Part shown: one piece after another, positions 1 to 34,042 of the stretch
Layout of the letters: each line of letters opens with the position of its first letter
Position numbering within the stretch: position 1 is the first letter of the stretch
DNA from: Desulfitibacter sp. BRH_c19
GTDB taxonomy: Bacteria; Bacillota; DSM-16504; Desulfitibacterales; Desulfitibacteraceae
Assembly (NCBI GenBank): GCA_001515945.1
Contig: LOER01000008.1
Coordinates: forward strand, 1 to 34,042
Reading direction: 5' to 3'
DNA: 34,042 bases
Program-made: the position numbers and the translations under genes
Notes under the pieces: generated by a model
Told to the model about the DNA's origin: nothing
The model's input: the letters and a program-made list of their open reading frames with translations, nothing else
The model's database searches: none

Positions 1-62
1 GGGTGTAACCCGCGCCACGATAGGACGGAATTGTGAGCGCAGCGAGCAATTTCCGTCCTATC
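1..62. repeat. Right-hand end of a multi-hairpin repeat element
   Basis: These 62 bases are identical to 2576-2637, the right end of the complete element at 2450-2637. They contain a near-perfect hairpin (19-62: GATAGGACGGAAATT-like arms around GCGCAGCGAGC). The element is cut by the window edge. At base 62 it runs straight into the next cassette-type repeat, whose usual left box (TAACGTT) is missing, so the junction looks like a recombination product. Confidence 0.75.
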
Positions 63-220
63 GTCCTCGGCATTCCCGGCGTGTCCGTCCCACAAGGGCT
101 GGCGCAAGACTTGCTACCCCGACTACCATCCCCACATGCAAGTCTTGTGACAGAGGAGATGTGGGCGGCTCACCCCATAGACTTGCCCCACCGCCCCTTG
201 TGGGAATGCTCGTGTTATCC
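58..220 (-). repeat. attC-like cassette repeat, family B
   Basis: Imperfect palindrome of the 'ATTCCCGACGTGTCCG' family, also complete at 28208, 31790 and 33545. The right arm ends GGGAATGCTCGTGTTATCC. The inner arms GCAAGACTTGC / GCAAGTCTTG pair. The right terminal box is GTTATCC (214-220); the left terminal box has been replaced by the end of the neighbouring hairpin element. Read on the minus strand it lies 48 bp past the stop of the 269-715 gene, as an integron attC would. Confidence 0.7.
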
Positions 221-268
221 GATGCCGCGGCAAAAAATCTCATGCAAAACCTAAGACTTTAATACTGA

Positions 269-715
269 TCAAGACAACCGCAGATTTTTAAGTCCATTTT
301 TCTCAAATTCCTTGGCATATTTCTCTTTAAAATTCTCTAACTCATCGTGAATATCTTCAGCTTCGAAAATCAGTTTCATTATTTCAGGACCATATTTATG
401 TACAAGATCCCTCTCCGCTAGGCGTTCAATTAACTCGTCCCAAAAAGATTCTTCTTCGTATTCTTCGATATATTCCAAGGCCAGCGATTCATCTTCAAAC
501 TTCCTCGTAGCAAAGAACTCTCCATCTTTACCGTCTGGTTTAATAAGGTCATCTGCGCCAAACTCCTTAGCTAATGAAAACAACTTCTGCTCCAAATCCC
601 TATACTTTTTTGTTGCTACCCTATCTTCTGTGTAAAATCCATGCATAATCCAATCTGCAATATAAAGAATGTCAAGAAGAATTAAATATTCTTTATTAGT
701 AATATTTATTTTCAT
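269..715 (-). CDS. Hypothetical acidic helical protein, cassette gene
   Basis: A 148-residue protein of no family I recognise. It is rich in Glu, Asp and Lys and predicted mostly helical, with acidic runs around residues 80-95 (EYIEEYEEESFWDELIERL). No signal peptide or membrane segment is visible, so it is probably cytoplasmic. The ATG has a good ribosome-binding site (GGAGGT, about 8 bases upstream on the minus strand). It stands alone between two attC-like repeats, with the one at 58-220 just past its 3' end, so it looks like a single-gene cassette. Function unknown. Confidence 0.75.
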   Translation of the reverse strand: MKINITNKEYLILLDILYIADWIMHGFYTEDRVATKKYRDLEQKLFSLAKEFGADDLIKPDGKDGEFFATRKFEDESLALEYIEEYEEESFWDELIERLAERDLVHKYGPEIMKLIFEAEDIHDELENFKEKYAKEFEKNGLKNLRLS

Positions 716-1097
716 AAAAGTAGACCTCCATCTTAAATTGTTGTTCTTCCAAAAGAACTATTTATAACCCTAGAAGAGAAATTGATCCGAGGTTCGTCTT
801 TCAAACAGCACTTTACAGCTTAGCGGTTTTGGATAACGTTCCCGGGATTTGCGAACTTGGCGGTTGGCATAACTTTTGCTCTCAAAAGTCTACCCACTAT
901 TAGCAAAAGGCATGACAATCGTCAAGTTAGGTCGAAGGCGCAGCCGAAGCCGCAAATCCTCGTGTTATGTAACGTGGGAGGTCCCGCCTGTTCAGAGGTC
1001 GACAGGACGTCGACCCCTTAAACCCCAAACATGCTACCTATTACATAAACATTAAAGATAATGCTGCTTATTTTTTATCACTGTTTAGGCATTTGAT
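716..1097. other. Intergenic stretch with one cassette repeat
   Basis: The only structure I see here is the attC-like repeat at 831-970. The segment just before it (817-830, TAGCGGTTTTG) recurs before the repeat fragment at 7628. The remaining bases, 971-1097, show nothing recognisable. Confidence 0.5.
831..970 (-). repeat. attC-like cassette repeat, family A
   Basis: Starts GGATAAC (831-837) and ends GTTATGT (964-970). Inside, GGATTTGCG (845-853) pairs with CGCAAATCC (951-959), then AACTTGGCGGTTGGCAT pairs imperfectly with ATGACAATCGTCAAGTT. A bulge of about 20 bases (AGGTCGAAGGCGCAGCCG...) sits only on the right arm, so the element has a direction. Same family and direction as 1576, 29954 and 32821. 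Confidence 0.8.
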
Positions 1098-1445
1098 TTA
1101 CACAATATTTTCCCCAAGCAAGATTTTAGGCATGATTGTCAAACAGCGATTCCATCTTTTGTAAAATTTTTCTAATCCAAGTTTTGAAACCGTTGCATGT
1201 GCTTCTTCATTTTCAACCACCCAATATAGCATATAGGTAACTTTGCCCACGTAGCGTGTTAACTTAATGGGGGGTTCACCTGATTTTACTGCATTAAAGT
1301 CTTTTTGCCGATGGGTTCTCTTGATATATTTTACATCAATAACACCTTGCTGTTCTTTATAAAATACAGCTACCTCTTTCATAAGTTCTTCAACTTCATC
1401 TTGCTTGTCAAGTTTTACTTCATATATACAAATCTCATTAAACAT
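1098..1445 (-). CDS. Hypothetical protein, possible dimeric alpha-beta barrel
   Basis: 115 residues if started at the ATG at 1445, which has a strong GGAGG site about 9 bases upstream; a longer frame to 1529 has no such signal. The layout resembles small dimeric alpha/beta-barrel proteins such as antibiotic-biosynthesis monooxygenase-like folds: a beta strand (residues 2-10, EICIYEVKL), a helix (VEELMKEVAVFYKEQ), a strand around VIDVKYIKR, and a strand VTYMLYWVVEN followed by a helix. That is only a fold guess. No catalytic motif is evident. It lies between attC-like repeats at 831-970 and 1576-1718, as one cassette. Confidence 0.65.
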   Translation of the reverse strand: MFNEICIYEVKLDKQDEVEELMKEVAVFYKEQQGVIDVKYIKRTHRQKDFNAVKSGEPPIKLTRYVGKVTYMLYWVVENEEAHATVSKLGLEKFYKRWNRCLTIMPKILLGENIV

Positions 1446-1575
1446 ATAAATAACCTCCGCAGCCAAGATATAAAATCTAAAAATTCGCAATAACGTACTT
1501 GCACATAATAGAAAAACCCCTAAAATCACACATATATACCCCGCCGCAGGACGCGGCGGACTTGCCTCCCATGTT

Positions 1576-1718
1576 ATATAACGTTCCCGGGATTTGTGAA
1601 CTTGGCGGTTGGCTTGACTTTTGCCCTCAAAAGCCTACCCCTCAATTAGCAAAAGGCATGACAACTGTCAAGTTAGGTCGGAGGCGCCAAGCCGGAGCTG
1701 CAAATCCTCGTGTTAGCC
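1576..1718 (-). repeat. attC-like cassette repeat, family A
   Basis: Left box ATATAAC (1576-1582) followed by GTTCCCGGGATTTGTGAACTTGG. The right arm ends GCAAATCCTCGTGTTAGCC (box 1712-1718). Closely related to 831-970 and 32821-32959 and in the same direction. It lies directly upstream of the HigBA promoter, so the toxin-antitoxin cassette is transcribed against the array direction. Confidence 0.8.
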
Positions 1719-1742
1719 GGAGTAACCCCGGTTTTTCTTGAA

Positions 1743-1766
1743 TATATAACATATATGTTATATAAT
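1743..1766 (+). promoter_or_regulatory. Palindromic operator and -10 region of higBA
   Basis: 1743-1764 is a perfect 22-bp palindrome (arms TATATAACATA / TATGTTATATA). A TATAAT -10-like hexamer overlaps its right end (1761-1766). The higB GTG lies 15 bases downstream. By analogy with other HigBA modules, the HTH antitoxin probably binds here and represses its own operon. Confidence 0.6.
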
Positions 1767-1780
1767 ATAAGTGTGATAGG

Positions 1781-2143
1781 GTGATAAAAGTGTATTTAGT
1801 TGAGTATTATACAGAAATAGGTAAATCTCCTGTTTTTGATTTTGTTTGTAGTCTTAGCAGTAAAGAGCAGGCTAAAGTATTAAGAGAAATTGATTTGCTC
1901 TCCGAGTTTGGTTTTACACTTGGTCTACCCCACATAAGAAGTATTAAAGCTGCTGATGGGTTATGGGAACTAAGGATAAAGCATAGTTCTAATAACTTCC
2001 GAATTCTATATTTTCATTATTCTAAAGGAAGATTTGTCCTCCTGCATGCTTTTAGAAAAACTACTGATAAAACTCCTAAGAAGGATATTAATATTGCTTT
2101 GAAGAGAATGAAAAACTATCTCCAAAGGAGTGACCAAACATGA
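1781..2143 (+). CDS. higB: HigB-like toxin (RelE/Gp49 superfamily mRNA endonuclease)
   Basis: 120 residues starting at GTG. It matches the phage Gp49-like HigB family: a core with LGLPHIRSI, then GLWELRIKHSSNNFRILYF, then RFVLLHAFRKTTDKTPKKDI and a C-terminal helix with alternating Lys/Arg. Such toxins cleave mRNA on the ribosome and are held inactive by the HTH antitoxin. The antitoxin start codon overlaps the toxin stop (ATGA at 2140-2143). The toxin-first order is typical of HigBA. It reads on the plus strand, against the surrounding cassette genes, and has its own promoter. Confidence 0.88.
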   Translation: MIKVYLVEYYTEIGKSPVFDFVCSLSSKEQAKVLREIDLLSEFGFTLGLPHIRSIKAADGLWELRIKHSSNNFRILYFHYSKGRFVLLHAFRKTTDKTPKKDINIALKRMKNYLQRSDQT

Positions 2144-2409
2144 ACCACGAAGAAGTAAAAGCTAAATTGTTACAATGCCCGGAAGTTAAAGAAGAATATG
2201 ATAGATTAAAACCTCTTTATGATATCAAAAAAGAGCTAATTAAGTTTCGGATTGAACAAGGCTTAAGTCAAAAACAACTAGCTGATAAAATTGGAACAAA
2301 ACAATCTGCAATTTCTCGTTTAGAAAGCGGCGAGTATAATGCAAGCGTTGAATTATTACACAAAATAGCACACGCCTTGGGCAAGGAACTTCAGATTAAA
2401 TTCAATTAA
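2140..2409 (+). CDS. higA: HigA-like antitoxin, XRE family HTH
   Basis: 89 residues. The C-terminal half is a classic XRE/Cro-type helix-turn-helix: FRIEQGLSQKQLADKIGTK then QSAISRLESGEYNAS and a closing helix. The N-terminal 35 residues probably wrap the toxin. It neutralises HigB and most likely represses the operon through the palindrome at 1743-1764. The ribosome-binding site (AAAGGAG) lies inside the end of higB, consistent with coupled translation. An intrinsic terminator follows directly. Confidence 0.9.
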   Translation: MNHEEVKAKLLQCPEVKEEYDRLKPLYDIKKELIKFRIEQGLSQKQLADKIGTKQSAISRLESGEYNASVELLHKIAHALGKELQIKFN

Positions 2410-2435
2410 TAGTGGGTATCCCACTATTTTCTTTT
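2408..2435 (+). terminator. Intrinsic terminator after higBA
   Basis: AATAGTGGG / CCCACTATT hairpin with a 3-4 base loop, followed by a TTTTCTTTT tract. It begins at the last bases of higA. Confidence 0.85.
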
Positions 2436-2449
2436 ATATAGGTTATTTC

Positions 2450-2637
2450 GGCTAACGTGGCGCGGGTTTGCGAAGTTGCTTTGGAGGACAAGGGTTTTCT
2501 TGTCCGGAAAAGCAATTTTGCAAACCTGCTGATAGGCGATGTTGGGAGCGCTTTAGCGCGAACCCGCCTATCAGCGGGTGTAACCCGCGCCACGATAGGA
2601 CGGAATTGTGAGCGCAGCGAGCAATTTCCGTCCTATC
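2450..2637 (-). repeat. Multi-hairpin repeat element, attC-like but unusual
   Basis: It starts with GGCTAAC. An outer stem pairs GTGGCGCGGGTT (2457-2468) with AACCCGCGCCAC (2582-2593). Inside are two further hairpins: TTTGCGAAGTTGCTTT / AAAAGCAATTTTGCAAA with an ACAAG/CTTGT tip, and CTGATAGGCG / CGCCTATCAG with a GCGC tip. A fourth hairpin follows (2594-2637, GATAGGACGG / CCGTCCTATC). The right terminal box, if present, is the degenerate GATAGGA. A second copy ends at base 62. It could be a long variant cassette site or a separate structured element. Confidence 0.65.
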
Positions 2638-2648
2638 TATTGCATCTG

Positions 2649-2703
2649 CGAACCTTGGTTCGTTTATTATGCCAATACGGTGGTATTTGCGAACTTTGGT
2701 TCG
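2649..2703. other. Paired palindromes beside the recombinase, candidate attI-like site
   Basis: Two 14-bp palindromes, CGAACCTTGGTTCG (2649-2662) and CGAACTTTGGTTCG (2690-2703), lie 41 bp apart just past the 3' end of the recombinase gene. The second is preceded by TTTG, giving TTTGCGAACTT, which is shared exactly with the core of family A cassette repeats. Position and sequence suggest a recombinase binding or primary attachment site. This is inference. Confidence 0.4.
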
Positions 2704-2727
2704 TGAATATTTACTATGGGTTTACTT

Positions 2728-3795
2728 TTATTTATTTACAATTCGATCTAATGGACTCTTTATTCTGCTTATACTAGCCTGTGTTACATGTGTATAAATC
2801 TCTGTGGTTTTTGAGCTGCTATGTCCCAATAACTCCTGTATATATCTTAAATCGGTACCCTCCTCCAGTAAATGTGTTGCAAAAGAGTGCCTCAAGGAAT
2901 GTACCGTCACATTCTTTGACATATTCGCTTCTTGACATGCATTATAAAAAACTTTTTGCACAGCACGTTCCGTCAAAAACCTTCCATCTTTTCCTCCTGG
3001 AAAAAGCCAACCCTTTGGTTTTTCCATTCTTACATATTCCCTTAATATATCAAGTGTTAATCCAGATAAGAGAGTATATCTATCCTTTCTTCCTTTTCCT
3101 TGCCGAACATGGATCAACATCCTTTGGCTATCAATATCATTAATTTTTAACCGCACAACCTCACCTACACGCAGACCAGCAGAATATACGAGATACAGAA
3201 TAGCTTTATGCTTCAGGTTCGAAATTGAGCTCAGTATTGCCAAAACTTCATCCTGGCTTAAAATGATAGGCAACTTCTTCTCTTTTTTAGGACGGGGAAT
3301 TTCATAGATAATTCTTTCTTTATTTAGTACATATGTAAGTAAAAACTTAATTGCACTTAGCGATTGGTTAACATATGCATGAGAATTCCCATTTAATAAA
3401 AGAATTATATATTCTTCGACATCTTCTTGAGAAATTAGTTCGGCTTTCTTGTTATTATTATCTAAGAAGCGTCTACTGTGACCAATATACGCTTTTATTG
3501 TTTTGGTACTATACCCTTTCATTTTCAGCAATTTATCCATCTTGTCTAAAGTATCGTCATGACTTGTCCATACATTTCGGTAAGAGGATAAAATGCTATT
3601 TAGTTCATCGTAACAAATAACTTCTTCTTTCTCAAAAAGCTTAACGATTTGCTTTATTGTTTCGATATTATGGGGAATAATCCAATACTTATTTTCTGGA
3701 TCCCACTTTCGTCCATCAATTCTTCTAACTATATCCACCTTTTCTTTTGAATAATCAAATGATACAGCAATTTCCTCCCTGCCAATCATTTTCAC
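2728..3795 (-). CDS. Tyrosine recombinase, integron-integrase-like, lacking the IntI insert
   Basis: 355 residues from a GTG start; an ATG two codons later, preceded by GAGGTG, is equally possible. The catalytic set is complete: Arg209 (SAGLRVGE), Lys234 (GKGRKDR), His299 and Arg302 (HSLRHSFATHLL), His325 (LLGHSS) and Tyr334 (TEIYTHV). The C-terminus SPLDRIV resembles IntI and XerC/D proteins. Residues about 8-45 (FDYSKEKV...GRKWDPENKYWIIP) form an extra N-terminal module before the SAM-like core-binding domain (about 80-165). The stretch between Lys234 and His299 is short, so the extra helix segment specific to canonical IntI is absent. It probably acts on the flanking attC-like repeats. It points the same way as the cassettes. 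Confidence 0.92.
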   Translation of the reverse strand: MKMIGREEIAVSFDYSKEKVDIVRRIDGRKWDPENKYWIIPHNIETIKQIVKLFEKEEVICYDELNSILSSYRNVWTSHDDTLDKMDKLLKMKGYSTKTIKAYIGHSRRFLDNNNKKAELISQEDVEEYIILLLNGNSHAYVNQSLSAIKFLLTYVLNKERIIYEIPRPKKEKKLPIILSQDEVLAILSSISNLKHKAILYLVYSAGLRVGEVVRLKINDIDSQRMLIHVRQGKGRKDRYTLLSGLTLDILREYVRMEKPKGWLFPGGKDGRFLTERAVQKVFYNACQEANMSKNVTVHSLRHSFATHLLEEGTDLRYIQELLGHSSSKTTEIYTHVTQASISRIKSPLDRIVNK

Positions 3796-4021
3796 CTCTA
3801 TCCCAAGACAAAAATCCTCCTTTTTATTGAAATGTAAGATTTATCTGTCCAATATATCCAAAATTAATAATATTTGCATTTACTTCTACATTTAGTTTGC
3901 ATTACCTTCCAAAACAATACATTTTTTTACATTATTTCCGTGTCATTTCCATCTACAGTAAATCTTTCATTATTAAATCCAACTAATGATTTCTTACCCT
4001 GCAAATTAAGCTGATGGAAAA
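3796..4021. other. Upstream region of the recombinase gene, conserved in a second copy
   Basis: The block 3862-3960 recurs at about 13535-13620. It carries two TTTGCATT motifs about 25 bp apart and an ACATTTTTTTACATTATTTCC tract. Conservation next to both recombinase copies suggests promoter or recombinase-binding function. The AAGGAGG at about 3813-3819 is too far (about 20 bases) from the GTG to be its ribosome-binding site. No gene is visible. Confidence 0.5.
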
Positions 4022-4192
4022 ATTCTCAGCCAATCTTTGTTAGGCTGAGAACCTTTCATGTTTTAACTATAAAAACTAAATAGCAACCGATAACAGATCA
4101 GAAAGTTCATGAGGAGTTTCCAAATTTTCAACTGATAAGATTTTTCTAAGTCTAGTGGGAATGCTTGAGAAAATGTTCGTTAGGCAGGAAGC
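4022..4192 (+). other. Decayed cobalamin riboswitch with its preceding terminator
   Basis: Homologous to 13954-14200 upstream of bzaA. A terminator-like hairpin TTCTCAGCC / GGCTGAGAA (4022-4052) comes first, then TTTTAACTATAAAAACTAAATAG and ATAACAG. Next is GAGGAGTTT and the matching TAAGTCTAGTGGGAATGCTTG. Last is a damaged B12 box, GTTAGGCAGGAAGC instead of GTTAGCCAGGAGACCTGCC. About 80 bases of the aptamer core, including CCACTGTA, are missing, so it cannot bind cobalamin normally. No bza gene follows it. Confidence 0.75.
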
Positions 4193-4431
4193 AAAATTAT
4201 AAAATCGAGGATTATGGGAATGGAATAATTAGCAGTATGAACCTTGGACAGTAGAAGTGATTATTGTACATATTTTCCTTGCTATTGTTAAAGTTATAAA
4301 TATGTTATATCTATCTACTGCAGGTATAAATCTAAAAATCAAAAATGAATGAACAGATAAAGCGCCTCTACTAACAGAGACAAATAGTGCAGCAAACCCC
4401 ACTAAGCATTAGCTAAAGATTTTCTAGTCTA
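4193..4431. other. Non-coding stretch, nothing recognised
   Basis: No convincing frame or repeat. CCCACT (4399-4404) and AGTGGG (4434-4439) could form a weak hairpin beyond the end of the next gene, without a convincing U-tract. Confidence 0.3.
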
Positions 4432-4773
4432 TCAGTGGGATCTTTTAGGTGTTAGGAAAAGTGCACCAATATATAAAAGGGTAAGTATAATACTTATAGT
4501 AAATGAATAATCATAAATTCTTTTAAACAATTCTAAACTCCAACCATCTTCGCCAATAATATAATAAGCAAATTTACTATGTAACCCTATCCCATCGTTT
4601 AATACTGGAATAGCGCCCGCAACATAGTTTGTCCCCAAGTCAAATGCCACTAAATAACTCGTCAAAACTAAAGGTAGCAAGGCATTTGAAAATCTAAAAC
4701 GATCACTCATTCTCCTTCTTAAACAAATTACAAATATCATCCAAACTACAAGAACAATACTAACAAATATCAC
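4432..4773 (-). CDS. Small integral membrane protein, unknown function
   Basis: 113 residues from a GTG start with a good GAGGTGA site 7 bases upstream. There are three likely membrane segments: residues 2-18 (FVSIVLVVWMIFVICL), about 31-55 and about 91-108 (FTISIILTLLYIGALFL). A basic loop (RRRMSDR) follows the first, favouring an N-out orientation. I recognise no family. It stands near the lipoprotein gene on the same strand with about 95 bp between, possibly one small transcription unit. Confidence 0.65.
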   Translation of the reverse strand: MIFVSIVLVVWMIFVICLRRRMSDRFRFSNALLPLVLTSYLVAFDLGTNYVAGAIPVLNDGIGLHSKFAYYIIGEDGWSLELFKRIYDYSFTISIILTLLYIGALFLTPKRSH

Positions 4774-4867
4774 TTATAACTCACCTCATCCAAATCTTCT
4801 TCATAATAGTTTACATAATTATTCATGAACAAACTTGCAGCTAGTTATTATGCTTTTATAAGTTTAA

Positions 4868-5608
4868 TCACTTTAATGGAGTAACTTCTACACTCCCTCT
4901 CTTAGCTATTACTTTCGCGACTATCTTTTTTGGAGCAATAATATATCTTGTGTAATTAAGTTTTTCCTTCAATTCTAAGTCTGTGGTATAAACATTAAAA
5001 ATGCTATCTGATAGTTTTTCTAATACTATATCTTCATTTAGCTGAACAAAATCAAGCCAGGTCTCTTTCTTTTCTGAAAAATCAAATATGCCTATATGTG
5101 ATCGATGCAATCCTGAACCCCACGAAAAAGTGTATATTAAATCCTTTTGCCCATCTTCATCAAAATCACATGTTGTAAGTGTAACAACACCATAACCACC
5201 AAACCCAAACCCTATTGGGAAGAATTCACCTTTATAAATTACATAAGATTCACAAGTATAATTTACCTTAAATATTTGGCATCCTATTTCTTTTTTAACA
5301 TTTTCAGGTGTAATGTCAGATATTGTGTAATATTTCAACTGGTCTTCTTTTGACATCCCTGTTTTGTCATCTTCAGCTGATGTCTTTATATCTATATTGT
5401 TCAATTTAAGGTATTCGGTATATAATTCATTGAAATCCTCAATAGAGTATTGCTTTTTAATCTTCTCTATTGGCACTTTGTATATTTTTTGTACCGTATG
5501 GTTGTTAATTGAAGAATTGTCCTTTTCATCTTCTGCTTTTGTTTCACATCCTAACATAGTCACCAATAATAATCCTAGAATCAGAGCCATAAAGAATATT
5601 TTTTTCAC
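4868..5608 (-). CDS. Predicted lipoprotein with an FG-GAP/VCBS-like segment
   Basis: 247 residues if started at the GTG at 5608. A lipoprotein signal peptide follows (KKIFFMALILGLLLVTML-GC), with the lipid-attached Cys at residue 21; a longer frame to 5701 would bury this signal. The mature protein begins with a charged linker (ETKAEDEKDNSS). A mid-region TTCDFDEDGQKDLIYTFSW resembles a calcium-binding FG-GAP/VCBS repeat unit (DxDxDG-xxDL). It should be anchored to the outer face of the membrane. No enzyme motif is seen. Confidence 0.7.
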   Translation of the reverse strand: MKKIFFMALILGLLLVTMLGCETKAEDEKDNSSINNHTVQKIYKVPIEKIKKQYSIEDFNELYTEYLKLNNIDIKTSAEDDKTGMSKEDQLKYYTISDITPENVKKEIGCQIFKVNYTCESYVIYKGEFFPIGFGFGGYGVVTLTTCDFDEDGQKDLIYTFSWGSGLHRSHIGIFDFSEKKETWLDFVQLNEDIVLEKLSDSIFNVYTTDLELKEKLNYTRYIIAPKKIVAKVIAKRGSVEVTPLK

Positions 5609-5726
5609 TACGGTGCACCCCGCTACCTTAATTTTTTCCTTCCATCTACTGCCATTAAATAATGAGACTGAAATAACACCAATCGTCCAGGACAGATGCA
5701 TATTAATTGCACAGGGCTTTCATATA

Positions 5727-5831
5727 AAGTTTAGGTATTACCGAAGTCCAGCAGCCTTAGATAGCTCTTATCTTAGGCTACTGGATTTGGGTGAAGCGAC
5801 GTAGGAGGGAACTGGCATTACTTTGTTATCT
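5727..5831 (-). repeat. attC-like cassette repeat, diverged
   Basis: The near-perfect inner arms CCAGCAGCCTTAGATA (5748-5763) and TATCTTAGGCTACTGG (5769-5784) are preceded by GGTATTACCGAAGT, like the TTACCGACGT core of family B. The right side ends CATTACTTTGTTATCT with the box GTTATCT (5825-5831). The left terminal box is degenerate. It lies 27 bp past the stop of the 5859-6209 gene, in the usual cassette position. Confidence 0.5.
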
Positions 5832-5858
5832 GATGTTCGTTCATCCTATTAACTAATA

Positions 5859-6209
5859 TCATTCTTTATAAGAATTTAAACATTTATTACAAATAACTTC
5901 ATAAGTATAACTTTTTATGTTTTTATGAACAATAGAAAATAAAGGAGCCTGATTAATAGCACAACATAATCTATTCTTTTTTAATAATATTTTTTCACGA
6001 AAACCTATTCCTGATGTAGGTTTTTCCCCGAGCTCAAAACTACCTTTGTTTCCACAATTACAACTAAAACTAAAATAAAAGTATTGATAAGTTGTATAGC
6101 ATAAATATCCAACAGTATTACTACAACAATCACAATACATCCAACTACCATAATTTTTTAGAAGACGCCCGTTAACAATTCGCTTAGGTATTTTCTTTTT
6201 CTCACTCAT
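5859..6209 (-). CDS. Cysteine-rich hypothetical protein, probable zinc-ribbon fold
   Basis: 116 residues, started at the ATG at 6209 because GGGAGAAG lies 8 bases upstream; an upstream in-frame ATG at 6233 lacks a site. Cysteines are at 26, 28, 29, 37, 50, 52, 82, 83, 107 and 110. The pairs CDC (26-28), CNC (50-52) and CNKC (107-110) suggest one or two metal sites. Its start is Lys-rich (SEKKKIPKR). No family recognised. It fits a single-gene cassette with the repeat at 5727-5831. Confidence 0.65.
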   Translation of the reverse strand: MSEKKKIPKRIVNGRLLKNYGSWMYCDCCSNTVGYLCYTTYQYFYFSFSCNCGNKGSFELGEKPTSGIGFREKILLKKNRLCCAINQAPLFSIVHKNIKSYTYEVICNKCLNSYKE

Positions 6210-6465
6210 ATGTAACTTCTCCCTATATTCCAAGTATTTGTCCCATCAAACCAATAGGACTTCCTAATACTGATATGATTGGTACTGATTTCCTAGTCCA
6301 GCCTTATTCCATTACAAGAAGCAGATGCGTATGAACGAATGCAAAGGTGCCACATTATACTGGACCACGGAAAATTTGCGGCTAAGTTATTGTTTACAAG
6401 TGTATTTTCTTGTGTTATGCTATTCCTTGTGTGTATTTAATAATTGAAAGAAAGAGGTACATAAT

Positions 6466-6732
6466 ATGTATTTTTGCAATGAGTTTAAAACCTTAAACAG
6501 CGAGATAGAGAATCTGTTGAAGCGGGATCATCATCACGTTGTTCATCAGAGAAAATTTAAAACGCTAAAAAAAGAAATCCTAGGTGTTCTAAAAACCTTA
6601 TTAGGCGAAGCATCTAGGGAATATAGAGTTGTGAAATTGACAAATTCTCCAGCTATCGTGTTCAAAGTAATGAACCACATTGCTGCTAGAACTGAAACTC
6701 TAACCAGCATCAAAACTGCGGTAAATGTGTAA
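6466..6732 (+). CDS. Small basic helical hypothetical protein
   Basis: 88 residues with a fair AAGAGGT ribosome-binding site 8 bases upstream and a strong terminator right after. It is rich in Lys/Arg and His (RDHHHVVHQRKFK) and likely helical, with no membrane segment. It is one of the few plus-strand genes of the left array outside toxin-antitoxin modules. Function unknown. The terminator behind it has a near-copy at 26650-26695 without this gene. Confidence 0.6.
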   Translation: MYFCNEFKTLNSEIENLLKRDHHHVVHQRKFKTLKKEILGVLKTLLGEASREYRVVKLTNSPAIVFKVMNHIAARTETLTSIKTAVNV

Positions 6733-6746
6733 AATTTACCGGAATT

Positions 6747-6795
6747 CACTCTCCACAACTGTCGTTTTAAACGGCGAGGTTGGAGAGTTTTTTCA
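6747..6795 (+). terminator. Intrinsic terminator, repeated elsewhere in the window
   Basis: CTCTCCACAACTGTCG / CGGCGAGGTTGGAGAG hairpin around TTTTAAA, then TTTTTTC. A homologous hairpin with the same flank (TTTTTTCATG) lies at 26650-26697. On the opposite strand it could also serve the CPBP gene region. Confidence 0.8.
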
Positions 6796-6829
6796 TGACT
6801 TCTTTTACTTATAACCACGATTTATCAGC

Positions 6830-7600
6830 CTACTTCAATAAAGGCAGTAAAGCTCCCATTACTGCAGCGACCATATCCATTGCCCAATGAGCTATTATAA
6901 AAGGCAGTAATCTTTTGGTACGAAGGAAAATTATAGGCATCAAAATAGTTAGCGGAAGAAATGATAACATTCTAAATGCCATATATTTCCAATCGAGCAT
7001 AAGGGGAAGTGCTGTATGTTGAAGCATCCACCCAAAACTAACAAGGGCAATAGCTAACCATTTATTATTAAATATGTTTATAAGACGTGGCAGACAATAG
7101 CCCTGATATGTAATTTGCTCAGAAAATCCCCACAGAATTGGGAATACTATAACACTATAAAGAGCGCCCCATAGTGGTATCCCACCCATGAGTTGCGGAG
7201 GGTATGGTGTTCCGAATATAAGTAAATAACTTAGACTCATACCAACTACTGACATGGGCATGAATAATAAGAAAAAGGCCAAACCTATTAATATTCCTTT
7301 GACAATATGACTTTTATCAATATTTACGAGGTCTAAAAGACTTTTACCTTCTTTCCGAATCTGCCTAGAAATGAGAATTAAACAACCGAGGTCAATAAGC
7401 GATCCATATACAATGAACCATTGGCCAGCAGATTGTAGTGGATTAGAATCATTTAGCAATAAGTAGATTCCTGTCACTAATAACTGAAAAAAAATTGCTA
7501 AGAAGAATCGAGTAAAAATCAAAATTACCGGCCATTTCCACTGTTTTTCGTTGCTGATGCTCAAAGCAAACACCCTTTTTCTACTTGGTTTAATCCTCAT
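6830..7600 (-). CDS. CPBP-family (CAAX/Abi) membrane protein with altered active site
   Basis: 256 residues, about seven membrane segments. The three CPBP motif regions are present: WGFSEQITYQGY (Glu161-Gln162...Gln166), FGWMLQH (Phe189, His195) and HWAMD (His238, Asp242). The family usually has EExxxR in motif 1; here it reads EQxxxQ, so two typical residues are changed while both His remain. It could be a divergent protease or an inactive relative. CPBP proteins include prenyl-protein proteases, bacteriocin-immunity proteins and membrane scaffold proteins; which applies is unknown. No clear ribosome-binding site precedes the ATG. Confidence 0.8.
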   Translation of the reverse strand: MRIKPSRKRVFALSISNEKQWKWPVILIFTRFFLAIFFQLLVTGIYLLLNDSNPLQSAGQWFIVYGSLIDLGCLILISRQIRKEGKSLLDLVNIDKSHIVKGILIGLAFFLLFMPMSVVGMSLSYLLIFGTPYPPQLMGGIPLWGALYSVIVFPILWGFSEQITYQGYCLPRLINIFNNKWLAIALVSFGWMLQHTALPLMLDWKYMAFRMLSFLPLTILMPIIFLRTKRLLPFIIAHWAMDMVAAVMGALLPLLK

Positions 7601-7627
7601 AACTAATTAGCTTACAGATATTAAGAC

Positions 7628-7690
7628 CTAGCGGTTTTCAAATTACGTTCTCGGGATTGCTAACTGATCCTTTAGCCCTCTCCAATCTTA
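7628..7690 (-). repeat. Truncated family A attC-like repeat
   Basis: TAGCGGTTTTCAAATTACGTTCTCGGGATTGC matches the left end and left flank of the 831-970 repeat (TAGCGGTTTTGGATAACGTTCCCGGG). The right arm is absent. It lies just past the 3' end of the 7713-8636 gene. Confidence 0.5.
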
Positions 7691-7712
7691 AGGTAATATA
7701 TAGATCAAGTGG

Positions 7713-8636
7713 CTATGATATAACAGAACCCTTAAACAAATTCCGAACCGATTTTTGCTCTCGGTATAATAGCCAAGTTACAATCATTCCAAAAATAAAG
7801 GTAGAAGAAGCCGTCTCCACCATGTGAGTTAAACGCACGCTAGCAATAGGTATTAGAGGGTTCTCCAAAATGTGACCAATGTTTTGCGGAATACTAAATA
7901 GTAATCCTACGAGAAAAGCCGTTTGCCAAACACCTACCTTTGAGCCACGAATCACCGGGAGAGCAAATAGCGTCCAAATCATGGCGCGCAATAGCTGAAA
8001 CATGAACAAACCTGGATTTGTACGCAGAGTATCGATTGTATGTCTCCAAAAAGAGAGGCCTTCCCCAGGGCTCCCATAAAAAGCACGTAGTTCCGGGTTT
8101 TGCCAGCCAATAAAATATCCAGCTGTCCAGTATAGAGCCAGATATACCAAAGCAATGGTAATTAATTTCCATATCCACTCCTTTACAGGCATTTCCAGTA
8201 CTGGGTTTATGGCAGAATTAGCTTTTGGCTGACCCTTTCCCAAAATCCAAACCGCTAGTGGGACGTAAAAAACTGCAACCGGGATACCCATCATAAATAA
8301 ACGTGGCAAAAGCTCATCCCCAACGGTGATATCCGACAGAAAATACCATGTCTCGATCTGCATTACAAATGTAACAGCACCGTAATAGGCAAAGGCTAAT
8401 CCCAACGCCAGCTTCCAGCCGCTCCAACGTGAGCTTAGAACTAGTCCCATTACCAATAGTGTATTGGCAAGTGCAATAACCAAAATACCAATTTCGTTTG
8501 ATAACATGCCGGGGTCCGATTTGACATCCGGTATCAGTCCTGAAACGGTCAGCGAACCACCTATAAAAAAGACAATAAATAATACTACTAAGACAATATA
8601 ACGGATTGTCCACCCAAAAGCAGAAAAACTCCTCAT
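7713..8636 (-). CDS. Polytopic membrane protein, unknown function
   Basis: 307 residues with a strong GGGAGGAG site 9 bases before the ATG. About eight membrane segments are predicted, starting with residues 12-35 (IRYIVLVVLFIVFFIGGSL) and ending near residue 290. A soluble loop (about 175-210, GWQNPELRAFYGSPGEGLSF) separates the halves. I recognise no transporter or enzyme motif. Its repeat-flanked position suggests a cassette or former cassette. The 6830-7600 gene is on the same strand but separated by a repeat fragment, so they are probably not one operon. Confidence 0.75.
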   Translation of the reverse strand: MRSFSAFGWTIRYIVLVVLFIVFFIGGSLTVSGLIPDVKSDPGMLSNEIGILVIALANTLLVMGLVLSSRWSGWKLALGLAFAYYGAVTFVMQIETWYFLSDITVGDELLPRLFMMGIPVAVFYVPLAVWILGKGQPKANSAINPVLEMPVKEWIWKLITIALVYLALYWTAGYFIGWQNPELRAFYGSPGEGLSFWRHTIDTLRTNPGLFMFQLLRAMIWTLFALPVIRGSKVGVWQTAFLVGLLFSIPQNIGHILENPLIPIASVRLTHMVETASSTFIFGMIVTWLLYREQKSVRNLFKGSVIS

Positions 8637-8750
8637 AGAAATAACTCCTCCCTAAGCTTACTACTCAAATCTATCCTCCATACTATACCATTACAAAACA
8701 AATCCGTCTTGTACTTTTTTATGTCTATACATTAACTTTCTACTCTACTT

Positions 8751-8838
8751 CGCTGACTTTTGTCTATACTTAAAACAGTACGTTACCGTAATGCCTCCAA
8801 GACTCGATACGAGGCGGTTGGCTAGTCCATACCTCGGC
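8751..8838 (-). repeat. Inverted copy of an 80-90 bp element
   Basis: The reverse complement of about 29228-29317: GCCGAGGTATGGACTAGCC... to ...CATTACGGTAACGTACTG, then TTTTAAG and a diverged AGACA.AAAGT.AGCGA tail. The similarity is high over about 75 bases. At the other copy it directly follows a reverse transcriptase scrap, so it may derive from a retroelement. Identity unknown. Confidence 0.65.
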
Positions 8839-8988
8839 AGGATCCTCCCCTGCTAGAATGTGCAATCTGCCAGGACGCACCGGGAAATACAATCTCCCTT
8901 CTCCTATTATAGAAGTAAATATGTAAAAAAGAATCATAGAGATAATTCCTAAAACTGAACCTTCCACAAGGAAGAAATCTAATAACAT
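8770..8988 (-). pseudogene. Truncated small membrane protein gene fused to the inverted element
   Basis: The frame starts at an ATG with a good GGGAGAAAG site. The first 30 residues or so look like a real membrane N-terminus (FFLVEGSVLGIISMILFYIF). The rest (RPGRLHILAGEDPAEVW...RHYGNVLF) is encoded by the repeated element at 8751-8838 and its extension. This is most simply a gene cut short by insertion of mobile-element debris. A second copy of the tail is at 29228-29317. Confidence 0.5.
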
Positions 8989-9042
8989 AACTTTCTCCCA
9001 AATTAGTATAAAAATTTTTTAAACACAATGGTTTCTGAGGTA

Positions 9043-9345
9043 TCATGAAGACCAAATAAATATATCACCAAAAATAAAGCCTAAAACAACTAAACCTAAA
9101 ACAATAGCAAAAAAAACTAGATAAGACCGTTCATTGTTTTTTATAACAGCTGTAACACCGAGGAAAAAAGCAATTATTTGGGCAATAACTGATGTAAATC
9201 CACCAATTTTTATTAAAATATCAGATGAAATAACCTTTAATAATTCCGCAAAAATGTAGAAAAAGCCACTTATTGCTAAGAAAAAAATGCTTAACCCTAC
9301 GGACCATGTACCAAAACGAGATTTTGGTAAAAGACTAATTTTCAT
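9043..9345 (-). CDS. Small membrane protein, three predicted segments
   Basis: 100 residues, with a GGAGG site about 9 bases before the ATG. Membrane segments lie at about 15-36 (VGLSIFFLAISGFFYIFAELL), 49-66 and 74-97 (LVFFAIVLGLVVLGFIFG). No family recognised. It lies directly upstream of the truncated membrane gene (8770-8988) on the same strand; the two were probably one unit before the insertion. Confidence 0.6.
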   Translation of the reverse strand: MKISLLPKSRFGTWSVGLSIFFLAISGFFYIFAELLKVISSDILIKIGGFTSVIAQIIAFFLGVTAVIKNNERSYLVFFAIVLGLVVLGFIFGDIFIWSS

Positions 9346-9466
9346 TATCTATCGCCTCCTAATTAATTATATGTTTGTTACTCGTCATATTCCACAAATA
9401 TAGATAGCCATAATGCCTATTCTCAAGAAAATCAGACCATGGAGCACGACCTTCCGTGTACAGTTT

Positions 9467-9535
9467 CAGATAATGTTTCTGGTATTCCCGACGTGTCCGT
9501 TCCGCTAGAACTGGCGCAAGGCTTGCCCGCTAGGT
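9467..9535 (-). repeat. Truncated family B attC-like repeat
   Basis: CAGATAATGTTTCTGGTATTCCCGACGTGTCC continues to GCTAGAACTGGCGCAAGGCTTGCC. This is the left half of the family seen complete at 31790-31955. The right half is missing. Confidence 0.65.
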
Positions 9536-9566
9536 TAACACTTAAATTATTCTTAGCTCAGTTTGA

Positions 9567-9728
9567 TTATATTTTTAAACCTTTCTCTTTCTTCATCATT
9601 ATAGTTAGAACTAGCTCCACAATTTCCGATGGTAATTGTCGTAATTGTTTGTTTTGCCATTCTCTTTCTTCATCTATTGAAGTACCTGCATGCTTCACGG
9701 CTTTCAAAGCATACAATGCTACATTCAT
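9567..9728 (-). CDS. Possible 53-residue protein, divergent from the TA module
   Basis: The frame runs from the ATG at 9728 to TAA at 9567-9569. It begins MNVALYALKAVKHAG, continues DEEREWQNKQLRQLPSEIVE and ends MMKKEKGLKI, a plausible amphipathic helical protein. The upstream site (AAGTGG) is weak and I recognise no family. It could be a remnant. It faces away from the Phd/HicA-like module. Confidence 0.3.
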   Translation of the reverse strand: MNVALYALKAVKHAGTSIDEEREWQNKQLRQLPSEIVELVLTIMMKKEKGLKI

Positions 9729-9785
9729 TCAATTACCACTTATAAAACTTGTAATAATTGTACACACTTTCTAATATAATGTACT

Positions 9786-9806
9786 ATCTGTACATAATGT
9801 ACAGAT
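9786..9806 (+). promoter_or_regulatory. Perfect 21-bp palindromic operator of the Phd/HicA-like module
   Basis: ATCTGTACAT-A-ATGTACAGAT, centred about 39 bases upstream of the antitoxin start. A TATAAT-like -10 is visible just before it (9774-9779). It is the likely binding site for the antitoxin. TGTACA also forms the core of the MazEF-like operator at 28430-28443. Confidence 0.6.
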
Positions 9807-9834
9807 TATGCTAATATGGGAGGTGAAGGGGGTA

Positions 9835-10272
9835 ATGACCATGTTATCTGAGCTTAATCTTACAGATGCTCGTAAAGGTTTCTCATCATTATATGACGAT
9901 GTTTTTAATACTTTTAAACCAACAGTTGTCAAACGCAAGAAAACTGAGGAAGTATTGCTTCTTCGCGTAGACCTTCAGAAGATGCTTCTATCTCATTTTT
10001 CTCTAAAACCTGAAATTATTTACGAGGATGATAAATCTGTTACTTTAGCACTTGATACCCTTGATATTTTCGTTAATAACACTACTCTAGATAAAGCTGT
10101 CAATGAACTCATTCAGGATTTAAAACTATATTCACAAGATTATATTGAGAGATCCCAGTTATTCTTACATGCGCCCAACCGTCGTTCGCATTTTCCATAT
10201 GTACTGCGAATTATGTTATGCGAAAATGATGAAGAAATCAGGAGTTTACTAGAGTATAATCATGCCACCTAA
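9835..10272 (+). CDS. Antitoxin-like protein: Phd/YefM-type N-terminus
   Basis: 145 residues started at the ATG at 9835 (GGGAGGTG 10 bases upstream); an ATG at 9841 is also possible. Residues 3-40 (ELNLTDARKGFSSLYDDV...KPTVVKRKKTEEVLLLR) have the Phd/YefM antitoxin pattern. The rest (about 55-145), with SVTLALDTLDIFVNNTTLDKA, resembles the HicB-like strand and a helical tail of unknown role. It should neutralise the toxin encoded next and bind the palindrome at 9786-9806. The toxin start codon lies inside the last codons, so translation is coupled. Confidence 0.75.
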   Translation: MTMLSELNLTDARKGFSSLYDDVFNTFKPTVVKRKKTEEVLLLRVDLQKMLLSHFSLKPEIIYEDDKSVTLALDTLDIFVNNTTLDKAVNELIQDLKLYSQDYIERSQLFLHAPNRRSHFPYVLRIMLCENDEEIRSLLEYNHAT

Positions 10273-10486
10273 GTTTAAAGATCTAAAAAAGTATTGTGAT
10301 AAGAATGGTTGGGTAATGATTCGCAATACAGATCACTGGTACTATGAAAAAATGTTATCTGATGGTACTGTTCTACAGACTAAAATTAGCCACGCTATAC
10401 ATAAAGAAATACCCAGACATCTATGGAAATTAATTCTTCGAAAACAATTAAATATAGCTGAAAAAGAGTTCTGGAATAGCCTATAA
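10262..10486 (+). CDS. HicA/YcfA-like toxin
   Basis: 74 residues overlapping the antitoxin by 11 bases. The pattern FKDLKKYCDKNGWVMIRNTDHWYYEK, then DGTVLQTKISHAIHKEIPRHLW, is that of the small HicA dsRBD-like fold (short helix, GW...strand, His near DHWYYEK, second strand, helix). Such toxins cut mRNA. In known HicA proteins the catalytic His is in a G-S-H context; here it is T-D-H. The plus strand is opposite to the cassette direction, as for the other TA modules. Confidence 0.7.
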   Translation: MPPKFKDLKKYCDKNGWVMIRNTDHWYYEKMLSDGTVLQTKISHAIHKEIPRHLWKLILRKQLNIAEKEFWNSL

Positions 10487-10749
10487 ATTGTGCTTATCCA
10501 GAATTCAATGGGTATTAAAACGGTCTGTTCATATGAATAGGTTTTAAATTTCGCCATATTCTAGGCCCCTTTTTTTAACCTTTTCTACCATTATTATACT
10601 ATTTTTGTAGAATATTTGGGGCTTTTTCTACAGGATCGTTAGGCGCTGTACAACTAAACTTTTCCCTTCCCCCACTCAACTTACTTGAAATTTAGAAACA
10701 ATAGGATAAATATCTACTGTTAAGCCAAAATCCTTATATCAATGATATC
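10487..10749. other. Non-coding stretch with a lone cassette-end box
   Basis: Contains GTTAGGC at 10638-10644, the typical terminal box of the attC-like repeats, in the right place past the 3' end of the 10750-11157 gene. The matching left arm is unclear. GGCCCC (about 10563-10568) and GGGGCT (about 10618-10623) could be its inner arms. Confidence 0.35.
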
Positions 10750-11157
10750 CTATCTATCTTTACTTTGATATTTTTTGTTTAATTCTTTAATGTTTTCATC
10801 TATTGAAATTAAATAAGGAATTGCATATCCAATAGTACTAATTAACAATCCTATTGCAACATTAGATATCACAGTTAATAAATCTCCAGAGCCAAAAAGC
10901 GTTAAATCATTTAGAAATATAAAAACATTGATAACTGCAAGTAATAATCCTAAAATGATAATTGTTTTCCCCAACCAAATAAAGATTTTTTTTTCTAAAA
11001 ATTTCGTTTCGTTAAACAGAAGATCTGAATGCTCTGATTTATTTTTTTCTCTTATTTTTTTCTCCCCGTCGGGAGAACCTATACAATCTTTACAAATTAT
11101 TGAAGTAGCATCACCATAGTTTATAGAAATAGCTTTTCTACACACTTCACAATTCAT
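10750..11157 (-). CDS. Zinc-ribbon membrane protein, unknown function
   Basis: 135 residues, started at the ATG at 11157 because GGAGGG lies 7 bases upstream; the frame is open further upstream without a signal. An N-terminal zinc ribbon has Cys3-x2-Cys6 and Cys22-x2-Cys25. A charged linker (GEKKIREKNKSEH) is followed by two membrane segments, about 57-82 and 92-118. The short C-terminal tail is Lys-rich (IKELNKKYQSKDR). No specific family recognised. The organisation suggests a membrane-anchored metal-binding domain facing the cytoplasm. Confidence 0.65.
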   Translation of the reverse strand: MNCEVCRKAISINYGDATSIICKDCIGSPDGEKKIREKNKSEHSDLLFNETKFLEKKIFIWLGKTIIILGLLLAVINVFIFLNDLTLFGSGDLLTVISNVAIGLLISTIGYAIPYLISIDENIKELNKKYQSKDR

Positions 11158-11231
11158 CTTATCCCTCCTACATACCTGTATAAATATTATTCTTTTCTCT
11201 AACCACAAAGAATACATACTAGCTGTATTGC

Positions 11232-11300
11232 GCCTAACGTTCCCGTGATTTGCGGACTTGGCAGTTGGCGCAATTTTTGACCCCAAACACTTCTACTTCT
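11232..11300 (-). repeat. Truncated family A attC-like repeat
   Basis: GCCTAACGTTCCCGTGATTTG then CGGACTTGGCAGTTGGCGC matches the left half of 29954-30090 closely, including GACCCCAAA. The right half is replaced by unrelated AT-rich DNA. It lies about 90 bp past the end of the lysE-like gene. Confidence 0.7.
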
Positions 11301-11392
11301 TTAGCAATAAAAAATATTATAGACTAGTCCAGCCCAAAAGTTGTGACCTCATACTCCATCTAGTGAAGATAATTTGATTGAAGGTCAAAATA

Positions 11393-12031
11393 TTACTTAT
11401 TATCAGAACTAGTAAACGCTGTGGCTACTCCTAAAGCAAGGTAAATGCTTCCTGTAATATATCGTTGAGCGTTTAAGAAAGATGTTTTTTTCTTGAGCAA
11501 TTTGCCTGTACTTCCAGCTAGTAACGCAAATAATGTGTCTGTTGAAATTGCTAACATAATAAAGACTAGTCCAAGAAACATGATTTGTGTAGTGGCTGTT
11601 CCTTTTGACACATCGACGAATTGTGGTAAGAATGCTAAAAAGAACAAAGCAGTCTTTGGATTAAGAAGATTTACCAGTATAGCTTTGTAAAAGACTGATG
11701 AAAGTTTGTTGTTCTTAATTCCATTATCATTATCCTCTAGCATTTCATGTTTAAGTAATTTACAAAGACCTAAATATATTAAATAACCAGCACCAATAAA
11801 TTTTATAATGTTGAATGCGGTAGCTGATGCCATTAAAAGTGCCGATATGCCAAAGGCTGCAGCTATTACATGGATAAAGCTCCCTAATTCTACACCTAAT
11901 ACAGCAGTAATACCTGCTGATCTTCCTTTCTCTATACTTTGTGTAATAATGTAAATAATGGAAGGACCAGGAGTAATTAATAAAATCAATGATGCTCCTG
12001 CAAACAATATAAGTGTAGTAATATCCGGCAT
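11393..12031 (-). CDS. LysE/RhtB-family amino-acid exporter
   Basis: 212 residues, about six membrane segments, the usual length of the family. The signature is LLITPGPSIIYIITQSIEKG, followed by GRSAGITAVLGVELGSFIH near the N-terminus. The second half repeats the fold with LLNPKTALFFLAFLPQFV. It has a good GGAGGAA site before the ATG. Members export amino acids or related compounds by proton exchange; the substrate cannot be told from sequence. It sits between attC-like repeats as an apparent single-gene cassette. Confidence 0.9.
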   Translation of the reverse strand: MPDITTLILFAGASLILLITPGPSIIYIITQSIEKGRSAGITAVLGVELGSFIHVIAAAFGISALLMASATAFNIIKFIGAGYLIYLGLCKLLKHEMLEDNDNGIKNNKLSSVFYKAILVNLLNPKTALFFLAFLPQFVDVSKGTATTQIMFLGLVFIMLAISTDTLFALLAGSTGKLLKKKTSFLNAQRYITGSIYLALGVATAFTSSDNK

Positions 12032-12229
12032 TTTTCTTTCCTCCTAAGTATGCTTTATATATTATAGATTATCACATATTATAAGTTCCACTAGATTAGT
12101 TTCGGTCAACATTTTGGCATGTAGCTCGGCAACTGCTTTTGTTTCACATAAACTATCTACTTGGATTAAACACCTAAATTTCTCCTCTTATTAATCCGCA
12201 CCATGGACAGCGCGTTCATCGTCTAATTT

Positions 12230-12422
12230 CAGCTAACGGTTTGAATTGCCGACGACGTCAAAGCTCACAGGGAAGTGCTCGTGCCCTGCGGGACTTCGCG
12301 GGCTAATGCACCGACCGACTCGGTTGCTTTGACGATGTGGCACGGCTTTCTCCATGCTCATTCTTCGTAGCCCTACTTAATGCATTACCCTACCGTGCCC
12401 TTGTGGCAATGCGTTGTTATCG
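12230..12422 (-). repeat. attC-like cassette repeat, long variant
   Basis: Left box CAGCTAAC (12230-12237) then GGTTTGAATTGCCGACGACGTC. The right arm ends GGCAATGCGTTGTTATCG (box 12416-12422). TTGAATTGCC pairs with GGCAATGCG and the inner arms CGACGTCAAAG / CTTTGACGATG pair. Other hairpins lie within (GTGCTCGTGCCCTGCGGGAC). It shares the CCGACGACGT core with the other families. It lies about 125 bp past the end of the GNAT gene. Confidence 0.7.
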
Positions 12423-12547
12423 GATGTAGGGTGCCCCGTGATTCAGAGCGGCAGCAGGATCTAACCCCTCAAATGTACAATGCCCTGCTTACTTAATGTA
12501 TGATTATAAACATTACGACATAAATATCATTAAGACAACGTTCAACC

Positions 12548-13042
12548 CTATAATATTCTTGACATGTAATATTCATCTATATATTTTCCATCAACTAGCA
12601 TTGAACATTTTTTTGTGCCCTCAATAACAAATCCATATTTTTCATACAAACGCTTTGCTCCTGTATTGAGACACATAACAGTTAATTCAAGCCTTTTAAT
12701 ATTACTTTTTTTCGCCCAATCATTCAATATATCAAAAAATTGCGTTCCAATACCCTTGCGTTGATATGCCCTACGAATACCAATAACTATATAAGCTGTA
12801 TGCTTATTTCTTCTTAGTCCACCTCTTTGAGCAGATATATATCCTACTATTTCACCTTCATCTTCGGCAAAAAGCAATAAATTATCCCCTGAAGTAGACT
12901 GGTTAATAATATTTTCAATTCGTTTAATATCCCTTATTCTCTCATCTGGTTCATACATCATATATTTTGTTTCTTTATCCAAATCAGATTTCATTTGCCA
13001 GAATGATTCTGCATCCATAATTTTAGCTTTGCGTATTATCAA
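12548..13042 (-). CDS. GNAT-family N-acetyltransferase
   Basis: 164 residues. The start is a TTG at 13042 with GGAGGT six bases upstream. The acetyl-CoA loop is clear: VIGIRRAYQRKGIGTQFF (about residues 87-104). The C-terminal motif GAKRLYEKYGFVIEGT is typical of the RimI/RimL-like group. The N-terminus (IIRKAKIMDAESFWQM) also fits. Substrate unknown. Single-gene cassette between repeats at 12230 and 13176. Confidence 0.88.
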   Translation of the reverse strand: MIIRKAKIMDAESFWQMKSDLDKETKYMMYEPDERIRDIKRIENIINQSTSGDNLLLFAEDEGEIVGYISAQRGGLRRNKHTAYIVIGIRRAYQRKGIGTQFFDILNDWAKKSNIKRLELTVMCLNTGAKRLYEKYGFVIEGTKKCSMLVDGKYIDEYYMSRIL

Positions 13043-13175
13043 CTCTGTACCTCCTATACATGCAATATATAATAATACTTTTATCCTTAGTCCACAAAAT
13101 CAAATCTATTGTGCATCTCTGCAACGTCGAACACATAAATCTACCGCAGGATGGGTGTTCCTTGCACCCGGTTTC

Positions 13176-13252
13176 CGATAACGTTCAGAGGGTTTGCGAC
13201 GTCGGATTAATACATTCATATTGGCCCCGATGTCGCAAACCCTCTGTTATCT
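13176..13252 (-). repeat. Compact attC-like cassette repeat
   Basis: The shortest and cleanest site: box CGATAAC (13176-13182), arms AGAGGGTTTGCGACGTCGG and CCGATGTCGCAAACCCTCT around a loop of about 20 bases, box GTTATCT (13246-13252). GTTC is unpaired only on the left, giving direction. The GGGTTTGCGACGT core links the TTTGCGAA and CCCGACGT families. It is the last repeat before the recombinase remnant. Confidence 0.8.
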
Positions 13253-13335
13253 GCAGCGGAGACCTCTACTTTAGGTACACCCCAGTTAAACCTTTACTGG
13301 CCTTTGTAATAGGATAACCACTACAACGATCTACC

Positions 13336-13508
13336 CTCCTGTATATATCTTAAATCAGTACCTCCCTCCAGTAGGTGCGTAGCAAAAGAGTGTCTTAAGG
13401 AATGTACAGTCACATTTTTTGAAATCTTCACTTCTTGACATATATTGTGAAAAAATTTTTGCACAGCACGTTCCGTCAAAAAGCTTCCATTTTTTCCACC
13501 TGGTAGGA
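13336..13508 (-). pseudogene. Recombinase remnant, residues about 265-321 only
   Basis: It aligns without gaps to 2833-3003 of the intact recombinase. The translated frame stays open: LPGGKNGSFLTERAVQKFF, then KNVTVHSLRHSFATHLLEGG, then TDLRYIQE. The HxxR motif is kept, but the Tyr end, the Arg box and the whole N-terminal half are gone. Amino-acid changes are few and conservative (GRFL to GSFL, VFYNAC to FFHNIC), so the gene diverged while still functional and was later gutted. Upstream it joins the recombinase promoter region directly. Confidence 0.85.
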
Positions 13509-13534
13509 CCTATCTACCAGGTGCTATGAAAAAT

Positions 13535-13620
13535 GATAATATTTGCATTACTTCTACATTTAATTTGCATTACCCTCCAAATCAATACATTTTTTTACAT
13601 TATTTCCTTTGTATTTCCTT
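13535..13620. other. Second copy of the recombinase upstream block
   Basis: AATATTTGCATTACTTCTAC, then ATTTAATTTGCATTACC and ACATTTTTTTACATTATTTCC match 3862-3960. The two TTTGCATT motifs are kept at almost the same spacing. It lies between the recombinase remnant and the bza promoter. Confidence 0.7.
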
Positions 13621-13661
13621 CTCCAGCAAATTTTTTATACTATATTCCACATAATTATTGC

Positions 13662-13690
13662 TTGACATTTCCAGTTGAGGAAATTAGAAT
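13662..13690 (+). promoter_or_regulatory. Sigma-A type promoter of the bza operon
   Basis: A consensus -35 TTGACA (13662-13667), a 17-base spacer and a -10 TAGAAT (13685-13690). A transcript from about 13697 would include both riboswitches. No second promoter is evident between them. Confidence 0.8.
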
Positions 13691-13716
13691 GTTGAGTAAG
13701 TTAATAAACTGCTAAG

Positions 13717-13900
13717 TGCAGATAGGTGCCTCGAGGTTCGAGGTCAAAAGGGAATTGGGTTCAAGTCCCAAACGGTCCCGCCACTGTAACCGGAGAGTTG
13801 CTTTACAGATATCCACTGTTCTTCAATCCCACTGGGAAAAGGAGGATGGGAAGGAGTAAAGTCGCTGTGAGACGGAAGTCAGGAAACCTGCCTATTTGCA
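13717..13900 (+). ncRNA. Cobalamin riboswitch 1 (first of a tandem pair)
   Basis: P1 closes TGCAGATAGG (13717-13726) with CCTATTTGCA (13891-13900). Conserved core elements: GGTGCC, AAAAGGGAA, CGGTCCCGCCACTGTAACCGG, the TGGGAAGG-type junction, GTGAGACGGAAGTCAGG and the B12 box AGTCAGGAAACCTGCCT (13877-13893). When cobalamin binds, the terminator at 13951-13998 should form. GAGAAC (13940-13945) can pair with GTTCTC (13954-13959) as a plausible antiterminator. Confidence 0.95.
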
Positions 13901-13950
13901 AAAGGAAAGTCTCTCGGGGATATAGAGACTATAGAATTGAGAACAATGGT

Positions 13951-13998
13951 AAAGTTCTCAGCCAAAGTTTTATTTTGGCTGAGAACTTTTTATTTTTT
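13951..13998 (+). terminator. Expression-platform terminator of riboswitch 1
   Basis: A 16-bp perfect stem, AAAGTTCTCAGCCAAA with TTTGGCTGAGAACTTT, 7-base loop, then TTTATTTTTT. Confidence 0.92.
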
Positions 13999-14017
13999 AA
14001 CTAAAACTAAATAGTAA

Positions 14018-14207
14018 GGTAACAGGTCCCCTAATGGGGATAATAGGGAAGCCCGTGGGGAATTGTTAAGAATTGTTCCTGAAACGGTGCGGACCCACCA
14101 CTGTAGTCGAGGAGTTTCTCAAATTGTCCACTGCTGGCAGTTGTATAAGTCTAGTGGGAAGGCTTGAGAAAATGATGATTCGTTAGCCAGGAGACCTGCC
14201 TGTTATC
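14018..14207 (+). ncRNA. Cobalamin riboswitch 2 (second of a tandem pair)
   Basis: P1 pairs GGTAACAGG (14018-14026) with CCTGTTATC (14199-14207). The core has ATAGGGAAGCC, CGGTGCGGACCCACCACTGTAG, CTAGTGGGAAGG and the B12 box AGCCAGGAGACCTGCCT (14185-14201). The sequence differs from riboswitch 1 throughout the peripheral stems, so the two are old paralogues or of separate origin. The decayed copy at 4081-4192 is most like this one. Confidence 0.93.
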
Positions 14208-14230
14208 TCGTATTCTTGTTGGATGATGGT

Positions 14231-14274
14231 AAAGTCCTCAACCAGAGTTTTATTTTGGTTGGGGACTTTTTATA
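14231..14274 (+). terminator. Expression-platform terminator of riboswitch 2
   Basis: Stem AAAGTCCTCAACCA / TGGTTGGGGACTTT, then TTTTATA. It ends 10 bases before the bzaA ribosome-binding site. Confidence 0.9.
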
Positions 14275-14298
14275 TTAAAAACCAAGGAGGTAAAAGCA

Positions 14299-15600
14299 AT
14301 GTCTTTATTAAGGAATGGTCAAAATGGTGTTGTTACCAAAGAAATGGAAGAAGTAGCAGCACAAGAAAAAGTCAGTCCTGAATTTATCAGACAGGGAGTA
14401 GCTGAAGGCAAGATAGTTATACTTAAAAATGCTAATCACAGTAATGCAGTTCCCCTGGCAGTAGGTGAAGGATTGCGAACCAAGGTAAGTGCAAGTGTAG
14501 GTCTATACGGGAAAGATGCAAGTATTGATCATGAATTGGAAAAAATCAAGGCTGCTGTTAATGCTGGAACAGATGCCATAATGGACCTAAGTGTAACTGG
14601 TGAGATTGATGCCATGCGCAAGGAAGTACTTGCTACTGTTTCTAAACCAGTAGGAACACTTCCGTTATATCAAGCAATGGCTAATGCCAGTAGAAAAAAT
14701 GGATCGCCTCTAAAGATGACAGTTGAAGACATTTTTGAAGCAATTGAAGCTCAAGCAGCCGAAGGAGTAGCTTTTTTGGCACTTCATTGTGGTACCACCA
14801 TGGATATAGTAGAACGTGCAAAGAGGGAGGGAAGAATTGATCCCCTTGTAAGCTACGGAGGGTCACACCTCATAGGATGGATGATACATAATCAAAGGGA
14901 AAATCCATTATATGAAAACTTCGATAGGGTTTTAGAGATTGCAAAGAAATACGATGTAACTTTAAGTTTTGCTGATAGTATGAGACCTGGCTGTCTCGCT
15001 GATTCTTTAGATGGTTCTCAGGTTCAGGAATTAGTAGTCCTGGGAGAATTAGTACAGAGGACAAGAGATGCTGGTATTCAGGTAATGGTTAAAGGTCCCG
15101 GACATGTTCCACTTAATCAGGTAAAAACAACAATTAAGCTTCAGAAGAGCCTTTGTAAGAATGCACCATATTTTGTATTTGGTCCCTTAGTAACAGATAC
15201 AGGTGTAGGTCATGATCACATAAGTGCTGCCATTGGTGGTGCAGTAGCCTCATGGGCTGGTGCAGACTTCATCTGTTATGTAACACCTGCTGAGCATATT
15301 GGAATTCCTAATACTGATCAGGTTCGAGAAGGAGTAGTGGCTGCTCGTATTGCTGCCCATTGCGGAGACTTGGCAAAGGGAATGCCAGGCGCTATAAATT
15401 GGGATCTTGAAATGTCCATTGCTAGGAAAGAACTTGACTGGGATAAGCAAATATCTCTTGCCATAGACCCTGGTACTGCACAAAGAATTTGGAAAGAGAG
15501 AAGCGATGACTTCTCATCCAAGTGTACCATGTGCGGACAATTCTGTGCTATGGAGATCATTTCACAATATTTAAATACTGATACTAAATATGGGTGTTAA
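14299..15600 (+). CDS. bzaA: BzaA-like 5-hydroxybenzimidazole synthase subunit (ThiC paralogue)
   Basis: 433 residues; ATG preceded by AAGGAGG. A ThiC-superfamily radical SAM protein: VKGPGHVPLN, TDTGVGHDHISAAIGGA and YVTPAEHIGIP are family hallmarks. In known anaerobes BzaA acts with BzaB to rearrange AIR (5-aminoimidazole ribotide) to 5-hydroxybenzimidazole, whereas ThiC makes the thiamin pyrimidine. The C-terminal cluster motif reads Cys409-x2-Cys412-x3-Cys416 (CTMCGQFC), one residue shorter than the CX2CX4C of ThiC. The long ThiC N-terminal domain is absent. First gene behind the two cobalamin riboswitches; the bzaA rather than bzaB label rests on gene order. Confidence 0.9.
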   Translation: MSLLRNGQNGVVTKEMEEVAAQEKVSPEFIRQGVAEGKIVILKNANHSNAVPLAVGEGLRTKVSASVGLYGKDASIDHELEKIKAAVNAGTDAIMDLSVTGEIDAMRKEVLATVSKPVGTLPLYQAMANASRKNGSPLKMTVEDIFEAIEAQAAEGVAFLALHCGTTMDIVERAKREGRIDPLVSYGGSHLIGWMIHNQRENPLYENFDRVLEIAKKYDVTLSFADSMRPGCLADSLDGSQVQELVVLGELVQRTRDAGIQVMVKGPGHVPLNQVKTTIKLQKSLCKNAPYFVFGPLVTDTGVGHDHISAAIGGAVASWAGADFICYVTPAEHIGIPNTDQVREGVVAARIAAHCGDLAKGMPGAINWDLEMSIARKELDWDKQISLAIDPGTAQRIWKERSDDFSSKCTMCGQFCAMEIISQYLNTDTKYGC

Positions 15601-15618
15601 TAGAAAGGGTGATAAATA

Positions 15619-16905
15619 ATGACTCAAATGTTAAATGCTCGAGCTGGGAAAATAACTGAAGAAATGGAAAAAGTGGCTATTCACGAAAATGTAGATGTGA
15701 AATTTATTCGTAAGGGTATCGCCGAGGGAACTATTGTTATACCAAAAAATAAGAACCGCGATCGTTCCAAGATTTGTGGAATTGGTGAGGGTTTAGATAT
15801 TAAGGTAAATGCTCTTATAGGAACCTCAAGTGATAGAGCTCAGGTTGAAATGGAAGCAAGAAAGTTGAAAGTTGCTGAAGAAGCAGGATGCAACTCCTTC
15901 ATGGATTTAAGTACTGGAGGAGATATAGATGGTATGAGAAGGCAGACCCTATCTTTGACAAATGTAGCTGTGGGAAGTGTACCTCTCTACCAAGCTGGAG
16001 TTGAAGCTATTCATAAATATGGTAGCGTAGTGGACATGAGACCTGATGATTTATTTCAAACAATTGAAAAACAAGCAGCTGATGGTCTAGATTTTATGGC
16101 TATTCATAGTGCCTTAAGTTTAGATGTCCTTAGAACCCTTCAAAAAACTGGCAGGGTTACTGAAGTTGTCAGCCGTGGTGGCTCCTTTTTAACAGGTTGG
16201 ATGTTTCATAATCAAAAAGAAAATCCTCTTTTGGAACAATTCAATCGCTTACTGGCTATTATGAAAAAATATGATGTAGTCCTTAGCGTTGGGGATGCAG
16301 TCAGACCAGGTTGTACTGCTGACTCTCTTGATCAAGTACAGCTCAAGGGGCTAATGTTAGCTGGCGATCTGGTAAAAAGAGCATTAGAGGCTGGAGTACA
16401 GGTTATGGTAGAGGGTCCAGGTCATGTTCCCTTAAATCATATTGAATCCACTATCCTTCTCCAAAAGAGACTCTGCTATAATGTTCCCTATTATGTTCTA
16501 GGATTTTTAGCTACTGACATAGCACCTGGTTATGACCATATTACTGGTGCAATTGGAGGAGCTTATGCAGCAATGTGCGGTGCTGATTTCTTATGTTACT
16601 TAACTCCTGCTGAACATTTGGGACTACCAAATGAAGAGGATGTTAGGGCAGGTGTAATGGCAACTAGAATAGCAGCTCATGCAGCAGATATTACAAGGGG
16701 AAGAAAAAAAGCATCTGATAGAGACTTACAAATGGCAAAAGCCAGGGTTTCCCTTGATACGGATAAGCAAATAGAACTTGCTATAGATTCTAATAGCTTA
16801 TTAGAAGCAAAAGCCATGGATACGGATAATGCTGGTTGTGATTGTGCTGTATGTGGTCCGGATTGTTCGGCTACCATTGCTGCCAAATACTTTGGCATGG
16901 CTTAG
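15619..16905 (+). CDS. bzaB: BzaB-like 5-hydroxybenzimidazole synthase subunit (ThiC paralogue)
   Basis: 428 residues; AAAGGGTGAT before the ATG, 18 bases after bzaA. It aligns with BzaA along the whole length: MVEGPGHVPLNHIE, GYDHITGAIGGAYAAMCGAD and YLTPAEHLGLP are shared. The C-terminal cluster is again CX2CX3C (Cys409, 412, 416: CAVCGPDC). Both paralogues are needed for 5-hydroxybenzimidazole formation in characterised BzaAB pairs, which use AIR and S-adenosylmethionine and need a [4Fe-4S] cluster, so the step is oxygen-sensitive. Confidence 0.9.
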   Translation: MTQMLNARAGKITEEMEKVAIHENVDVKFIRKGIAEGTIVIPKNKNRDRSKICGIGEGLDIKVNALIGTSSDRAQVEMEARKLKVAEEAGCNSFMDLSTGGDIDGMRRQTLSLTNVAVGSVPLYQAGVEAIHKYGSVVDMRPDDLFQTIEKQAADGLDFMAIHSALSLDVLRTLQKTGRVTEVVSRGGSFLTGWMFHNQKENPLLEQFNRLLAIMKKYDVVLSVGDAVRPGCTADSLDQVQLKGLMLAGDLVKRALEAGVQVMVEGPGHVPLNHIESTILLQKRLCYNVPYYVLGFLATDIAPGYDHITGAIGGAYAAMCGADFLCYLTPAEHLGLPNEEDVRAGVMATRIAAHAADITRGRKKASDRDLQMAKARVSLDTDKQIELAIDSNSLLEAKAMDTDNAGCDCAVCGPDCSATIAAKYFGMA

Positions 16906-16917
16906 CAGGTAAAACCT

Positions 16918-17661
16918 ATGGAATTCCTGCTGGCTCTTCAATTTTTAACACGACTACCTATAACAATTAATAAACCTGTAGATGGCAAAAATCTTGGACG
17001 CTCCATGGCATTATTCCCCATTGTAGGATTGATGGTGGGAGGTGCTACTGCAGCATTGCATTATATATTATCTCTTGTATTCCCATTACCTGTTAGTGAT
17101 TTAATCTCCATAATATTTCTTACTATTATTACAGGAAATATGCATCTTGATGGATTAATGGATACTGCAGATGGTTTCTTTAGTGGCAAACCCCTGGAAG
17201 CTGTCCTGGAAATTATGAAGGATAGTCGTGTAGGTTCACATGGAGCAGCTGCCGGCTGTCTGGCACTTTTGTCTAAGTTTATAATTTTAGGGCAAATACC
17301 TCCAGAGTTTAAGGTGTCAGCACTAGTACTGTTTCCAATTTTGGGACGCTGGGCGCAGGTATATGCTGCCTCCATCTATCCCTATGTAAGGACTGGACCA
17401 GGAAAGAGTTCTTTTACAAGCCATGTTGGGCTCCGGGAAATACTTATAGCTTCAGCATTTTCCATGGTTACAATTATTATTGTGCTGGGCTTTAAAGGCT
17501 GGTTTCTGGCAGCTACCACCCTGATTAGTACAGCTTTACTTGGTTTATATATCTCTAAAAAGATAGGTGGAATTACTGGAGATACACTAGGAGCTCTTAG
17601 TGAATTGATTGAGGTACTGGGCTTACTTGCGTTATGCTTTTTGTTTGTTAACTACTTTTAA
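16918..17661 (+). CDS. cobS: Adenosylcobinamide-GDP ribazoletransferase
   Basis: 247 residues, polytopic, usual length for CobS. Signature MHLDGLMDTADGFFSG, then IMKDSRVGSHGAAAG. The enzyme joins adenosylcobinamide-GDP to the lower-ligand riboside (phosphate) and so completes the cobamide in the cytoplasmic membrane. It starts 12 bases after bzaB. Its place in a lower-ligand operon fits the last step, with the new benzimidazole as substrate after activation by CobT, which is not in this window. The ribosome-binding site (CAGGTAA) is weak, suggesting coupling to bzaB. Confidence 0.95.
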   Translation: MEFLLALQFLTRLPITINKPVDGKNLGRSMALFPIVGLMVGGATAALHYILSLVFPLPVSDLISIIFLTIITGNMHLDGLMDTADGFFSGKPLEAVLEIMKDSRVGSHGAAAGCLALLSKFIILGQIPPEFKVSALVLFPILGRWAQVYAASIYPYVRTGPGKSSFTSHVGLREILIASAFSMVTIIIVLGFKGWFLAATTLISTALLGLYISKKIGGITGDTLGALSELIEVLGLLALCFLFVNYF

Positions 17662-17746
17662 CATTAAATTGATTTTCAGAATGCAGGAGTCAGGAGCCAG
17701 AATAGAATCAGAGACTTCTGACAAATTAGGTGTGGGAGGAGATTTT

Positions 17747-19135
17747 ATGTTAAGAGGATTCTTTAATGATAAACCCAGAGAAGAATGTGGTATATTTGGC
17801 GTCTATGCCCCCGGTATAAATGTGGCTCAACTAACATATTATGGCCTCTATGCATTACAGCACCGTGGACAGGAAAGTGCCGGCATTGCCATTTCTGACA
17901 GTAAAAATATTAATATTCATAAAGATCAAGGTTTAGTTGCTCAGGTTTTTAATGAAAATAACCTTAAAAAGCTAAAGGGTAGTATGGCTATTGGTCATGT
18001 TCGTTACTCAACTACAGGTGATAGTTCAATAGTAAATGCCCAGCCCATGGCATCTAAATTTTCTAATAATACTATTTGTCTAGCTCATAACGGAAATCTA
18101 ACTAATGCTACTGAGCTGCGTAACCAGCTGTGTAAGAGTAAAACTCTCTTTCGTACAACTAGTGATACTGAGGTTATACTGCACCTAATTGAGCAAAATA
18201 GTAAACATTCATTAACAGAAGCTATTAAAAAATCTATGAATCAGATTAAAGGTGCTTACTCCCTGACAATTATGACAGAAAACCAGTTAATTGGAGTAAG
18301 AGATCCTAAAGGTATGCGCCCTCTATGTTTAGGGGCCTTGGGAAAAGGTTATGTGCTGGCTTCTGAATCCTGTGCTTTAGACGCAGTTGGAGCAATATTT
18401 ATTAGAGATATAAATCCTGGGGAGATAATTACAATAGACAAATATGGTATTAAGTCCACTCAAGTCACACCTGCCAGGCACCGCAGTCTATGTATCTTTG
18501 AATACATTTATCTGGCTCGTCAGGACAGCATTATAGACGGGGAATCTGTAAATCAAGTACGTCGTAATTTTGGTAAAGCCCTGGCACAAGAATATTTAGT
18601 CAATGCTGATATGGTGATACCTGTACCTGATTCGGGAATCGCTGCTGCCCTGGGTTATGCAGAAGAGTCAGGTCTTCCTTATAAGGAAGGTTTAATAAAA
18701 AACAGATATGTAGGACGCACCTTCATTCAACCAGGTCAAAACCTGCGTGAACTTGGGGTAAAGCTTAAATTTAATCCTATAAAGGATATTTTAAAGGGTC
18801 AAAGAATAGTAATGGTAGATGATTCCTTAGTACGTGGTACAACATGTCGTCATATTGTAGAAATGCTTCGACAGATAGGGGTTTTGGAAGTACACCTACT
18901 GGTTGCTTCTCCCCCTATTCTCTGTCCATGCTATTACGGCATAGATATTGCCACACCTGAGCAGTTAGTAGCAGCACGTTACAGCCAGATGGAAATAAGA
19001 AAGTACATTGGAGTAGATAGTCTATACTATCTGAAACTAAACGGCCTTTTTGCTACTATGAAGGATCCTAAAGAAGAATTTTGTTCAGCATGCTTTAGTG
19101 GTGCTTATCACACAAAAATGGCAGAATCCATATGA
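17747..19135 (+). CDS. purF: Amidophosphoribosyltransferase paralogue (PurF) inside the bza operon
   Basis: 462 residues, started at the ATG at 17747 (GGGAGGAG upstream); an open frame from 17609 overlaps cobS without a signal. The first 13 residues look like the PurF propeptide, with Cys14 the glutaminase nucleophile (REECGIFGVY). PRPP loop: VMVDDSLVRGTTCRH. Four cysteines match the Bacillus-type [4Fe-4S] set: 249, 393, 446 and 449 (FCSAC). PurF makes phosphoribosylamine, the first committed step towards AIR, which is the BzaA/B substrate. Under the cobalamin riboswitches it would raise AIR supply only when cobamide is short. Whether another purF exists elsewhere is not visible. Confidence 0.95.
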   Translation: MLRGFFNDKPREECGIFGVYAPGINVAQLTYYGLYALQHRGQESAGIAISDSKNINIHKDQGLVAQVFNENNLKKLKGSMAIGHVRYSTTGDSSIVNAQPMASKFSNNTICLAHNGNLTNATELRNQLCKSKTLFRTTSDTEVILHLIEQNSKHSLTEAIKKSMNQIKGAYSLTIMTENQLIGVRDPKGMRPLCLGALGKGYVLASESCALDAVGAIFIRDINPGEIITIDKYGIKSTQVTPARHRSLCIFEYIYLARQDSIIDGESVNQVRRNFGKALAQEYLVNADMVIPVPDSGIAAALGYAEESGLPYKEGLIKNRYVGRTFIQPGQNLRELGVKLKFNPIKDILKGQRIVMVDDSLVRGTTCRHIVEMLRQIGVLEVHLLVASPPILCPCYYGIDIATPEQLVAARYSQMEIRKYIGVDSLYYLKLNGLFATMKDPKEEFCSACFSGAYHTKMAESI

Positions 19136-19198
19136 TGCGAGATCCAAGAATTGAGAAGTCAAGAGGCAATAAGTAAGAATCGAAAGGGGAAAATTAAG

Positions 19199-20737
19199 AT
19201 GCTTAAGTATGACCCCCAAAGCTCTGGTCCCCAGTATCTAGAAAATCTAGCTACCGGGTACTGGTTTTCAGAGGCACTATTTACAGCAATCGAACTGGAT
19301 ATTTTTTCTCTTCTTGATCCCCATGGGAAAAATACAGTTGAAATTGCCAAACAACTAGATTGTGAGTCTAAAGCACTTGAACGGTATCTATATGCGCTAT
19401 GCTCTCTAGGTCTGTTGAGTCAATTCGATAATATCTTTTTTAATACAAAGATTTCTTCTGAGTACCTTGTCAAAGGAAAAGAATACTACCAAGGGGATTC
19501 CATTCTTTGGCGTAAATACTTAACAGGTCATTGGCAGGGTCTTAGAAAGTGTATAGAAGCAGGTGGAAAGATTGATCTCTCCTCACCCCAATCTAATTCC
19601 AATGATTTAGCATCACGAATCAGAAAGTATATAAATGCCATGGATAATGTTGCCAGGATAAAGGTTAATGAAATTGTACCCATCTTTAAGGGTCTTCCCC
19701 TAAGTGGTAATATTTTGGATATAGGTGCAGGCTCAGGGGCTATTTCTGCAGGCTTTTTAAAAGAATTCCCGGATATGGAAGCTACCCTTGTGGATATTTC
19801 CCAGGTTTTGGACTATACAAAAGAACTCATGACAAGCCGGGAATTTACTGAAAATATTTCTTATTGTGAGACAAATATTCTAGAAAATTGGCATCTTAAA
19901 AAGGGTCAATATGATTTGGTTGTCCTCTCAAACATTGTTCATGCTTATTCAGAAAAAGAAATACAGCATATTTTAAAATGTTCTGTAAAATGTCTGAAAG
20001 CAGATGGCTTCCTGTTGGTACATGATTTCTTTTTGGAACACTTTCCTGAAAAGGCTACACTTTTTGATCTAAACATGCTTATCAATACATACAATGGTAA
20101 GGTTTTTGAGGGAAGTTGGCTTAGGCAGCAGGTAAGAAATTGTGGTCTTCATGCTTCCAACCTTATTTCACTAGAGACAGATACTGCTGTAATTATTGCA
20201 TCAGATAATAAGGAGAACTTGGAAAACCTTTGCTTAGATAAAACATCTGGTTTGATTAAGGAAATAGAGGGTCTGGGATTTAAGGAAGTCTATTCAGTTC
20301 CTATAGAATCCATTCATGTTCCTGACTGGACCCCTGTACACTGCCAGTTTGGATGTAAAAGCTTTGGAAAGCTTAGCTGTCCTCCTAATAGTCCATCTCC
20401 TGAAGAAACTAGAAATGTACTTAAGGATTATAGTCTGGCACTACTTCTGGAGGGGGAGCCTCCTACCAATAGCTTTCAAAAACTTGTTTTGCAAGCTGAA
20501 AAGAAAGCATTCAAGACTGGTTATTATAAAGCTTTTGCTTACTGGGCAGGGCCGTGTACACTTTGTGAAAACTGCAATACCCAGGGGCAATGCTTCAGAC
20601 CTGAAGATACTAGACCATCAATGGAAGGTGCAGGTATAGATGTCTTTGAAACAGTTAAGCGTGCAGAAATAGCACTACAAACCTTGAACAGTAAAAGTGA
20701 TTATTGTAAGTATTTTGCATTACTACTATTGGAGTGA
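19199..20737 (+). CDS. bzaC: BzaC-like O-methyltransferase fused to a DUF2284 domain
   Basis: 512 residues, started at the ATG at 19199 (AAAGGGG upstream). Residues about 10-95 are a winged-helix dimerisation domain and about 110-325 a class I SAM methyltransferase of the plant-OMT/acetylserotonin type: NILDIGAGSGAIS (about 170-182), LVDIS, and YDLVVLSNIVHAYSEKE. BzaC methylates 5-hydroxybenzimidazole to 5-methoxybenzimidazole. Residues about 350-512 are a DUF2284-like, probably metal-binding, domain with Cys382, 386 and 394 (CQFGCKSFGKLSC) and Cys453, 456, 459 and 465 (CTLCENCNTQGQC). The purpose of this domain is unknown. The last codons overlap the next gene's ribosome-binding region. Confidence 0.88.
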   Translation: MLKYDPQSSGPQYLENLATGYWFSEALFTAIELDIFSLLDPHGKNTVEIAKQLDCESKALERYLYALCSLGLLSQFDNIFFNTKISSEYLVKGKEYYQGDSILWRKYLTGHWQGLRKCIEAGGKIDLSSPQSNSNDLASRIRKYINAMDNVARIKVNEIVPIFKGLPLSGNILDIGAGSGAISAGFLKEFPDMEATLVDISQVLDYTKELMTSREFTENISYCETNILENWHLKKGQYDLVVLSNIVHAYSEKEIQHILKCSVKCLKADGFLLVHDFFLEHFPEKATLFDLNMLINTYNGKVFEGSWLRQQVRNCGLHASNLISLETDTAVIIASDNKENLENLCLDKTSGLIKEIEGLGFKEVYSVPIESIHVPDWTPVHCQFGCKSFGKLSCPPNSPSPEETRNVLKDYSLALLLEGEPPTNSFQKLVLQAEKKAFKTGYYKAFAYWAGPCTLCENCNTQGQCFRPEDTRPSMEGAGIDVFETVKRAEIALQTLNSKSDYCKYFALLLLE

Positions 20738-20742
20738 TGATT

Positions 20743-22068
20743 ATGCGTATACTGTTAATACAAGCTTTATCAATGGATGAAGCCTCATCTGAAAGGGTAT
20801 ATCCCATAGGGATTGTATCACTTGCTACTCATATTGAAAACAAGGGGTATCAGGTAGAGCTTCTAGATATGAATGTTGAGATAGACCCCTTTAGGGCACT
20901 AAAAGAGAAGATGGCCAGCTTTGAGCCTGAGGTAGTGGCAATATCACTTCGCAACATTGATCCTTTGGGAAATAAAACCAGCTCCCTCATTCCAAACTTT
21001 GTTGTTACTGTTCGTATGGTTGCAAAGCTTTTGCCAAAAACATGGATTATTGTAGGAGGTACTGGATTTTCTCTTTTCCCAGAACGTTTACTGCTGGAAA
21101 TCCCCGAAATCCACTATGGGATTGTAGGAGAAGCTGAAAATTCTTTCCCAGCACTACTTTCGTCTCTAGAAAAGCCATCATTCATAAAGGGATTATGTGT
21201 GCGCAAGGGCAACGAAGTAATTGTTACACCTCCCTCTATGGACTTTGATATGACAAATGACTATTTACAGCCGTCCAGGAAGCTGTTGGACCCAAGTCCC
21301 TACTTAAAAGCCAACAGTTATGTTCCTGTCATTGGAATTGAGACAAAGAGGGGATGCCCCTATAATTGTGCTTATTGTGTCTACCCTAACCTCCAGGGGA
21401 AAAAGCTGCGTTGTCGTACACCTGAAGGTGTTGTAGATGAAATTAAATTTTTAATTAAGGAATATGGTATCCATAGGTTTCACTTTAATGATCCTATTAT
21501 AAATGCTCCCTTTGGACACTTGGAACAAATTTGTGAGGAAATCCTGCGTAGAAAACTCAAAATCACGTGGGGTGGCTTTTTCCGAGAAGATAATATAACT
21601 GAAAAAAATGTAGCCCTTTTTGAAAGAGCAGGCTGTGAGTGCTTTGCCTTTTCCCCTGATGGACTTTGTCAAGAAGCATTAGATACTCTTAAAAAAAATC
21701 TTACTGAAGAAGATATTTTAAAAGCAGCCAGTTTAGTTGCTAAAAGTGATGTAATAAGTATTTATCATTTCATGGCAAATGTGCCCGGGGAAACAGACGA
21801 GACTGTTAGAAAAGGCGTTAAGCTTTTGGAACGCATCTATGACATACACTCTGTTAAGAGAAATTTAGGAACAATTATCCTTAATAATATTCGCATTCTA
21901 CCAGGTACACCTGTTGAAGCCATGGCCATAGAACAGGGATTTATAGAAAAGGATACAGACCTGCTTTATCCAACATACTACAATCCTACACCCTTTGATA
22001 AATTAAGATACAAGCTGGAAACACTTCATCTTTGTAAAAATGTATTCATGTGGCAGGAGGTCAAATAA
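20743..22068 (+). CDS. bzaD: Cobalamin-binding radical SAM protein, BzaD-like
   Basis: 441 residues from the ATG at 20743 (GGAG eight bases upstream, inside the end of bzaC). Residues 1-140 are a Rossmann-like cobalamin-binding domain (GIVSLATHIENKGYQVELLD, IIVGGTGFSLFPE) without the DxHxxG motif, so a base-off/His-off mode is likely. The radical SAM cluster is Cys205-x3-Cys209-x2-Cys212 (GCPYNCAYC). Such enzymes methylate unreactive carbons; in the bza pathway BzaD adds the ring methyl of 5-methoxy-6-methylbenzimidazole. The D label rather than E rests on gene order. The TAATG overlap with the next gene shows tight coupling. Confidence 0.85.
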   Translation: MRILLIQALSMDEASSERVYPIGIVSLATHIENKGYQVELLDMNVEIDPFRALKEKMASFEPEVVAISLRNIDPLGNKTSSLIPNFVVTVRMVAKLLPKTWIIVGGTGFSLFPERLLLEIPEIHYGIVGEAENSFPALLSSLEKPSFIKGLCVRKGNEVIVTPPSMDFDMTNDYLQPSRKLLDPSPYLKANSYVPVIGIETKRGCPYNCAYCVYPNLQGKKLRCRTPEGVVDEIKFLIKEYGIHRFHFNDPIINAPFGHLEQICEEILRRKLKITWGGFFREDNITEKNVALFERAGCECFAFSPDGLCQEALDTLKKNLTEEDILKAASLVAKSDVISIYHFMANVPGETDETVRKGVKLLERIYDIHSVKRNLGTIILNNIRILPGTPVEAMAIEQGFIEKDTDLLYPTYYNPTPFDKLRYKLETLHLCKNVFMWQEVK

Positions 22069-23564
22069 TGAAGATACTTTTATTGGAGCATCCCAGGAGC
22101 ATCAGTACTGAGAGATGTAATGATATAGCAAACACTCCCCTTTCCTCATGCCTACTTACTGGTTATGCTGCAGGGATTTTAAAAGGTAATGGACATGAAG
22201 TGAAAATTATAGAAGGATTCCTTGATAAACTTTCGTATGAAGAGATATGGAAGGAGCTTAAAGATTTCAAGCCTGATATTTTAGGTGTTCATATGATTTA
22301 TCACTGGAAGAATGATGGCAAGCTTTATAGCTTTCTTGAGACTGTGAAAAATGAAGGACTTACTCCATATGTTACTGCTTATGGCTTTTACCCTACCTTT
22401 GGCTATGAAGAAATCCTGCAAAGCTGTAAAGCAATTGACTCTATTATCCTGGGAGAACCAGAGTTAACCTTTGCTGAATTAGCAGCTGCTCTTTCTAATA
22501 AAACATCTCATGAAAATATCCAGGGATTAGCTTATCAATCTTCACATGGCAGTATTATCTACTCTAAAGGAAAGCCTGTTGAAAATCTTGATACCCTCCC
22601 CTTTCCAGTCCGTACAAAAGCTTCATTTAGTATTGGTGAGGTAAACATCCTAGGTAGTCGTGGATGCTACGGTGCCTGTACCTTTTGCTATATTAGTTCA
22701 TTTTATGTTCATAGTCCAAAATGGCGCGGACGAAGTCCTGAAAATATCATAGCTGAAATAGATGAAATATTATCAAACCATAATCTCAATTATTTCTATT
22801 TTACTGATCCAAACTTTTTTGGTCCTGGCCAGAATGGTCAAGAAAGGGTTTTACGTCTAGCTTCTCTCATTAAACCAAGAAAAATTAGATTTGGAATTGA
22901 AGCCAGGGTAAATGATATTCACGATGAATCAATAAAAGCTTTGGTAGATGCAGGCTTATGCCATATTTTAATTGGTCTTGAAAGTGGCAAGAATGAATCT
23001 CTAAAGCGCTTGAATAAAATGACGACCGTATCTCAAAATGAAAAGGCTATAAAAATCCTACGCAAACATGGTATAGAACCAAGTATAGGATTTATTATGT
23101 TTGAACCAGATTCTTCGTTGGAAGATATTAGAATTAATTTTGAATTCCTTAAAAGAAACAGCCTACTCAAAAACCTTGATATTACTGTGAATGTCCTTTA
23201 TCATCACATGATAATCCTTCAGGGCACAAAAGCTTACAAATCACTTAAAAGTGAGGGGTGCTTGGATATCTCACCCTATTCAACATACGAGGCCAGCACA
23301 TCCTATGTTAACCAGCAGGTCTTTACTCTAGCAGCTATAATGAGGGATATTACTAACTATATTTTCTATCGCTTAGAAGAGATTTGGAGCAAAAAAGTAC
23401 CTGAACCAACAAATGCTCCCTTAAAATATGAGAGGATTAATAGACTTCTAGTAGGGTGTTTTGAAACAGCCTTAGCTTCGTTAGAAAATGGAAAATATTT
23501 TAGTGATAAAGAGATGGAAACCTTTATTTGCAAAACTAAAAAACAGATTGATAAGCTATTTTAA
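22068..23564 (+). CDS. bzaE: Cobalamin-binding radical SAM protein, BzaE-like
   Basis: 498 residues from the ATG at 22068 (AGGAGG 7 bases upstream), overlapping the previous stop by one base. An N-terminal B12-binding domain (about 1-150) precedes the radical SAM domain with Cys200-x3-Cys204-x2-Cys207 (GCYGACTFC). GLESGKNESLKRLNK is a typical barrel segment. The C-terminal 110 residues have no recognised motif. In Eubacterium limosum BzaE turns the 5-methoxy-6-methyl intermediate into 5,6-dimethylbenzimidazole. Its presence predicts true vitamin B12 rather than the methoxy cobamide. D and E could be swapped. No clear terminator follows. Confidence 0.82.
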   Translation: MKILLLEHPRSISTERCNDIANTPLSSCLLTGYAAGILKGNGHEVKIIEGFLDKLSYEEIWKELKDFKPDILGVHMIYHWKNDGKLYSFLETVKNEGLTPYVTAYGFYPTFGYEEILQSCKAIDSIILGEPELTFAELAAALSNKTSHENIQGLAYQSSHGSIIYSKGKPVENLDTLPFPVRTKASFSIGEVNILGSRGCYGACTFCYISSFYVHSPKWRGRSPENIIAEIDEILSNHNLNYFYFTDPNFFGPGQNGQERVLRLASLIKPRKIRFGIEARVNDIHDESIKALVDAGLCHILIGLESGKNESLKRLNKMTTVSQNEKAIKILRKHGIEPSIGFIMFEPDSSLEDIRINFEFLKRNSLLKNLDITVNVLYHHMIILQGTKAYKSLKSEGCLDISPYSTYEASTSYVNQQVFTLAAIMRDITNYIFYRLEEIWSKKVPEPTNAPLKYERINRLLVGCFETALASLENGKYFSDKEMETFICKTKKQIDKLF

Positions 23565-23664
23565 AATGTATAAATTGAAATGAAAAATGTTGGGCACAAT
23601 AAATAGCAGTTATGTGATAAAATGAGATATATTATTACAAAACTTATTATCAGGGGGCTAAACA

Positions 23665-24111
23665 ATGAAAATTATAGCTGGAGGAGCAGGAAGCGGGAAA
23701 ACTAAAAAACTTATGGAAATTGCTCTGGAGTATTTAAATGACGGAAAATCGGTCCATATCATCTCTAGTAAGAATTCTGCTGAAGAAATAGTACATAGGC
23801 TAAGATTAGAATCAGCAAAAGTAGGTACTTCATATATCCCTGAATGGAACCATAAATTAATTGTAGCATATGCAGATACACTGGGAAAGATTTGTAAAGA
23901 GATAATAGATTCAAATTATGATGTTATTCTGATAGACAAGACGCGAAAATATAAAACTACTTCTGCCTCTGCCGATATGGAATTAATAACACTAATTGCT
24001 TCTAAATTAAATTCTGTAACTTATATGACTTTAAACACAAAAAGGGAACTAAAGGAAGGTGTTAAAGTTATCGATGGAAAGGAAATTGCGGAAATCGCCG
24101 AATTAATGTAA
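23665..24111 (+). CDS. Small P-loop NTPase-like protein
   Basis: 148 residues with AGGGGG before the ATG. A Walker A motif (GGAGSGKT, residues 6-13) follows the first strand, as in RecA-like ATPases and thymidine kinases. A Walker B-like strand is at about 88-95 (YDVILIDKT). The protein is short, about half the usual length of a helicase core, and is complete in itself. It lies 100 bp after bzaE on the same strand, with room for its own promoter, so it need not be part of the bza operon. Role unknown. Confidence 0.7.
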   Translation: MKIIAGGAGSGKTKKLMEIALEYLNDGKSVHIISSKNSAEEIVHRLRLESAKVGTSYIPEWNHKLIVAYADTLGKICKEIIDSNYDVILIDKTRKYKTTSASADMELITLIASKLNSVTYMTLNTKRELKEGVKVIDGKEIAEIAELM

Positions 24112-24137
24112 GTGTATTTTTAATTATGACAAAGGAC

Positions 24138-24176
24138 ATAGGGTGCGGCAAGCTCCAAAGCTTGCTCGCACCCTAT
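24138..24176. terminator. Strong hairpin between convergent genes
   Basis: ATAGGGTGCG / CGCACCCTAT outer arms and CAAGCT / AGCTTG inner arms. It lies between the P-loop gene and the convergent GNAT gene. U-tracts are short on both sides, so its efficiency is uncertain. Confidence 0.6.
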
Positions 24177-24200
24177 CATCTTTCTCTACCATAAGTAAAT

Positions 24201-24647
24201 TTAAATTTCTTTTCTGTAGTTAATTTGTTGTTTTATATTTTGATAACCCAATTTTTCATAAAATTTATGGGCGCTTTTTCTAATAACATTAGCTCTTAGG
24301 TTCACATATCGGCACCTTTTTTCTTTGCCAAACGATTCAACGCGTCTTAACAGTTTTTCACCTATACCTTGACTTCTGTATTTTTCATCAATAATAAGTC
24401 CATTAACTTCAATCATTATATCAGAATAAAACATTCTATTAATATGAGCTTGAATACAACCAATCACTTTTCCCTCAGGTAAAACTGCCCCATATATAAT
24501 GTAATCTGATTTATCTATTATGCTTTTTACATTAGCCATTATGTCTTCCTGAGGAACCGGATAACCTAACTGTTTACATAATAGGTATAGATAATCTACA
24601 TCCTCAATTTTAATCTCTCTAATATCGTAGTCCTGATGTATCTCCAT
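24201..24647 (-). CDS. GNAT-family N-acetyltransferase
   Basis: 148 residues. Acetyl-CoA binding loop: VNGLIIDEKYRSQGIGEKLL (about residues 80-99). C-terminal motif SAHKFYEKLGYQ. The layout is like small aminoglycoside- or phosphinothricin-type GNATs, but the substrate cannot be told. The ribosome-binding site is modest (GGTGG). It lies 16 bases after the racemase-family gene on the same strand, so both are probably cotranscribed. Confidence 0.85.
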   Translation of the reverse strand: MEIHQDYDIREIKIEDVDYLYLLCKQLGYPVPQEDIMANVKSIIDKSDYIIYGAVLPEGKVIGCIQAHINRMFYSDIMIEVNGLIIDEKYRSQGIGEKLLRRVESFGKEKRCRYVNLRANVIRKSAHKFYEKLGYQNIKQQINYRKEI

Positions 24648-24663
24648 TCTTTTCCACCACTTT

Positions 24664-25359
24664 TTAAATTATATTTAACGATTTTTCTACTGCCCTTATA
24701 GCGTGAATATATGTAGTATCAAATAAAGGTACTTTCGAGTCTTCCTTTTTTACTAGCAGGGGAATCTCCGTGCACCCAAGTATTATTCCATCTGCACCCA
24801 TCAAAACTAATTTCTCAATAATTCTTTTAAATTCTAACCTAGATTCTTGTTTAATGGTTCCTAGACATAGCTCTTTAAAAATGATGTCATGCACTATCTC
24901 TCTGTCTATTTCATTAGGTATTAGAACTTGAATTTCTTTTTCTTCAAGTCCATTTCTATAAAAATTCTGCTCCATTGTGGGACGGGTTCCAAGCAATCCA
25001 ACTTTCTTTATTTTAGCTTTTGTAATTTCATCTGCTGTGGCATCAGCAATATGTAATAATGCAACAGTTATTTCTTTTTGAATCTGCTCGGCTAGTTTAT
25101 GCATTGTGTTTGTACATAAAATGATAAAGTCTGCTCCTCCATTTTCCAAAGTCTTAGCTGCCGCAACTAGAATCTGTAATATGGAGTCCCATTGGTCGTT
25201 TCTCATATAGAATTCAATCTTATCAAAATCTACGCTATATAATAAGCACTCAGCAGAATGCAGACCTCCTAGTTTAAGTTTTACTTCTTCATTAATTAAT
25301 CTATAGTACTCAACGCTTGACTCCCAACTCATGCCTCCGATTAATCCAATTTTCTTCAT
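24664..25359 (-). CDS. Aspartate/glutamate racemase family protein
   Basis: 231 residues, with GGAGGT before the ATG. The two catalytic cysteines of the PLP-independent racemase family are in place: Cys82 (LCTNTMH) and Cys196 (LGCTEIPLL). The N-terminus KKIGLIGGMSWESS is typical of the aspartate racemase/YgeA-like branch. It would interconvert L- and D-forms of aspartate or another amino acid in the cytoplasm. Substrate is not certain; aspartate is most likely. Confidence 0.9.
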   Translation of the reverse strand: MKKIGLIGGMSWESSVEYYRLINEEVKLKLGGLHSAECLLYSVDFDKIEFYMRNDQWDSILQILVAAAKTLENGGADFIILCTNTMHKLAEQIQKEITVALLHIADATADEITKAKIKKVGLLGTRPTMEQNFYRNGLEEKEIQVLIPNEIDREIVHDIIFKELCLGTIKQESRLEFKRIIEKLVLMGADGIILGCTEIPLLVKKEDSKVPLFDTTYIHAIRAVEKSLNII

Positions 25360-25407
25360 AACACTCTACCTCCAAATTATATCCAGCGTCTTAGGTGTGA
25401 ACCTATA

Positions 25408-25863
25408 CTAACTAAATTCCTGTTTAACATTGGCAAATAATATATAATAGCATAAAATTGCTGTTCCACATACAATAAATACATCAGCAACATTAAAAAC
25501 CGGAAACTGATATGAACCAATTAGTATCCCAAAAAAATCAGTAACAGCTCCCTTTGTAACTCTATCTATGAGATTACCAACTGCTCCACCTAAGAAAAAG
25601 GTTAATGCAGTTTTAATTAAATTTCCATTTAACTTAAATATAAGATATATAATCAAACTAGAAACCAACATAGCCATTAATATAAAAAAGTATCGGCCGT
25701 TTTCTAATATACTCCAAGCAGCTCCCGTATTTTCTACATTAGTTAAATAAAACAATTTATTAATAAGTGTTATTTTATTTCCATAATCAATGCTGTTAAC
25801 AATAAGTAATTTCGTTGCTTGGTCTACAATAACAATTATAATTGCTATTAACATCCATATCAT
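25408..25863 (-). CDS. lspA: Lipoprotein signal peptidase II
   Basis: 151 residues with four membrane segments. Signature regions: IIIVIVDQATKLLI, TNVENTGAAWS, GGAVGNLIDRVTKGAVTDFF and FNVADVFIVCG, the last two supplying the catalytic Asp pair. It removes signal peptides from diacylglyceryl-modified prolipoproteins, such as those encoded at 4868-5608 and 31971-32777. It lies 48 bp upstream of the racemase gene on the same strand. Confidence 0.95.
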   Translation of the reverse strand: MIWMLIAIIIVIVDQATKLLIVNSIDYGNKITLINKLFYLTNVENTGAAWSILENGRYFFILMAMLVSSLIIYLIFKLNGNLIKTALTFFLGGAVGNLIDRVTKGAVTDFFGILIGSYQFPVFNVADVFIVCGTAILCYYILFANVKQEFS

Positions 25864-25909
25864 TCCATAATATCTCCCTTTTTCTCATCAAATGATTTCA
25901 CAGCCGGAG

Positions 25910-26059
25910 TCATGGCTGGTCATTTTTTCCAATGCCATGTAGTTCAAAAATTTCCTTCTCACTATATTTTGACAGTTCTTCGATTGTAGTTATTCCTACA
26001 CTTTGAATTGCTCTTTGTGCAGGTCTACTAAGCTTCATAAGTAAAATATCGATCTGCAT
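25910..26059 (-). CDS. 49-residue helix-hairpin-helix protein, probably truncated
   Basis: ATG at 26059 with GGGAG 9 bases upstream. The sequence LSRPAQRAIQSVGITTIEEL, then SKYSEKEIFELHGIGKN, matches the RNA-polymerase-alpha-CTD-like helix-hairpin-helix domain found as small stand-alone proteins. These usually run about 15 residues further (a PKLxxAL helix); here it stops after NDQP. It may be a truncated copy. A short inverted repeat (CAGCCATGACTCCGGCTG) lies at the stop. Confidence 0.55.
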   Translation of the reverse strand: MQIDILLMKLSRPAQRAIQSVGITTIEELSKYSEKEIFELHGIGKNDQP

Positions 26060-26201
26060 GTATCCACTCTCCCTTAAGTATATATTATTACTTTATTCTA
26101 ATAGCTCACAATATCAAACTTCGATTTGTAAATGTGTGCGAAGTTTCGAGTTCTACCGCCAAGGCAACAGGTGGAATAGAGCCTCCATCTGATTCCCCGA
26201 T

Positions 26202-26219
26202 GTTCAGCTTTGGCTGAAC
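26202..26219. repeat. Short perfect hairpin in a conserved-looking spacer
   Basis: GTTCAGC-TTTG-GCTGAAC without a U-tract, within a GC-richer stretch (26140-26235) bounded by ACCGCC...GGCGG-like runs. It could be the decayed end of a repeat. Nothing else recognised. Confidence 0.3.
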
Positions 26220-26256
26220 GAGTTCACTTGGCCATACTGTTTTTAATATTTATGAG

Positions 26257-26445
26257 TTAATCATTTTGCTGTACTTTAATGCTTTGAATAAAATCTGCGT
26301 TTATTAGTTCTTTACCCTTTCGGGTTTCAACCTCAAGCCAATTTTCATTTACATCAGTTATTTTCCCTACTACAGTTGTTCCAAATGATCCTGTAGATAT
26401 CTTGCACTTCTTTCCGATGTATTTTTTAATTACTTCATTTGTCAT
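26257..26445 (-). CDS. Small SH3/Sm-like protein (DUF6897-like)
   Basis: 62 residues with AAAGGGTG before the ATG. The pattern IKKYIGKKCKISTGSFGTT, then VVGKITDVNENWLEVETRKGK, looks like a five-stranded Sm/SH3-like barrel, as in the small family I know as DUF6897. Presumed cytoplasmic. Function unknown. Confidence 0.7.
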   Translation of the reverse strand: MTNEVIKKYIGKKCKISTGSFGTTVVGKITDVNENWLEVETRKGKELINADFIQSIKVQQND

Positions 26446-26519
26446 AATTAGTACACCCTTTCTTTTTATCGTTTATTAATTACAAATACGAAATAGCAAC
26501 AAAGCTAGATCCATTCCCC

Positions 26520-26577
26520 AATTGCAAGAGAAAGCCCCTGCATCTTTATGGGAATACTCGTTTTATGCGATGGACCA
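26520..26577 (-). repeat. Truncated family B attC-like repeat, right end
   Basis: TTGCAAGAGAAAGCCCCTGC continues to TATGGGAATACTCGTTTTATGCGATGG, matching the right arm of 58-220 (GTGGGAATGCTCGTGTTATCCGATG). The left half is missing. Confidence 0.5.
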
Positions 26578-26649
26578 CCTTTTAAGACATTCTGAATATA
26601 GTGTGGTTATTGTCCAGATAAGTAGGAATCAATCACTTTCCAGGAAATA

Positions 26650-26697
26650 GTCTCCACAATTGTCGTTTTAAGCGGCAATGTTGGAGAGTTTTTTCAT
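26650..26697 (+). terminator. Intrinsic terminator without a gene, copy of 6747-6795
   Basis: TCTCCACAATTGTCG / CGGCAATGTTGGAGA around TTTTAAG, then TTTTTTCATG. It differs from the first copy by compensated and uncompensated changes. No frame precedes it. Confidence 0.7.
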
Positions 26698-26751
26698 GTG
26701 TGCTGATTTTATACTCACAATCATAACATACCCTATCGTAGACAAATCCAA

Positions 26752-26790
26752 CGAATCGCAGCTGGAGCTGCAAATCCACGTGGTTATGTT
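26752..26790 (-). repeat. Truncated family A attC-like repeat, right end
   Basis: GAATCGCAGCTGGAGCTG then CAAATCCACGTGGTTATGTT matches the right arm of 1576-1718 (GCCGGAGCTGCAAATCCTCGTGTTAG). Confidence 0.5.
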
Positions 26791-26865
26791 ATGTCCACAC
26801 TTTCAAGAAAACTTAACCGAATTTTCCTAGTCCCCTTAGGGAACATTATCCTTGAGGTGAGATAA

Positions 26866-27126
26866 ATGCTAATAAATCAATTAATGAGTATGATGGAAAA
26901 GTTAGCACAAGAATTAAAAGAAGCTGATCCCGATAAAAGAGATCATTTTCTAAAAAGCACCCTAATACTTTTGGATGTTTCCGCTGAAGCAATGGAAAAA
27001 AGTCCAGAGTTACGCCAAAAGTTTGCAAAAGTACACTCGATCTTTTTAAAATATCCAGAATGCAGAGAAACACTCAACCAAAGCATAAAAGCTTATGAAA
27101 CCTTTGTTAAATCATCTTTGAAATAA
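26866..27126 (+). CDS. Small helical hypothetical protein
   Basis: 86 residues with GAGGTGA before the ATG and a hairpin terminator after it. It is predicted all-helical (LMSMMEKLAQELKEADPDKR; AMEKSPELRQKFAKVHSIF) with evenly spaced Leu/Phe and charged residues, so a small helical bundle or coiled coil is likely. No family recognised. It is on the plus strand, which is uncommon here outside TA modules. Confidence 0.6.
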   Translation: MLINQLMSMMEKLAQELKEADPDKRDHFLKSTLILLDVSAEAMEKSPELRQKFAKVHSIFLKYPECRETLNQSIKAYETFVKSSLK

Positions 27127-27141
27127 GGTTTACGTTAAACT

Positions 27142-27187
27142 ATCCATAATTCTGGTTTTACTAAGATCAGACATTATGGTATTTTAT
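27142..27187 (+). terminator. Probable intrinsic terminator
   Basis: CCATAATTCTG (27144-27154) pairs with CAG-ACATTATGG (27168-27179), followed by TATTTTAT. The loop is about 14 bases. Confidence 0.55.
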
Positions 27188-27190
27188 CAA

Positions 27191-27306
27191 GTCGTAATCG
27201 GCTCTAAGCTGGCTTTATACTTAAAACTTATTGGTATTAAGCCTATTATTGCTGAGTCAACTAAACCAAAGCTTCCTCACCTGTGTCCCGTTTGTGGTGC
27301 AGACGG
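27191..27306 (+). pseudogene. Scrap of a transposase-like gene with a CPVCG zinc motif
   Basis: The frame reads GSKLALYLKLIGIKPIIAE, then KPKLPHLCPVCGAD. This looks like the C-terminal end of a transposase ending in a zinc ribbon, but I cannot place the IS family. It has no start and runs into the right half of a cassette repeat. Confidence 0.4.
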
Positions 27307-27375
27307 GGATATGTGGTGCGGCAACCCCTAAAACTAGCCCCACCGCCCCTTGTGGGAATGCTCGCGTTATACGAT
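27300..27375 (-). repeat. Truncated family B attC-like repeat, right half
   Basis: GATATGTGGTGCGGCAACCCC, then CCCCACCGCCCCTTGTGGGAATGCTCGCGTTATACGATGCCGCGG, matches 160-230 closely (same GATGCCGCGG flank). The left half is replaced by the transposase-like scrap. It lies past the 3' end of the 27549-28073 gene. Confidence 0.7.
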
Positions 27376-27548
27376 GCCGCGGTTGAGACCAGCTTGTAAT
27401 GCCTCAGAATGTAAGCACTTGAGTATGCTGCACATTTACCTGGCGGTTGGTCTTCATATCGATTTAATGCTAATAAAGTACCTATAAAGTGTCTTAACTT
27501 TATAAGTATGAACCTAGGATAATGCTCATTATATATAATTGTGATAGC

Positions 27549-28073
27549 TTACTCATTAATACTTTTTATTGCATACTCTTTTGAAAAATCATTTAGGTTT
27601 TTTCCATCCATACGATAAACCCTAATATCTTTTACTAAACTTGCTCCCCAATTAACATATCGCTCAATAGCATCCGTGTTCCAATCATGGCACCACCATT
27701 CTAAACGGTCGCAATTTCTTTCTTTTGCGATATTCGCTAAATATGAAAGCATCACTTTTCCAAAGCCATTACCTCTTGCATAAGGTTCTATATATAAATC
27801 TACTAAGGCAATCCCTGGTTTACCCAAAAAGGTCGAAAAACTACTATGAAAAAAAGCAAACCCCACAGGTGCTCCTTTATATTCGCCAATGAGAGCTTCT
27901 GCTCCGCATTGATCAAACATATATTTTTTTAATATATCTGGAGTTACAGTAACTTCATCCAATTCGTTTTCATAAGATGCCAAATCACGAATATATTTTA
28001 CAATCAAATCTGCATCTTTCTTTTCCGCAAAACGAATGTGAAAACCACATGCTTTTGTTTCAATTCTTTTCAT
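27549..28073 (-). CDS. Diamine (spermidine/spermine)-type GNAT N-acetyltransferase
   Basis: 174 residues with AAGGAGGAG before the ATG. It matches the SSAT-like branch of GNATs: IRDLASYENELDEVTVT near residue 28, FFHSSFSTFLGKPGI, then VDLYIEPYARGNGFGKVML (acetyl-CoA loop) and RNCDRLEWWCHDWNTDAI. Members acetylate polyamines or other diamines; the real substrate here is unknown. Single-gene cassette between repeat pieces at 27300 and 28208. Confidence 0.88.
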   Translation of the reverse strand: MKRIETKACGFHIRFAEKKDADLIVKYIRDLASYENELDEVTVTPDILKKYMFDQCGAEALIGEYKGAPVGFAFFHSSFSTFLGKPGIALVDLYIEPYARGNGFGKVMLSYLANIAKERNCDRLEWWCHDWNTDAIERYVNWGASLVKDIRVYRMDGKNLNDFSKEYAIKSINE

Positions 28074-28207
28074 ATTATTCTCCTCCTTAAACTTAATTAA
28101 TATAAAAAAATCCTTACTTTGTACTTATCTCCAACTACCAAGTAGAAAATCAACTTATTCCATCCCTATCAAACCTGTGCATGGACGTACAGCAATGCAC
28201 CACCTGT

Positions 28208-28375
28208 ACTCTAACGTCTCAGTATTACCGCGTACCCGTCCCGTAGGGCTGGTGTAAGACTTGCCTACTACGGCTACCATCCCAAATTGGCAGGTCTTGT
28301 GATAGAAGACATGTGGTGCGGCCTACTCTAGAGCTTTACCCCACCGCACCTTTACGGGAAAGCTCGTATTATACG
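28208..28375 (-). repeat. attC-like cassette repeat, family B
   Basis: Left box ACTCTAAC (28208-28215) then GTCTCAGTATTACCGCG. The right arm ends GGGAAAGCTCGTATTATAC, where the last box is ATTATAC instead of GTTATAC (28368-28374). Inner arms: AAGACTTGCC / GGCAGGTCTT. Same direction as the others. It lies directly upstream of the MazEF-like promoter. Confidence 0.75.
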
Positions 28376-28399
28376 CATTCACAAAAATAATTATCTGGA

Positions 28400-28443
28400 T
28401 TGACATTATTTATTGTATAATTTACTTTAATATTGTACAATAT
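28400..28443 (+). promoter_or_regulatory. Promoter and palindromic operator of the MazEF-like module
   Basis: TTGACA (28400-28405) is a consensus -35; the best -10 at 17 bases is the weak TACTTT. Downstream is a perfect 14-bp palindrome ATATTGTACAATAT (28430-28443), with a half-copy TATTGTATAAT at 28411. The antitoxin probably binds here. Confidence 0.55.
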
Positions 28444-28476
28444 AATCATGCAATATCATTATAAGGAGTGGTTGCA

Positions 28477-28743
28477 TTGTCCAAAACCATTAAAAACTAT
28501 ACCTTTTCTCTTCCTATTGAACTACTCAACAAATTAAAAAAGTTTTCTAACGAAGGTCATGTTCCTTCTGTAAACTCTGCTGTAAAAGAAGCAATTGAAT
28601 CCTACGTTAAACTTATAGAAAAACAAAATTTGTATATTAAAATGAAGGAAGCCTCAAAAGATCCTATGTTTATGGAAGACCTAGATAGTGTAATGTATGA
28701 TTTTTCTTATTCTGATTATGAAGCCACAAAGGAGAAAAAATAA
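28477..28743 (+). CDS. MazE-like ribbon-helix-helix antitoxin
   Basis: 88 residues started at the TTG at 28477, eight bases after AAGGAG; a GTG at 28468 would sit too close. The N-terminal pattern KNYTFSLPIELLNKLKKFS, followed by a second helix, is a ribbon-helix-helix DNA-binding domain (about residues 1-48). The acidic C-terminus (DPMFMEDLDSVMYDFSYSD) is typical of the part that blocks a MazF-type toxin. The stop abuts the toxin ATG. Confidence 0.82.
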   Translation: MSKTIKNYTFSLPIELLNKLKKFSNEGHVPSVNSAVKEAIESYVKLIEKQNLYIKMKEASKDPMFMEDLDSVMYDFSYSDYEATKEKK

Positions 28744-29091
28744 ATGGACTATCAATGGAACATTTTCTGGGCTGATCTTAATCCAATAAAAGGTTCTGAA
28801 CAAGCCGGGATTAGACCAGTTTTAGTAATCTCAGAGGAGGCAGTAAATCAAGCCCTTCCAATTGTTACAATACTCTGTTTAACTTCACATAAACCTGGAA
28901 GAAAAATATATCCCATCGAAGTATTATTAGAACCAAAAGATTCTCACCTTACGCATTCTTCTATTGTCATGGTACATCAAGTACGATCTATTTCCAAAGA
29001 GCGTTTGAGTGATAAGTGCGGTTTTATTGAAAGTGAAGAAGTTAAGGAAAAAATCAAATACGCTATTAAGCTCTATCTTGATCTAATGTAA
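28744..29091 (+). CDS. MazF/PemK-family endoribonuclease toxin
   Basis: 115 residues. Hallmarks: NIFWADLNPIKGSEQAGIRPVLVIS at the start (loop with GSEQxGxRPV), a middle TILCLTSH strand, and SIVMVHQVRSISKERL near the end. Members cut mRNA at short sequences. The plus strand is opposite to the cassette gene direction, as for the other TA pairs in the window. Confidence 0.93.
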   Translation: MDYQWNIFWADLNPIKGSEQAGIRPVLVISEEAVNQALPIVTILCLTSHKPGRKIYPIEVLLEPKDSHLTHSSIVMVHQVRSISKERLSDKCGFIESEEVKEKIKYAIKLYLDLM

Positions 29092-29162
29092 TCTTTCAAC
29101 CTGCAAGGATTAACTGACTTAGTAATTGCGTATATCGTGCTAATGATATGTGTTATATAAGC

Positions 29163-29228
29163 TATATAGTTGAAGCAGACATCCATGGCTTTTTCGACCA
29201 TGTGGACCACGAGTGGCTAATGAAAATG
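29163..29228 (+). pseudogene. Scrap of a group II intron-type reverse transcriptase
   Basis: The frame reads YIVEADIHGFFDHVDHEW, then LMKM. This is the first catalytic-Asp region of group II intron-encoded reverse transcriptases (VEADIKGFFDNVDHEWLM in many intact copies). Nothing else of the protein is present; it runs into the repeated element at 29228. Confidence 0.75.
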
Positions 29229-29317
29229 CCGAGGTAAGGACTAGCCATCCGCCTCGTATCGAGTCTTGGAGGCATTACGGTAACGTAGTGTTTTAAGCGT
29301 AGACAGAAAGTTAGCGA
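29228..29317 (+). repeat. 80-90 bp element, inverted relative to 8751-8838
   Basis: GCCGAGGTAAGGACTAGCC to GGCATTACGGTAACGTAGTG, TTTTAAG, AGACAGAAAGTTAGCGAGG. The copy at 8751-8838 is its reverse complement with few changes. It directly follows the RT scrap and directly precedes a broken antitoxin gene, so it probably marks insertion debris. Confidence 0.65.
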
Positions 29318-29330
29318 GGTAGAATCGACT

Positions 29331-29636
29331 GGGTGGAATTCTTACAAAATATCTGTCCAAAGGCGAAATCTAATATCTCTTCCTAAAGAAATTAGGGAAA
29401 AACTTAATATTGCTTTCCACGTTCCCGATCGCTTCTGCCACTATCATTAGTTACACAGTTTTCGGGGCTCAATCCCGTTTATTGAACCATATAAGATGAT
29501 TCCGGCTAGTCAAGCATACTTTTGGACCAAGAAAGCTCAAACTGACTTACTTGAAGCTAAAGAAGATGTTAATGCCGGTAGGGTTCGTGAGTTTTCAAGT
29601 GTTAATGAGTTTTTAAAAGGTTTTGACAATGACTAG
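29331..29636 (+). pseudogene. Broken AbrB-type antitoxin gene
   Basis: The first frame reads YKISVQRRNLISLPKEIREK, then LNIA, a SpoVT/AbrB swapped-hairpin domain without a start codon. The frame then breaks and resumes as MIPASQAYFWTKKAQTDLLE, then GRVREFSSVNEFLKGF, the toxin-binding tail seen in AbrB-type antitoxins of RelE-like pairs. The 5' end abuts the repeated element, which probably removed the promoter and start. Confidence 0.75.
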
Positions 29637-29906
29637 ACGATTTATTTCTACTCGAAAATTTGATAAACAGTTTAAGTCTCTGATAAAAAAACTCAAAAAC
29701 AATCATCCAAGGCTATTGAACTTTTCATAAAAGACCCTACCCATCCTGCCTTACGTTTTAAAAGAATCCAAGGAACGGATAACTTCTTTGAAATATCTGT
29801 AAACATGTCAATCAGAATAGTTATCGAGACCACTAAATCTGACAATGATCAAATAAACACTCTTTTTATAATTCGTAAAACTGAAGCTGTTTTCCCACCA
29901 AAATAA
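29629..29906 (+). pseudogene. Frameshifted RelE-like toxin gene
   Basis: ATG at 29629 overlaps the antitoxin end. MTRRFISTRKFDKQFKSLIK is followed by a frameshift in the A-rich tract at about 29686-29700. The remaining frame is SKAIELFIKDPTHPALRFKRI, then FEISVNMSIRIVIE and a C-terminal TEAVFPPK, typical of RelE/YafQ-type toxins. Antitoxin and toxin are both broken, as expected if the toxin had to be lost once the antitoxin failed. Confidence 0.78.
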
Positions 29907-29953
29907 GATTTTAATCCCATTTACATTCCATTGCATTTTCTGCGGCAGTTTAC

Positions 29954-30090
29954 GTCTAACGTTCCCGTGATTTGCGAACTTGGTAGTTGGCGCGATTTTT
30001 AACCCCAAAGTCTCGCCTACTTCAAAAATCATGACAATTACCAAGTTAGGTCGAAAGCGAAAGCCGGAGCCGCAAATCATCGTGTTAGGC
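29954..30090 (-). repeat. attC-like cassette repeat, family A, canonical terminal boxes
   Basis: GTCTAAC (29954-29960) and GTTAGGC (30084-30090) fit the integron RYYYAAC / GTTRRRY consensus. GTGATTTGCG pairs with CGCAAATCAT, and AACTTGGTAGTTG with CAATTACCAAGTT. The AGGTCGAAAGCGAAAGCCGGAGC bulge is on the right arm only. The minus-strand gene at 30085-30915 ends inside the right box. Confidence 0.85.
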
Positions 30091-30915
30091 AGAGTTGCCG
30101 TTCAGTACAACAAATACTTCATTCACCTGGTGCCCGAATTTTTTTGTCAATCTAGACTTGCCTAGATTAGACTTTATTATTTTCTTTATATCAGGATCAT
30201 TTTTCTGAGCCCACTCCTTCATAAGATCAAAACCTTCAGTAGGTAGTTTTGCAACAAATACACTTATTGCGTACTCAAGTCCTTTCCTTAATACACGAAA
30301 TTCTTCAGTCTTTCGAATTTCTCTCCTCAAGTTAATTATGTCTTTCAAAATTCTTTCCGTAATTTTAAAGCAGAATAGTACATTATCTTTTTCATTCAAA
30401 ACAGGAGGGTGTGCTAGGGCCGCTATAATTGCTCTTTTTTCTAAAATAGAAGCGTCATCATCAATCCACTTATTAAAGATTAATTCTGCTTGTCTAAAAT
30501 CATTCTCTTCAATCCATTGAAGACCTATAGCTACAGCTTCCCTAACTCGCCATCTTGAATCATTTGCTGCAGCCTGCAATAGTTCAATAATTTTTTCTTT
30601 CTTTTCAAAATCGACACATTTAAATATAGCTCCCAGAGCTTGTACAGCACAAAAAGGGATGAATTCTTGAGGGCTATCTGATGGAGTATCTTCAGATGCT
30701 ACTCCTGCCCATTCATTTAAAGTTAGCCATAAGTTATCATCAATGTATTGCATTTCTTTTAAGCTATCGGCAAATGCATAAGCTAACTCCAAATTACCTC
30801 TTGGCCCTGGTAAGTTGGAATTAAAAATTAATATGTCTTTCAGTTCTCTAAAAGCACTCTCACTCTTAATTATTAACGGTTTCAATTGTATTCCATATTC
30901 TTCACGTTTGCTCAT
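30085..30915 (-). CDS. HEAT-repeat-like protein whose stop codon lies in the attC-like box
   Basis: 276 residues with AGGAG before the ATG. Helical repeats are visible: FIPFCAVQALGAIFKCVD, NDSRWRVREAVAIGLQWI and SILEKRAIIAALAHPPVL, the pattern of HEAT/armadillo solenoids and also of DNA alkylation-repair AlkD-like proteins. No catalytic residues can be assigned. The TAA stop (30085-30087) is the TAA of the box GCCTAAC on the minus strand, exactly as in integron cassettes where the gene ends at the recombination site. Confidence 0.75.
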   Translation of the reverse strand: MSKREEYGIQLKPLIIKSESAFRELKDILIFNSNLPGPRGNLELAYAFADSLKEMQYIDDNLWLTLNEWAGVASEDTPSDSPQEFIPFCAVQALGAIFKCVDFEKKEKIIELLQAAANDSRWRVREAVAIGLQWIEENDFRQAELIFNKWIDDDASILEKRAIIAALAHPPVLNEKDNVLFCFKITERILKDIINLRREIRKTEEFRVLRKGLEYAISVFVAKLPTEGFDLMKEWAQKNDPDIKKIIKSNLGKSRLTKKFGHQVNEVFVVLNGNSA

Positions 30916-31035
30916 TTTTGACTCCTATGACCTCAAAAAATTTCACCCAGGCAATTTTGACAACCTGCTGTTATATGACGTCGGAAACCATAAAACTTAG
31001 GGCCACCAAAGAGGTAGCCCACAGATGACATGTTC

Positions 31036-31425
31036 CTATGAAACATCAAACTTTAATGTCAATTCTTTTAAGTTTATAATTGCTCTGGCTTCCATCAGCA
31101 AATCTAGTCCTAGCAACCCATTTATCTCACCTTTCGGATCAATAACACCAAAATCTAGCTTAAAATCTCTCAAATTTACGTTTCCAAAATTCACTTGATC
31201 AATTCGTTTTGAAAAGAAATAATGTAGACTTCCTCCAACACCATAAAATGATTTTATTTCATCCTTTAATTCAGCTACAATACCAAGATCTTCAACAATA
31301 TCAGGAGAAATAAGTGTTTCAACTGCACCAGTATCTATAACAATATTCTCAATAACTTTTACTACTCCACAATGTGTTATTTCTATTGAACTATATAGTA
31401 ATCCATCATGTAATCGTAGTTTCAT
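31036..31425 (-). CDS. Retropepsin-like aspartic protease
   Basis: 129 residues. IENIVIDTGAVETLISPDIV carries the Asp-Thr-Gly active site (about residues 31-33) of single-domain retroviral-type aspartic proteases. GLLGLDLLMEARAIINLKEL is the matching C-terminal psi-loop region. A homodimer would be needed for activity. The ribosome-binding site AGAGGT is inside the preceding gene, whose end overlaps by 20 bases, so the two work as a pair. Substrate unknown. Confidence 0.85.
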   Translation of the reverse strand: MKLRLHDGLLYSSIEITHCGVVKVIENIVIDTGAVETLISPDIVEDLGIVAELKDEIKSFYGVGGSLHYFFSKRIDQVNFGNVNLRDFKLDFGVIDPKGEINGLLGLDLLMEARAIINLKELTLKFDVS

Positions 31426-31669
31426 TACTCATACCTCTATAACCAAAAATATTCTTGATCTCAATTTCAATCTTTTCATTTCCTGTATGATAAACTATTA
31501 TGTCATCTTTAGATCTTACAAGTTCCCTTGTTGCTACTCTATTGTCATCAAATGATTCAATAACAGCCATGTCTTCAATTAATCTTTTAGTGCCTTTGAT
31601 TTTTGACTTTAATATTTGAAGTTTAACAAATCGGTTTGGATAAATCTTTCTAACTTCTTCCCATTTCAT
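31406..31669 (-). CDS. Hypothetical partner of the aspartic protease
   Basis: 87 residues with GAGGTG before the ATG. It starts MKWEEVRKIYPNRFVKLQIL and is mostly alternating beta/charged sequence (DNRVATRELVRSKDDIIVYH). No known motif. The 20-base overlap with the protease gene suggests coupled translation and a shared role, such as a substrate or inhibitor, but that is inference. Confidence 0.7.
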   Translation of the reverse strand: MKWEEVRKIYPNRFVKLQILKSKIKGTKRLIEDMAVIESFDDNRVATRELVRSKDDIIVYHTGNEKIEIEIKNIFGYRGMSNETTIT

Positions 31670-31789
31670 TCTACGACACCTCTTAAAATAAGACCTTTTG
31701 CATATTATACCATTTATGTAATAGCCAACTCTAGCATTTAATTATATTGAGGTACTAATCTTAACCAACACTAGTTCCTTTACGATGTC

Positions 31790-31955
31790 ATATAACGTTC
31801 TCGGCATTCCCGACGTGTCCGTCCCGCTAGGGCTGGCGCAAGACTTGCACATCCTAATAGCAAGACCTAATTGCAAGTCTTGCGACAGAGGACATGTGGG
31901 CGGCCCACCCCAAAGCTCACCCCACCGCACCCTTGCGGGAAAGCTCGTGTTATCT
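31790..31955 (-). repeat. attC-like cassette repeat, family B
   Basis: Box ATATAAC (31790-31796), then GTTCTCGGCATTCCCGACG. The right arm ends GCGGGAAAGCTCGTGTTATCT (box 31949-31955). Inner arms: GCGCAAGACTTGC / GCAAGTCTTGCG. The best example of family B. It starts 15 bp past the stop of the lipoprotein gene on the minus strand. Confidence 0.82.
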
Positions 31956-31970
31956 GAAGTAGCAACACTC

Positions 31971-32777
31971 TTAATCATAACCACTTACATGTGCCGGTAG
32001 TTTTTTGAACTCTTCTTTCAACTCTACAATATATACTATAAAATAGATTAAGTCTCTAAGCATTTCTTCCTCTATAGTTTCTGTTATAACTGGGGTATCC
32101 CAATATACTTCCTTTTTATTCCCATCCATCTCTATTATTAATTCATAGGTTGAATTTGGAAACCCCACTTTTTTTACAAGATGCGGTTCAAGAGGTTCAA
32201 AATTGTTAGGATAACTAAATATATCAACCTCTAGCATCTTTTCATAAATTTCTCTCATCTCACTTTTATCTAGAGTCATTTTTATGGTAATAGTACCTGC
32301 ATCAACTAAGTCCTTTATATATGTATTTTCAAATGTATTTAAAACATTTCTACCTTTAACTCCATATCTTAATAAAAAGTTAAAGTCTTTAGGCAGATCG
32401 TTATTTTTATTTTCATTAGTTTCTAACACTTTTATTTGTTTTGCTATAGGCCATCTATCGATTACAGATTTTCCATCTTCTTCTGAAAGCCATATTTCTA
32501 CAACTTCACTATATCTTAAATTAGTTGATTTAATTCTCTTACCTTCTTTGCCAATTATTATTGTATCATTAGACACTTTGATACCTTCAGCTTTAAGTAG
32601 TTGATTAGTCTCAGTAATTTCTCTAGGTAAATATACAAGGAGATACTCATCCGTTTCACCAAATGCAATTATTTTATCTCTTAAATCAGGGTTTGTAGTC
32701 TCTATTTTTGTTGTCATGCAACTAATGAACAAAAAAGATAGCAACACAATAATAGTCATGAAAACAAATCTATTCAT
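31971..32777 (-). CDS. Predicted lipoprotein, cassette gene
   Basis: 268 residues, started at the ATG at 32777 (GAGGAG upstream); the frame extends a further 7 codons. Signal peptide NRFVFMTIIVLLSFLFIS-C with the lipid-attached Cys at residue 20, then a mature region with no recognised domain. It contains repeated charged beta-type stretches and a C-terminal helix (EEEMLRDLIYFIVYIVELKEE). It should sit on the outer face of the membrane. The attC-like repeat follows at once. Confidence 0.72.
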   Translation of the reverse strand: MNRFVFMTIIVLLSFLFISCMTTKIETTNPDLRDKIIAFGETDEYLLVYLPREITETNQLLKAEGIKVSNDTIIIGKEGKRIKSTNLRYSEVVEIWLSEEDGKSVIDRWPIAKQIKVLETNENKNNDLPKDFNFLLRYGVKGRNVLNTFENTYIKDLVDAGTITIKMTLDKSEMREIYEKMLEVDIFSYPNNFEPLEPHLVKKVGFPNSTYELIIEMDGNKKEVYWDTPVITETIEEEMLRDLIYFIVYIVELKEEFKKLPAHVSGYD

Positions 32778-32820
32778 AATAATAACTCCTCGTAGCAAAT
32801 TTACTCGGCAAAGCTATTTC

Positions 32821-32959
32821 AGATAACGTTCCCGGGATTTGCGAACTTGGCGGTTGGCATGACTTTTGCCCCAAAAGCCTATCCTCCAGAAGCAAAAGGC
32901 ATGACAACTGTCAAGTTAGGTCGTAGGCGCAGCCGGAGCCGCAAATCCTCGTGTTAACT
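32821..32959 (-). repeat. attC-like cassette repeat, family A
   Basis: AGATAAC (32821-32827), then GTTCCCGGGATTTGCGAACT. The right arm ends GCAAATCCTCGTGTTAACT (box 32953-32959). Inner GGCATGACTTTTGCC / GGCAAAAG-type arms differ from 831-970 only slightly. It follows the 33032-33506 gene on the minus strand. Confidence 0.82.
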
Positions 32960-33031
32960 GAAGTGCGGACATAATCTACATTCTTATCTATAATTACAGA
33001 ATCATATAACACTCTTTTAGAGTAATTCGAT

Positions 33032-33506
33032 TTAAACTCGTTCTATTGTAACCTCCCATGATGAGAGTTTATCTTCCCCATTAAATGCAAAACCTCTATT
33101 AAGATACTTATTTTCATTTATTCTATATAAGCTTTCTGAACCCGAATAAACACCATTTTCAGAAATATAAGATGACAAAATGGTATCTCCAATAATCATA
33201 AATTTCCCAATCAATTTTCCTAATGCTGGATTTACCGATGTCCATATTGTATAATCTTTATCACTTGGCTTTGGTATGATTGAGTATTTATTAAAAAATC
33301 TTATAGGTTTTTTTCTTCAGTTCCATAAATCCATCTAGAATCCATTCGTCTTTCAAATGTTTAATCATTGTTTCTCCAAATACCTCAACCTGATTAGCTT
33401 TATGATCATAATAAAGACCTTTTGCCTTCCATTTTCCTTCGTCTAAAATGTATGTGTGCCTCAATATTATTTTCTCCTTCCTCGTCGTCATTTTAAATAA
33501 ACCCAA
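33032..33506 (-). pseudogene. Lipocalin-like or beta-rich hypothetical gene with one frameshift
   Basis: Two frames join end to end. The N-terminal part (TTG at 33506, or ATG at 33491) reads EKIILRHTYILDEGKWKAKG to MELKKKTYKIF and stops in a run of T's near 33300. Removing one T continues NKYSIIPKPSDKDYTIWTSV, then GKFMIIGDTILSSYISENGV and SSWEVTIERV. The combined product of about 158 residues is beta-rich; no family is sure. It could be a pseudogene, a sequencing error in the homopolymer, or slippage. Confidence 0.6.
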
Positions 33507-33544
33507 ACCCTTGTCATCCTATATATTGATGGACTTAGCATTTC

Positions 33545-33709
33545 CTTTAACGTTCCGAGTGTTACCGACGTATCCGTCCCGCAGGGCTGACGCAAAGCTT
33601 GCTCATTCATTTCACCTTATATATTGCAAGCTTTGTGACAGAGGGTATGTGGTGCGGCTTGCCCCAGAGCTTGTCTACACCGCACCCTTGCGGTAAAACT
33701 CTGTTATAT
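33545..33709 (-). repeat. attC-like cassette repeat, family B
   Basis: CTTTAAC (33545-33551), then GTTCCGAGTGTTACCGACGT. The right arm ends TGCGGTAAAACTCTGTTATAT (box 33703-33709). Inner arms AAAGCTTGC / GCAAGCTTT pair. It lies about 56 bp past the end of the partial gene at the window edge. Confidence 0.78.
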
Positions 33710-33765
33710 GATGTCACACTTAATATTCATTCACAAAAAAATTACATATAGTCTTTTTTAGCTCT

Positions 33766-34042
33766 TTATCCTTTTGCAAATCCCTTAATATATTCAAGCA
33801 ATAATGGAATGGCCACCTGTTTCCCTATATCAAGAGATTCTTTAAGAATCTTTCTAGCTTTGGAATCATCTTTATCATATAATGCTTCTTTTAATTCCAT
33901 TAACAGCTGACTTTGTGCTTTTTGGTCTTCAACTGAAATTTCGGTTTGATCTAAGATCTGCTTTAATAATTCTTTACTCTCTTCAGTTATTTCAATTAAT
34001 CTTTCTAAATTAGAAGGTTTTTCAACCTTTATAAATCCATTT
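33766..34042 (-). CDS. Partial helical protein, cut by the window edge
   Basis: At least 91 residues are open to the end of the window; the start lies outside. It is helical and charged: NLERLIEITEESKELLKQIL, then EDQKAQSQLLMELKEALYDK and ending LLEYIKGFAKG. A coiled-coil segment is likely in the first part. No family recognised. It has the cassette arrangement, with an attC-like repeat past its 3' end. Confidence 0.55.
   Translation of the reverse strand, partial: NGFIKVEKPSNLERLIEITEESKELLKQILDQTEISVEDQKAQSQLLMELKEALYDKDDSKARKILKESLDIGKQVAIPLLLEYIKGFAKG

Follow-up and report, generated by a model that had tools for sequence, protein, structure and literature searches.

Insert-less tyrosine recombinases with a HARP-like N-terminal module as candidate integrases of a distinct class of chromosomal integrons

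Introduction

The accepted definition of the integron integrase (IntI) demands a characteristic insert, which IntegronFinder also includes in its search key (PMC9668308); the insertion has been called not fully conserved yet essential (Smyshlyaev 2021, PMC8138268). Only a single complete integron each is on record for Firmicutes and for Bacteroidetes proper (PMC9024848), and integrase-less clusters of attC sites are common, archaea included (PMC9668308). In spirochaetes, integrons in the 'reverse' orientation are known, and those of Treponema have been described with true IntI (PMC9668308). Among protein families, NF040815 (recomb_XerA_Arch) mixes archaeal Xer proteins with the proteins considered here and is silent on HARP and on attC arrays; its name, 'site-specific tyrosine recombinase/integron integrase', indicates that the group has been recognized in part. 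Integron integrases with a HARP domain did not turn up in a search of the literature from which preprints and subscription papers were absent.

Here we analyze a recombinase gene and its surroundings in the window, that is, the whole stretch of 34,042 nucleotides of contig LOER01000008.1 from Desulfitibacter sp. BRH_c19, together with homologous loci from other prokaryotes.

Results and Discussion

A tyrosine recombinase that lacks the IntI insert

The 355-residue product of the open reading frame, which starts with GTG, contains the complete set of tyrosine recombinase catalytic residues announced in a preliminary description of this DNA (R209, K234, H299, R302, H325, and Y334) and matches PF00589 with an E-value of 2.2e-40. 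The short path between K234 and H299, on which that description had based the absence of the IntI insert, was borne out: the two residues are 65 positions apart, vs. 107 between the aligned K160 and H267 of IntI4/VchIntIA (2a3v), the phmmer alignment to 2a3v splits into two stretches precisely at this gap, and the match to TIGR02249 likewise falls into two pieces at the insert site. The same spacing is 61–69 in every measurable homologue; by this measure, the IntI-specific insert around patch III is absent from the recombinase and from all homologues measured. Because it is insert-less, the protein is not an IntI under the accepted definition.

The protein shares with classical IntI (IntI1, IntI2, VchIntIA/IntI4) the core-binding and catalytic fold as well as the SPLD-type end, and the PDB fold closest to its AlphaFold model (mean pLDDT 90.6) is that of IntI4 (2a3v; Foldseek, E 1.5e-16). 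Nevertheless, its TIGR02249 score of 212.8 lies below the cut-off of 265. The scores against XerC (186), XerD (182), and XerA (NF040815; 215.8, just below the cut-off of 220) also fall short of the respective family cut-offs, whereas all 54 aligned members of the group match NF040815. In a phylogenetic tree obtained by a quick search, with moderate support, six IntI proteins form a single branch (SH-aLRT 98) and the window protein falls outside it, within the clade of module-bearing proteins described below. Module-less integrases associated with IS91 elements are nested inside this clade in the same quick tree, and where a member with an array seems to be without the module, the usual cause is a frame change ahead of the module or a truncation of the gene product.

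The N-terminal module is HARP-like

The additional N-terminal module that had been noticed in this protein proved to be real and conserved, but its extent had to be redrawn, from residues 8–45 to a domain that reaches about residue 54 and is modeled by AlphaFold as a beta-alpha-beta-beta-alpha fold. Its motif, R-W-x6-W-x-x-P, includes two tryptophans that are almost invariant in an alignment of 37 proteins (W31 and W38, more than 90% invariant across 54 proteins). Overall, the module is highly divergent, at 13–36% identity to the window copy. The HARP profile (PF07443) matches 22 of the 37 module sequences at E-values up to 10, the best being 5.5e-9; the window module on its own yields 0.0025, which is under the gathering score. 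Conversely, the module profile retrieves the HARP domain of SMARCAL1 (PDB 4o66; E 3.4e-6) as the sole credible solved structure. Since a Foldseek search with the module alone placed SMARCAL1 HARP at rank 3 with a non-significant E-value of 0.53, we classify the module as HARP-like on the strength of sequence profiles, the likeness being one of profile similarity to the N-terminal 50 residues of the recombinase.

In SMARCAL1, an animal annealing helicase, HARP is a DNA-structure-recognition domain, whereas here the domain is fused to a recombinase. The HARP-like character of the module makes it plausible that it supplies the recognition of folded DNA for which classical integrases employ the IntI insert, a function to which we assign slightly less than an even chance.

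Cassette arrays in the window

The array reported next to the recombinase gene was confirmed: the window contains at least 11 complete or near-complete attC-like hairpins, every one of which shares the minus strand with the integrase gene (Table 1). These sites, which comprise repeat families A and B along with single sites, are 71–190 nt long, have ends of the form TAACA..ACGTTA, and, as single strands, fold with z-scores of −5 to −9 relative to shuffled sequences. Within the genome, most attC-like repeats cluster on the contig of the window and on several others, namely C1, C2, C3, C6, C16, C20, and C34. Read along the minus strand, the integrase gene is followed by an attC (2544–2453), a toxin-antitoxin cassette, an attC (1715–1579), an ORF, an attC (967–834), an ORF, an attC (217–59), and the contig end. 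A second array is headed by a broken integrase gene (13527–13336) and continues with an attC (13249–13179), a GNAT gene, an attC (12419–12233), and a LysE gene. The locus displays an attC array with R''-L''-L'-R' hairpins and intervening cassettes. For true neighbors in the window, a cassette's leader pairs with the R'' of the attC belonging to that cassette at 8–10 of 10 positions (two of these pairs were recomputed by eye, the scripted ends being a few bases off), and the R' flank of the attC nearest the integrase, GTTAGCCG, pairs at 9 of 10 positions with the R'' of the next attC. Cassettes are shared with arrays of other genera: the Gp49/HTH pair has a 64% identical counterpart in an array of genome G054, and gene pairs homologous to the retropepsin-type cassette occur twice in the G054 arrays and also in a Paenibacillus array (L060).

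Table 1. Features of the recombinase locus and its arrays (window coordinates unless a locus is named)
Feature	Coordinates	Strand	Basis
Insert-less, HARP-bearing integron-type tyrosine recombinase, 355 aa	2728..3795	-	ORF, Pfam Phage_integrase and SAM_4, R-K-H-R-H-Y
HARP-like N-terminal module, residues about 8–54	3634..3774	-	PF07443, 4o66 profile match, model
Core-binding (SAM-like) domain, residues 83–160	3316..3549	-	PF13495
Catalytic domain without IntI insert, residues 179–339	2779..3261	-	PF00589, K-H spacing
attC-like site nearest integrase	2453..2544	-	folded DNA z −6.6
Cassette, Gp49/HTH toxin-antitoxin pair	1781..2409	+	Pfam
attC-like site, type A	1579..1715	-	repeat family; R'/R'' complementarity to neighbors 9/10 and 9/10
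Cassette ORF between two attC sites, no Pfam match	1098..1529	-	ORF
attC-like site, type A	834..967	-	folded DNA z −5.2
Cassette ORF between two attC sites, no Pfam match	269..715	-	ORF
attC-like site, type B, R' end replaced by inverted repeat	59..217	-	83% to 31793 copy
Half attC-like site, type B	9466..9526	-	repeat family
Half attC-like site, type A	11235..11287	-	repeat family
attC-like site of upstream array	12233..12419	-	sequence; R'' TCCGATAAC vs. leader GTTATCGGA from 13179
attC-like site, type C, near-perfect hairpin	13179..13249	-	folded DNA z −9.0
Remnant of second integrase gene, 75% identical, with stop	13336..13527	-	
Half attC-like site, type A	26760..26793	-	repeat family
Half attC-like site, type B	27307..27414	-	repeat family
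attC-like site, type B	28212..28372	-	78%
attC-like site, type A	29957..30087	-	repeat family
Cassette, two-gene pair, second a retropepsin-like protease	31036..31669	-	Pfam
attC-like site, type B	31793..31952	-	R'' vs. leader from 32824 complementary 10/10
Cassette ORF between two attC sites	31971..32798	-	ORF
attC-like site, type A	32824..32956	-	repeat family
attC-like site, type B	33548..33706	-	74%; leader vs. R'' of 32824 complementary 8/10
tet(X) cassette evidence	L195:130-1490, L196:2640-2860, L144:2980-5060, L197:2651-2680		

Arrays beside homologous integrases

The set of homologues comprised 80 named loci, about 60 of which encode the module; these come from Bacillota, Bacteroidota, Spirochaetota, Nitrospirota, Nitrospinota, Aminicenantes, WOR-3, Gemmatimonadota, Altarchaeota, Undinarchaeota, and Micrarchaeota (the phylum labels of metagenome-assembled genomes being taken as given). 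Homologues devoid of nearby repeats had been named as the observation that would speak against a role of the enzyme in cassette movement; repeats are present at most loci with enough downstream sequence. Specifically, 23 of the module loci offer 5 kb or more of downstream sequence. Two or more attC-like hairpins occur at 14 of them, and three or more at 13; the clusters invariably lie 3' of the integrase gene, whereas none of 15 clean control regions contains three or more. Several further loci meant as controls (L162, L165, L166, and L168) were excluded from the clean set because they themselves contain arrays or pieces of integrase genes. The remaining nine module loci showed no cluster, a count in which divergent or missed sites and empty integrons are not told apart. 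An even draw of 299 Bacillota genomes contained a full-length module-bearing integrase in 13, including that of the window, and a canonical IntI in one; all three further loci from this draw with at least 5 kb downstream carry arrays, which are also found in G054, G008, and G042, the last with two attC-like sites. Contigs end within 2.5 kb of the integrase gene on the downstream side at 42 of the 80 loci and on the upstream side at 8, as would be expected if repeat arrays caused such ends. The integrase gene of G054 has a single in-frame TAG within the module (a pseudogene or recoding; L010/L185), and a pair of 182-nt repeats adjoins that of G014.

These counts depend on a hairpin scan that allows an unpaired spacer, without which nearly all sites are missed. 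The score of a single hairpin was discarded as an attC detector, given that shuffled sequence scores alike and only clusters with similar ends separate from it; a loose genome-wide pattern, AACA..CGTTR, was likewise abandoned after controls scored higher.

Cassette exchange at G^TTRRRY with a circle carrying an attC would leave complementarity between the R' flank of one site and the R'' flank of the next, and this trace is present in the 19 arrays compared: each attC has an R'' arm that can pair with the R' flank at the start of the cassette to which this attC belongs, with 5.26 of 7 positions matching between neighbors vs. 3.27 of 7 otherwise. The neighbor sum of 358 exceeds the maximum of 303 reached by permutation (0 of 5000 as high; z about 8). 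Judged by this signature, the arrays beside the homologues are true cassette arrays. In the 12-attC array of Flavobacterium terrisoli, 30 cells changed on both sides of the hairpin, a number equaled in none of 500 shuffles, and structures slid out of register collapse; this covariation indicates that the attC hairpins are maintained. Furthermore, five Paenibacillus species share a common sequence from the integrase stop codon to GATGTTA, after which different first cassettes follow; we identify this conserved region, ending at GTTA, as an attI, with its GTT crossover point adjoining the integrase gene.

The case for a distinct integrase class and its alternatives

Given the association of gene and array, we infer that this protein would catalyze cassette exchange; what the DNA itself displays is the missing insert, the array next to the gene, its cassette signature, and, in relatives, the boundary of the attI. 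The earlier premise that an insert-less enzyme moves the cassettes is accordingly well supported by association: arrays occur across phyla and in archaea, an attI adjoins the gene in relatives, and IntI is usually absent. The product of the gene is very probably an integron integrase, and the chromosomal integron that it serves would form a class of its own, with cassettes recombined via folded attC. Under the mechanism that we envisage, an Xer/IntI-type tyrosine recombinase with the HARP-like module would act like IntI, recombining folded attC hairpins, attC with attC and attC with attI, at G^TTRRRY, and each cassette thereby excised or inserted would have the form TTRRRY - gene - R''..hairpin..G. 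Classical integrons share the attC arrays, the attI, the G^TTRRRY crossover, and the type of cargo; in contrast, their IntI has the insert and forms a separate branch of the tree, and the window integrase differs in reading toward its array, the proposed layout running in one direction from integrase through attI to cassettes. Integrase and cassettes likewise share one direction in the reverse integrons of the spirochaete Treponema, which are described as carrying a true IntI. We infer that the enzymes described here, although they fail the insert test of IntI, would be integron integrases in function and a sister group in 'reverse' orientation. Members of this group seem to operate arrays of gene cassettes not only in Gram-positive bacteria but also in Bacteroidota and archaea.

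It could be argued that the arrays are CALINs built or moved by a classical IntI, in trans or formerly, and that the neighboring recombinase is an Xer-like bystander. IntI1 is indeed known to act on attC sites of foreign origin, among them those of archaea (PMC9668308), and two metagenome-assembled genomes with arrays do possess a canonical IntI. However, the genome of the window has no TIGR02249 match above the cut-off and canonical IntI is missing from 18 of 20 other array-bearing genomes; moreover, the arrays lie always on the 3' side of the integrase gene, an attI is conserved beside it in Paenibacillus, and the hosts include Bacillota, which are nearly without canonical IntI. We consider this scenario very improbable. 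Even less credence, next to none, is due to the notion that the repeats are REP-like or transposon palindromes and that the recombinase works for a transposon or resolves chromosome dimers. Some copies in the window are decayed halves, and a related integrase of the same genome is located within an IS91-type element, but REP elements lack the R'/R'' complementarity of cassette units, the attI boundary, and cassette-type cargo common to several genera; for dimer resolution, two Xer candidates (L003 and L004) are encoded elsewhere in the genome.

A serious contender concerns the module rather than the enzyme. The protein could be an integron integrase whose core alone handles folded attC, with the module involved in regulation, attI binding, oligomerization, or replication-fork targeting, a possibility that we rate appreciable but below one-half. 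The nesting of module-less members within the clade and the high divergence of the module are in line with such accessory roles, whereas several of the apparently module-less proteins with arrays are truncated or have the module in another frame, and the IS91-linked module-less integrases (L027, L028, and L029) have no arrays, small as these numbers are. HARP-bearing insert-less integrases are a widespread and little-noticed group of predicted gene-capturing integrases.

A link to tet(X)

A search of plasmid proteins led to the recombinase encoded beside tet(X3), a form of the tigecycline-resistance gene tet(X). Within the clade, this 'xerD' ('xerD/TnpF') is nested in the Bacteroidota part, and it is truncated and lacks the module; so far, it has been described as a recombinase of the chromosome-segregation type, and whether it takes part in tet(X) movement has been left open in the resistance literature (PMC7473080). 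The tet(X) gene is followed by an attC of the type found in the HARP-integrase arrays. In Empedobacter falsenii, GTTATGTGCC precedes tet(X), and an attC follows, its R'' GGCACATAAC starting directly after the gene and its end being AAACGTTA. From this leader and the attC after the gene, tet(X) can be recognized as having the form of a gene cassette of the HARP-integrase type, which bears on the role of the neighboring 'xerD' in tet(X) movement. In Proteus, the same attC runs into estT, the next cassette, and in the tet(X4) locus of Escherichia coli the site is severed right after R''.

Because the insert is held to be essential and is built into the search key, an integrase class of this kind would escape IntegronFinder. 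Such a missed class would explain why complete integrons are scarce in Firmicutes and Bacteroidetes alongside frequent integrase-less attC clusters, and the HARP fusion provides a direct, testable idea of the way in which a recombinase could locate single-stranded DNA in its folded state. In its broadest form, namely that these enzymes are a second, cross-domain class of integron integrases that would read folded single-stranded attC by means of a HARP-like domain instead of the IntI insert, account for many CALINs outside Proteobacteria, and be the source of the tet(X) cassette, the proposal is a tentative one, which we would expect to fail somewhat more readily than to hold.

Additional features of the window and the genome

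The 3' part of the integrase gene and its upstream region are duplicated (13336–13663 and 2833–3995), and a third integrase remnant lies on contig C40 (157–387). At 13707–14217, two tandem cobalamin riboswitches (Rfam) precede thiC-like (bza-type) genes and more vitamin B12 genes. Upstream of the intact integrase gene (4121–4276) there are decayed pieces of a cobalamin riboswitch and of a gene at 20667–20716, so the bza-linked platform may have been duplicated long ago. The 62 nt at 1–62 recur without change at 2576–2637; they include a perfect inverted repeat of considerable length (GATAGGACGGAAATTGCTCGC..) and took the place of the R' end in the attC at 59–217. Fragments matching a group II intron (RF02005) within the arrays, at 29223–29326 on the plus strand and 8741–8846 on the minus strand, may be relics of group IIC introns that target attC sites. 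On contig C1 (L002) of the same genome, the related module-less integrase gene adjoins the transposase gene of its IS91-type element, and the contig also bears an attC-like site at 4634–4762.
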